From: Ailanthus altissimus
Lineage: Eukaryota; Streptophyta; Magnoliopsida; Sapindales; Simaroubaceae
Direction of reading: 5' to 3'
Length of the DNA stretch: 64,000 nt
NCBI GenBank assembly: GCA_946807835.1
Contig: OX327712.1
Coordinates: 19,300,001 to 19,364,000 of the forward strand
Positions 1 through 64,000 of the stretch are shown here, piece after piece. The translations under genes were made by a program, and so were the position numbers. Under the pieces are notes generated by a model. It saw only the letters and a program-made list of their open reading frames with translations, was not told the origin of the DNA and ran no database searches. Numbering within the stretch: the first letter of the stretch is position 1; each line of letters begins with the position of its first letter.

Positions 1-2412
1 GCCCTTGAAACTCTTGCAGTTGTAACTAAAGAGATTATTAACAGTGTTAGCAGATACTCCGAGTTGTCAAAAGAGACATGAAATTACTATTAGAATTATA
101 ATAAATAGATGTGTTAGTTAAATCAATATAAGTTCAATCTATATAAGAAAGAGTCAAATTAAGAGAATGAAAACTTGACATATATCTGTATATTGTAGTT
201 TGATCATCATCTTGATAAGTTAATCTTTTGCAAGCTCCATATGATTGTAGTTCTTTTTTTCTAAGTCCATAATTGCAGTCAAATTAAAGCGAGTATCTAT
301 TCTTTCTTCTTTCTCAGAGATACGAAACCTCGAATTTCATAAAGTGGGTAAGAACTTTCTTACCCATTTTAACTCCATAAGAATTGAATACCCACTATCT
401 TTTCCTCTCATAACTTTTTAATTATATATGGGAAGCACTGTAGTGAATAATGATTAGTGATTACTTATTATAAGGATTTTTGTAGTAAATATATAATTAA
501 TTAATTTCATTTTTTAACTCATGAGATTAATTAAAGTATAAATGGGATAATTAAAATCTTAATTAAAAATGAGGAGAATTGATGATTGGGGGCAAAGGTC
601 TTAAGCATATATATGATCAGATTTCTTATGTGAAAAAGTAAATATATTTTAACCAAAGATTAAATTGATGTACTTACAAGAATAAAATCCCCAGAAAAGT
701 GTTAAAGAAGAGTGCTTTCATTATTCAAGGGGTGTTTCTTATAATTAAGAAAAATTAGTGGTCAGAAGGAAGGTATATGAAAAGTTTAAGGGGTGTCTCT
801 GATTTTTACTTACCCACTATTTTGTGTTATTAATTAATAAATTATGGTGCCAAAGCGGACAAAACATAGAGAACGACAAAGAGGGGTAGGTATAAATTCG
901 AGTAAGTGGGTCCCACCCAAGAACATCTAGTTGACTTTTTGACTGTCTGAGAGCTCGGGCACGTACACGTGGCATCATGCAAAAAAAGTTTTTTTTAAGT
1001 CCTTAAAACCGGCTGAATTGCAGCTCCGATTCTGTTTTGAGCTCCGATGCTTGTAGCCTACTTCATGCTTTTTGTTCTTTTTCAAATACTTATGTTTCCA
1101 TATCCACTTAAAGTTAATTGGAAAAAAAAAAATTGAATTTATTGAATTGAATTGAATTGAATCAACCATTTTTGATTGGTTTAATTTGATTTGATTTATG
1201 GTTGGTTTTTAATCAATTTTATTTATTTAAAATTAATTGGTTCGATATAATTTAAAATTAAATAAAATATATTTAAAATAGATTAAATTAAAAAAAGGCA
1301 ATCAAATCAAACTAAATTGATTTTATTTAGTTTAATTTAGTTTTTAATACTTAAATTGATCGGTTTGATTTTGCTTTGAATCAAAATTGAATCGAAACCA
1401 AATTTGTCTACCCAATTTTAAAATTCACTTATACATTAATATATATATATAACTACAAATTTTGAATACGTAACCAAAAACTTAAAAGAACTTTAAAAAA
1501 AAATAATAATAACTCATACCATAAATTTGGTTTGTGATAGCCTTTCTCTTATATGAAACCAAATTTTGAGACACGCCTCTACTATAAATCTCTTTTCCTT
1601 GTCTACTTCCATAAAATTGGATATATAATTAAAATTTTAAAATGTATAGTAAAATTTTTTTGAAACAAATAATTAAAAATTAAAGCCAAATATATAACAA
1701 ATATAAGATTAAAAAAATTAAGCTTAATTTAATCACAATATGGAGCAAATAAAAATTTTATTTATGTAATTTATAAATGATTTTTTTAAAATATTTTGGA
1801 CTAAGGGGGCCACCACTGCTTAAAATATACTATACATTTGCTTCATGGTGGTTTTATAAATCATAAATATATTTCTTTTCATCAAATGTTTTTTATCAAA
1901 TAAAATATAAACTAACCTCTTCATTTTGGTGTGAGCATAATTCAAATTTCAAACCTCTGGTACCACCTTAAGAACTATCAAAACCAACAATATTAATTTC
2001 TATTTTTTTTTATAGTTTGAAACATAATCACAAATATAAGTTAAGAGTCATGTGCTTTGACAACTTAAAAAGAGTTAATTTAGAATGTCTTGAGTTCACT
2101 ACTTGTCACATGTTAATCCTTTATTAGACCACTGTGTGGTACTGATGATATCACTAATGGTTTTAGAATTTGCTTTGCACAAATCTGAAAAACCTGAAAA
2201 CAAACACTTGCTTTCATATCAGAAATGGTCTGTAGTCTTAACACAACCTTACTAGGGAAAAAAATTGCCAGCTTCAATCAGCTAAAGAATTTCACTAGCC
2301 ATTTTTGAAGTTACAAGGAACTCAGAGCTTGTGTAAAGTTATTCTTTTTCAGATATTATTGCAAGGTCAGTTTCTAACAAAGAACTACTTGGTAGGAGAA
2401 AATTTCAGAACT
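1..2412. other. A+T-rich intergenic DNA, no gene seen
   Basis: No coding frame with family resemblance was found on either strand. The stretch 1130-1440 is built from short AATT/TTGAATT words in both orientations and ends in a TCTACCCAATTT-like motif. It resembles the two longer A+T-rich foldback regions at 6868-7190 and 11905-12893. The last few hundred bases should hold the 3' UTR and downstream region of the minus-strand methyltransferase gene that ends at 2413. Confidence 0.5.
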
Positions 2413-5400
2413 TCATGTAGGCCTTTGAAACTTCCCGTGAACCCACACCCTTTGCATGCTCTTTCCCTTTTGGCGATTTACTGATTTGACACAACAATAT
2501 TCAAGTTCAACCTGCAGGAGCATATGCACAGCAACTTAAGCAGTTGCTAAAATAATTTTTCCTTTGTTAAAAAAATAACAAAAACCTTTCGGAGTCAAGT
2601 CCAAATTTAATAATAATGTCTGATTCATCATTTACTGAGTACAATTGACTTGAAGAAATTTTACATCTTTGGTTTTAAGAAGTCACCGGAATTAATACAA
2701 TCAAGAGTCATGCAGAGAATGACAATTCTAATTGCAAATGATAGTGAGTTTCTTCAGTGCCTATTATTGCCAAGTAAACAGCACTGCAAACAGTATGGTT
2801 TACCGCAAACTAATAGCAAGAAATTTCTACCTCAATGAAGCCAGCATTGACAAAAAGGCTCCTGACAGTATCTATAGTGAAGAAATAAGAACGGGTTCCA
2901 TCTATTCGCATGTACTCCCTGAACCCCACTCTCTGTTCTGGCTTGAATCGCAGCATAGTCATGTCATATAGGCCTGAGTTGACCATACATAATTTGTTGT
3001 TAAGTGCTTGATGTATCAAGATTATATTCAAAATTAAGGAAAGAACTAAGAGTGAGAAACAAAGATTTCAAAAACCTCTAGTTTAAATATTTTATTAATC
3101 ACACAGAGTAATTTTGTAATATAGTGGTACCATAATCCCTAAATAAGAGCAGGCCACCAGGCTTCAAGACAGAGTGGCACTCCGCAATGGATGCTGGCAT
3201 CCTTTGGAGTGGTACTGCTGATAGTGTGAATATCTGAAACGTTACAAAACAAAGGACACAATTTGATATCCATACAATTATTGTTAAAATCTTTTCTAAT
3301 AGAATAAAATAGAATACAGAAACTTGGGGGTAAAGATCACAAAAGAGATGAAGATGGTGGGTTACTAATGACATTAGATCAAGCAAAGTACGCAAATCTC
3401 GGGGTTCCTAGATGGGCCTATAGTCTACAGCTGTACATGCTTAAGTGATTATGGGCAAACAAAATCACATACCAATGTGATAAAGTCCACGCCGCCAATA
3501 CAACAGCCACTTTCTCTCAGCAAATGTGTTGAGTTTGTTCTATTTTTCTCTTCAATATCTGGAGAATCAAACATAACTCCCTAGTTCAGGACATACATGA
3601 AGCCATATGTGAATTACATAAGCTATAGAGAGGAAACAAATCGGTTAAGTTAGAAACCTGAAAACCAACGATGTTGCTTTTGTGGATAACTTTCCCGGCA
3701 AGAGTTGCAAGCCAACCACTCTGGAAAACCAACAGCAGAGAAATCACAATAGAATGGACAGAAACGAACTTTTAGTGAGCCTACTTTTGTGGCATCCACA
3801 AACTCTTTTGCCTTCTCAAGAATCTCAGAGCTACAATCACAGGCATATACCATGATATTCTCATTGCCACTACAAAAGAAAAAGAAAGGACTTATTTGCA
3901 ATAATTCCAGCTAAAAAATGAAAAAAAATAAGTCACTAGAATTATCTTATGTATGTTCAATGCTGGTCACAACAATTGGCCAAGTGCTAGAAGCTCAAGT
4001 ACTACGAAGATTATCCAAATTGCAAACATTGATGATTCCACAAGATCTAGTTTCGTTCAAGTAATGGATTCTAGCCAATTGAAAAGATCTTCTGATCAAT
4101 CCAAAGATCATTTCGATTCCATTAGTAATGAGGATTCGGAATATCACATATTGATCAATCAAAGAGATATTCAACAACTAAAAGAAAGATCGATTCTTTT
4201 TCTTTGGGATCCTTCCTTTCTTCAAACAGAACGAACAAAGATAGAATCAAACCGATTCCCTAAATGCCTTTTTGGATATTCCTCAATGTCCCAGCTATTC
4301 ACAGAACATGAAAGGCAGATGAATAAGCATCTGCTTTCGGAAGATTCGAAGAATTTCTTGGGAATCCTACAAGATCCATTCATTCTTTTTCTCTGACAGA
4401 TGGTAAGAACTTCATTTGGGTTCGAATCCTACTGAGAGGTCTACTAGAGATCAGAAATTGTTGAAGAAAGAAGAGGATGTTTCTTTTGTCCCTTCCAGAT
4501 GATCAGAAAATAAAGAAATAGTTAATATATTCAAGATAATTACGTATTTTGTCTCAATTCATCCTATTTCATCAGATCCAGGATGTGATATAGTTTCGAA
4601 TGATGAACTGGATATGGACAGTTCCAATAAGATTTCATTCTTAAACAAAAATCTATTTTGATTTATTTCATCTATTCCATGACCAGAACAAAGGGGATAC
4701 ACGTTACACCACGATTTTGAATCAGAAGAGAGATTTCAAGAAATGGTAGATCTATTCACTCTATCAATAGCCGAGCCAGAAAAAAAAGTAAAAGGTCCCG
4801 ACAAGAAAATGATCCTATTTGACCGTTGTACATCACTAACATCAGGAAATGGAATAATCAGAAATTCCGAGTAACTGACCAAGCCGCTAAAGTAGCTAAA
4901 GTGGTGATAAATCCCATTATAAAATAGGTCCTAGAGAAAGTCCATCTATTCCCAATCGCCAGTCAAAATAAAAAAAAGTGATCCATTTATAATCCTCTGC
5001 CAACTAGATTAATGGATTGTCCAATTGGAAATGATAACAAAATGCATAGGTCGTTAGAAGGAGTTCTAAGACACATATATATATTGTATACCCTCTAGTC
5101 ACCATGTTATTTTAATATACTACCAAACAATTTTTTGATTATCAGTGAGATCTTGTCATTCTAACTTCCTCTGAAACATTTCTGTAATGTTCCGCTATCA
5201 CCAAGAAAAACTCAAATGTTGAGGTTTCATTGATGGTGAATAAATATAATACGAAGAAATAGATGTTACAGTATGACCATTACCAACATTGTCATGAGTA
5301 GCCAATGCTAACAAATTTTATAAAAACCATTTCCAACATCGTCATGAGTAGCCAATGCTACCAAATTTCATAAACAAAGACCAATAAATGAACATCAGCT

Positions 5401-6318
5401 TACATCCTTCTCATTTGACAGAAGTATCAAAGTGAAACTCTCTAGACAGGTGGGGCTAATAAAATCTTATTGGGCAAGCAAAGAGCTACAAAAATTTCAA
5501 AATTTCTGACCTTGATCAGGTTATGTAAGGGGAAAATGTTTCCCACCTACAAAGAACATCGTATCATCCACTTGAAATCTCTATAAACTCAATCTTCCGG
5601 AAATCAAAAGTTGATTAAGTACGGAAAATTTCTGTGCTTTATGGAACAATTGCAAGTTTACAAACTCAAAAAGGCAACTTCAGTGATAAAATTAGGCATT
5701 TCAGGTATCGTCCGCAAAGCAATTGGTAAGATTATAACTTATTAGTATTAAAGGTTAAGCTAATCAAATGAAGTTCAAGGGATTAATGGTCTAAAACATC
5801 ACAGATATCAAGCAAGGTGCCCAGACAAGAACATCTAAAAGAAGAAAATTCATAAGATTACCGCAATATTGGAAGAGCAGTACTGCCATTACCGCAACCC
5901 ACTTCCAAAAGCTTACAAGATTCCCCACAAGAAACTAGTTCTGGGAATTCCTTCAGTAAATACCTTCTCTCCTGTACAAATCAATTACTACCCACAAACT
6001 TATCAACAAAGCATAAACCAAATTTATGAAAATAAATAATTTTTAAGTGTTTGAGCTTTGCACCTTGAAGAACTTGCCAGAGGAGTGGCGGCTGTGAAAT
6101 CTTTTCCATGCATCTGAGTCCTTTTCTGGTTGTTCTTCTTCACAAGAAGAAGAAAATGGAAGTAAATGGTGTTGGAGAGAAGGGTCATTTTCAATTTCTT
6201 GTTTCAAGACTTCCCATTCGAAGTCTTTTGAGTGATACTCTTCTGCTTCTTTTGATGATACACTCATTTTTCTGTTATTTTTTTTTTTTTCTCTTCGGTT
6301 GAGAGAAAATTCTGACAT
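2413..6318 (-). CDS. tRNA N3-methylcytidine methyltransferase, METTL2/METTL6/TRM140 family
   Basis: SAM-dependent enzyme that should place m3C in the anticodon loop of tRNAs. Seven exons join in frame to 335 codons: 6064-6318, 5862-5971, 3658-3869, 3473-3558, 3131-3233, 2831-2973 and 2413-2511. The order of family hallmarks is complete: [15 protein letters not shown] then [12 protein letters not shown] at the exon 1/2 join, the SAM motif [10 protein letters not shown] (residues 106-114), the acidic motif [22 protein letters not shown], the post-motif [13 protein letters not shown], then LYDMTMLRF, and a C-terminal WVHGKF. All introns are GT-AG. The start at 6318 is an ATG; a second ATG 17 codons in would remove only a Lys-rich extension. 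Intron 2 carries a plastid DNA insertion. Which tRNAs are modified cannot be told; family assignment is secure. Confidence 0.93.
3950..4790 (+). pseudogene. ycf2: Nuclear insertion of chloroplast DNA: decayed ycf2 fragment (NUPT)
   Basis: From about 3953 the plus strand encodes 147 codons that read like the chloroplast protein Ycf2, including [45 protein letters not shown] and [11 protein letters not shown]. After about 4390 the match continues in other frames: a SFVPS/ENKE stretch near 4480-4520, [10 protein letters not shown] near 4560-4590, and [16 protein letters not shown] near 4700-4745. Several indels and stops separate these pieces, so it is a pseudogene. It lies in intron 2 of the methyltransferase gene, on the opposite strand, between two well-supported exons. 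It is therefore nuclear and not a plastid contaminant. The level of decay suggests an old transfer. The left edge is near 3950; the right edge is uncertain. Confidence 0.88.
4791..5090 (+). other. Possible continuation of the plastid insertion
   Basis: This stretch directly follows the ycf2 remnant and has the codon-like texture of plastid coding DNA, with ATTCCGAGTAACTGACCAAG near 4864 and CCATCTATTCCCAATCGCC near 4940, but no intact frame. By memory it resembles part of a large plastid gene such as ycf1, but I cannot confirm this. Beyond about 5090 the base texture returns to ordinary A+T-rich intron. Confidence 0.35.
5277..5375. repeat. Two-copy tandem repeat, 50-bp period, in METTL intron 2
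   Basis: The block GTCATGAGTAGCCAATGCTA starts at 5291 and again at 5341. The flanking words CCAACATYG and CAAATTTYATAAA are also repeated. It is a local tandem duplication inside the intron, of no obvious function. Confidence 0.8.
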
Positions 6319-6867
6319 AATCTAGTTAACTGTTTAAGGTTTCGGAAGTACTATGGGCTTGTCCCGGCCTCTTCTTGTTTGGGCTAGAATTTTTTTTCAG
6401 CCCAACTTACAAAAGCCCATAATGATGAAATGTGTAAAAAAAAAAGAGAGACGGAGAGAGTATAAGTATGTTGATTTTATTTTATTTAAAAGCTTTTGCC
6501 AATAATTTATCATCATTTTTTCGGTCATTTATCCAAATAAAATGGCATAAAGTCTTGACATAGTGATATCGCTTGTATATAGAATGATCAATGTACCTAT
6601 GTATACTAAGCAATATGGATATAATATCTATGTTGAATAATAATACATGATAGGAGAAGTAATCAAATGTGAGTAAAGGATTAGATTATACATGCTAAGC
6701 AAGATTATCTTTCTTCTTTGAGTGAGAGCAAGGTTCTGAGTCTGTCTCTTGAGATTCGAGGGAAAATGATGCATGCGACTTGGTCCCAAGGTCATGTAGA
6801 TTGATTGAGAACAACCACGGAAGAAATTTCAAATAAAATGAGACTAATGGTAGTAACATTTCGCGTT

Positions 6868-7190
6868 AAATTAAGGGTAGGTAAAAAATTACCAAACTAA
6901 ATCAAATTTAAAAAATTAAATTCAGTTTGATTTTTCTCTTGATCGATTTAGTTATTAATTTGATCTTTTAAATTGAAAACAGAATTAAAAAATTAAATTT
7001 AAAAAAATAAAAATAAAATTTAAAAAATTGAATCAAATTAAAAATAAATTTAAATTAAATTTATTTGAACCAAATTAAAAAATCTAACCAAACTTATAAA
7101 TCGAACAGGTTCAATTAGATTCACTATCATCGATTTAATTTTTAATTTTATTTTTTAAAAAATAAATTCAATTTGTCCACCCTTACACGC
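6868..7190. repeat. A+T-rich foldback element between METTL and the ethylene receptor gene
   Basis: The stretch opens with AAGGGTAGGTAAAAAATT and closes with AATTTGTCCACCCTTAC, an imperfect inverted terminal pair. Between them lie alternating AAATTAAA/TTTAATTT words that could pair as a long hairpin. It has no coding potential. The same layout appears at 11905-12893 and, less clearly, near 1190-1420. A MITE-like element is possible, but clear target duplications were not identified. Confidence 0.45.
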
Positions 7191-7973
7191 GCTGAGCTAT
7201 TGGACCGACTCATTTGCCTCGTCAAAAAAGCAAGCGGTGGTAGAAATGTCCACAAAGAATGATGCTTTTTCTTTTTCCATATAATACGGAGTTGAAGACG
7301 AGTGTTAATTGAGCATGCGCCGCCCTCGTTCGGTTGTCCTCGTGTATGGTGGCCGTACAAACACTCAATTCTTTTAGCTCAACAGCTGGTACATGTAGTG
7401 GAGATTCAGAGATGTCAATGAAAACGACAACGCTTCTAACTCAAATTGGACCATCAACTTTTCCTCAGCAAAAGCGACAGTTGCTAGCTTTCTGTAACAT
7501 GAACTTAAATCTTATCACGTGAATGTCAACAAGTTCAAGTAATAAAACCATCTGCCTGCTGCTTTTAAGTTTGGAAATCAGTCCAAGGGATCTCATATGA
7601 CTGAGATATCGCTATCGTTATCGCTACAGTATACAATTCTGCTATAATTTACTTAAATCACATGAATCCAATATATAAAATATTTCCAGTGTAATTTTCA
7701 TTTTGCGTAATCCATGCTTAAGTTTCTTTTACCATTTGATGAACATTTGGGTAACTTCACATCATGTTGCTTACCCTTTCTATGAAAATTTACTAATGCA
7801 GCCTACTGAACCATACAGTTAGCAAAATTTGATAGCTACAAGCCTACAATTTTGCATCAGACACGGTGAACGCCATGTTTAACATTTCTATGCTTGAACT
7901 TTGCAGGTGGCACTGATTAAAATCCTCCAAAGGCATTATCTATTGAAGGGTGGGAAATGTCTAAACTTCCCCT

Positions 7974-10769
7974 TCACACTCTTTCACCTGCTTGTTGCAG
8001 AACTCTTCGAAGTTCATCTGCCATTCCTTGTAAGAGAACAGGTTTCCGAATCAATCCATTCATTCCCATCTGAATACACCGCTCCCACACATTTTCCTCA
8101 GCACTCGCTGTCAAGGCTATAATCAGTGGCCAACTATGGCTACGGAACTTCCGAATTCTCATTGCAACTTCAAATCCATCCATTTCTGGCATGTGAAGGT
8201 CCAGAAAAACAATTCTAAAAGAATTTTCAGCCACACTAAGTGCACTTAGGCATTCAAACCCAGATGAAACAGCAACTACTTCACAACCTAACTTCTCAAG
8301 CAGCTTCTTGGTCACAGTCCGATTCACATCATCATCATCAGCTAGAACTACCCGAAGGCCTCGGAACTGAAAGTTGGGGTTTGATTGCTCGGTTGAATTT
8401 GCCGCGGGAAATATGGTTCTTCCATATGATGGTCTCATTTGAAACCTAAGAACAAGTGTCATCCTTTGTGCAAGACCCATAGAATTTGGGGATATCCATA
8501 TGTTACCTTGCATCATCTGCAAATACATATTTTTTAAATAGAAAAGTAAGCATCTCATATTACTAACATTTTAATATTAGCAACATTGTAACAAGCATCT
8601 AATATTATATTTTTGCATATATTGCAATAGTAAGGTAAATGAAGTCTGTGCTGAAGAGTATGCTGCAGTTTAAAGGGCAATTTGATGAAATGTCAAATTA
8701 ACAAAATTTCTTTTCTTAGTCACATATTTCATGTTTGATAATCTTGTACAAACTAAACGATTAAAAAGAGGTTAATGAGTCAAACTGCTTAATATAGGTT
8801 GGGTTATGAACATATTGACACAACAAAATTATCTAACTGCTCAACTAGTTAGACAAGTCAACCTCAACTCAACCTGACTTTCTTCTAGCAAAAACTAGTT
8901 ACTACCATATGAGTTGAAACAAAATGCAATATTTCATTAATACATCCACAAAACTCAAATCATTTTTGATAAAAGAACATCAGTTGTACAAAATAAAAAT
9001 TATAGACAAGCAGTTTGGGAACTCACCTTCACAAGTTTTTTGCACATGCTGAAATTGAGGCCCTCCTTGATTTCATTGCTATTTTGCCTCCAAGCATTTT
9101 TGGTTGAGAGCAATCCATCTGGCTGAGAATTAACCTCTCTAATATCTATTTCAAACTTTATATATACATAGTCATCTGGCTTACTTGACCTCCATAACAT
9201 TGACATTTTATCATTCTTGTCCTCGCTACCACTCCTTGAGGAAACCCGAAATAAAACAGTTCCCCCTCCATCATAGATGTTTAATAGATAACCCACTATA
9301 TGCAAAATCACTTGAAAGGTCCTTTTCTCATCACCTATAACCTGATCAGGCAAAGAGCTCTGAACATCTAATGCGAAGCCAAAGCCTTTGTAAACAGACA
9401 AGCACCTCGCAAGGCAAGAAGCTTCCTTAAGCATGGAATGCAGCCGAAAGGGCCTCATTTCCAATGGGAACCTTCCATCATCTCTCACTGGAATCTCCAT
9501 TGCATCATTAATCAGAGTTGAGAGAACATTGCTGGTTTTCACCAACGTATCAACAATAATCTTCTGCTCAAAGGTCATATTCTCATCATTAAACATCGAA
9601 AGCAGGCCCACAATCGAGTACATTGGTCTCCTCATCCCATGACTCATCACCTTCTGAAATGAGTTCCTTGCCTGGCTTGCCATCATGGCATTCTTCTTCG
9701 CCTGTTGCAATACACGATTTTGCTCGCCTAGCTTCTCTCTCATAAGCTGGGATTCTTCAAGAACTGCAGCATGGGAAAGAGCCACAGCTACCTGATCAGC
9801 AACCACTTCCACTATTTCCATTTCACCAATGCTCCAAACCCTTGAATTTGCATTTGGAAGCACCAAAACAAGTATAGCATAACAAGTATCAACCAATTCA
9901 GGTGTACCCCCTTTGAAGTTTGAAACTCGAAGCATTGGCATCCGAGTTGCTGACACTGCACCAGCCGCATCAGAACCAGCACCACTGGCAGCACCAAGTG
10001 CTGAATCTGGCCTCAAAATCCTCACTCCTTTGCTCTCTCTTATCTCCAACACATCAGGATCATTAATTGGAATGGACAGGTTAAAACTATTTGAAGGACT
10101 AGCTCTCAACTCATGCGTGAGGTTCATCTCAGTTCTAGTCTCATTTGGCATCCAAACTGCACAATTATGTAAATCCAAAGTCTTAGAAAGCTCAACCAGA
10201 GTGGTATATAATATAGTATGCTTATCAAGTGACTTCCTAATTTCCCGCGTTAACATCCGAACGTGCCAACTCGCTTCCTTCTGCTTCTTCATCATTCCAA
10301 CTTCTTGGTCTAACTCCAGCACATTTTGCTTCAAAAACAACTCCCTCACTTTCCATTTCAGAAGGAGAGGGATCAAAGTCAAAAGGGTGATTGCAGTGGC
10401 ACACGAGACAAGGGCTGTTAGGAATTTGGCAATAGTGAGGCATAACATTAACTGGAATGAGTGAGGGCCATAATAAGTCCACCCATTGAGCAAATGGGTC
10501 AATCCACAAAGCACTATAAAAGCTATAAACTGAAGGAGGACCCATTTGAATGGTACATTTGAGCAGCTAACAAAGTAAAGTAGCTCAAGAGGTATTGAAA
10601 AATAGGCTATTGCAATAAAGAAATCACTCACTTTTTGGCAGTCAAGAATTTTCTGTATGCTCCAAAGACCCTCATCATCACAGTTGCAATTTGCATACTC
10701 ATGATCAGTGGCAGAAACAGAGATAATAAGATAAAAAAGCACGAATCCAAGTGTTAATGCTCTTAACAT
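7974..10769 (-). CDS. EIN4: Ethylene receptor, subfamily II (EIN4/ETR2 type)
   Basis: Endoplasmic reticulum ethylene receptor, a negative regulator acting through CTR1. Two coding exons, 9027-10769 and 7974-8516, give 761 aa, close to Arabidopsis EIN4. The first ATG is at 10769. An N-terminal hydrophobic segment (about 5-19), typical of subfamily II, precedes NCNCDD (dimer-forming Cys). Three membrane helices follow at about 50-67, 76-93 and 107-137; the second carries the copper/ethylene ligands Cys88 and His92 in VLCGLTHL. Then come a GAF domain (about 190-340), a histidine-kinase-like region with His377 in MSHGMRRP but degenerate ATP-binding boxes, and a C-terminal receiver with acidic DDDD near 641 and phospho-acceptor Asp687 in [11 protein letters not shown]. 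It could be the ETR2 paralogue; the length and SHGMRRP context favour EIN4. All key residues look intact. Confidence 0.94.
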
Positions 10770-10790
10770 TGTACCCAAGTGACCAAATTT

Positions 10791-11278
10791 CTAATCCATT
10801 TATGGAAACAACAAACAAATAAAGAAAGAAAACGATGCTAACTATAGTCCTCAAACTCAACTTTATTCACTTGAACAAAACTTTACATGGAAACTCAATT
10901 TATAAAGATAAGGTGAGGAAAAAAGAAAAAAAAACATATATATACATACATATATATATATATATATGTACAGATTTTGCAATAATCCAAGATCTAATAG
11001 ACCCTTCACTAGATTTGAAGATCTAACATACCCATCTTCTTAAAACTCCATAAATTTGATTCTTTTCTAATTAATAAAAAATGCTTGCTATTGTTGTAGG
11101 TCCTTAACCAAAAGATGAATTGAATTTATAGAAGAAAAGTTTATGATTTCTTCAGTTCTATAGATTTAGAACAAGAAATCAATAAACGCCGAAACTTTTA
11201 TACCAAAAGACTAAAAGAAATAAAATCGCGAGATTGACAAGACTCAGATATCAAAAAGTGAAAATTCAAAGAACCCAC
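10791..11278 (-). other. Probable 5' UTR intron of the ethylene receptor gene
   Basis: Read on the minus strand, a good donor (CTCGAG|GTGGGTT, at 11279/11278) and an acceptor (GGATTAG|AAATTTGG, at 10791/10790) bracket this stretch, about 20 bases upstream of the start codon. Subfamily-II receptor genes often have an intron in the leader. A TA microsatellite sits inside at about 10938-10968, and a CT-rich tract at 11476-11500 would lie in the leader or promoter. This is inference from splice signals only; a cDNA would decide. Confidence 0.45.
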
Positions 11279-11279
11279 C

Positions 11280-13873
11280 TCGAGCTTCTCGTGCAAAGAA
11301 CTCAGTATCTATCAAGTTTCAATATTTATCAACACAAGATTACATTCATGTCAATTTTCTAAGCAGAAAAAGAAGTAAAAAAAACACCCACAGAATTTAC
11401 CGACCAGAAAAAGAAGGACAAGAGCTACGATGGGAGAACAAATGTATAAATAAATATATATATATGTATATATATAAGAATCTCTCTTTCTCTCTCTAAC
11501 CTGAAGGAAAATGTTGAGTTAGAGAGAGAAACGAAAACCCAAATGAAGTAAAAAATGGTTGTCAGAAAGGTGTTTGAAGGGAGGCTAGCAACGACTAAAC
11601 TCAAAATAAAATAAAAAATTTCTGAAAACGGAATGAAAAATGAATTAATTTCAAAATGTTTTAAGAAAATAATTAAATAAATATATTCCAGGTGTGGGAC
11701 CCGCAGATCTAGGTGAAGAGAACCTAGACGACTCCTCTCCTCTGGCCAATTATATAATGGGGGTAATTATCATCCGGCTCCCCGAATGTTTATTATTTCT
11801 CTGGCAAGGACAATGCCTTTGGCTTGGCCATCCTATTAATTATTACTATTTGTATCAAATAGATCTCTATTCGTACTGAAACAATTAAAATATCCTTTAG
11901 GATTAAATATAGGGTGGTATTTAATTTTTTTAATAAATAAAATTAAAATTAATTTTTTTAATAAATAAAATTAAAATTAATTTTTTTAATAAAAATATTG
12001 ATCGAACTAAATCAATTTTTTTTAATTCAATTTTTTCGGTTCGTTTTTTTTTAATTTTTAAAATATTTTTATTTTAAATTGTGAATGTTTTTAATTCATT
12101 TGTCCAAATAATTTAATAGGTTATTTTAAATCATTTATTTTTTTTATTACACCTTACAAGTTATTAAATTTATTCTTATAAATTATATAAGTATTTAAAA
12201 AATTAAATTAACTAAAATAATATATATTAAATGTTATATAATATACAATAAAAAAATTCATTACACATTACATAAACCATTAAATTTATTTTTATATGTT
12301 ATATAAATTTTAAAAAAATTAAATTCATTAAATTATTATATATTACACATTACATTACAAGTTATATATTATATAATAAAAAAAAATTATTACACATTAC
12401 ATAAGTCACTAAATTTATTCTTATTTATTATATAAGTCTTAAACATTAAGTTGAATAAATTAATATATATTACACATTACATTATATGTTATATAATCAA
12501 AATTACACATTACATAAATCACTAAATTTATCCTCATATATTATATAAGTCTTTAAAAATTTGAACTATTTTTAAAATTTTTTATTTTAAATTGTAAACC
12601 TTTTTAATTTATTTATCTAAATAATTTATAATATCATTTTTTAATCTAATTTTAAATCTATTTCATATTAACATAATTATAATTTATTTAATTTAAAATA
12701 AATTTAATTTTTTTATTAAATAATTAAAAAAAATCAATTTTTTGTTAAATTAATTTTTAAAAAAAATCAAACTAAATCAATAATTTTTTTCTAAAAAAAT
12801 AAATCAATTTTTTATTTATAAAAATTAAATTAAATTTATCAATTCAATTCAATTCGATTACCAATTTTTTTACCCACCTATCCATACTCCTTATAAATGG
12901 TGGCAAGTAATAGAAGTCAAGTCAGGGACCTACCTGACACATTAAATTTTAAAAAAAAAATTAGTCCTAAAAATATTTAAAATATTAAGGACAGGTTTGT
13001 GATTATTTAAGTAAATAAAAAAATTAATTTAGAAGCATGTTAATACTCAGACTAGTTTAGGGTGATGACGTGGCAACATGGACCATCAATACACGGTTGA
13101 CTAGTTGAGGAGTGAAGTGTAAGATGACTCAGATGAGGCATAGATTTTTGTGCAATTATTAATAAATAGCTAATAGATTAAAAAAAATGAGTTTTTGATT
13201 GGCCCATATCATTCTGATTCTATTATAAAAATCTCCTTCAAATTAGTGTGTCCCTCAGTCAATTCTCCCCCCAAAAACAACAAACCACTTCTTTTTCAAT
13301 TTATATTAATACTACTACTTGTACACTGAATGCTACCAAACAAAGTATTTTACTTCTATGCATCATAAATTAAAAAAAATGATGGGTCAAAAGTGCTTCC
13401 AAAGAGCTCAACTAAACAGGCTTCTAAAATTAGCTTCTGATTCTTGGCAGTAGGAACCATAACATCATAAATATAAATAAAAAAAGAAGCAAATTCACTT
13501 CTGAGGATCATTCCTACTCCAAGCTGCAGAACTACTGTAACTCCATCTATAGATATTATACATCAACTAGCCAATAAATGCAATATGTTATGTCCATGCA
13601 CCATGAGGAATGGATACACGAAATCCCTTTTTAAATAGAATGCAGAGTCATGGGAATTTTTGCGGATATGGATCCTTAATTTGTGGGGCAAGCTTTAAAC
13701 AGCATTAACTAACAAAAAGAGCAAAGAGTCCCATCGCCCATTGATCTGTACAGACATATATTACTACTACATTCCTCACGGTGCAAGGAGTTGTACATCT
13801 TTGACCTTGCCAAAGCACCTATGAGTCAAATATATCTACGCAAAGACAGTATTCATACCCTGAAAACAAATCT
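11280..13873. other. A+T-rich intergenic DNA with a repeat block
   Basis: It carries the promoter side of the ethylene receptor gene on the left and the 3' flank of the AHL gene on the right. I found no gene. Most of 11905-12893 is a low-complexity A+T-rich repeat, described separately. The stretch 13060-13330 is less A+T-rich but shows no recognisable frame. Confidence 0.5.
11905..12893. repeat. A+T-rich element with internal tandem repeats of about 112-129 bp
   Basis: The element is bounded by ATATAGGGTGGTATTTAA on the left and by a TTTTACCCACCTATCC-like end on the right. This is the same end pattern as the 6868-7190 element. Inside, a unit starting ACACATTACATAAxxCA followed by TAAATTTATTCTTAT recurs at about 12149, 12263, 12392 and 12504, with spacings of 114, 129 and 112. 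Near the left end a TTAAAATTAATTTTTTTAAT word is repeated three times. No coding potential was seen. Confidence 0.55.
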
Positions 13874-16800
13874 CTAATCTGCGATTTGGTTGTAGTCACC
13901 ATTTTCCGGAGATTCATTTGCTCTTCTTCCTGCAAAACATAATAATCCCATTTCAGTCTTTCCAGTCCATCTCAATCCCCCTCCCCAACCCAAGAGAAAC
14001 TATACCTGTCAAGTCATAACCACCAGAACTTCTACCATCTAGGCCAGCCCTCCACTCCGTAGCTCGTGTAGGTGACACATGCATACCACAAGGTTGAATC
14101 ATGAAATGACCTCCTCCAATAGTTTGAAGATCATCATTTCCCCTAACAGGATTTCTCCCATAAGATTCAACTGGTGAGCGGAAGCCAACACTTGATACTG
14201 ATGCCCCTGCAACTGGTGATGCCAACTTGCTGCCAGAAGAATCACCTTTTAAACCAGCACTAACATCCTTCTTGCCATCAATCTGAAACGTACCAACAAT
14301 AACCTGCAGATGCAGATGCAATAGATGAGAAACCATTTATTTAACTTGCCAAATAACTAAAACCTCTCTCTCTCTCTTTCTCTCTCCCTTAAACTTGCAA
14401 ATAAGAGATCATTGATATGATTAAAAGAATTATACATTTATACATTACCTGAACTGGCCCACCAGCCTTTAAGGGTCCACCAACCCCACCTCCAATGATC
14501 TGGCCATCTGTACTAGATAGACAGACACTGAGTCCGCCAGTCCTTCCTCCAAGTTCAGTGCGCACATAAGATCCAGATAGCGAAACAATCTCAAACCGAC
14601 CCTAAAATCAGAAGTTGAAGGAAGCAATTATATTTTGATAGTATCAAACATGTAATACAATTCAGTTAGTCAATTCTCTCTCCCTCTCTCTTGTTTGTAT
14701 GACTATTTAAATCAGAAAATGACAAGCTTTCTACAAGTATCTAGGCCAAGATATACACTTTGAGTCTCCTTTGGGGAAATCTAAAATACAACATGATCTA
14801 AATGTTCATACAACTGTAACACTTCTGCTATGTTAATACTATGCGACTGTAATTGCTTTTGCGTATTGTCATACTAAAGAATCTTTCACTGGGCAGTGCA
14901 AACATGGCCTTTAACCTCTGCTGGTCTGACCAATTGAATCACCAACCACAACTATTATGGGAAGATTTAGAACTATCGGAACCTACAGCAAATTTTTTCC
15001 CTCTCTCCATATTGCCAGACCACTGGCCTATCCAGCACTTAAATCTGATGTCAGTATAATGGAATTTAAGCAAGCTTAAACTATAGCACATGGAAGATTT
15101 CCTCATACAGTTACCTCTTATTTTCTAATTTCTTTTTTATTCTTCCAGACAAATTACAACAATGTTCATCATGGAAAATTATCAGAAGTACTAAGAATTC
15201 AACTGCAAAACCGAAAAAGGACACAAAAAACTACCTCATACGTAATGTTGCCTCCTGATGTTGCTGGCTGCCGGAGGGATACATTAGAGATGGAACCAGA
15301 TGCAGATAAAATACATATCTCACGCTTACTTTGTTGCATGAACAGCATAATTTTCTGCGAAACATCCTGTTCAATCCCTTTATTGTGTCAGGACGGTTAC
15401 AGATAAGCATAAATAACTTATCCATTTTACGTAAACTGCTACTAGCACAGTAGTTACTTATGAAGTTGTTTATACACCATAATAAATTCAAGGAACACTC
15501 TGCATCCAACATCTCTAATGTGACAGTTTAGAAACAGATATGTTTTATTGAATTCTTTCCAGTCATGAAATCAAATCAGAGAATAGCAATTATGTGTCAT
15601 ACATTCAAGTTGGTAAAAGACGAGGAAAAAAGAAATAGGTTAACAGAGAGTTTAGTGACCAGGTTTTCTATTCAACTACCAGAAAGAATACATGGGAATC
15701 CAGAAAAAATGCATGGCATGGAGACATTTCCACTCTCACATCTCAGTTTCCAAATAGCATAAAACCCAGTAAAAATAATCATACACTTCAGTAATCAGTG
15801 ACTTCTAACTCTGCACCATCACCTTCGGATCATTCATAGAACACTTCAGAAAGGATGGCTGTAGATATTTAAGTCTTCTCCAAACACCAACTAGTCACTA
15901 CCATACATGCCTAGCATTTACAATCTATCAACCAAAGCAAGATGAAATTAGAAATTAACCATTTATATGCATTGAAACAAACCTAGGAATTATTGTTGGA
16001 CCAAACAAAAAAAAGGATCACTTTTTCTGAGAGGGCAGAAGTTTCTCCCCTCACCCCCTTTGAGTTATGGTGTGTTACCCACCCCAAAAGTCCCCTAAGA
16101 TGGAGATAGAACTACCTCAAAGTTAAAAAAAGGATTTGCCCTAGCCATCTACCACCTCATAGCCACCTACTCGGCCTACTTGACTGAAAGACTAATTCTC
16201 AACCGAAAGGATGGTGGCCACCTTCTCGGCCTGTTGAAAGGGAAGTGGCCTCCCGTAGAAACACCATTAGCCCCTCCCCCCCCCCCCCCCCCCCCCAAAA
16301 TTTTAAATTTTTATTATTTCTCCTATAGTTTTCTTCGGATATAATTAGTATCAAAATACACAATTTGATTACAAAAAAGGAACAAAAACATTTTATTTTA
16401 AAAGATAGAGCAAGCACAACAAAAAAGTTGCATGTCCATAAGTTTAAATCATAAGGATGAGCAAAAGCATATCCATTAATATTTCTCACCAAACATGAGT
16501 CCATCGTATGTCCAAATCTTAAGAGAAAATTTTAAGATACAGATTATGCATACCTCACCAGCAGCTACACTAATAACATGAGGGGTAAAACCTTGCCCCA
16601 AATTGCCTGCATCCAGAAATTGAAAGTAGGAGGACTGATAATAAGTTTCCAAGTTATAAACTCAATCCAAAATGAAATCTCAAATCCAATTTTAACCAAA
16701 TAACATATCCTCAAAAGCAAATAAACAATTTTTTACAGATTAGGAAAAAGAAACAAAAAGGAATACAATATGGTATAATATGTATTCAATAATTTAAAAA

Positions 16801-18300
16801 AAAAATTGAAACGGAATGACAGTCAAAAGTCAAACAATCAATATCAAGTTCATAAGATATAGTTATATGGTAAAAAATTATTAAGAAGAGGACCATAAAT
16901 TACTTCGCTCTGTTTTATTCTTTTTTATTTTCTGAATAAAAAAGTGTTTGACTAGCCACATAAAACCAACTTCACAATCTACTAAACATTTGTCCATTCA
17001 ATAGCTTACTCTTTAAATGATACACTTGAAAGTCTCTATTTAAGCTCCATATTGAAACTTGTAACAAAATTTTCTGCATGTTACTCAACTAGCATTACAG
17101 CTCACAACTAGAGATGTAAATAGTTGCAAATATAACATCGACGCACAAAAGACTAATTAATCCCAATATTCTACTTGTCATCACATATTTTCTGCATGTC
17201 ATGTGACTAGCATAACGACAAACGACTCACAGCAACAGATATGAATCAATAATTAATCTCAGAAGACAGATTCTTAAACCTTATAAATCCAACTGAGGCT
17301 TCCTAGCAAATAGAATCAGCAAACGTAAATCAAAACAAGTCACAACACTACCTATGAAACAATAATAGTAAACCCTCATTAACTTTTACAAAATTGGCTT
17401 ATTTGGCAAATAATTTGTTACAACAATGTGACTTGTGAAACTCCTTGATGCATAACAGTCAAGTTTGGGACTATTCGTTAACACTACCTATACTACAGAA
17501 ACCCTTGTGCAGCAAAAAGGCCCAAGATGGAATTAATATAAACAACAGCAAGGGCTATGTTATAATGTAACAATAACATCACTAACTCAAGCATTCTAAA
17601 GAACCAAGTAAACCCTAACAACTGTAAGACAAACAAATATTGAACTATAAAGACAGCCAACAACTGAAACACAAATTAAAGAACTTTGTAACACAACCCT
17701 CAAAATTCAGCACTTTCCCAAGAAAGCCACAAAAATGTTTTTTTTTTAAAAAAAAAAGGCATAAATACACAATTTCACCACTAAAGAAAAGAGAGAAACA
17801 TAGAAAGCTTAAAAAAAATAACTTTGCGGCAAAGTCCTCGTAATTCACGAAATTGAAAAATAACCAACGAAAAAAAAACAATTTTCATTAACCCAACCAA
17901 AGCCACCAAGCTGAGACTTCCTCGAAGCCGCCGAGTGCGTGGAGCCGGAACCACCAGAGACCAACTGCTGTTCTCTCTTCTCTTTGGAATTCGAAGACGC
18001 CGCTGCCGTTTTCTTGGCGGCCAAGGCCTGCTCTGGGGTCCCATACTTTCTGGGTCGGCCGCGCCTCCTCTTCGCCTGCTCCAGCGTCGACGCCACGGCC
18101 GACGACGCCACCGAGTGCGGATACACCATTTGGTGGTGGCGCGACAACCCACCGCCATCCTCGTGGTGGTTATTGTTGTTGTTGTTGTTGTCGTGAGGTG
18201 GCAGCAGTCCATTGGCCGGTGACAGAGCGGCGGCGGTCGAAGGGTGGTGGAAGTAAGAGCTGAGTTGTGGTAGTCGTTGTTGGGTGTCGTTTGGTTCCAT
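13874..18300 (-). CDS. AT-hook motif nuclear-localized (AHL) protein, PPC domain
   Basis: Plant nuclear protein that binds A+T-rich DNA and forms trimers through its PPC domain, acting in chromatin and developmental regulation. Six exons close in frame to 364 aa: 17898-18300, 16554-16606, 15235-15366, 14449-14601, 14006-14303 and 13874-13929. A seven-Asn run lies at residues 38-44 and a single AT-hook with core RRGRPRKY at 79-86. The PPC/DUF296 domain follows, marked by GFTPHVISVAAGEDV, QKIMLFMQQSKREICILSAS, GSISNVSLRQPATSGGNITY, GRFEIVSLSGSY, GGRTGGLSVCLSS and VQVIVGTFQ. The intron-rich structure and one hook of the RPRKY kind fit the intron-containing AHL clade. The start is the first ATG in the family-like context MEPND; an upstream in-frame ATG at 18339 is less likely. 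Confidence 0.94.
16276..16296. repeat. Poly-C tract (21 C) in an AHL intron
   Basis: An uninterrupted run of 21 C follows CCCCT, inside the intron between exons 2 and 3 of the AHL gene. Long pure C runs are rare in A+T-rich plant DNA. The exact count may be unreliable because of sequencing slippage. Confidence 0.8.
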
Positions 18301-18339
18301 AATTTTCTTTACAGAGAGAAAAGAAGTTTTATTTTTCAA

Positions 18340-19756
18340 TTTTTAATTTAGATTTTATTTTTTAATTTTGGGAAGAATGTTTTGGGTTTCGGTTTGTTTT
18401 TATTTTGATTTTTTTTAAAAACAAAAATCGGTAGGGTGATTTTCAGCCGTTGGATTCTTGGCTTTCAGTCTGATGTTGACTATTAATGAATATGGATAAG
18501 TTTTTATTGTTTTTCTATTTATTTATTGGATTTTTTATTTAATAATTAAATAATCTAATCATCAATTGAAACTAAATTTAGAGGAAAATAAATAATTTGT
18601 TTTTTTTTTTGTGAGGGGCATGTTAAGAGAATTTTTAATGGTTAATTCACATGAGCTTTTCAATACTAATCCAAGAAGATGAACCCCAAATTCGCAGAAG
18701 CTTCTCAAAATTTTCGCAGGTTAGTAGATTAAAAAAGAAGTGAAAATTAATTTATAGAGTTTTGAAGTTTACAATTAAAATTTTTATCTTTAATATAAAG
18801 TGGCATAATTAACTTTTATAAAATATAGCTTTAAACTCTTATAGGATTTTCCTTCAAAGAGAAAAAATCAAAGGAATAGATTGAAGTTAAATTCATTTTA
18901 ATTTAATGTATTTTCTATAGATATTTTTTATTAGAAAAATATAAAACAATTATCTTTGACATATGTTAACATAATAAGAAAATATAGTTTTAAAATGTTA
19001 TCAAATTTGTTGGAATTGAATTTAAAAAAAAGAAGAAGTTGTTTCGTTTGACGATGAGTTCATTTATATTTTATATTTAAGATTTAACTTTAATATCATA
19101 TATTAGGAGAGTAGCCATTTTGTTTGATAATAAATATATTCACAGTTCAATTATTTATCGATATCTATTGTTGAAAAACTATAATATCACTTATTAAGAG
19201 AAACAACCTTTTTATTTAACAGTTAAATTTAACTTTAATCTTATGTATTAAGGGTTTTAGATTTATGAAAAAAAATTTAGAATTCAAATATTCAACTTAA
19301 AATATTAAATTAATAGATAAAGTAATTATTTTATTTATAAATTTAAGTATTAATTATATTTTAATCAATATGGAAGACCCAATTTACTCAACAAAATAAA
19401 AAGTATATACAAGATCAAAATTTTGATTGTATTTTTATACATCATTTGTAAACTAAGACATGTTAAGAAATTTTTTCATTTTTTGTTACCTCATAAGCAA
19501 CATGCTTATTAACCCTTTAAAAAAAAAAAAAAAAAAATTCAAATATATACCAAAACAAAACTATACACTTTTAGTTATGTGCTTTATGATTGTGACATCA
19601 AAATACTTGAATTTGTACTATATTCTTTAAAAAAAAATTGGAACACGAATAAATTCCAAAAACAGTGTGACAGCTTTTGCGGTTTAAAAGAGGCAACCGT
19701 TTATTTTCAAACAAGAAAGGATTTCCTCTTCACTTCCTGTTCATTCCCACAAAGCC
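18340..19756. other. A+T-rich intergenic region between divergent genes
   Basis: It separates the start of the AHL gene (minus strand) from the L18a-like gene (plus strand), so both promoters must lie here. I see only A-runs and T-runs, including a 17-A run near 19520, and no coding frame. Confidence 0.5.
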
Positions 19757-19766
19757 TATAAAAATA
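19757..19766 (+). promoter_or_regulatory. Probable TATA box of the L18a-like gene
   Basis: TATAAAAATA lies about 110 bases upstream of the start codon at 19879, leaving room for a leader of about 80 bases. Assigned by position and sequence only. Confidence 0.5.
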
Positions 19767-19878
19767 TAAAGATTGATAATTTTTGTGGATTCTTTCAGTT
19801 TCAGTTTCTTTTTCTTTTTCTTGGGATCATAAAACTGGTAATGTTACCTTCAACACTAGGATTGTTGAAACTTGTTCA

Positions 19879-20686
19879 ATGGTAATGGAACTCAACAGAG
19901 AAGAACAGAATGTTGTTATTGGAGTTAATATGATGGAGCAAGGTTGTAGATTTTATCCACAAGTATTGTTATTGTGTTACTGGTTATGATCATTGCGGTC
20001 CAATGCATTTTCTTGATATTCTTTGCAACATCGTGATTGATGTATCAAAAGAGTTTCTATCAGTTTCGATGAAGCAAAACTTCTGAATGTCTTAATCTGT
20101 TAATTTGATATTGTAGATGTAGTTGATGACAACAAAGAGATCATGACAGTTCAACTTCATGTTGATGAAGGTGATTTCTCGTTGTTAGGAACCAGGAATC
20201 TTGAACACTCAAGTGGGCTCTATGACAAGCCTCTACCTTGCTTTGGTTGTGGCATTGGCTGGTTCTTGTGAGTTTCATACTCCCATTTTGTTATGTCATC
20301 ATTTCAGTTTCTGTAATTCTCCGTTGTTTATAGGAGTTCTAAGTTTTGTAATAGGTTTTTGTTGGGGTTTGCATTTCCTCCACTTTGGTACTGTGCGATG
20401 GTTCTCTATTTTGGGAAATATTATCTCAAAGATCCGAGAGAAAGATCTGGCCTTGCAGCATCAGCAATTGCAGTAAGCAGATTATAACTTGAACCCACCA
20501 ACTGTTTGCTCTGAAATTTTTGGTGTAGTTATCGAGGCTTATTTTTCCAGTACAATGCAGAATTTTAACCTTGAGTGACCAATGTATAGTCCTGTGAACT
20601 GTGATCTTCATCTTGTTCAATTGTTCTCGCAGGCTTTGATTTGCTCAGTTACTGTCTTGATTTTGCTTCTTGCCGCGTTCTGGTAG
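19879..20686 (+). CDS. 60S ribosomal protein L18a-like membrane protein
   Basis: Small plant protein annotated by tradition as L18a-like. It is not a true ribosomal protein but a two-helix membrane protein of unclear role. Four exons join in frame to 128 aa: 19879-19942, 20117-20267, 20355-20472 and 20633-20686. Family marks are DKPLPCFGCGIGWFLFLLGF (a conserved Pro-Cys-Gly-rich turn running into helix 1), PPLWYCAMVLYFGKYY, then DPRERSGLAASAIA and a final hydrophobic helix ending LLLAAFW. The N-terminal part (MVMELNREEQNVVIG) is variable in the family and the least certain. Its 3' end faces that of the MYCBP-like gene, about 540 bases away. Confidence 0.85.
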
Positions 20687-21227
20687 CAGCCTGCGCTTTC
20701 AATTTCCAGGCATTAGAAATGTGCTTCAACAATGAGTGGAGATGTGCATAGCAGGTTATTGGGGTTTTGCGTGAGGTCATTTGCGGTTATTTACTACAAA
20801 ACAGTGTAATCGGTCCTGTAACAACATTCTTACCTTCTTTCTTTTTTTCATTTTACCAGAAATAAGTCAATCTGTTCTCTTGATAAGTAAAGAGCCATAA
20901 GCAAATGCTTTCAAATAAATATAATCATCTTTTGCCACAGAGACTTCTCTTTTTTTTCTGCCTTTTGTTTTGTATTGTGCAGATCTACCAAGAATACATT
21001 AACAAATGTAGGCAAATGCATGAACATAAATGTGAATACAAATGCCAAATCAACTAATGATCCATTAAAATCAAAAACAAAAACCAGATATACATTCAGA
21101 AGTCTAATTCGACCTCTACACTATAGGTACAACACTCTGGGAACAATGGTTCCTCAGAAAAGTTCAATATTCTCATCAAAATCAAGGTTTTACAACATAA
21201 TAGTACATGAGTTCTTCTGTAGGACCT

Positions 21228-23410
21228 TCAGAGCGCATCCTTTGGTGCCTCACCATCATGATTCTCTTCTGTAGATGCCATCTTCTGCGAATTCTTAAGT
21301 TCCTCCAACTGCAACGCAGTATAGTCAGGCAACCCAAATTACTTATGATTTTTTTTCAGCATCACAACAATAAATCAAAGTGTTGGGTAAAGGCAACAAT
21401 AGGTGGTGTAAATACCGACACCATCAGGATGAGTAGCTGCAGTAAACTAACAATAGAACAGAAAGTCACCAGACAGTTGCCCATTATAACAACCAGGTTT
21501 ACCAAAAGCTAAATGTTACAGTTTTAGGGAAAAGTTGATTAAAAGTTCATTTAAAATTGTGTACATAAGGAAAGAAATAACATTGGAAGAAGCAGAAGGT
21601 TCTTTTTTACTTTAAAATTATTCAAGCTGGTTATTTTAGTGTGAATTATTGAAATATCAACATCTGGATTTCATCACTACTAGGGACAATTAGAGGGAAG
21701 GTGACTGAAAAACTCGAAAGAATAAAACAAGATTGAGGAGTGAGATGACATCTCCTTTAGCAACCATCCAGCTTCATTTGAGAACTTCAGACATAATGGA
21801 TTATTCTACAATTCTGGAATTTTTTAATGGCATTAATAGTGAATCATTTATATTTGTTAGATTTGATTCCTTGATTTGATCCAATTCTCTAAATTAATTT
21901 TGATATTATATTGGAACTGTAATCCTAGTATCATAGAATAACCAGACATAATTAGCAGTAATTTATTAAATCGGAGATGTTTGAATAAAACCAATTCTGG
22001 TGTCCCAGACAATGCCAAAGGAAAGCTGATACTATGCATGTAAAATGGATGATTGAAGTATATGACGAATTACAGTTACGAGGTAAAATAGTTTCAGATC
22101 CCCACAATGGAACAAGACACAGGAACAGCCAGAAGAACCCGCTCCTGTGAAGCTTTTTGATTACATAATAAAAAAATGTAAGGGAAATATAAAGCAAGTT
22201 TTTGTTAGGAAGCAGGATGCAGGACACAAGTTAGAAGCAGTAGTGCAGGACTTACAAATAGATAAGGAGCGCAAGGTAATCACCAGTGAGATAAGTGGAA
22301 AGATCTTAAAAATCAAAACCAAGGAGGAAAATGAAAATCAAGGCCCTTTACTGGGATGATCATCCCCTTTCAGACACAAAAGGTGGATGTCTTAAAAGTC
22401 AACCAAGCCCAAGCTTGAGCAGTGACAATGATGAAATCAGCTCAACTACATTTAGGCAAAATCTAACACAGACCTTAACTTACTCCCTAAATAATGTGAC
22501 TCAAATCTTTGACCCATGTCCAATTATGCAATGTGGCTGGTACAATTAAAGCTATAAAAGAGAAGAGATTTGAAGTTCATATCGTGTTTAACTCCGGTCA
22601 CTTGCTCTTCTCAATCTCTGATCATGAGTCATGACATATGCAAAGCAGCTAAGAGATATATAAAGTCAATTTAATGAAACATGTTATTCTAGACAAGATC
22701 CAATTTCATTTCACCTACAGCATCAATCCTGAAGACACCAACTAACCTTAAAAAAAAGAGCGTGCATGAATAAACACGCATTCAATGCAAAACATGAAAT
22801 TTGCTTTATTTTAAGTGCAAAATATCTGAAATATCCCAAGATCAATTGTCACCTCTTTGCAAGTTTCTTGATGTGCAGCCAAAACGTCATTATATTTAGT
22901 TTGCAAATCCGAAAATTCAGCTTGTAGCTTTTCATATTCAGACACACTAGGACCTCCTAATTTCTGTTGGATAAACCTGCCCACCAAAATTCACCAAGAA
23001 AAAAAAACCTAAAATTTCAGCTAATTACGTATACCCACTTCAAAGAAACCAAAAAAGAATTCAATAAACTTACTCAAGGGCAGAAGCAGGCTTGTCATTT
23101 TGCTCATACAATGCAACCAGAACTACAACACCAACATCAAAAACAATATGAAATGAAACCTTAAATTCATTTCAGAGAAAGTAAAAAATTTGATATAAAA
23201 GAGAGAGAGAGAGAGAATATGAAGAGGAAAGACCTTTGGTGATAGCATCAAGAACTCCACTAGAATCTAAGTACTTTCTAAAACCTTCCTTCTTGGCCTC
23301 TTTATCCTGCAAAAGATGAAGTGGGTAATGAAGATTTAAGAGGATATGTGGTGTTTATATTCTCAAATGGATCAGCTACAACATGAAAATAGATGTACCA
23401 TCATCATCAT
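21228..23410 (-). CDS. c-Myc-binding protein (MYCBP/AMY-1) homologue
   Basis: Small protein of a conserved eukaryotic family that binds partner proteins through a C-terminal coiled coil; the plant role is not well known. The core exons are solid: 23234-23306 (KEGFRKYLDSSGVLDAITK), 23074-23122 (VLVALYEQNDKPASALE), 22853-22976 (FIQQKLGGPSVSEYEKLQAE, then a heptad-like helix to HQETCKE) and 21228-21308 (LEELKNSQKM through APKDAL and stop). The first exon is proposed as 23399-23410, four ATG codons followed by a GT donor. With it the model closes in frame at 112 aa, near the size of animal MYCBP. A 1.5-kb intron precedes the last exon. A (GA)n run at about 23201-23214 lies in the second intron. 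Confidence 0.85.
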
Positions 23411-24326
23411 CTGCTCTCAAATCTTTCTTTCTTTTCTTCTTCTGCTTTGTTATTGTTGGTTGTTCACATCAGACTATGAAAATGAAAAACAAAAGTAACG
23501 GCAAATCCTTTTTTTTTTAAAAAAAAAAAAAACATTACCACGACGTATGACGTATCCGCTTGGTTTGCATCTGTGTTTCGGCCCATTTGAAATTTGAAAC
23601 TCGGCCCGTTTAACTCCACAAGGAGAATAATAATAAATTAACAAAAATAAAAAGATGATTCCATTTTCAACATATAGTTGATTAAATTCTTTATTAGTGT
23701 TATTTCTTTTCTTGGGAATGTTAAAATGCTTTTTCTTAACATCATGAGATTACAAAACTTTTGTTGTTTATTAGTGAGCTAAATTAAAAGTATTTAAATT
23801 ATTTGCTTTTTAAATATGTGATAAATGAATTTACGATATTTAAGGAGTTGTGTTTTATATATTTAAATTATGGGTTATGTCAATGTTTATATGATAATAA
23901 TAATATCATGTTCATTACTTACCATGTTTACTTTTTGACAGATCTCCCAAGCTCTTGCTATTGAAAAGCCAAGCAAGCAGAGAGTGGCAAGGCTTCTGCT
24001 TATTTCATTTACATGGTGAATTTTGTCAATCAAAAACTGAGTAAAGGAATGTTAAGCTCAGTTGAAACAAATCTTGAACACACACCTAATGGTAAATGAA
24101 GATCCCAGTGTTAAATATAATTGTGGCATCATACATATTTGCGTCAAAATTATAGGGAAAAACCTTTCTTCTTTCTATCTGTATGATTGCAAACAAATAT
24201 GAAACAAACATATTAGAGGGCAGTTCTGCACAAAAGGGATCGTGACTCAAGTTGTAGCCTCTCCAACATGCGACTATGTATATGGGTTAAACATGGGAAT
24301 CAATGTGATGAGTTTGCTTCAAATCT
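23411..24326. other. Intergenic, promoter side of the MYCBP-like gene
   Basis: Upstream of the MYCBP-like gene the minus strand carries two GGGCC-type words (GGCCCATTT near 23580 and CGGCCCG near 23604 on the plus strand) and an ACGTATGACGTAT word near 23544. GGCCCA sites are common in promoters of plant housekeeping genes. The rest, to the 3' end of GPI8 at 24327, is A+T-rich with no recognised gene. Confidence 0.4.
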
Positions 24327-27300
24327 TCATCGTGATAGCCACGTGAAAATCACCAAGAGTGGAAGCATCATTATCAAGCCACAGTTCACCAAGTAATCGA
24401 TATCTTCAATCTTTTCCATCATGTTCAGAAAAGTATTCCACGTTTGTGTAAAAGGGCACTGTTTATCCTGCATTCAACTTTCTGTTATCAATTATGATAG
24501 TGCCCAATAGGAAGGATAAATAACCACAAAAGGAACTATAAAATGCCACCTCTGTTTTTGTATCGCTGGTTTGATCTTGGACATTTGAATCTATCAACAA
24601 TCTTTTCTCATCATCCTCGACTGATTGTTGCAAAGACATTTTTATTTTGCCTTTTTCAGAGTTTTCCCTTGAGAGGGTAGTTTTGTAAGCAGAGTCCGTG
24701 TGTATTGTTTCCATCACTGAGCCGAAGAAGTTCGTCACTGGTACCTACAGTGTAAAAGAGAGCGAGAGGTGTAGATAGTTGGTCAGAAGTTATTCAATTT
24801 AAACAAAATTTTGGATAAAGAGGTAGTGTTAGCTTCAATACTAATAAAAAGATTTCATTCATAGGGTGATTCACCAGAAAAGTGGTCAGAGTTTGCTTCA
24901 ATCTCAATATTACCTTCATGCAAAGTCGTGGACCATCGCCAGTTAAGCTAAAAGGAGGTCAACATAAACCTAGGACCCTCTTTATCATTCAACCAAAGAA
25001 CTACTATGCTGAACAGGTGTGATGAAATTCATCTTCCAAACATGGGAAAACCCTCATAATTTGTCAAAGAAAAACATGAAACACATGACATAGCATCTAC
25101 ACGTCATTTATAATTAGCATAAGATGTAAGTAGCTCATGCATGTAGAAAACAAGAACAAGTTTTATCTTGACAAATATGAAGGATTTGGTTATAGAGTAG
25201 AGTAAACGGATCAGAATGGAAAGATCAATAGCATTGGAGAAGTCTAGAACTTCCATACCTCCTCCAATTTTCTTTGGTATAGATCTGTTCGGTAATATGC
25301 AGTTGACATCAGCAAACTTGGATTGTAAGAAGTGAAAAGGCTGCAAAACAACCATTAAAACAAATTCAGGGATATTCCTATAAATAGGAATGGCAAAATC
25401 CCAGGCCAGCTTTGGTACTTTGTACTCAGATCTGGGCTTGGGTCATGGTTAGTACACCCGGGCCAGGGAAAACACCTGGGTTTTGGGAAGCGCCTGGCTG
25501 TACCAGGTAAATTCAACCGGCACTGAGCTATACTCACTTTAAAGCTCAAGTGACAGAGATTCTAAAATACCAGTTTAACAAGCATAAGTCTTACTTTCAT
25601 GTACCTGCTCAATGACTCATTGTCATACATATTCAGCTTTTCAAAGAAAGCAAGGGTATAAAATGTAAAACGATCGACTACAGATACTCCAACCTGCAAT
25701 ATAGAGGAATATTCATATGTAAAACTGAAAATCTGGAAAATAGAAAAGATTACTGTAACTTCAAAATGAGCATCCTAACTCTTACATATTTAAAGGATGG
25801 ATAAACTGGAAAATGCTATCATCTTTACACTTACATCAGAGTCCAAGTGATGAGAGTATGAGTTCTCCCCTTTCATGCTGCTTCCAATAGTCAAAACACC
25901 TGGAGATCGAAGCTGCGCAATCAAAGAAATACCTTTCCTTCAGCATCACAACTAGTTTCTTTTTTTTTTTTACTTAAATATATCAAAACTACTAGTTAGG
26001 TAAAGCACTTTTTAAATGTCTGCTATGTTAAAATGCTCAGACTACAATTTAAAAGCATTACAAGATTGTGATTTTTAAAAAAAGCATTACAAGATTTGGC
26101 ACAGGAAAGTAATGTATAGTTACAATTAGGAGTTAACAAATGATACTTATCAAAAGAAAATCCATTTCAAAACACAGTACTAACCTGAGAGAAGAGAGTT
26201 GCAGCTTGGCAAGTGTCCACCATTATCAGCAACTCCTTGAATCTAATTTTTTGGCAAGATCAAAATATAAGCTCATTATCAAGCAGGAATCATTTATGCC
26301 AAGAGCCACAACAACATACAAATAAATTATATAACTTCTTTCGTAGGCATTTGCCATACGAAAGTAAATACGTATTATCCATACTCCAACAAGAATGGCA
26401 GAACTAAAAGCCATTATAGCCTATTTAAACCCTTTTCCTTTAATTTCTATAGCTGAATGTTAGTAGCCATAAAAGCAGAAAATACACTCACCTGCGCTTT
26501 TCTTTCATTTGTTTCACTGCATCTGCTAGATCATGACTCTGGAGCTCTTCTGAGTCCTGAAATTTTAAAAACTCATCTCCCCCATGCCCTGTCATGTATA
26601 AAAGGATGTGGCTTCCTTCATCACTTAAAAGACGCTTTGATCTAGGAACAGCAGTCTCGTGACGCCCAGTCAAAACTCTTAAAAAGTTTTCAACCGTCAC
26701 CTCATAACCACGATAGTCTACCTGAGTGATTAAAGTTCAGTTAAATGAGAGTTCTCCAATTGTTAAAATCCCTTAAAAGTCTAAAAAATCTTGATGGGCC
26801 GTCTCCATATGGGGTTCAATGAGAGCAGAATGAAACATATTCTTTCAAAACTAAACAGCCTATGCAAAATGTCTGAGGAACACAAGACCCACCTCAACGT
26901 TATCCCCATACAAGTTAAGTCTGTGGTTCTCATTGTTGAAAACTTGGGCAGGATACTTGTTTCTAGCATTACAAGCCATGTCATCTGCCAGCATGAGTAT
27001 TATCCTCTCATCAGGTATTCCTAGTCGCTTAACTGTCCTGGGAAATGGAAAGAAAAGAAAATGGTCTATGAAAAATCCAAAGATGGCCAAAGAAGTTACT
27101 TATCAAGATGACGGGAAAGCAACATGCTAAATTTCTTACCTATACAAGGATAATGTATTAGCCATGTGTCGATAATTGAACCTGAACAAAAGAATTCAAC
27201 GATTAATTCAACCGACAAGGTTATGGATTTTTTTTGGTTGTATTCTCTCTTTCCTTTTTTTTTTTAAATTCAATGTCATGGAACTTCAGAATACTGATAT

Positions 27301-27756
27301 CTGCTATAACACTAACACAAAACTTTAACATTACACTAATACAAAACTAGTCATTTAGAGTCCAAGCTAGGTAAAATGATCAAATTCATGAACAGCAACA
27401 CAACAAAATTTGCCCCAACTGAAAAACTACAAGACAATACACCAAAATTTAGCACACTCAGGGAACTAAATTAAAACATGGGAAATGTTTAGCATCTAAA
27501 TTAATGAAATGGGTGTATGCTTAATTTCCTAAAACAAATATATAAATCACACAAACAAACAAAAAAAAAAATTGAAAACAAGTAAAAGAAGAACGAAATG
27601 GAAGTGATACAGTTACCAGAAGCGAGAAGTGCAAACCAAGACAGCCCAGTTGTTAGTGTGCATAGTCGTCTCAGCTGAAGCACTGTACCAAATGGAACTG
27701 CAGAGAATCAAAGGCAACAGCATCGCCAAGCATTTGGAACCGTACGAAGTGTACAT
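24327..27756 (-). CDS. GPI8: GPI-anchor transamidase catalytic subunit GPI8/PIG-K
   Basis: Caspase-like (family C13) cysteine protease of the endoplasmic reticulum. It cleaves the C-terminal signal of precursor proteins and joins them to a GPI lipid, in a complex with GAA1, PIG-S, PIG-T and PIG-U. Ten exons close in frame to 399 aa: 27617-27756, 27140-27181, 26893-27037, 26492-26721, 26185-26242, 25835-25912, 25605-25693, 25259-25340, 24550-24744 and 24327-24467. A signal peptide ([17 protein letters not shown]) is followed by [18 protein letters not shown]. The catalytic pair is His155 in [10 protein letters not shown] and Cys197 in [13 protein letters not shown] lumenal tail ([20 protein letters not shown]) runs to a C-terminal membrane helix ([14 protein letters not shown]). 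The ATG at 27756 is the first in frame; the frame is open further upstream but has no ATG. Confidence 0.96.
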
Positions 27757-27959
27757 CTTGAACCGCACTATCAGACTCGCGGGTACCAAATTTTGTTCGT
27801 TCAATTTATTTTCCGGGTCAAAATAGAGACGATTTAATTTGATCCGTTTTTGTACTAAGAGAATCTATTGGATTTTGCAATGGAGCTTTCTTTCAGTTTC
27901 TCTGATTGAAATTTGCCGGTAATTTCTAAGTAATGCTCCGGATCGTCACAGTAGCGGCG

Positions 27960-28490
27960 AGAACTTTAACCGCACCGCTTTTGGGCCTTTTTGCAAAAAT
28001 ATGGGCAAAATTTTTAATTAGGTCCCTAGCTTTTATAAAATTAAATGAAATTATTAGCGTGTCAATTTTTTTTTATACCATTTCATAGTATTCTCTATCT
28101 CAAATAATTATAACTAATTATAATTGTCAATGTAAATGAATAATTCTACTATAATTACAAATTCTAACAATAAAAAAAAATAAACTTCAATAATTACATA
28201 GTAACATTTTCTTTTTTTAATAATATTATATTTATATTGTTGAGATATATATTTGTTATTTTAATTAATATAATATTTAATATTATTATTAATTAATGTT
28301 ATATAATTATTATATTAATAAAAAATAATTATTAATAAATGACATATTAATTTTAATACAAAAATGTAACTTTAACACAACTCTTTTTTTTTCTTAATAC
28401 AAATAATATTAATAAAGTGTTCCTCCTTGAAAATTCCTCTCTTTTAACTCTTAGGTTCAAAGGCCTAGAATTTAACCAAGGCAGGTCTAG
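27960..28490. other. A+T-rich intergenic region
   Basis: Mostly AATTATTA-type low-complexity sequence upstream of GPI8. No gene or recognisable repeat was found. Confidence 0.5.
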
Positions 28491-28499
28491 AAGTAATAG

Positions 28500-29056
28500 C
28501 CAATGGGCCTAAACCAGATAGAATAAAATCAATTCCGATGTAAAAAATTTGGTCGGCTAATGATGAAACCTGTTCGACATTTACTTACCTTAATGCGACT
28601 ACGACCGAGCAGGTACTGACTACATTCCGCAACTTCGTTATGAGAGTTCCGTGTCAATATCAAACCAGTAAAGAAGAGTCGTTCGAAATCTGACCTGAGC
28701 TGATCAAAATAAGCCTCGCTTGAATCGAAAACGCCGACGGAGACAAACCCGAGGAATATGTTTAACACATCAGAAATGACATCTGACATGGGGTAAGAAC
28801 AGGGACAGAAAATTTATGAAAAGATATTCGGCGTATGTCAGAGGGAACAGTATGAAAATACCTGACATGTGTCAGAAGTACAGTAAGAAATATCCGATGC
28901 AAAACAGAAGTACTGCAAAGGAAAGCGTAAAAAAATTTCTAAAAGGCCATCACTGTAAAAGAAAAAAGAGAGAGACATGACAGATGATGATAATAAAATT
29001 TTTTTCCATAAAACATGAAGAGAAGAAAAAAAAAAAGGAAAAAGAGTATCCTTGCG

Positions 29057-29088
<32 letters not shown>

Positions 29089-29300
29089 TTTATTCATATT
29101 TTGTTATATTTTTTAAAAGAGAAAAATTATCTTCTCTGACTTAAGTATCTGAGCTTCTTTGCCGGAATCCACTCTGATAAAACCACCTTTGAGTTTGTGT
29201 TCGTGTTATCATTGCAAGCCCCTTTTCACAGTTCGCGGGAAATAAGAAACTCAAGCCTGTATCTATTGATCCAGTCTAAACAAGACTCAAAATTCAATTT
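28500..29300 (+). mobile_element. LTR-like fragment, possible solo LTR
   Basis: Compared with its surroundings this block has more G+C and contains a run typical of the 3' part of plant LTRs: CTGACTTAAGTATCTGAGCT, then CTTTGCCGGAATCCAC (about 29137-29175), after an A-rich tract. No gag or pol sequence follows it, so it would be a solo or truncated LTR. Both edges are undetermined and no target duplication was found. A 32-C run lies inside. The open frame on the minus strand at 28529-28789 shows no recognisable domain. Confidence 0.4.
29057..29088. repeat. Poly-C tract (32 C)
   Basis: Unbroken run of 32 C after CTTGCG, in an LTR-like region. The exact length is doubtful for any sequencing method. 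Confidence 0.8.
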
Positions 29301-29749
29301 TTCTTCAATAAATTTAAGACTCGTTGATCCAATAAATCACTTCTTCAAGTCAACATAAAAAATAATTAAGGTTGTTGAAAATTACATACTTACTCGAGGC
29401 TTGCTCCAAAATGGCAATTATTTTTAAATAATTAAATATGTGCAAAATGGTCTTATATTTTATATCAATTCATTATATACATTTTTCAAAATTAATTTTT
29501 TTTTTTTCACACTTATGTTACAACTGAAGAAAGAATGTAAGATAACTCAAAGCTAATGCAAGAGAATTAACATTAATCTACCTTAACTTACAACAAATTT
29601 TATTTTTACTTTAACAACACTTTACATTTAACTACATCATGAATGTTGTAATATTCAGAATGCCTTTATTCTAAGGCGGTTAATTATAAAAAAAAAATTG
29701 TTATTATTGCCTTTCAGTGTATTCATTTCTTAAAAAACTTGAATTTCAA

Positions 29750-31425
29750 ATCTAATGGTAGGTGTGTTTTAAAGCTTGAAATGACAAAGTGGAGTAGAGA
29801 ATTTCTGAAGGCCATGATGATCAAGCTTGGTTTTCACTCCCAATGAGTTGATAAGATTATGCATTGTGTTAGATTGGTATCGTACTCGATTTTGCTCAAT
29901 GGTGAGTCTAAGGGTCATTTTATATATCAAAGAGGTTTATGGTAAAGTGACCCTCTGTCTTCATATTTATTTATAATTTGTGCGGAAGGTTTGTTTAGTT
30001 TAATTAGAAATACGGAGAGGATTGATATTATCCAATGGATCAAAATAAATCTTTCAAGCCTGTTAATTTCGAATTTATTTTTTTGCCGATGAAACTTTCT
30101 TTTCTTTTGTAAAAGAATAGAGGATTGTGTGGCTATCAAATAGTGCCACTTATGAACAAGCAGTAGGATAACTTGTTAATTTTGTCAAATCTGCCATTGC
30201 CTTCAGTAGAGGTTTCTGTGATGCTCTCAACATAATATCAACACATGCTTTGGAGTATTAATGGTAGATTGCATGAAATATACATCGGGATGCTTTCTTT
30301 TGTAAGGAGATGAGAAGTCTATTTTTGAACACATAAAGACTCGTGTTTGGTTTAAGTTGTAAGGATGGAAGGAGAAGCTCTTCTCTATTGGTGACAAAGA
30401 AGTGTTGATTAATGTGGTAATACAAGCCATACCTATTTACAACTATGAGTTGCTTCCAACTCCTTATTGTGCTTTATAAGGAGATTTTCAGACTTTGTGC
30501 TAATTTTTAGTAGGAAAATGTTAAGGATAAGAAGAACTATTCTGTTAAGAGCGATTATCATATTTCTACTTTCTTCCTGCAACATGAAAGAACTTTAATG
30601 AATGAAGAGATATCTACTTGGTGGAAAAAGGTCTGGAGTTCCAAACAAGGTGAAATATTTCTTGTGGAAAGCCTTTCACAGTTAGCTTCCCACCACATAC
30701 AATCTTCGTTGTATAAGGGTTAACGTCAATGATTGTTGCCCCATCTGCTTGCTGTATGGCGAAACAGTCTCTCATATATTTTGATTATGCAAGTTTGCTA
30801 AGCGATTTCAGAAAGAAGCAACTCTTTCAAAAATGATAGATTCTTTTTTATTCTATGATTTTGGTACTATAGCTTTTGATTTAAATCATCAGCTTTCAAA
30901 ACCTCAGTTGGAATTTTTTTTTGTGGGATGTTGGGCTTTTTGGAGCAATAGAAATAATATAGTGCATGTCTTCGGAGAAGAAATATAAAAGGAGTTATAT
31001 GTGTGGGCTGACCGCATGCTAAAAGAATACGAGGAAGCAAACTATATAAGCATGGAATGAGATCTTACTCCCCCACCACACACACATCCACCCACCACCC
31101 ACCACCCACCACCACCACCACCACCACCAAGATCCTATTAAGGTTAACTATGATGCAACCATTGGTTTGAATGAGAAATGGGTTGATATTGGTGTGGTCA
31201 TCTCAAGGGATGAAAACATCATATCTAAATTTGGATTTATTATAGAAGATATCAAAAATATTCTCCCTCAAGGTCAAGTCCAGAGTGTCACTGGGTTAAT
31301 AGACAAGCTAATGCAGCTATCCATCAACTTGTGAAGTATTCTTTGAGTTTAGAACATTCTCTCATTTGGCTAAAGGAGTTGCCTTCTTGTATAGCGGCTA
31401 TCATGGCTGCAAATTCTTTCTAATA
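29750..31425 (+). mobile_element. Degenerate LINE (non-LTR retrotransposon), 3' part
   Basis: Conceptual translation with many stops and frame changes shows pieces of a plant LINE polyprotein in the correct order. Reverse transcriptase: a FLKAMMIKLGFHSQWVDKIM-like stretch near 29795-29850, then GLWQSDPLS and YLFIICAEGL near 29935-29990. RT thumb: WKEKLFSIGDKEVLINVV near 30370-30415. Zinc-binding zf-RVT region: KYFLWKAFHSWLPTT near 30650-30700 and CCPICLLYGETVSHIFW near 30740-30780. RNase H of the RVT_3 type: VNYDATIGLNEKWVDIGVVI near 31143-31205 and a degraded tail to about 31420. A Cys/His endonuclease part was not seen. It is dead and old. Confidence 0.75.
31069..31130. repeat. CAC-rich microsatellite inside the LINE remnant
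   Basis: A run of CCCCCACCACACACAC, CCACCCACC and (CCA)n words interrupts the LINE between its zinc-binding and RNase H parts. Confidence 0.8.
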
Positions 31426-31886
31426 CTTAATGAATATATATATATATATATTTATAAAAAAAACTACATCATCTCTACATAAACAAATTACCTTTTTAAA
31501 TTCTTTTTATCTTTCAACGCTAAAAATTAAAAGTGTACTATATATAAGGTGAGCATATACATTTTTTTATTTTTAATTACATATCATATATATATAATTA
31601 AATAACAAAAAATATTAACAAATATTTCAATACATTAATAAAATATTAAAGAACTTACTTTTAAAACGTATTTTACATAATTCTAATTAAATATTAGATA
31701 AAATTCTTTGAACTAAAACAATAACTTTCTATTCTCTACTAAAATTTTATTTAAAGTAACATTTACTACACTTTTTTCCCTTTGTATAATATATACACAC
31801 CATTTACTTTTCTTTCAATTTGAAGAACACGGCCTCAATATATAGGCATAGTTGCCAACAAATCCGGCCAATCAAATTTGAAATAG

Positions 31887-31959
31887 TGGCTTTATTATTC
31901 AATCATGAGGTGCTTCCATTTAAAAGCAACAATTTGCACCTCATGCTTGAATAATGGCT
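31887..31959. repeat. Short imperfect inverted repeat (hairpin)
   Basis: TGGCTTTATTATTCAATCAT plus GAGGTGC (31887-31913) is nearly the reverse complement of GCACCTCATGCTTGAATAAT plus GGCT (31936-31959), with a loop of about 22 bases. The surrounding 31850-32400 has several TTGGCC/GGCCAAAAT words. It could be the core of a MITE or a small foldback transcript. Confidence 0.55.
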
Positions 31960-32489
31960 TTTACGCTGAGCTGGCGAAATGTGATGCAAATTTGTGGCCC
32001 TTTGATTAGTTCATTAAGTCACCTCTTGCTAAATGCCCTAGATTTTGGCCAGCAAATTCTCAATTTATTTTGGCCGAAATTTTGGCTTCAAAAGGCAACT
32101 TTTGCAAATAGTTTTTATCGGCCAAAATTTGTATCATGTAATTATTAAAGGAACAATTCACTTGGCCACTAAAATATGCTTTTCTATTTATTGATTGTTA
32201 ATGTGGCCGAGTATAGCCTCCAAAGCCACCAATTACAAAACAATTTATTTGGCCATTATTATAATGCCAACATTTGTTTATTAATTACACTTTAATTTGC
32301 AACATTTGTAAATGGTTTCGATAGGCCGAATTTTATTTTGGCATTTGTTTTATTTGTTTTACTAAATTTAATTATTTAATATATAATAATTAAATGGGCC
32401 AAATAAATTATGATATACGTCATACCCTTATAAATTAATAGTATAACATATAGCATTAAATAGAAAGGTTAAAGTGATAAGACCCACTT

Positions 32490-33580
32490 GTTAAGATTTC
32501 GAGCTCAACATTTAAACTTTATAATCTCTTTGAGAGATCTTGAAATAATTTTAATTTTTTAAGAATTTCTTAAATTGAATTATTCAATCCGATGCCCTAT
32601 CCCAATACACAACGAGTACATTTCATATAATAAGACTCCCTAAATTCATACCCTTTTCATCTTACAAAACTCTTCTGGAAGTCCATAAATGATGCTTCAT
32701 ATACACATTATGAAAATAACAAAAATAGTATATTAAACCATACAAGTCGAAGTTAATACATATTCATATAATTTCTCAATCATTTATATCCTAAAAGATC
32801 TGACACATAGATCATCACCTTCAAGTTTTCATTTACTCATTATTAGAACTTATTTCTAGATTCGTATTCTGATAAATAATATTCGTAAACACTTGTACAA
32901 TATTTTTTCTTACACATAAAATTTTTTTTTCGAGTGAATTACTTATGGTCATAAGATTTTCTAGAATATAATCTTGGAGCTTCTGGATATACAATTCACC
33001 CATATGAATTGATGAATCACATATCTATATAAACCAGACTCCATGAGCATCAGACCATTTTCAGCAATACCCAATAATTAGACCATAAAAGGTATCTGAC
33101 ATGTCTGGAATCTAAGTATGGTAGATCACTCACAAGTCTATCATGGTGCTCAAGTCAAGGGACTATGAATACTATTCAACTCGAAATAATCATCCTGTTG
33201 AATAGTATTGAGCATGTTTAGTATCCAGTCCTCACTAAATATCTGCATATCTATACGAGTTTCCACTAAACTTATAATTTGTTAAGATTAACCATCTGGA
33301 TTATCCAGATATAAACATACATCGATCTATATTAAATAAGGTTCCCACCGACAGACTCACATTAATGAAAATAGATCAGAAATATAACATTTAAAAACAT
33401 AATTGCACAATAAAATTTCTTAGCACTATTTACAATTCTTTTCAACTATATCATTATTAATATACCCTCGGGTCTTTGTCCTATTTCAAACAAGGTTCTA
33501 ACTCTTTACATTTCACTGACTCTATAACTCTCATTGTAGATTTAAGTAAATTCATCTCTAAAAATATACTTTAACATTTA
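32490..33580 (-). repeat. Non-coding repeat family, copy A
   Basis: About 1 kb without coding potential. It is related over its length to 35140-35941 plus 50299-50560 (same orientation) and to 48165-49270 (opposite orientation). Shared anchors include CAACGAGTACATTT, GGTAGATCACTCACAAG versus GGTAAATCACTCACAAG, TATTCAACTCGAAA versus ATTTAACTCGAGAA, and CCAGATATAAACATACA. It is probably part of an LTR or of a non-autonomous LTR element. The strand given is chosen so that copy C is sense. Confidence 0.6.
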
Positions 33581-33658
33581 GAATACATAAATTTTAAGTT
33601 GTAAAATATTTACAAAGGTAAGACATATTTTTATGATTAAAATATTCCATATTCTATC

Positions 33659-33686
33659 ATATATATATATATATATATATATATAA
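33659..33686. repeat. (AT)n microsatellite
   Basis: About 13 AT units between copy A and the following A+T-rich spacer. Confidence 0.85.
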
Positions 33687-33699
33687 GTTGAAATGATAG

Positions 33700-34870
33700 A
33701 TTTGTTTGAAGTTGTGCTTATTTTGAAATGTATTAGCATCGAAATATAATCTAAATCTATTGTAGTAAATTTTTAGAGAGAAATAAGGTGATGGGGAGAA
33801 AAATATAAGAAAATCTTAACTGAGTTTCTTTGGCCGGTATATTCACATGACACTTTTGTGCTGCACGAATGGGTGGATGACGCCCCCATCTGGGCACCTC
33901 TCACATCTTGCGTCCTCTTTGCACTCATATGCTCTTTTCTTGAATTATGTTTTTTTTAACAATTTGGAAGGTTTTTTAATAATTTTTTTGTTTCAAGTTC
34001 CATAGAGTATAAGCAAATTATTGTTTATTTTTAGAGAATGTAAGAGAGTTTTAGTGAGTAAAAAGAGAGTTATATTAACTATAGTAACTTCGTTATTTTG
34101 ATTTCGAAAGATGTTAAATATAAAGATCTTTCAAATATTATGTGTTGTGCCATTGGAGTTGATACGTGAATATAAGATAACTCTAAAATTTAAAATTAGT
34201 ATAACAGTATATAAGTAGAGACCAATTGAGATTAGAAATGATAGCGATGTCTGGTTCTTTTTATTGACATGCTAATTCACTAAAGGTTGCATGTGAACAG
34301 TATTCATTAAATTACAAAGTTTGTATTTCTTATACACAAAATGTGCCACAGAATAGAAATCTAATTTTCTATTTAATAAACACACACTTAATAGAAGTCT
34401 TGTTATTCTAACAAGATTAGAAATTACCTTAGAAGTATTTGAACAGTTTTCCAAATTTGAGCTCACCTTGATGTGCTTTCTTTGACAATTCTAGATTCTA
34501 ATTTGGTGGGCTTGAAATGCTAGAATGGTAGCTTTTATTTTGTAGGATTTTTCAAGCAACTCTTGCTTTGGTCTCTTTTAATTTTTGTTGAGAAAATGAG
34601 ACTTAGAAAAAAAGAGCAATACTTTTTAATTCTTCTTCTCTAAAAGTGGTTGATTCTTTCTCTTGTAAAAGATGATAAAACAAAACTCTTGTGCTCATAT
34701 TTTACATATCTTATTTTACCTTTTTACACGAAGGATAAAAGGTAAAAATTATTTTTGTTTTATTTTATTCAATATGGACAAACATATTTTCAATCTTTAA
34801 TAAAATATCTTTTAAGCTTTTGATTATTTTTAAGTCATCAAATGTACACTTGTCACCATTTTAAACATAT
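33700..34870. other. A+T-rich spacer, nothing recognised
   Basis: There is no coding frame with recognisable similarity. A slightly G+C-richer stretch at 33830-33930 contains GGGTGGATGACGCCCCCATC but belongs to no feature I can name. Confidence 0.4.
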
Positions 34871-34884
34871 ATGTCATTTTTCAT

Positions 34885-35125
34885 GAACAAAACTTATCTA
34901 ATAAGTTTTATTAAAATAATAAGACCATTAAAAAAGAGACAACTGTCCAAGTTCAAAACTTATCTAATAAGCTTTAATAAAATAATTAAGTTCATAACTA
35001 ATGTCCAACACTTGTCGAAATCTTACATTAATGCTCAACCATTAAGCATTCTTAAAATAATCAAGTATATAACAAGTGTCCAACACTTTTCCAAGTATTA
35101 TACTAAAGTTTATCTTTTTAAGGCT
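34885..35125. repeat. Degenerate tandem repeat, unit about 75-85 bp
   Basis: Units run CTTATCTAATAAGYTTTA, then AAATAATxAAG, then GTCCAACACTTxTC. They recur about three times with drift. A short open frame here simply mirrors the repeat (ISFIKII, ISFNKII, SILKII) and is not considered a gene. Confidence 0.6.
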
Positions 35126-35139
35126 CAATGATGTGTTAA

Positions 35140-35941
35140 ATTCTAACAATTAGAATTTGACACTCATTCAATGCGAGAGGTCTTATAATAGAGCTCATCC
35201 AGAATCTCCTCGGATCAAATTCTTCGACAAAGTGCGTTACTTCAGTACTCAACGAGTACATTTTATATTGTAAGACTCTCTAAGTCCACACCCAGTTTGT
35301 TATAAGGAACTTTTTCATACGTCCGTAAACGATGCTCCATACATATGCTACAGATATTACAAAGCAACATATTGAATCATACAAGTTAAGGTTAGTTATA
35401 TATGTATAATTCTTCTATCACCTATACTTGGAAGAGTAAATATATAGATCATCACCGTTAAATCTCTATTTGCTTGACCGTAAACTTATCTCCAGATTTG
35501 TATTTCTATAAAGATATCCATAAACACTTTTTGCAATATTATTTATTCTATGAAAAACTCTTTTCTAGGTTTACTGTTTATGGCCATAAAACTTTTTGAA
35601 ATACAATCTCACAGCATCAAGATATACAACTCACCTATACGACTTGACGAATCTCATATCTAAAAAATTTCGAACTCTATAAGTATCGGACCATACCCAG
35701 CGACATCCAACGGTTAGACCATAAAATGTCTTTGACAAGCGTAGGACCAAAGTATGGTAAATCACTCACAAGCCAACTATGGTGCTTAGGTCAAAGGATC
35801 ACGAATACTATTTAACTCGAGAAGACCTGCCATTAATGGCTTGATGAAATGTCTATTGGAGATTTTCGTAAGTCTGTTTAGTACTTAATCTTTACTGAAT
35901 ACCTGCATCTCTATACAAACTTTCATTAAGCTTGTAGTTTG
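35140..35941 (-). repeat. Non-coding repeat family, copy B (left half of a split copy)
   Basis: It matches copy A through CAACGAGTACATTTTATATT, CGGACCATACCCAGCGACAT, GGTAAATCACTCACAAGCC and TTAACTCGAGAAGACC, then stops abruptly after TTAAGCTTGTAGTTTG. Copy A continues at this point with TTAAGATTAACCATC. That continuation is found 14 kb away, at 50299, so one copy was split by an insertion. Confidence 0.65.
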
Positions 35942-36059
35942 TGTTAGCGTTGGTGTTTACATGCCATCTCAGAATGTACATATACTTATTATTTATACAA
36001 ATGTACATTCACATTAAATCGCTAATTTCTATTTATGTGGTACAATACAATGTAATATT

Positions 36060-36064
36060 GCAGA
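36060..36064. repeat. Target-site duplication, left (GCAGA)
   Basis: GCAGA directly precedes the 5' LTR and is repeated directly after the 3' LTR at 48160-48164. A 5-bp duplication is normal for Ty3/Gypsy integrase. Confidence 0.95.
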
Positions 36065-37502
36065 TGATGAACACTTGAAATTACACATTTAATAAGAGTT
36101 TTACATGATTGTTTTGTATTACTAGTGTATTTAATTTTCTTAACTTAAGTATGTTTACAATATTGTACTTAATTATCTTATAACTGTTTTGTGGCAGGTT
36201 CGGTAAAATAGGCATAACTTTCTACCTAAAGATCCAATTGAGGTGATTCTTAATCCTGTGCAGAGCTGACTCAATGGGCTAACATATTGTATTTCACAAA
36301 GCATTGGAAATTCGAGTGTTTAGAGGGTGAAAATTGGCCTAGAACAGAATTGATCTGCAGTACAGGCCCAGTTTGAACAGTTATCAGTATTTGGCCCATA
36401 ACTATAGAAATACGTATCTAATACGTATGAGATCACTCAATTTGGAAAGATAAGAGCCTTATCTACAACTTTTATGTTTTGAGTGACAGCTAATTCGGAT
36501 TACATCAATTCCAAATTGGATAATCAAGTGGGTGCCCAAGTGATAATGAATGCAAATTATTTTGCCACCATTCTTGACTTTCATCAACCAAGTGGTTCCC
36601 TCCAAATTTGTCTCGATTTATCCATGTTTTTCTATAAATAGGTGGCTTGTTTATGCCTAAAGAATGTAATTAGAAAGTTAGAATTTAGTTCAAAATACTT
36701 TTCCTTTGTATCCATTTCCTTGTACTATTATTTCTCTTGTTTACTATTAAGTCATGTTATTTCTTCTTCCATTTCTTTTCTTTTCATTTAGTTTTATTAT
36801 GTCCAAATAATTTTGTTTAAGCTAAGGTGAAAGGGTGAAGCTCTTGGCAAGGTAATAAGATATGTTTAATATTTATTCATGAATTTAATGCTTCATTTTT
36901 AAGTTATGTAAATTTATATATGATGTATTTATTTTGTTTGTAGAATTAATACCATTTCTTCTAAAGTGGTGATTCTTGATTTATTATTGACAAACTTAAT
37001 ACTTAGCACAATAAATTATTGAAACCATTTACAAGTCTTGGTTTATATAACCTTTCTTGTAAAGTGGGAGTCTTAATTTATTGTAGACAAATATAAAGAT
37101 TGGCATAATAAATACTTGAACCCATTTATAAGATTTGGTGTATAATAATTGAAAGAAATAAATACTAATCAATATATAAATGATAATGAACTTTAATTGC
37201 TATATTTTCCGGTTGGAACCTCCTTTGTGTGAGGATTCCAATTGAGTTATAAAAAAATAAAAAGTTAAATATATTCTTACTTCTTATGCCAAGAGTGAAT
37301 CCCCGTAACCTTAGCTTTTTATTTGAATTGGTTAATTGAAATAATATTTACAAACATCTTATACTGCATTAATTATCTTTAAAGTGTTTATAATTTGTAA
37401 TTTTAATTCTACTTCCCTGTGGATCGACCCCGTTCTCATCGGGTTATTTATTACTTCGACAATCCTGCACTTGGGAATAACTTCTATATTCTGGACGTGT
37501 CA
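36065..37502 (+). repeat. 5' LTR (1438 bp)
   Basis: It starts TGATGAACACTTG and ends TGGACGTGTCA. A TATA box (TATAAATA, 36633-36640) sits about 570 bases in. A pair of about 95-bp direct repeats (TTCTAAAGTGGTGATTCTTG and TTCTTGTAAAGTGGGAGTCT types) lies at about 36950-37140. Differences from the 3' LTR that I found: C at 36144 (T at 46801), G at 36722 (A at 47379) and A at 37005 (G at 47662), all transitions. Confidence 0.97.
36633..36640 (+). promoter_or_regulatory. LTR TATA box
   Basis: TATAAATA in the 5' LTR, repeated at 47290-47297 in the 3' LTR. It probably sets the U3/R boundary about 25-35 bases downstream. The 3' copy could drive transcription into the right flank. Confidence 0.6.
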
Positions 37503-37508
37503 AGTTTT

Positions 37509-37526
37509 TGGCGCCGTTGCCGGGGA
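37509..37526 (+). other. Primer binding site, tRNA-Asp type
   Basis: TGGCGCCGTTGCCGGGGA, six bases after the 5' LTR end. This is the sequence used by Athila and Tat elements and is complementary to the 3' end of plant tRNA-Asp. It marks the start of minus-strand DNA synthesis. Confidence 0.93.
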
Positions 37527-37576
37527 GGTAACGTTAATATTTTGTTTTGTTATTGTTTGTTTGTTTATTTTATTTT

Positions 37577-37882
37577 CATGGAAGGCTGAGCCTCCTACTC
37601 GTTATTTATTATTCGTTTTTTTTATTTTTATTTTTATTTTTATTTTTTTCATGGAAGGCCGAGCCTCCTAACGTACTTTATTATTATTCTGTTTTTATTT
37701 TCGCGGAAGGCTGAGCCTCCTACTCTTTATTTCGTTTATTTATTATTTTTTACATTTTATTTTATTTTAGTTTTTTTTTTTTTAATTTTCATGGAAGGCC
37801 GAGCCTCCTAACGTACTTTACTTTATTTATTATTCGCCTTTTATTTTAGCTTTTTATTTTAATGGAAGGCTAAGCCTCCTAC
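37577..37882 (+). repeat. Five near-palindromic repeats in the retrotransposon leader
   Basis: The motif GGAAGGCTGAGCCTCCTA, or its variant GGAAGGCCGAGCCTCCTAAC, occurs at about 37577, 37650, 37702, 37790 and 37862. The spacers are T-rich and the two variants alternate. Each unit is close to its own reverse complement, so each could form a hairpin in genomic RNA. The position, between the primer site and gag, suits a packaging, dimerisation or translation-control signal, but this is inference. Confidence 0.8.
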
Positions 37883-38064
37883 TATTTATTTATTAACTTT
37901 TTATTATATAATTTAACATCACTAATCTAACTTCTAATTATTTATCTTTATTTTGCTTTTAGTTTTACATATTTTATTTACTTGTGTGTAATATTTTATT
38001 TTATTTACCTGTGTTTAATATTTTATTTGTATTATTGTTATTGTATTTTGTTTTGTTTCTTTTT

Positions 38065-41000
38065 ATGAGCGGTTGGTTTCGAGATCCTAATTCTCATCGT
38101 TTAGTAAAAGGTAATTTCAAAACTTCCTTTGATAATTTGTTAAATTCTCCTTCATCTTCTCATTCTTCACCAAGTAACACCATGAGCGAAAATCAAATTG
38201 AGGGACTCATAGACCCAGGGGACAATCAGTCCCAACATAATAACCATAACCGACCTAGGACACTTAGAGACTATATGAACCCTACACGAACCGGTGCACC
38301 ATCTTGCTTAATTTTTCCACCGGATGCAACGCATTTTAATTTTAAGCCAGGCATTATCCAACTTTTACCCACTTTTCATGGCTTAGATGCAGAGAACCCT
38401 TATCTACATCTAAGAGAATTTGAAGAAGTGTGTAACACGTATAATGATCAAAATTGTAGCATGAACACAATTCGACTTAAGCTTTTCCCTTTTTCTTTAA
38501 AAGATAAAGCTAAAACATGGCTACAAAACCTTAGGCCAGGATCCATTTCTTTATGGGACGAGATGCAACAACAATTCCTGAAAAAGTTTTTTCCCTCCCA
38601 TAGAACAAATTCTTTCAAAAGACAAATCACCACTTTTGCCCAAAAATCAGGAGAGACCCTTTACCAATGTTGGGAAAGGTATAAAGAATTACTTAATACC
38701 TGTCCCCATCATGGTTTTGAAACATGGAGAGTAGTCTCAAATTTCTATGAGGGCTTAACACCCCAAGTTAGGCAAATGGTAGAAATGATGTGTAATGGAA
38801 CATTTGAGGAAAAAGACCCAGAAGAGGCAATGAACTATCTTGACTTACTAGCAGAAAATGCTCAAAATTGGGACACTGCTGGTACCTGTGAGGCACCTAG
38901 CAAAAATCAAACCACTACATCTAGTGGGGGTATTTATCATCTTAAGGAAGACCATGACCTTCAAGCCAAATTAGCATCCCTTGCTAGAAAAGTCGAAACC
39001 TTAGAAATGAAAAAGAGTGGTCAAATAAAATATGTTCAAGAAATTGTGTGTCACATTTGTGAAACCCATGATCACCCTACCAATGATTGCCCAACTTTGC
39101 CTGCATTTAGGGAATGTCTCCATGAACAAGCCAATGTTTTAAACACGTTCAAACGGTCAAACAATAACCCATATTCACAAAACTATAATCCTGGATGGCG
39201 AAATCACCCGAATTTTAGTTGGAGGAATGACACTCAAGCACAGGCTTCGCAACCACCTTTCCAACCACACCAAAACTTTCAAAATCATCAAGGTTATGCA
39301 CCATATGTCCCACCTCCTAGGAAAAATCTTGAAGAAACCTTGCATACATTCATTGAAAAACAAGAGTCTGTTAATTCTCAAAATGCTCAAACATTTGCTG
39401 ATTTGAAAGATACTCTTGCTAAATTTGCATCTGCACTGAACATTCATGAGAAAGGAAAATTTCCTTCTCAACCACAGCCAAACCCCAAAGGACAACATAA
39501 CTCAAATGCATGTAGTTCAGGAAGCCAACACATGGATCAAGTTAAAGCAGTTATCACTCTTCGGAGTGGTAAAATTGTTGAAAAAGAAATTCCTGAACCT
39601 CATGAGAGCGATGAATCAATCTCTAAGGGCAAGGAAAGTGTTGAACCTACACTTAATGAAGAAAATACCAAACCTTCACCTCCACCCCCATTTCCTCATG
39701 CATTACGTAATACTAAGAAGATGAATTACAATCCTGAAATTTTTGAAATCTTCAAACAGGTAAAAGTTAATATTCCTTTACTGGATGCTATTAAACAGGT
39801 TCCATCTTATGCAAAATTTTTGAAAGACTTATGCACAGTAAAAAGAAAACTGAATGTGAAAAAGAAAGCATTTTTAGCTGAACAAGTAAGTGCCATTCTT
39901 CAAAACAATAATTCTTTGAAATATAAAGACCCTGGTTGTCCTACAATTTCATGTATTATTGGAAGTCATAAAATTGAACAAGCCTTACTTGATCTTGGTG
40001 CTAGTGTGAATTTATTGCCATATTCAGTTTATCAGCAGCTCAATCTCGGGGAGTTAAAATCAACATCTGTAACTCTTTTACTTGCTGATAGATCAATAAA
40101 AGTACCAAGAGGGACAGTGGAGGATGTCTTAGTTCAAGTTGATAAATTCATATATCCTGTGGATTTTATCGTCTTGGACACAGAACCTGTCAAAGGATGT
40201 AATCCGATACCTGTTATTTTAGGTCGTCCATTTTTAGCAACTTCTAACGCTTTGATTAATTGCAGGAATGGAGTAATGAAGCTTTCATTTGGAAACATGA
40301 CACTTAAACTCAATGTTTTTAATATGTGTAAGCAACCATATGAAGAGGAGGATGAAAGTGAAGAAGGTGACATGATTGAAACGATTGTGGAGGATCATAT
40401 TCAAAAAGGGAGTTCTACCGATCCCTTAGAAATGTGTTTAATAAATTCATTTGAGTCAAATATACAATTAGATCCTGAAATCTCTGACATATGTTCTTTA
40501 CTTGACTATGCACAGGTGATTGAAAATAAAAGATGGAAACTAAAGTTTGAAGAATTGGGAGAAAATGAGGATAAAAAAAACGAAATTTTAAAGTTGGAGT
40601 TAAAACCTCTGCCTGAAGGACTGAAATATGCATTTCTTGGAGAGAAACAAACTTACCCAGTGGTAATCGCTTCTACACTCACAAGTGAACAAGAAGATAA
40701 GTTGATTGAATTATTGAAAATGCATAAAAATGCAATTGGGTGGACTTTAAAAGACATAAATGGTATTAATCCTTTGATTTGCACACATAGAATACACCTA
40801 GAGGATAATGCCAAAACTTCCCAACAACCTCAAAGGAGATTAAATCCACATATGAAAGAGGTAGTGAGAGCTGAAGTTCTCAAATTACTTGAAGTAGGAA
40901 TTATCTATCCGATCTCAGATAGTAAGTGGGTAAGTCCTACTCAGGTAGTACCAAAAAAATCTGGAATCACAGTCATTGAAAATGAAAAAGGTGAGTTAAT

Positions 41001-43497
41001 ACCAACTCGAGTCTCATCTAGTTGGAGGATGTGCATAGATTATAGAAAATTGAACTTGGCCACTAGAAAAGACCATTTTCCTTTACCATTCCTTGATCAG
41101 ATTATAGAAAGAGTAGCAGGACATCCCTACTATTGCTTTCTAGATGGTTACTCTGGCTATTATCAAATTCCTATAGCACTAGAAGACCAAGAAAAGACTA
41201 CATTCACATGTCCTTTTGGAACCTTTGCTTTTAGAAGAATGCCCTTTGGACTTTGTAATGCCCCAGCAACATTTCAGAGATGTATGTTAAGCATTTTTAG
41301 TGACATGATTGAGCATTATTTAGAAGTTTTCATGGATGATTTAACTGTGTTTGGAAATTCTTTTGATAATTGTCTTGAAAACTTAGAAAATGTCTTAAAA
41401 AGATGTGAAGAAAAGAGTCTTGTATTGAACTGGGAAAAATGTCACTACATGGTTACTTCTGGAATTGTTTTGGGACATATAGTATCTTCTAAAGGAATTG
41501 AAGTGGATAAGGCAAAAGTCGAACTCATTACACATTTGCCTCCACCAAAAACAGTCAGAGAAGTCCGATCCTTTTTAGGACATGCTGGATTCTATAGGAG
41601 GTTCATAAAAAACTTTAGTGCTATATCTAAACCTCTTTGTAACCTCTTAGCAAAAGATGTATCATTTAAGTGGACTCAAGAGTGTCAAAATTCATTTGAA
41701 AAATTAATCGGCCTCTTAACATCTGCTCCTATCATACAATCTCCTGACTGGTCTTTACCTTTTGAGCTCATGTGTGATGCTAGTGACTACGCTGTTGGTG
41801 CTGTATTAGGACAAAGAAAGGAAGGTAAATCCTATGTAATTTATTACGCGAGTAGAACTTTAAACAGTGCACAAATGAATTACACAACAACTGAAAAAGA
41901 ACTACTTGCTGTAATATTTGCATTAGACAAATTTCGTTCTTACTTAATTGGTTCTTCAACTATTGTATTTACTGACCATGCTGCTGTAAGGTACTTAATG
42001 TCAAAACAAGATGCAAAACCAAGACTGATTCGATGGATTCTATTGCTTCAAGAATTTATTATCACTATCAAGGATAAGAAGGGAGCTGAAAATGTTGTTG
42101 CAGATCACTTATCAAGACTCACACCAGATTCATCAACAGAAATAACACCTATTAATGATTCTTTTCCCGATGAATTTTTATTTTCTACTGTTACAATGCC
42201 CTGGTATGCTAATATTGTTAATTTTCTTGTAACAGGAGAAATGCCACCTCAATGGAATGCTCAAGACAAAAGAAAATTTTTAACGGAGGTGAAAAAGTTT
42301 TATTGGGATGATCCTTATCTCTTTAAATATTGTCGTGATCAAATATTTCGAAGATGCATACCCGACAATGAGGTAAATAAAGTTATTGAATTTTGTCATT
42401 CTGAAGCATGTGGGGGACATTTCTCATCAAAGAAAACAGCTGCAAAAATCTTACAGTGTGGATTTTATTGGCCCACTTTATTTAAAGATACACATGCATT
42501 TTGTGTAACTTGTGAAAATTGTCAAAAGTTGGGATCAATTTCAAAACGAAACATGATGCCTTTGAACCCCATTCTTGTTATTGAAATCTTTGATTGTTGG
42601 GGGATAGATTTCATGGGACCATTTCCGTTATCATTTGGATTTACGTATATCTTAGTTGCAGTAGATTATGTCTCAAAATGGATTGAGGCTATTCCATGTC
42701 GACATAATGACCATAAAACAGTCATGAAATTTTTGAAAGAAAATATCTTAAGTCGATTTGGAATCCCTCGAGCCATTATAAGTGATGGGGGTAAGCATTT
42801 TTGTAATAGACCATTTGAAACATTAATGAAAAAATATGGTATTACTCATAAAGTTGCCACCCCTTATCATCCTCAGACAAGTGGACAAGTTGAATTAGCA
42901 AATAGGGAGATAAAACAAATTTTAGAAAAAACTGTAAACCCAAATCGCAAAGATTGGTCTTTAAGACTAAATGATGCACTGTGGGCTTATAGAACTGCTT
43001 TTAAAACTTCATTGGGTATGTCTCCCTATAGGATAGTTTATGGAAAACCTTGTCACTTACCTGTGGAACTTGAGCATAAAGCCTACTGGGCTATTAAAAC
43101 TTTCAATGAAAATCTTGATTCTGCTGGACACATACGTAAATTACAAATAAATGAACTTGAAGAATTGAGAAATGATGCATATGAGAATTCAAAAATTCAT
43201 AAAGCTAAAATTAAAGCCTTTCATGATAAAAAAATTCAGAGAAAAACATTTGACACTGGTCAGAAGGTTTTGCTTTATAATTCTCGACTTCACATATTCC
43301 CTGGAAAATTAAGATCAAGATGGAGTGGCCCTTTTATTGTGAAACATGTGTACCCTTATGGAACAATTGACATTGAAAATCCTAGAAATGGGAATGTGTT
43401 TAAGGTAAATGGGCAAAGACTCAAGCCGTTTCTAGAAAACCAAGTTTTTCATGAAGAATTTACGTTCCTGTCGGATCCTTGTTACAAGACTAATTAA
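38065..43497 (+). CDS. Gag-Pol polyprotein (Athila-type retrotransposon)
   Basis: One open frame of 1810 codons that makes the capsid and replication enzymes. From the ATG at 38065 the order is: gag domain (about 70-300), CCHC zinc knuckle [14 protein letters not shown] (329-342), aspartic protease with DLGAS at 643, reverse transcriptase with [10 protein letters not shown] (FMDD at 1089-1092), RNase H with [10 protein letters not shown] (Asp1238), then integrase. Integrase has a zinc-binding start (CHSEACGGH at 1444, then CVTCENC) and a catalytic triad Asp1515, Asp1574, Glu1610 with the usual 35-residue D-E gap. No chromodomain was seen. No stops or frameshifts interrupt it. The frame is open 27 codons upstream of 38065, but that part is hydrophobic and low-complexity, so the later ATG ([10 protein letters not shown]) is preferred. 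Confidence 0.96.
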
Positions 43498-43552
43498 TCT
43501 TTTTTTTATATATTTACATATTTATATATATTTATTCTTCTTCTAACATTTT

Positions 43553-43569
43553 TTTTTTTTACTTGCAGG
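43553..43569 (+). promoter_or_regulatory. Probable splice acceptor after pol
   Basis: Just after the pol stop codon a long T run leads to ACTTGCAG|GT (AG at 43567-43568). It has the form of a strong plant 3' splice site. Splicing from the leader to here would make an RNA in which the Cys-rich frame at 43717 is the first long frame. A similar site (ATTTTGTTGCAG) lies downstream of LOG at about 45380-45392. Inference from sequence only. Confidence 0.45.
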
Positions 43570-43716
43570 TTAATTTAGTAGTTTTGTTAAAGTTTTGTTT
43601 TGCACCCCGGTTAAGTGGCGGATAACGGTACTCCGTGATATTTCAAATCGGTTTTGTCAGTTTCCCATAATTACTGATATCTTCTCTTCTTCCCCCTTTT
43701 CTTAAAAAAAAAAAAA

Positions 43717-44265
43717 ATGGATGACATTCTAAAAAATTTGAAAAAGCGTTTTCCCTCATTGCCTCAAAATTCCTTGAAGAAAATTTACCAAGCAAGATGT
43801 GAAAGATTGAGGTTATTAATGATTATGAATATACCTGTTGATTTACGTTGGTTAATTGAAGCCAAAGTTAGGTTGACAGGTGAATTTTCAGACTCATTAA
43901 TTTCCTACATGCCTGGCTTAGGTAAAAGCTCTTTTTCAAAAAAACGAAGAGCAAAACGATTAAATGTTTGTTACAAGTGTGCACGCACGACTTGCAACAC
44001 ACGTTGCCGCACTTTAGGAATGGTGTCTGTAAATCGTGAAGATAAAATTAGGTTCATTAAGGATGGCCTGAGTAAGGAGTCTTTAGATAATATCTTATCG
44101 ACTCTTGAGACGCATCCTAGTGGATATGTGCATATTGCAATTCATGAATTATGGGACATATTCCTAAAAGAACATGAGCGGTACAGTCTCGGGAATCTGA
44201 CTTTAAAAGACCCTGTTTGCCAATTTATAAGAAAATTGGATGGGAAGCCTATCCCCGACCCATAG
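43717..44265 (+). CDS. Small basic Cys-rich protein of the retrotransposon, unknown function
   Basis: Intact frame of 182 codons between pol and LOG; the ATG follows a 14-A run. I do not recognise a closed family. The N-terminal half is helical-looking and Lys/Leu-rich. A basic cluster KKRRAKR (75-81), a likely nuclear or RNA-binding signal, runs into a Cys cluster CYKCARTTCNTRC (Cys85, 88, 93, 97; C-x2-C-x4-C-x3-C), a probable zinc site. The rest includes FIKDGLSKESLDNIL and a Trp/Asp-rich end. The arrangement GLGKSSFSKKRRAKR followed by paired Cys resembles the Cys-rich nucleic-acid-binding, silencing-suppressor type proteins of some plant RNA viruses. The resemblance is short and could be convergent. 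It is not an env-like protein, having no membrane segment. Decayed copies of part of it lie downstream of LOG. Confidence 0.75.
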   Translation: MDDILKNLKKRFPSLPQNSLKKIYQARCERLRLLMIMNIPVDLRWLIEAKVRLTGEFSDSLISYMPGLGKSSFSKKRRAKRLNVCYKCARTTCNTRCRTLGMVSVNREDKIRFIKDGLSKESLDNILSTLETHPSGYVHIAIHELWDIFLKEHERYSLGNLTLKDPVCQFIRKLDGKPIPDP

Positions 44266-44549
44266 AGGGCGTTTAAGCCGTTACTGGACGTAAAATCAGA
44301 GGAAGATGTGAGCCACAATCACAACTACTTGTATATATTTACTATAGCTGTTATTTTTAAATGTTTCATTTCAAACTCAAATGTCTTTTCAATAATCAAC
44401 CACCTATAATCCTTTTTGAAAATTTTGCATTTTAAGCCGACAACCCATGTGACTTTTCCAGCTAACAAATTGAAAATTGGTAAAAGGTATTGAATCTTGT
44501 ACTTCAAGCCAATAGCCATGTGATTTAACTTTGCAATACCTTTTGGCTC

Positions 44550-44557
44550 TATAAATA
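44550..44557 (+). promoter_or_regulatory. TATA box upstream of the retrotransposon LOG frame
   Basis: TATAAATA lies 73 bases before the LOG start codon, followed by an A/C/T-rich leader that includes ACAAACTCAAAATCATTC. That is a normal plant promoter-to-start layout. It suggests LOG may have its own transcript in addition to any spliced retrotransposon RNA. Evidence is positional only. Confidence 0.5.
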
Positions 44558-44622
44558 CATTGCATTATTTCTGCATCTTTGTACAAACTCAAAATCATTC
44601 AAGAGAGAGGGTGAGTGTAATC

Positions 44623-45273
44623 ATGGAAGGATCATCAACTCGTAAATTCACAAAAATTTGTGTCTTTTGTGGATCCAGCCCTGGAAAAACTAGTGAGTTT
44701 ATAGAAGCAGCAGAAACCCTTGGTAAGATGTTAGCTGAGCGCAATATTCATTTAGTATATGGGGGAGGTAGTCTTGGATTAATGGGACGTGTGGCAACCG
44801 CTGCACAAAATAATGGCAGTCGAGTTTTGGGTATCATACCAAAAGCTCTAACTGTTGGAGACATTGTAGGAAAAACAATTGGGGATGAGTTACAGGTATC
44901 ATCAATGCATGAACGAATTTCTTTTATGCTTCGTAATGCTGATGCCTTCATAGCTCTACCTGGAGGTTTCGGAACATTGGAGGAAATTTTTCAAATTGTC
45001 TCATGGGCACAATTGCAAATCCATAAAAAACCCATTGGTTTGTTAAACGTTGATGGTTTTTATAATGGGTTGTTATCTTTTCTTGACTATGCGGTGGAAA
45101 AACAATTCGTCTCATCTGCAGCACGACAGATCCTCATTTCTGCTTCAACTGTTGATCAGTTACTCGATGAACTACAAGCTTTTACACCTCTATCTGATCC
45201 AACAATGAGTCAGATAGATTGGTATACTGATAACAGTGAAAAGAAACGCAGGATAGATTTGACGCTTCGTTTG
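44623..45273 (+). CDS. LOG: LOG-type cytokinin riboside 5'-monophosphate phosphoribohydrolase carried by the retrotransposon
   Basis: LOG enzymes release free, active cytokinin bases from their nucleotides in one step. The frame is intact, intronless and 217 aa long, close to the usual plant LOG length; the stop follows at 45274. Family motifs run in order: KICVFCGSSPG (11-21), VYGGGSLGLMG (45-55, nucleotide-binding), VLGIIPKAL, MHER with the conserved Arg98, DAFIALPGGFGTLEE (107-121, with catalytic Glu121), then WAQLQIHKKPIGLLNVDGFY and an ISAST-type end. The residue after Arg98, usually Lys in plant LOGs, is Ile here. Plant LOG genes normally have several introns, so this copy was probably taken up through RNA. 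It lies inside the LTRs, same strand as pol. An in-frame ATG at 44560 lies at the TATA box and is unlikely. Product identity is very secure; activity is inferred. Confidence 0.95.
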
Positions 45274-45276
45274 TAG

Positions 45277-46710
45277 CCTATCTATTTCTATGTATTTTTA
45301 AGCTTTTTTGTGTGGCTTGTTTTTTTTTTTTTTTTTTGTCTGGCTTGTTTTATTTTTTTTTTGTTTGTGTGGCTTGTTTTATTTTGTTGCAGGTTTAATT
45401 TTCAATAAAAGATGTTTCAGGTGATATCTTCTATATTTTACTCTTTCTATATTTTGACATTGAGGACAATGTCTCAATCTGGTTGGGGGGAGGATAGTTG
45501 ATATATAATGTTAGTGTTAATTATTTTATTTTGTTGTTGTTATCACTTTGTTATGTAAAAAAAAATATCATGAATGGCGTGAGTAAAATGTTCATTTATG
45601 TATTCTTGAGACGCATTCTAGTTCTAGAATGGCAGAGTAAAGAGTACATTATAAACTTTTGAAACACATTCTAATTGGTTTATTTTTAATGCATTTTATG
45701 TATAATTGTTTGTTGCTTAAGTTTTTGGTAACTCTTGCGTAAATAAATTTGTTTTATTATCGATGTATGATTTCAAAATTGTTTAGTTTAAATCACTTTC
45801 TCTATTTAGGTTACTAAAGAATAACTTCTGAAATTATTTCTTGAGAACAATACTAAGCCTTGTGGTAAGATGGATGATTCAATATATATAGCCAAGAGAA
45901 TTTCCATGTTTAAGTATACATATTATTTTCTAAACTCACATATCTTTTGTGAGTGAGTGGAGAGGTTTGAGATAACAGCTTACGAACTTTCATTGATCCT
46001 TTGAAATGGTTAATTTTTATTTGGAATGACATTATTTGGGATGATGAATGATTTGGTTGCTTAGCTGAAGGATAAAAAAAAAAAAAAATTAGAAAAGTAT
46101 TATGGTGATAAATTGCTCTTATGTTATAATGATTCCTTATGTCTTTCAAAAAAAAAAAAAAAGTAAAAAAATTTTAAAAAAAAAAAAAAAAAGAAGTCAA
46201 TTCAGTTCAATAAAGTCTTCATTCAATTTTAGAAGACTAAAGTCATTAGGAAGCAATCTTATCACCGAATTCTATATTCGTAAGATTCGCATTAAATAAT
46301 TAAAGTCTTGAAGCTGGCATTTGACAATAATGGTTTGACTCTAAATATTTGATTTTCCTATCTTTGGATCAATGTTAGTTTGTCTGTCTGTCCTTAAATG
46401 TAACTTTTTCTTGAGCGATTATCTGTTTTCCAACTCCATGAGTGAAATCCTAAGTCATTAAACAAATTATTTACCTGTAAGGATATGGAGTTGAGGCTTT
46501 TACTTGGAACATTTTTAAGGCTATATATGTTGTGGTTTGTGGTAAGAAGGCTTTGGCTTAATTCACACACACACAAAAATATTTTTGGAAGTTATGATTG
46601 AAATAACCTTTATAGCGATTGTGATTTTAAAACTGACGTTTTGTTTGAAATACTTAGGTAGTGTTCAAATTTTATTTATGCTCGAATTGCTAGGGACTAG
46701 CAATAAGCCA
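45277..46710 (+). other. Non-coding 3' region of the retrotransposon
   Basis: 1.4 kb with no intact gene. It starts with three copies of a TTTGTGTGGCTTGTTTT-like unit (about 45307-45380), then a splice-acceptor-like site and an AATAAA at 45403-45408. CATTGAGGACAATGTCTCAA and a GGTTGGGGGGAGG polypurine stretch (45481-45493) follow, a pair of words often found after pol in Athila-like elements. Two decayed pieces of the Cys-rich gene lie at 45574-45680. The remainder is A+T-rich. Confidence 0.6.
45574..45680 (+). pseudogene. Two decayed copies of part of the Cys-rich gene
   Basis: AATGGCGTGAGTAAAATG followed by CTTGAGACGCATTCTAGT (45574-45622) matches GATGGCCTGAGTAAGGAG and CTTGAGACGCATCCTAGT of the Cys-rich gene (about 44063-44122). 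A shorter, weaker second copy follows at about 45636-45680 (GAGTAAAGAGT, then TTTTGAAACACATTCTAATT). LOG thus has sequence from the Cys-rich gene on both sides. Confidence 0.6.
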
Positions 46711-46721
46711 GTTGGGGGGTG
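46711..46721 (+). other. Polypurine tract
   Basis: GTTGGGGGGTG directly abuts the 3' LTR (TGATGAAC at 46722) and should prime plus-strand DNA synthesis. A G-rich twin lies at 45481-45493. Confidence 0.8.
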
Positions 46722-48159
46722 TGATGAACACTTGAAATTACACATTTAATAAGAGTTTTACATGATTGTTTTGTATTACTAGTGTATTTAATTTTCTTAA
46801 TTTAAGTATGTTTACAATATTGTACTTAATTATCTTATAACTGTTTTGTGGCAGGTTCGGTAAAATAGGCATAACTTTCTACCTAAAGATCCAATTGAGG
46901 TGATTCTTAATCCTGTGCAGAGCTGACTCAATGGGCTAACATATTGTATTTCACAAAGCATTGGAAATTCGAGTGTTTAGAGGGTGAAAATTGGCCTAGA
47001 ACAGAATTGATCTGCAGTACAGGCCCAGTTTGAACAGTTATCAGTATTTGGCCCATAACTATAGAAATACGTATCTAATACGTATGAGATCACTCAATTT
47101 GGAAAGATAAGAGCCTTATCTACAACTTTTATGTTTTGAGTGACAGCTAATTCGGATTACATCAATTCCAAATTGGATAATCAAGTGGGTGCCCAAGTGA
47201 TAATGAATGCAAATTATTTTGCCACCATTCTTGACTTTCATCAACCAAGTGGTTCCCTCCAAATTTGTCTCGATTTATCCATGTTTTTCTATAAATAGGT
47301 GGCTTGTTTATGCCTAAAGAATGTAATTAGAAAGTTAGAATTTAGTTCAAAATACTTTTCCTTTGTATCCATTTCCTTATACTATTATTTCTCTTGTTTA
47401 CTATTAAGTCATGTTATTTCTTCTTCCATTTCTTTTCTTTTCATTTAGTTTTATTATGTCCAAATAATTTTGTTTAAGCTAAGGTGAAAGGGTGAAGCTC
47501 TTGGCAAGGTAATAAGATATGTTTAATATTTATTCATGAATTTAATGCTTCATTTTTAAGTTATGTAAATTTATATATGATGTATTTATTTTGTTTGTAG
47601 AATTAATACCATTTCTTCTAAAGTGGTGATTCTTGATTTATTATTGACAAACTTAATACTTGGCACAATAAATTATTGAAACCATTTACAAGTCTTGGTT
47701 TATATAACCTTTCTTGTAAAGTGGGAGTCTTAATTTATTGTAGACAAATATAAAGATTGGCATAATAAATACTTGAACCCATTTATAAGATTTGGTGTAT
47801 AATAATTGAAAGAAATAAATACTAATCAATATATAAATGATAATGAACTTTAATTGCTATATTTTCCGGTTGGAACCTCCTTTGTGTGAGGATTCCAATT
47901 GAGTTATAAAAAAATAAAAAGTTAAATATATTCTTACTTCTTATGCCAAGAGTGAATCCCCGTAACCTTAGCTTTTTATTTGAATTGGTTAATTGAAATA
48001 ATATTTACAAACATCTTATACTGCATTAATTATCTTTAAAGTGTTTATAATTTGTAATTTTAATTCTACTTCCCTGTGGATCGACCCCGTTCTCATCGGG
48101 TTATTTATTACTTCGACAATCCTGCACTTGGGAATAACTTCTATATTCTGGACGTGTCA
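46722..48159 (+). repeat. 3' LTR (1438 bp)
   Basis: Same length and ends as the 5' LTR, differing at the three positions listed there. It is followed by the GCAGA duplication at 48160-48164. Confidence 0.97.
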
Positions 48160-48164
48160 GCAGA

Positions 48165-49270
48165 CATTGTATTATCTGAAGGAGTTCAGATCTGATCTAA
48201 AAGAGTTTAGATCAAGGCCTAGAGTTGGCCACGCTGAGAGATATAAATATTAAGAATTAGCACAGTTAAATGGTAGCTGGTTATAATACTCAGTGAAGAT
48301 CCCAAAGTCAGAGCCTTGTTTGTAATGAAACATAGACCCAAGAATATACTAGTAACTGTATAGTTACAAGAGTTACAATCAGGTGCTATGAAATGTTAGT
48401 TGCGCAAGTATGTTCTCAAATATTGTCCCTGATCTATTTCTACTGATGCGGGTCTATCAGTGGATACATTTATATAGATCAGCATATATCGTACCTATAT
48501 GGTATAGATGATTGTTCATAGCAGACTGTGAGCTTAGAGCCCGTATTAACATATGGGTATTCAGTTAGGACTGGATATGAGACAGACTCATGAGGACCTC
48601 CGATAGACATTCTATGTAAGCCGTCAACGGAGGTCTTTTCGAGTTGAGTAGTATACGTGATCCTTTAACCTAGGAGTTACGATGGGCTTGTAAGTGATTC
48701 ACCATACTTTAATTATATGCATATCATAGACCTTTTATGGTGTAACTGCTGGAGTGTCGTTGGGTATGGTCCAATGCATTTGAAGTTCGGTGTGTACAGA
48801 TATGGGATCTGTCAGCTTGCACAGGGAGTTAGATATCTAGATACTTCGAGACTGTATCCTAGAAAGTTTTATGGCCGCAAGCATTTATTCTGGGAAAGAG
48901 TTTTCATCAGGGTTAAACAATATGACAAATGAGTTTGCGCACATTGTTCAGTGAGATACAAGTCTGGAGATAGGATATGGATGAGTATATGGGGACTTGA
49001 CGATAATAATCTATATCCTCGCACATCTAGGATAACATGGTAGAAGAACTATATGTATGCATTGTCACCTCAGCTTGGATGGTCGGCGCATTGATTTATA
49101 TTTCTATGACGTATGCGTGGGGCAGTGTTCACAGACTCATAGAATAGTTTCATCTAACAAATTGGGCGCGGACCTAGAAAGTCTCGCTATATGAAGTGTA
49201 CTCGTTGTGCACTGGGGCAGTGTATGAAATTGAATTATTTAGTCTAATACTATCAAGCACTATCATAGAA
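48165..49270 (+). repeat. Non-coding repeat family, copy C (inverted relative to A and B)
   Basis: Reverse complement of the repeat seen in copies A and B. TGAAGTGTACTCGTTGTGCA (about 49194) mirrors CAACGAGTACATTT, CTTGTAAGTGATTCACCATA mirrors the TATGGT...TCACTCACAAG region, and TTTTCGAGTTGAGTAGTATA mirrors the ACTCGAAAA region. It lies within the TG...CA insertion that hosts the Athila element. A 71-codon open frame at 48717-48932 is not conserved in the other copies. Confidence 0.6.
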
Positions 49271-50298
49271 ATGTGCACGTGTCTGTATTTAAGTGTTAAA
49301 TACATTAATTCATTAATAATTATTGTTTATTAATTGTATTATAATACGTGGTGAATTGTGGACCTTCAATTGAATCTACCCAAGTATGTGATATAATAGA
49401 ACCTACTAGAGAATATACTTGGTAATATTTATGAGAGGTAAATTAATAATTTAATATAATAATTATTTAATTATTAAATAATCATAATATCTTATTATTG
49501 TATATTATACTATTATTTAATTTAATAATATTATATTATACTTAGTTGTCAAATATATATGTTTTAATATTATTATTTAATATTATAATAACTTATCTAA
49601 ATTTAATGGCCAAGTTTAGACAAATATATTATTATTTTATTTTATATATATATATATAGAGAGAGAGAGAGGGAGATGGAATTGTGTAGAAATTGATGGA
49701 ACGTTTTGGAAGCAATTTGGAATTGTTTTAAAGTGTGTGGAATTCGTTGGAAGCAAAAAATTGAAACAAAATTGTTTTATTTTACTTTGCTTTATTCTTG
49801 TTGTTTCTCTTATTAGGTGGCCGACCATATGTATAACAAAATAAAAAGGATTTGATCCAAATTTTGAGTTAATTTCAAGTGTTAAAATTAATTCTTTTGT
49901 TTACTTTCATTAGCTATCAATTAAAATAACACATGAATTTATTTTATTGATTAAAGAGTTGATTAAGAAAAAATTAAATTTAAAAGGTTTAAGTGTTAAA
50001 CCTAGTGCTGATATTTAAAATTGCTATTTTAGCTTATCAAGCTCACAAAATTGGTGACTAGAACTGCCAATAGGTTGGTCTCCAAACAGACTCTCAGTTT
50101 ACATATATAAAAAGTTACATGTTTTGTTAAATTCAAAAACTCATTTAATATATTAATATGATTAATATGTTATTTATTGTATTTATCGTATATTTTTATT
50201 ATTCCACTGCAATTAAATATATATATATATATGATACGTATTTTGTACAATAAATATTGTTACACATACATACACCCTAATATATTAGACCCTCAACA
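49271..50298. other. A+T-rich right part of the host insertion
   Basis: It contains a TATATATATATATATA/GAGAGAGAGAGAGG tract at about 49644-49674 and a GGTGGCCGACC word near 49816. It ends with CACCCTAATATATTAGACCC and CTCAACA. No gene was found. If the insertion is a solo LTR, the TA/GA tract may mark its promoter. Confidence 0.4.
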
Positions 50299-50560
50299 AT
50301 TTATTAAGATTAATCATATGGACAATCCAGATATAAACATACACTGATCTGAAAATGGTTCACTAATCTACCCGTATCGGTAAAGATAAATTAAGAATAA
50401 GGTGTTCGAAAACATATTGTTAATGATATTTTCTAGCACTATTTGTAACTCCTTGCAACTATGTCATGACTAATATATTCCTAGGTCGTTGTCTCATTTC
50501 AGATAAGGTTCTAACTCTTAGAATTTGCTAATGCTTATAATTACTAACTCTTAACACTTA
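50299..50560 (-). repeat. Non-coding repeat family, copy D (right half of the split copy)
   Basis: ATTTATTAAGATTAATCAT, CCAGATATAAACATACA, TTCTAGCACTATTTGTAACT and AGATAAGGTTCTAACTCTTA match 33285-33510 of copy A. It begins exactly where copy B breaks off. Confidence 0.65.
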
Positions 50561-50859
50561 TAACTTTTAGTGTTTTAGATCTACAAGGTTTGAAACGTAA
50601 CACGCTTCTTACCATATATTAAAAATATTAACAATTTTAATAAAATGTTGATTGTATAAATGTTAAATAATAAATATTCATACATAATGGGATGACACGT
50701 AAGCATAAATTCCAATACTTTTTGTGGACTAATAGAAGATCGTTTTGTCCTCTATGTATAACAGTAAATCTCATAGCTCTCGTGTGTGAAGATGATGCAT
50801 AACCCCTTATTCAAAACCCACCACCCTGTCATACTCATTTTATATCAGTAAACGGTAGC

Positions 50860-52830
50860 AACCAAGTGAGCTGTACAGTGCCAACAATACCAACGGTTGT
50901 GGTTCCCACAAACATAACAAATCATTATCATTATTTTTCCTCTATAAGATTCAACAAAGACCTATCTTATACACATTACGATAGTAAAACACATGGGGAT
51001 GTCAATGGGGTTGGAAATGTTGATAATGTTGAAGAATGTACCAATTTGAATGATTTACTACTAAAAGGAGAATATTGTTATGTTTCAACGATCTCTCTTA
51101 ATGTAGTTAGAAGAGGAGATGATTATGAAGCTAAAAACCCTTTTCGTGTTTACTCATTTAATACCACCATCAAATTTAGACATATTTGATAAGATCTCGT
51201 GTAGTGAAATTGGAATGTATTTGCGGGGAAGTTATTTGCTAGCAAAGATAAACTTCATCAAGTTATTAGTGTGCTAACACTTAAGGGTAGTTGAAGCTTT
51301 AGAGTCTCAAAGTCGACAAAAGATCATTTTAAGGTAAAATGTGATAATGATATATGCAAATGAAAATTATGTGCAATGTCGACAAATACAAGAAAGCATT
51401 TACTGTGCACATAATTGATGCAAATCACATAAGTCAGTCAGATCGGTTACGCGATGGTTACTGACAAGCAAAGAGTCAAATCATTGAAAAATTCATAAAT
51501 AATAAGTTTGCATTAGTGTGTTTACTTTATAGAGACATATGTAAGGAGTTTGGTATGTAGATAACTTACTTTACTATTTGGTGAGCTAAGGAGTATGCAT
51601 TAAGGTTGATATAAGGTACTCCAGAGTCTTCGTTTAGATTATTTTCTACATATTACTATGTGTTGGAACAATAGAACCCGGTTACGGTTACTTATATGGA
51701 AATTAATTATCACAATCATTTTAAATATTTCTTTATTGCGCTTGGACCATGCATTAGAGGATTTCAGTAATCCATTCAGGCAATTATTACAGTTAATGGA
51801 ACATACTTAAAAGGTGCACACTTAAGTACAATATTTGTGGTAGTTTGTAAAAATGAAAACAATTAAAATTTTTCACTGGTATAGGTATTGCTGATTCAGA
51901 AAATGATGCTTCCTGGGTATAGTTTATGACTAAACTCTAAGGAGTCCTTAGTGATATTAAGAATCTTATGTTTATATTTGATCGACACACTAGTATTGAA
52001 AAGGTTATTTGTGAGGTATTTTCTAATGCATATAATGGGGTACATCTATTACTTGAAAGGTAATTTGATCACAATATACAAAATACCATCAAATAAAAAA
52101 AAAAAAAAGGATACCTAGCTTCCCATTTTGTTGTTGCAAAGGCATATCGCCTTATTGACTTTCAAGAGCAAATTAAGAAGATGGAAAACATGAAACTAGA
52201 AGCAACCAGATACTTGGAGGAGGAGATTGATTTTCCTAACTGGGCTAGATCAGTATGAATATTCAGAAGATATGACATTATGACTACCAACATTGTATAG
52301 AGCATTGATGTTGTTGCGAAGGATACATGTGGCATTCTTGTGACTACCTGTGACTACCTTAGTTAAGTGGATTCAGGAGTTAATGTAAAATTGGTTTGTC
52401 TAGAGACAAGAGAGGCTGTATAAATTTTGACAAATTGAGTTTATCGTAAGGTTTAGAAGCACAATGATAAGTCCAGCAGCATAATAGTGCACTTGGTAAA
52501 TCATTCTTACTTTAACATAAATGATAGAAATAGAATAATGAACCTTTGAATGAAGTCATGCACTTATTGGCAAACCAAATTGCAGTATCAAGATCTTTGT
52601 TAACCTTATTACACTAGTAAGTGCAATTGACCCAGTCATTCGATTGGCCACTTGTCAAATTGAATTATCCTAGAAGAGTTTAGAGATGTTAACGCCCATC
52701 CTTTTATAGCACACTATCAATCAATGAGATGTCAAAAGAAATAGATTCCATTGCAAAGTGAGAAACTGACGAAGAATGTGTACAACCATTATAAATAGCA
52801 TGGACATAATCGTCAAACACATTACAACCC
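50860..52830 (+). mobile_element. Decayed Mutator-like (MULE) transposase
   Basis: Broken translation shows the order of a MuDR-type transposase. An N-terminal open piece (about 50866-51189) is followed by degraded regions. The catalytic core is recognisable: TVNGTYLKGAHLSTIFVVV near 51790-51845 (the VDGTHLKG-type first Asp region, here Asn), then ENDASW near 51900, SKESLVILRI, and FDRHTSIEK near 51975-52005. AKAYRLIDFQEQIKKME (about 52138-52183) and RRYDIMTTNI near 52270 come later. Many stops and frameshifts make it non-functional. Terminal inverted repeats were not found. Confidence 0.7.
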
Positions 52831-52849
52831 TATTGTATTGCATAACAGT

Positions 52850-53890
52850 TGATATGTCATGTTACTTAAATTTTTTATTTTAATACTTTTACATTTTGTA
52901 TTTGTACGCTCAAATTTAAATTTAACATGTATTGTAAATCATATCGTATTTGTCTAATATTTTATATTTTGTTATTATTATTTTTTTAATAATTTATTAC
53001 CTTTACCATTTTTAAAATGCCCAGTATGATAAACATTTTAAATTTTAGATTTTAAATTAATTTGACAAAAGATGTATTATTTTAACTAATAAAGAAAAAT
53101 ATTGTTAATTAATTTAATTAATAATTAAATTAATTTAGTTTTTTTATTCAAATCGAATAAATTAATTAAATTAAATAAATAATTAAAATATTAAAAAATA
53201 AAGTATACATTTTAAATTAATCGAATAATTAATTAAAATGAATAAATATGTATTATTTTAAATAATAAGTAATTAAATAAAATTATTAGTTAATTAATTG
53301 ATTTAACAAATTATTTAAACAATTTAATTAACAATTAACTAAAAGCACAAAAAATAGCAATGGGCGCTTCAAGTGTGTGTGTTGCGTGCGAGAGGTGCTC
53401 GTGCACAAAACGGGCGCTAGGAGCACTTGTGCCACACCCAACTATCATGTGTAAAGGCTGCCTATGGGCACTTCGCATGCTAAACGTGCCCATGCGCGAA
53501 ACACATGCATTTTTTTCGTGCACGATATGTGTGTGAATCTTCCCAAACGACAACAAGCTGTTTTTACAGAATTTTTGGTAAATTTTTTTTTTATTTTCAT
53601 CCGATTTTTTTATAAATTAAAAATTACATCAAATTTTTAAAAAAATTCAAAATTTTAAAATAAAATTGTTCGATTTTCACTTTTTTTATTATAAAAATTA
53701 TGACCTCCAACTAAGCTAAAAAAATATTAATTAAAATAATGGGCCAGAAAATTTTTCAAAATTCTCAATAGTGCCAAATATTAAATGACGCGTTTTTATA
53801 CATGCAATACTAAACGACAAGTCGTTTCTGCAATAGTATTAAGCTTTCCTAAGTTCCAACACCAACTGTTTCGACCATTTTTCATCAAGC
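52850..53890. other. A+T-rich intergenic DNA with a small G+C-rich island
   Basis: Mostly TTAATTAA-type low complexity. The stretch 53355-53560 is much richer in G+C, with repeated words GGGCGCT, GTGTGTGTTGCGTGCG, GTGCTCGTGCAC and GTGCGCGAAACACATGC-like pieces. No protein or RNA family was recognised. Confidence 0.4.
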
Positions 53891-53899
53891 TTTTGCAGG

Positions 53900-55153
53900 T
53901 TCTCTCCCCCCTCCCTCTCTCTTAACATTTATCTTCATTTTTTTTTTCTTTCAAAGAAAATAGGAATTTTTTTTGTAAACATTTTATTTCCATGGGTTGA
54001 CTCACGTATGTTTTGGCAAGACGAAGCGTGAACTAGTCTTACCCGAGATTGTAAATTGATGAGTGAGATCATTGCTTTTAGAGTTTAAATCATTAAGGCA
54101 TTGTTTGTTTACACTTGTAGAAGTAATCCCAAAAGCAAAAAGTAAGTACTTGGAAACATTACTGATAAAAAAATGTGTCAAAAGTTTTATCTTTATTCTG
54201 TGTTTGATACTTTCTATTTTCTTTATTTGTAAATGCTAGTTCACAATTTTTGTTTTTAATGATGTGGGTAGTTTCAAATTCAGGATGATCATATGCAATA
54301 TTTGTTTTAGGATGATCATATGTCTCTCTTATAAGGTTTACTCTTTTGAAGTATATATGGTCTTACTAAATTTTTACGAGAGTTCCTATTTTTGTATGAA
54401 ATCTGTTTTTTCAGTTGGGGAAATTGTATTTTTGGGCGTCAGATAACATTTTACTTGCCTTAGAGTATTTGAAGTTGTTCTGACTTTGTGGCAAGTCCTG
54501 TGACATAGAATAAGATTTACACATTGAGGTATAGTTGTTGGGAATTCAAGTGGCAGACAGAACTGAAGTTAATTTATATTTACTTTTTATTTTGCTTAAC
54601 TTGGAGTCTCGGTAGGTGATAATATATTAGCTTGTTTAATTAATTGATTTACCTATTTCCCCAACAGCTTGAAAATTCCTTGCCTTGATTTGCATTCTAA
54701 TCGTTATTGGAGTTTGTATTGTGACAATCTGAATGGAGTTTGTTATTCTGAGTATGTTACTCAATCTCTGTAAAGTTTGTATCGATTAGTTAATCTGTTG
54801 GTAGTTTGTTTTGCTATGGGAAGTTGATGGTTCAAAAGAGCACCCCCTGGATTGAAGCACTTTTGCTGAAGGGGGTCGCACACACTCTAAGTGATATAGA
54901 CCCCCTTTTTAATCCATGGGAAGTGTGTTGTATGACAACTTAGGAATGGCCAATGCAAATTGATTCATGTTATGCACCACTTAGTTTTTGGTCAGATATA
55001 AGACTGTTTTTAATTAACTAATTGGTGATATTTGAGCAGAGGTCTGTTCGAGTCACTTAGTTGAAGTGCATGGACCAATTGTCATGATATTTATGATTTA
55101 TTAAAATTTTCTCAGGCCATTTTATTGATGTACTGGTACATGTCCTTTTACAG
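53900..55153 (+). other. Probable 5' UTR intron of the F-box gene
   Basis: A donor-like TTTTGCAG|GTTCTCTCC lies near 53899 and a clear acceptor TCCTTTTACAG at 55143-55153, six bases before the F-box start codon. The interval is T-rich and without long frames, as expected for an intron, but could equally be promoter. Only the acceptor is persuasive. Confidence 0.35.
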
Positions 55154-55158
55154 ATATT

Positions 55159-56406
55159 ATGACAGATGCTATCATCTTGTCTAAAAAGAGAGAGAGAGAG
55201 AAGTTGTCTCACAGTAGTGCTCATGATGCATTAAGCTGTGATGACATCCTATGTGATATCCTTCAGCGGTTGCCACCGGAAACCATTGTCAGATTGATTA
55301 TTGTATCAAAGAGGTGGCTTAGCTGTATCTGCAGCTATGCGTTTCGACACAGTTACCTGAAAAGATGGAAAGTAAGTTCTAATCTCCTGGGCTTCTTTGT
55401 CTGCAATTCCTTGTACCTTGGAAGACCTCAGGGTGGCCTACGCCGTGCTCGATCAGAGCCTGCACTTCCATTATTGTCAACTTCTAAAGAAGGCGATGAT
55501 CTGAAGTACTCTGGGGTCCTCAAACAGCTTGGTTTCTTCGTTGACTCTTCCAATGGCCTTCTTCTTTGTGGCCGCCATCCAAAGACTTACTATGTGTGGG
55601 ATCCAATTACAAAACAAAAGCACCAACTCCCTCGTCCTCGGGTGTACTTTGAAGAGTTGTGCATGGCATTCATTGTTGAGGACTCACCCGACGAGTCTAT
55701 GTGCTACAAGGTTGTTCGTGCAAAATGTGAATGTAAACATGATAAAGTGAACACTGTCATCATTGAGACTTTCCATTCAAAGACTAGTACGTGGTATTAT
55801 TCAACACTTACTTGCAGTTCTACTTTGTCGTTATCTTCTTGGACAGCAGGCACTGTGATTAGGGGTGTCATTCACTGGTTTGCAATGAGGGGAAATATAG
55901 CCATTTATGACCAGGAACATGAAGAGAGGAATATCACTTTGATTGAACTACCGGAGTCTACTGATTTTGATGACCGTGTTCTGGGTGAGTCTTCTGATGG
56001 GCTTTTGCAGTATGGTCAAAGTTGTAAGTCAGGAATGGAGATATGGGTTCTCAACAAAGAACAAGATGGCCTCACATCCATTAGCTCAAGCAAGAGCAAA
56101 TGGATCTTGAGAAATAAATTGAATTTCAAAACAGTGTGGAAGAAGAATCCAAGACTCATGACAGTCTTCAGCACATGTTCTAAATCTAAAGAAACTCAAA
56201 TATTGTCACTTCTTCCGCAGAATTCAGAATCTGTATTCATTAGAAATGGCGATAACATATTTGTTTGTTATCTTAAGAATGGCAAGGTGGAATTGGTTCA
56301 GTATGATGGTCATGGCTCCCCCATTTTATGGGATTTCAGCAGAGTTGTTCCTTACTTCAGGCCAGCTTGGCCACATTCATCTCTCAGTGGCAGTGGTAGA
56401 ATATGA
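55159..56406 (+). CDS. F-box protein
   Basis: 415-aa substrate adaptor of SCF-type ubiquitin ligases, in one uninterrupted exon. The F-box is N-terminal (about 25-68): LSCDDILCDILQRLPPETIV, LIIVSKRWLS and FRHSYL, with the usual LP and W positions. The C-terminal part fits F-box-associated domains of the Arabidopsis type: GFFVDSSNGLLLC, then YYVWDPITKQKHQLP, then GVIHWFAMRGNIAIYD and WVLNKE. The target protein cannot be inferred. A nine-residue Lys/Arg/Glu stretch early in the protein (KKREREK) reflects an AGAGAG repeat. The ATG at 55159 is the first in frame after an acceptor site. Confidence 0.9.
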   Translation: MTDAIILSKKREREKLSHSSAHDALSCDDILCDILQRLPPETIVRLIIVSKRWLSCICSYAFRHSYLKRWKVSSNLLGFFVCNSLYLGRPQGGLRRARSEPALPLLSTSKEGDDLKYSGVLKQLGFFVDSSNGLLLCGRHPKTYYVWDPITKQKHQLPRPRVYFEELCMAFIVEDSPDESMCYKVVRAKCECKHDKVNTVIIETFHSKTSTWYYSTLTCSSTLSLSSWTAGTVIRGVIHWFAMRGNIAIYDQEHEERNITLIELPESTDFDDRVLGESSDGLLQYGQSCKSGMEIWVLNKEQDGLTSISSSKSKWILRNKLNFKTVWKKNPRLMTVFSTCSKSKETQILSLLPQNSESVFIRNGDNIFVCYLKNGKVELVQYDGHGSPILWDFSRVVPYFRPAWPHSSLSGSGRI

Positions 56407-56409
56407 CAT

Positions 56410-58864
56410 GCTTATCATTTCTGTGGCTTCTATTTCGCATTTTATGTAAATAAAGTTATGCTACTTATTAGGATAAAAGGGTTCAGCTTCTTCTGCTATT
56501 AGTCTTCAAGTTTGTCAATAGTGGATGCTGAAATGTATTCTCTTAATTTTCTCTTAATGTAAATGCAGGCTTGGTGTAGTCTTTGGGATTGATAAGTTGT
56601 TTGTCTATGTTGTAACTTGTATTAGATGGAATAACTTCATGTAGAATGTAGTTATTGTACTTGCATTTACTATGTGATTGAGTAAGCTTTTATTCTGGTC
56701 ACAACTTTCATCATTTGGACGTCTTGGTTTTACTGTGTCATATAATGTTGCTTTTTAACCCAACTCCCACCTTTCCTGTAGATTCATAAATACGAATTAA
56801 ACTTGATCCCTGGGAAGTTAATACAGGTATAATTAATTTCTAAACGTATACTATTCATTCATTGAACTTTTATTGGACTTTTTATTTCTCTGTTTGCTTA
56901 TATCAAGCTTTCTACAGTAAATAAAACATTCAATATCTAACGCTCCAAAGGTCGTGATAGCAGAGCTAAGGTAAAAGTTTAAGTGTTAAAATTTTATATT
57001 ATCTCTGTACATATAGAGTTCTTTATCAAATAGTATAAATTTTATAAGTGAGACTTAAAAATAAAATAATATAGACTAAGACTTAAATTGGATAATACTA
57101 TACCATATGAAAGTGGATTATTATAAATGTACTAAAGTCGAATTTATGTCGGTGTATCTTTCAAGGGAGACCCATGTCAAAGCAGATAAATGGTAAAAAT
57201 AATAAAAAATAAAAATACGTAAATAGGACAATATATCACTACATAGGAGCAAGAATAAAGAAATAATAAAATAAAGATGATTTCTTTGAGCAAAAGCATT
57301 GATAATTGTAAATCACTTAAATTTTTTTAGAAAAGAAAAGATTATTTCACATTAATATTGTGATAATAATATATTTAAAGGTGATAATTCGTGTAAACAA
57401 ATTATATTAATATAGGATATTAATAAATTTTTATTGTATTTATATATGATTCATTTATTAAATAAATTAGATATTCAAACACAGATTCGATTTATTTAAT
57501 ATTCGAATTACACTGACACGATACGATTAGACACGTGTAAATAAATTGATCAAATTTAATTCATTTATACGATTATATTCATTTAAACGAATAATAACAT
57601 TTAATTTGATTCGTCCGCATAAAATATTTAAATCGTTTATTAAACATAAATTAAACGAATAAACACACGAATAAACACGAATACGATTTGTTTATTAAAT
57701 GTGATTTAAATGAATTAACGAATCATAAATTTTAAATATATATTCGATATGATTAATAAATAAGTAATACAAATTTGACTAATTTATTAATTATGTTAAT
57801 TTTTTCTATTTATATTCGTTTAAAGTATATTATTTCGTATCATAATTTATTTTGTCATTCCTAAATGTATTTGTATTAACAATCTAATAATAAAGGATTG
57901 AAAATACATCTTTTTCCATTCTAAATGTCCACTACACATATTTAGGCATTTTTTTAGTTTGTACTTCAAATACGTGAATACACATTTGGCATTGTGGTAA
58001 AACACATGAATTGTGTCAATAAAAAAACGAAGATAACAAAAGTCCTGCAACATTGGAGAAAAATGATTTTTGCATTGACTTGAACCAACTCAAAGAAAAT
58101 CATTAACTGTGATGGAGCCTAAAAAATGAGAAGACATTGCCTTCAGCAATTATGTTCAGAGAAAATCATTAACTGAGGGTAAAATAGCACAACACTTTGG
58201 CCCAGCAGCTTAAAAAGAACAGAAAAGAAATTGATTAAGACTAGATATATCTAAAAGATTGTTCTCATAAACTACAGAAGAGACTAACACATTCATTAAA
58301 AGGGAAAAAAAGCTTGTCAACTTTTTATCAGTACAGTTTAAATCAGGAGCTAGAATAAGATTTCAGAGAGAAGATGAACATGATTAGAAGTGTATTACAA
58401 GAACAAGGTGATCATTTAAATTGTCAGCATTTTATACTATTTTTCGATGATAAATCGATAAATAATATCACAACTCACAACCAAAGAATGTTTAAGATGT
58501 TGCATACTGGAAAGGAAACAATGAACTTTTCATGGCCAAATGCTACATGCTTTTAGTTTTTTTTCCTGTTTTCTACAGTTGAGAAAAAAATATCAGCTAC
58601 TTGTACAACACAAGAGTAAAAGTTCAACATCATGTTGGATGGGGGAGCAAAGCAAAGGCATCCCAGTCTGAAGAAACAATGAACTATGTATCTAGTGTAA
58701 AGCCCCAAAAATGTAAAAGAGAAATAAAAAAATAAAAGAAATCAATAAACAACCCCTTGGAAGACATCCAGAATGTAAAAGGTTGTAGTTTGAATCTACA
58801 CCTTTGACATCGGAGGGATACCAGTAATAAAAAAAAACTATTTGGATGTCTGCAATGATGATGA
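56410..58864. other. Intergenic region between convergent F-box and myosin genes
   Basis: The first few hundred bases are probably the F-box 3' UTR, with AATAAAG at 56447. The stretch 57480-57840 is a low-complexity block of AAACGAATAAACACGAAT-type words in both orientations, a degenerate repeat. The stretch from about 58600 to 58864 probably belongs to the myosin 3' UTR. No other gene was recognised. Confidence 0.5.
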
Positions 58865-61800
58865 TTAATCAGAGCGCGGCAACAAGAAACTAAAGCCTGA
58901 GTTTTCACGAATAAGAGGCGGTGGTTCAATATCGGCAATGTCAATTTGTTCCATTGATTTTGATAAATCATCCACTGAAAATGGGATGCTGTAACATGGC
59001 AAAGTAGTGAGAGCTCAGTGACAGTCATAAAGGTCAGATTCCAGGTAAGGCAGAATGGACAAATGTCACTATTGAAAGCCTATAAAATAGGAATTAATTA
59101 AAAGAACGTGCAGATATGTCATTTGCTAACCTGGAATCATCATCCAACAGGAAGGAGTTACTAACTGCATTGTTGGAATCTTCGGTCATCAATACCCTCA
59201 TATTGGATATAACCTACATAAAACATTCCAAACTCAGTGGTCAATTTTCCCAAATGTGTGCACTGTTATGAAATTTTTATTATACTACCATGTGAGACAG
59301 ATGACTCCAGTCTAGTTTGAGTAATGGCATCAATAAGAACTTACATCCGAAGACACACTATGCGTGCCATACTTGTCATCCCAGTACATTGTACCGATCC
59401 TATACAGCTGCTGTATGCTAAGGACCTGAAAAAGAAGACATTAGGTTGATTGAGATATGAGATAGAAGGGGTATAGATATAACTGTAATAAAATTGCTAT
59501 TATTAGATAAGGCTTCAACTCACTGGGCAGAGGTCGTGGCTTATTTCATCCAGTGTCTTCTTTGGTTTTTGATGTATGACCTGAATTATTGAAACATAGA
59601 ATTTAAGACAACTTCACAATCTTTTTCTTCACCAATATAGCAAGTGATGATGTAACTAGCGGAAAAGGAAATATAAAACAGAAACATACAAGAAAACCGA
59701 TGGCCTGTCTTATATGCTTAAGCTCGTCCCAGGCTGAACCTGCATACTGCATTTATTTTTTGTTTTTTGAGTTACAATTAATTATACAATCAAAAAATGA
59801 AGTGACATTTGTTCAAGGTACCTCATCTGTTGCTTTATAGCACCAATGCTCCAATTCAGCCAATCCAGCTTTAACATATTCACCATTACTAAATGAGCAG
59901 CACTCTCGCCTTAACAAAAGGCTGCAACCAGAAGAGTATGCAGAATATAAGAAGAAAAAACTTGTAGAATGGAAATCGTTTGAAAGTAATATTGGCATAA
60001 ACTCAAACCTGTTGAAAAGTTGAACATTGATGAAGGAAAATATTTGCGTGAAGACCTTACGAACTAAAAATGGGGGTACCTGAAACAGGATATTATAAGT
60101 TCAGAGAAGAGATATTCGATAAAAGCACCCATTCAAAAAGAAATTGGTATTGATGAATTAAGGATCTCAAAGTTTGATAAGACAGCATTGAATCAGAATT
60201 CAGTTAATATAAAGGAATCAGTAATCATGTATATGTTTGGAACTTGAGAATCGTATTGTTGAGTATTTAGAACAACTCGTAATCAATCACCATAATACTA
60301 TGTAAAATGAGAAAGCTGTGAAAATGAATGGAACCAAAAAGGTCTAACTAACATGATTTATCTGCAAAGTGTTTAAGAAGTTCCCAAGGCTCTTCACAAT
60401 CCCTTGCCAGTGAGCAATTAAAGCTTGCTGGGCTGCGGTATTGGCAACTGAACGTGTTCCCTTGACTAAGCTTGCTCGGGATGTTCTTGGTGCCTATTCG
60501 TTATATTAAAACAGAAATTTATACATGTAAGAATTTCTAAGAGGAAGGAATGTTACCCTTTGTTGGTGAACAAATGGAATACCTGTATGCAGAGCCCAAG
60601 CAACGGAGAGATTTCCTTCTTTAGATTATCTCGAATCATTCCATAAATCTTTTCCACATAAGCTGTAAGCTGCTGTTTGAAAAGTAGTGCTGGGTACTTG
60701 GCTTCAACTTGCCGTAAGGTATCCACTCCACCACTTACGCCACCATTGATTAAAGACAGATTAACTCCTTGTGGAGCTCCGCGGAAACTCTGAAATATAC
60801 AAACCACCATGTTTAGCTGGAGAAAAGAGAATTTGATGAACAGCTACTTGATACTAATGGAGAAATTTGTACTTGTGTCATTCTTCCAAAAAGTGTGGCT
60901 GATGATGACCGACGGCGTTGTGGAGCCATTCCAGCCGCTCCACTAGCTTTTAGTGTGCGCTGGAGTAGCAAGAGGAGTGTTGAGGCATTGGATAACCAAT
61001 AGGCCAAGATTTCGTTGTTATCCTGGGTCTGAATTCAAAATGGTAATATTCAAGCTCAACAAGGATTATGAGGTTAAAAAAAGTTATAAAGCTTGATACT
61101 AGGCAGAATGTTGGGCATTTCAAACCTCAATGGCGTTGCCAATTGTCTGAATGATTCGATCAAAAACACTTGTCCGCTCAACTTCAAAAGATCTCCATTG
61201 CAAGAGGCATTTGTATATGATACAGGCAGCAATAGGCCGGTTCCCTGCGAAACCAAGGTGCTGTGCAATGCAGCGAATAAGCAACTCCTGGTTCTCTTGT
61301 TGTTTCTCATTTAATGATTTTTGTGGTTTCTCCTCTATTTCAGAAGGATCTCTGTGGTTTATTGAATGGCTATGCAGATCCTGCTCCCAATTATGAATAT
61401 ATCAATAATAGAGGACAAGGAAGAACACTTCAGTAAATCTCAGAAAGCCTCTCCATTCTTAATTTTCATCGTAGTATAAACATTTATGAGCTTGACTTAC
61501 CAAAGATGACTTTGCATCCCCAGATAAATGGCCAGTATCAGTACTTCTCTGCAATTATCAGACAGTAGAAGATCTCTTGAAACTTCTGAGATAATAAATA
61601 CTAAAGCTGACAATTTCATATTTCATGGCTGAAAGTACCTGTATTATTGATCTGGAGCGTCCTGAAAGGAACTTGTTTGGTGCCATGGATACAGCCTGTT
61701 GCCGCAGTACTTGATTCTCTGACTCTAGATTGGTAAGCTTTTCTTCCAGCCTAATCACCAAAGCACAAGAAGTTATTGACATCAGAAAACTTTAACAGTG

Positions 61801-64000
61801 ATAATTTCTTCAACATATAAATGTAAGTGTTAAACTTTTATAATATGCAACCATTGATTGCAGTTTTCTGATTTGACATCAAAGGATGGTACAAAATAAA
61901 TCCATTAGGACAAGAGTAGAAATACATTACCTGGTTAAGGATTCCTGTAGTTGTTGAGCTTTCTTCTCTGTTTCTTCTACTTTTTTCCCTTTTTCTTCAA
62001 TAATCACTTGGACTTCTTTTGATTTTTTTTCAGATTCATCAGCTCTTTCTTTCTCTGATTCCAATGAGGTCTGTGGTGTCATAAACGAGGGTGGTCAAGA
62101 ATAACTCAAATGAGATGACCATCATCAACTTCTACTATAATGAGCTATGACAATGATGATCTATGCAAACTCACATATTCCTGATGACTAATGGTATTAT
62201 CACCAAGAAAAGGTTTCACCGTGGTATTATGCATAATGTGGAGATCACATTAGTTTATAGATTACTTAATATCACACATCAAATTCAATATAAAGATAGT
62301 TAGCACTGATCAATTAACTAAACCTATTACCCTGAGGCTCTCCAGTTCTGCTGTTAATGATTCAATCTTTTCGGTATCTTCAACTAAAACTTGGGTTTCT
62401 TTAATAACAGGAGGTGCTTCTTCAATAGCCTTCTTTGCAGCCTCTCGTTCCTTGACAAATGATGCTTTTGCTTCGTCAAGTTTGCTCTGCATTTCTTGTA
62501 TCGTATTCTGCAACTTCGTTATTTCCTGTGCCTTTGCTTCTTCCAAGTCAGTCTGCATGCATAGATTCAGACTTTGGGATGAGGGCTATGTACATCAGAC
62601 ATCATATATTAGAATCCTGACATCCATGGTAAAGGATGATAAAAGAAATGTAGTTGAAAAGATGCAAAAGTTGATAGTACGTGATTAAATGTAAATTTCT
62701 TGTAGGAGAAGAATATGCCATATTTTGTCAGTATTAGTAGACCAAATGATATCGGTATATTACCCTTAAACGTTTCTCTAATTGTATACGCCATGTGAGT
62801 TCCTCTACTCGTTTCTCAAGCTTATCTTTTGCTTCTTTTAGTGCCCCTGTTTCCCTAGCAGCCTGCAAAAAATTGATATGGATGTCATTACTAAAGAGTA
62901 AAATAAATACATAATCGATGGAAATGTCAAATATTTCAAGAGGTGGAAATATGTTGAAATAACTTTTAGACCAACAACTGAAGCATAATTCTTTCTCTAT
63001 TAGATTAAACAAAAATCCTTTAGCTTCTCAAAGCATATCCACTAAAAGGCTCATTTCTGGAGAAGTGATACTTGATTGAAACTTTTGGCATAACCCAGAC
63101 TCATCAATGTCGCAGAAAGAATTGTTAGATCTCTGTTTACTTCATTAGAAATGAAAAGAAATTGCTAAAATATACCACTTTCAATTTGTTATAGATTCAA
63201 ATAGAAAAGGTGCTAGAATATACACTTCTATTTGCAAAAGTGTAGTGCTGATGTCTTTGATATGTCTACTTATTTATCATCAATAAGCATATGAATATAA
63301 TATGGTACTTTCATTTGTTGTTCCTTCTGATCAACCAATTTCTAACATTGAGAACCAATTTCTTCAATCTCTCTTTTTATGTTAACCAGAATCATCCATT
63401 CCTCTCTTTTAGCATTTCCTAAAGTTTCATTGCCAGTTTCTGTTTCGAGTCCTTTACTTCAACACATTAGTTTTAATTCTATTTCATGTTGATAAATATT
63501 TCTAAATCATTGTTCCCATTTTTCGTAAGCCACAGAATTGCAATTGTTAGAAGCATACTCTTGCTTGATTAATGCCCATTCACAGAAATGTTGCTAATCC
63601 CTCAGTCCAAACTCCAAAGACGCATGAAAGTTGGAGGTACCTCAAACTGATTATCAGGGAGACAGCAAGCTTATATTCATAATCAGTTTTATATAGATAA
63701 TACACATATATCTAACACTCATTAAGTGATAGATCTTTCAAACAGATGAAATGACTTCCCATGAATAATCTACAGGAAACCAGATTGCTAAAGGTTGTTG
63801 GATACTAACCATTTTAAGCTTCCTCAGTTCTCTCCGAGCAATTCTTCCCCTCCATCTGGTCTGGGCCTTTATTGTTCCTTTCTTCAGTCTCGTATAGTAC
63901 AAGGCAGCTTTATGACAACGCCACCGGGCCTACATATTTTTTTTTTTCATTTTTTCCAAGTGAAGAAGGCAGTTTCATACAACTAAATATGCAAGGAAAA
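58865..64000 (-). CDS. Class XI myosin heavy chain, tail half (partial, runs off the right edge)
   Basis: Actin motor that drives organelle and vesicle movement and cytoplasmic streaming. Seventeen tail exons (690 codons) are in the window: 63810-63929, 62764-62862, 62331-62552, 61931-62070, 61639-61750, 61501-61548, 61126-61380, 60873-61028, 60583-60789, 60353-60493, 60009-60079, 59822-59921, 59690-59746, 59524-59580, 59345-59425, 59131-59213 and 58865-58988. The first has IQ-type calmodulin-binding sequence ([18 protein letters not shown]). A coiled coil follows ([20 protein letters not shown], then Lys/Glu-rich heptads). The globular DIL cargo domain spans about [12 protein letters not shown] through [40 protein letters not shown] and [17 protein letters not shown]. 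The end, [20 protein letters not shown], is typical of plant myosin XI. The motor domain lies beyond 64000. Confidence 0.95.

Follow-up and report, generated by a model that had tools for sequence, protein, structure and literature searches.

A predicted cytokinin-activating LOG gene in a multicopy, Athila-like retrotransposon family of Ailanthus altissimus

The occurrence of an intact LOG-type reading frame inside a retrotransposon raises the question of whether the element maintains this gene and what the encoded protein may do for it. We studied this in a stretch of 64,000 nucleotides of the Ailanthus altissimus genome (the window, to whose first letter all coordinates refer), in which an earlier note had described an open frame of 217 residues, placed after pol and before the 3' LTR of an element that is complete and young. 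Coordinates, Pfam matches, LTRs, and target-site duplication all agree with that description. We consider it probable that this gene, hereafter retro-LOG, belongs to an Athila-like family of at least 150 copies, stands there beside a gene for a nucleic-acid-binding protein (NABP), is under purifying selection, and encodes an enzyme that is predicted to release cytokinin and is likely to be nuclear and to contact TOPLESS through a basic, EAR-like tail.

The element and its LOG frame

The window element has all the parts expected of an LTR retrotransposon, i.e., two LTRs, a target-site duplication, a primer binding site, a purine tract, and gag-pol:

36060..36064, no strand: target-site duplication GCAGA, left copy, flanking the element
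36065..37502, + strand: 5' LTR, 1438 bp, TG...CA, 3 mismatches to the 3' LTR
37509..37526, + strand: primer binding site TGGCGCCGTTGCCGGGGA
37984..43497, + strand: gag-pol frame with gag, aspartyl protease, RT, RNase H, and integrase (frame list and Pfam)
43717..44265, + strand: NABP frame, 182 aa, viral nucleic-acid-binding family, with a basic stretch (KKRRAKR) before the Cys finger
44623..45276, + strand: retro-LOG frame, 217 aa, with stop (frame list, Pfam, search for structural relatives, and alignment)
46714..46721, + strand: purine-rich GGGGGGTG, directly 5' of the 3' LTR
46722..48159, + strand: 3' LTR, 1438 bp (LTR comparison)
48160..48164, no strand: target-site duplication GCAGA, right copy

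The two LTRs are identical at 1435 of 1438 positions. At substitution rates of 0.7–1.3e-8 per site per year, the insertion would be roughly 80,000–150,000 years old. The gene order is that of Ty3/Gypsy elements, with the integrase last, and the Pfam search on which this assignment relies detected neither a chromodomain nor a second RNase H. The RT motif presumably resembles that of Athila, as does the primer binding site TGGCGCCGTTGCCGGGGA, which we take to be of the tRNA-Asp type; domain content and these resemblances lead us to call the element Athila-like. A second RNase H marks the Tat lineage (PMC6317226). None of the three frames of the element scanned with Pfam matched Athila ORF-1 (PF03078), a domain which according to the same paper is carried by 16% of Athila elements and is therefore not defining for the group.

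Within each LTR, a 97-bp unit forms about two tandem repeats (36955-37144 and 47612-47801). Because an inverted repeat of about 660 bp and 70% identity lies on both sides of the element (35243-35903 and 48556-49214), the latter seems to sit within an older hairpin or terminal-inverted-repeat structure. Elsewhere in the window are frames that we take to resemble an ethylene receptor with a receiver domain (7974-10778, - strand) and a 415-residue frame presumably related to F-box proteins (55159-56406, + strand).

The LOG frame (44623-45273, stop at 45274-45276) starts with ATG and has no internal stop. It matches Pfam PF03641 (E 6.3e-40) and belongs to the subfamily TIGR00730 of NCBIfam (192.9 bits, cut-off 96.35). 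NCBI also provides an equivalog model of the cytokinin enzyme, made for bacterial and archaeal annotation; run here on the window LOG only, it gave 131.6 bits, below the cut-off of 300. The nucleotide motif GGGSLGLMG, R98, and PGGFGTLEE with E121, which the earlier note had read as kept, were all recovered in the alignment. R98 and E121, presumably the catalytic residues, are kept in 112 and 117, respectively, of the best 120 relatives of the window LOG, and in 25/25 and 24/25 of a set made nonredundant at 80%; the PGGxGT motif is nearly invariant among retro-LOG relatives. The nearest solved structure by sequence is 2a33 (At2g37210; E 3.8e-67), which is also the top PDB match of the AlphaFold2 model (pLDDT 84.5; TM 0.95 on the target). 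The fold and the GGG, PGGxGT, R98, and E121 motifs place the protein among the LOG phosphoribohydrolases, and it is from these motifs and this fold that we predict a release of active cytokinin by the enzyme. It has the fold and the nucleotide and catalytic motifs in common with the plant LONELY GUY enzymes (2a33, 1ydh), from which it differs in being element-borne and intronless, in its basic and LxLxL tail, and in its identity of 48–49% over the alignment to five host LOGs of the LOG1/3 type.

Copy number, linkage, and selection

We searched the genome itself (939 Mb, 37 contigs) with the window LOG; the first look yielded 6321 candidates, and 150 of these were scored. Each of the 150 covers at least 216 of the 217 residues at 97–100% identity, and together they make up family 1, which has at least 150 copies; 27 of them, including the window, share the top score, 119 are stop-free, and 31 have one or two stops. 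A second family, found with the query P0178 and about 66–67% identical in protein to the window LOG, likewise has at least 150 copies: the 150 scored span no fewer than 214 of 215 residues at 97–100% identity, with 34 at the top score, 134 stop-free, and 16 with stops. Since the lists are ranked by protein score, intact frames are favoured in these counts. From them we fetched 60 copies, 40 of family 1 and 20 of family 2. The copies are intronless, and the LOG frame is fully open in 35/40 and 16/20 of those fetched, respectively. NABP lies directly upstream of LOG in all 60 (52 full matches over 182 residues and 8 partial ones). On the other side, the window LTR follows LOG in the 8 family-1 copies examined (97.6–99.9% identical). 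The 8 copies examined of family 2 gave no match to this LTR, and the stretch downstream of their LOG can be aligned, at about 74%, as far as the edge of the LTR.

These results tell against the view that a host LOG copy inserted once, into a single element, for which the absence of introns is the one argument: there are at least 150 copies in each family, NABP is the constant neighbour, and identity to the five host LOGs aligned does not exceed 49%. We regard that explanation as refuted and its probability as negligible. Sister elements carry the gene nearly full-length, and there is no near-exact match to the host LOGs aligned; together with the low dN/dS given below, this means that none of the findings which the earlier note named as refuting its reading was obtained. 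A search of the genome with a host LOG as query listed 150 matches, all full-length, single-frame, of 51–53% identity, and retro-type, with no host exon among them.

Selection was assessed between and within families. Between the window LOG and the 20 family-2 copies, pS is 0.675 and pN 0.199, and dN/dS is about 0.13, with a dS (1.75) that is near saturation. For NABP, dN/dS is 0.20 against family 2 (the 17 of 20 copies with a full frame alignment). Within families, we separated changes found in two or more copies (shared) from private ones. The pN/pS ratio of shared changes is the lower in every set: 0.45 versus 1.27 (LOG, family 1), 0.20 versus 0.52 (LOG, family 2), 0.23 versus 0.70 (NABP, family 1; 34 of 40 copies and the window), and 0.14 versus 0.54 (NABP, family 2; 17 of 20 copies). 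The four gene-by-family sets give an odds ratio of 3.26 when pooled (p 9e-4) and p values of 0.055–0.17 singly, to be read with the facts that the two genes were taken from one set of copies, and are hence not independent, and that the copies were drawn from lists ranked by protein score.

Retro-LOG shows the marks of purifying selection. The alternative, that LOG is a decaying passenger drifting without function in an active element, could appeal to the stops in 31/150 and 16/150 scored copies and to the neutral-like private changes of family 1, although such changes are expected in any copy after its insertion. The dN/dS of 0.13 between families, the kept catalytic and tail residues, and a conserved TATA box (see below) lead us to reject it as very unlikely. 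The low ratio among retro-LOGs, the copy number, and the distance from the host LOGs aligned uphold the view of the earlier note that a mobile family has retained a captured LOG as an accessory gene. LOG is, however, not the sole extra gene of the element, given the NABP gene upstream, which the note does not mention. The note's further proposals, that the capture went through RNA, that LOG replaced an env-like gene, and that it acts in meristem or germ line, are possibilities.

The NABP neighbour, the cassette, and the LOG promoter

The intact NABP frame of the window lies between pol and LOG and is a member of the Viral_NABP family (PF05515; E 1.9e-7, 31.7 bits, cut-off 23); its match to Carla_C4 (PF01623) is below the cut-off (18.3 bits versus 20.9). 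A protein search gave 547 relatives, the best 120 of which include named ones from Xanthoceras, Acer, Populus, and Rhamnella, and 95 of these 120 have a C-x2-C-x4-C-x3-C finger under a strict pattern. Among 28 relatives scanned at E 0.01, 25 match Viral_NABP and 27 match Carla_C4. The AlphaFold model is poor (pLDDT 57), no relative of solved structure was found at E 1, and the phage search gave no match. The p12 protein of the carlavirus CVB is, we presume, a member of the same Pfam family. The cysteine-rich NABPs of carlaviruses and of the element have in common the Viral_NABP or Carla_C4 match and a basic stretch beside the Cys finger, and differ in that the element protein is carried by a retrotransposon and known from its sequence. 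CVB p12 is described in PMC7588395 as a nuclear transcriptional activator and a cytoplasmic suppressor of silencing.

One relative of this region carries NABP without LOG. L001 (DAIEQH010000041.1, 3330 bp) encodes an integrase and then NABP, in the order of the window, and no LOG was found in the 983 nt that follow NABP. Against L001, dN/dS is 0.20 for NABP and 0.108 for the integrase. The contig tracks the window to about 44339, with a weak, low-complexity match from 45317 and a firm one (75%) from 45415 onwards. Because it is collinear on either side, LOG likely forms a separate cassette, roughly 1 kb long, that was gained or lost within the lineage, and because L001 has NABP and no LOG in this place, LOG is not essential to the lineage as a whole; this presence/absence argument rests on one contig. 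L001 is filed under a Candidatus Nomurabacteria metagenome-assembled genome and encodes a plant-type integrase and NABP; judging by these sequences, the record is probably contaminated by a plant retroelement. The features of the region around the LOG start are:

44266..44339, + strand: conserved non-coding block after NABP, 93% identical over 74 nt to L001 and near-identical in the family-2 rows aligned
44340..45414, + strand: LOG cassette, approximate limits, missing in the otherwise collinear L001
44547..44559, + strand: CTCTATAAATACA, likely LOG core promoter, identical in the 8 rows aligned
44610..44615, + strand: GGTGAG directly before the LOG ATG, splice-donor-like, kept in the aligned rows of both families

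We aligned the NABP–LOG spacer in 8 rows (the window, 3 copies of family 1, and 4 of family 2). It is largely unalignable between families, with two exceptions: the 75 nt or so that follow the NABP stop, and CTCTATAAATACA, 13 nt long. When the window was compared with one family-2 copy, 1 of 500 dinucleotide shuffles gave an exact run of this length. The TATAAA lies 72–73 nt before the ATG in 40/40 copies of family 1 and 60 nt before it in 20/20 of family 2. Derivation of this promoter from the LTR was considered and rejected, as the upstream region scores 22 against the LTR, with a shuffle mean of 22.6. Because CTCTATAAATACA and its TATA box are kept in an otherwise largely unalignable spacer and are not an LTR copy, LOG likely has a promoter of its own and is transcribed independently of gag-pol. 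If GGTGAG served as a splice donor, LOG would be removed.

About 110 nt across the NABP stop (44230-44339) are near-identical in the window, the aligned family-2 rows, and L001, against about half of the synonymous sites differing in the same NABP gene. From this pattern, the block is likely a cis-acting RNA or DNA element. Its RNA fold is mildly better than that of shuffles (z -2.1), and Rfam gave no match at E 1 in 43400-46721. Between pol and NABP, AAGTGGCGGATAACGGTACTCCGTGA (43606-43638) is identical to L001 1668-1700, and its fold is no better than that of shuffles.

Origin of the gene, its tail, and a possible role

We inferred a LOG tree of 57 rows: 34 retro-type, including the window, 20 host, and 3 bacterial sequences as outgroup. 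The retro-type rows were picked from the best 120 of 7936 relatives of the window LOG, and not every one is known to be element-borne: linkage to the element is shown for two families of this genome, with the Reevesia, Paulownia, and Diplodiscus rows outside that test. The 34 retro-type LOGs form one clade (99/92) and the 20 host LOGs a separate one (100/96); the root is unsure because the bacterial branches are long. A single capture is the simplest reading of this topology. Several captures from other host LOG subfamilies, or a tail inherited from such a host LOG, appear improbable to us: the host rows are 19 of the LOG1/3 type and one LOG8-type fragment, which leaves LOG5, LOG7, and LOGL10-type hosts outside the tree, and the poplar protein P0139 is labelled LOGL10, but all 34 retro rows group together, and the first-branching members end without LxLxL, which fits a gain of the motif within the clade.

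Public records give the name LOGL10 to three poplar proteins (P0139, P0169, and P0214). Of these, P0139 was included in the tree and falls within the retro-LOG clade, hence names of this type may label transposon genes as host genes. Because the host LOG query listed only retro-type matches and P0139 bears a host name, counts of the LOG family may be contaminated. Linkage of LOG to elements beyond this genome is supported by the Xanthoceras gene model P0122, in which LOG is fused to a piece of gag-pol and which alone, among 360 proteins, matches two or more proteins of the element, and by published consensus elements of Citrus and Populus (PMC9289625). Viral contigs were considered as a source and rejected: IMG/VR held no relatives of the single proteins, none with the NABP alignment, and, when searched with the alignment of retro-LOGs, nothing closer than 28 distant LOG-like loci of 25–46% identity.

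The capture of LOG by plant Gypsy elements is itself known, because cases from Citrus and poplar are already in print: LOG-type (YgdH) domains occur in Gypsy consensus elements of Citrus and Populus, according to the available text of PMC9289625, which cites Steinbauerova 2011. Those are LOG-family domains within Ty3/Gypsy LTR elements, as in the window; the two sentences given to them in that text do not describe gene order, an NABP partner, the tail, a promoter, or selection. The same paper reports an AlkB m6A demethylase in Gypsy elements of Phalaenopsis, likewise a captured host-type enzyme in an extra frame kept through a radiation; that enzyme is a different one, with RNA demethylation shown in vitro and no hormone link in the text available. 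The literature searched by title and beginning of abstract, a scope outside which most subscription papers fall, gave no mention of the NABP pairing, the tail, or the promoter. The searched text of PMC7264820 and PMC11963269 has no LOG or NABP terms, and the available text of PMC6317226 has neither 'decarboxylase' nor 'nucleic acid binding'. The tail and the CTCTATAAATACA promoter look new.

The protein ends in the following tail:

45241..45273, + strand: C-terminal tail KKRRIDLTLRL, a basic cluster and an EAR-like LxLxL

LxLxL occurs within the last 14 residues of 103 of the best 120 relatives of the window LOG (out of 7936) and within the last 20 of none of 120 host proteins, 2 of which have a basic cluster near the C-terminus, in a comparison restricted to hosts of the LOG1/3 type. 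In the set made nonredundant at 80%, from which proteins outside 200–250 aa had been removed beforehand, 20 of 25 end with LxLxL (the others being P0121, P0124, P0172, P0198, and P0239) and all 25 have the basic cluster. The entropy at the three tail leucines is 0.25–0.32, against a mean of 0.98; the preceding linker is among the most variable parts, and residues 196–217 are disordered in the model of the window LOG (pLDDT < 50). Conserved leucines, variable linker, and modelled disorder give the tail the look of a short linear motif. Its LxLxL near the terminus, DLTLRL in the window, has the form of an EAR motif and is one residue off the minimal repression motif of SUPERMAN, DLELRL (PMC6479872). 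The pathogen effector HaRxL21 binds TOPLESS through a C-terminal LxLxL (PMC7446885). Retro-LOG resembles it as a parasite protein with the same C-terminal motif, and differs in that the motif is attached to a hormone enzyme, that the element encoding it is endogenous, and that the TOPLESS contact is predicted. LxLxL alone is insufficient for this binding, because ten LxLxL effectors assayed did not bind TOPLESS (PMC7446885). The composition of the tail suggests a nuclear, corepressor-related role.

This raises the question of which part of the protein is selected. It could be the corepressor-contacting, nuclear tail, with the LOG fold kept as a nucleotide-binding scaffold or a general nucleotide hydrolase. 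The low entropy of the three leucines, a LOG of the same fold solved with AMP (5zbk), and the missed equivalog cut-off are in favour of this, which we nevertheless judge rather unlikely: R98, E121, and PGGxGT are nearly invariant, and a mere scaffold has no need of them. Moreover, the first-branching retro-LOGs (P0172, P0198, and P0220, in a tree rooted on long bacterial branches) end right after the basic cluster and lack LxLxL. LxLxL is therefore probably a later addition, and the enzyme part seems the older of the two.

Under the preferred reading, of a cytokinin-releasing enzyme with a nuclear tail, LOG would be transcribed from its own promoter, separately from gag-pol, and the enzyme would convert cytokinin nucleotides to free bases wherever the element is expressed. 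Cells driven to divide or kept undifferentiated might in turn allow more replication of the element and a better passage to the next generation. The tail could hold the enzyme in the nucleus, or recruit or titrate TOPLESS, and NABP could weaken RNA silencing or serve as a transcription factor, as is reported for carlavirus p12. A parallel exists in geminiviruses, whose AC2/C2 proteins are inhibitors of adenosine kinase; the expression of cytokinin-responsive genes goes up, and supplying cytokinin increases susceptibility (PMC7248346). There, too, a parasite is thought to raise active cytokinin, by inhibition of adenosine kinase, where the element instead carries LOG. More tentatively, and with some doubt on our part, the two genes could form the virus-like host-manipulation cassette of an ancient lineage, in which a nuclear, TOPLESS-recruiting cytokinin enzyme with its own promoter and a carlavirus-type NABP, acting as silencing suppressor or transcription factor, would programme division and silencing in the cells of inheritance.

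The presence of LOG beside a virus-type NABP suggests that RNA viruses and retrotransposons have exchanged effector genes, and the question of what the extra frames of plant Gypsy elements do becomes testable. If the prediction is true, retrotransposons maintain a hormone-activating enzyme of their own, which would link the activity of transposons directly to plant growth.
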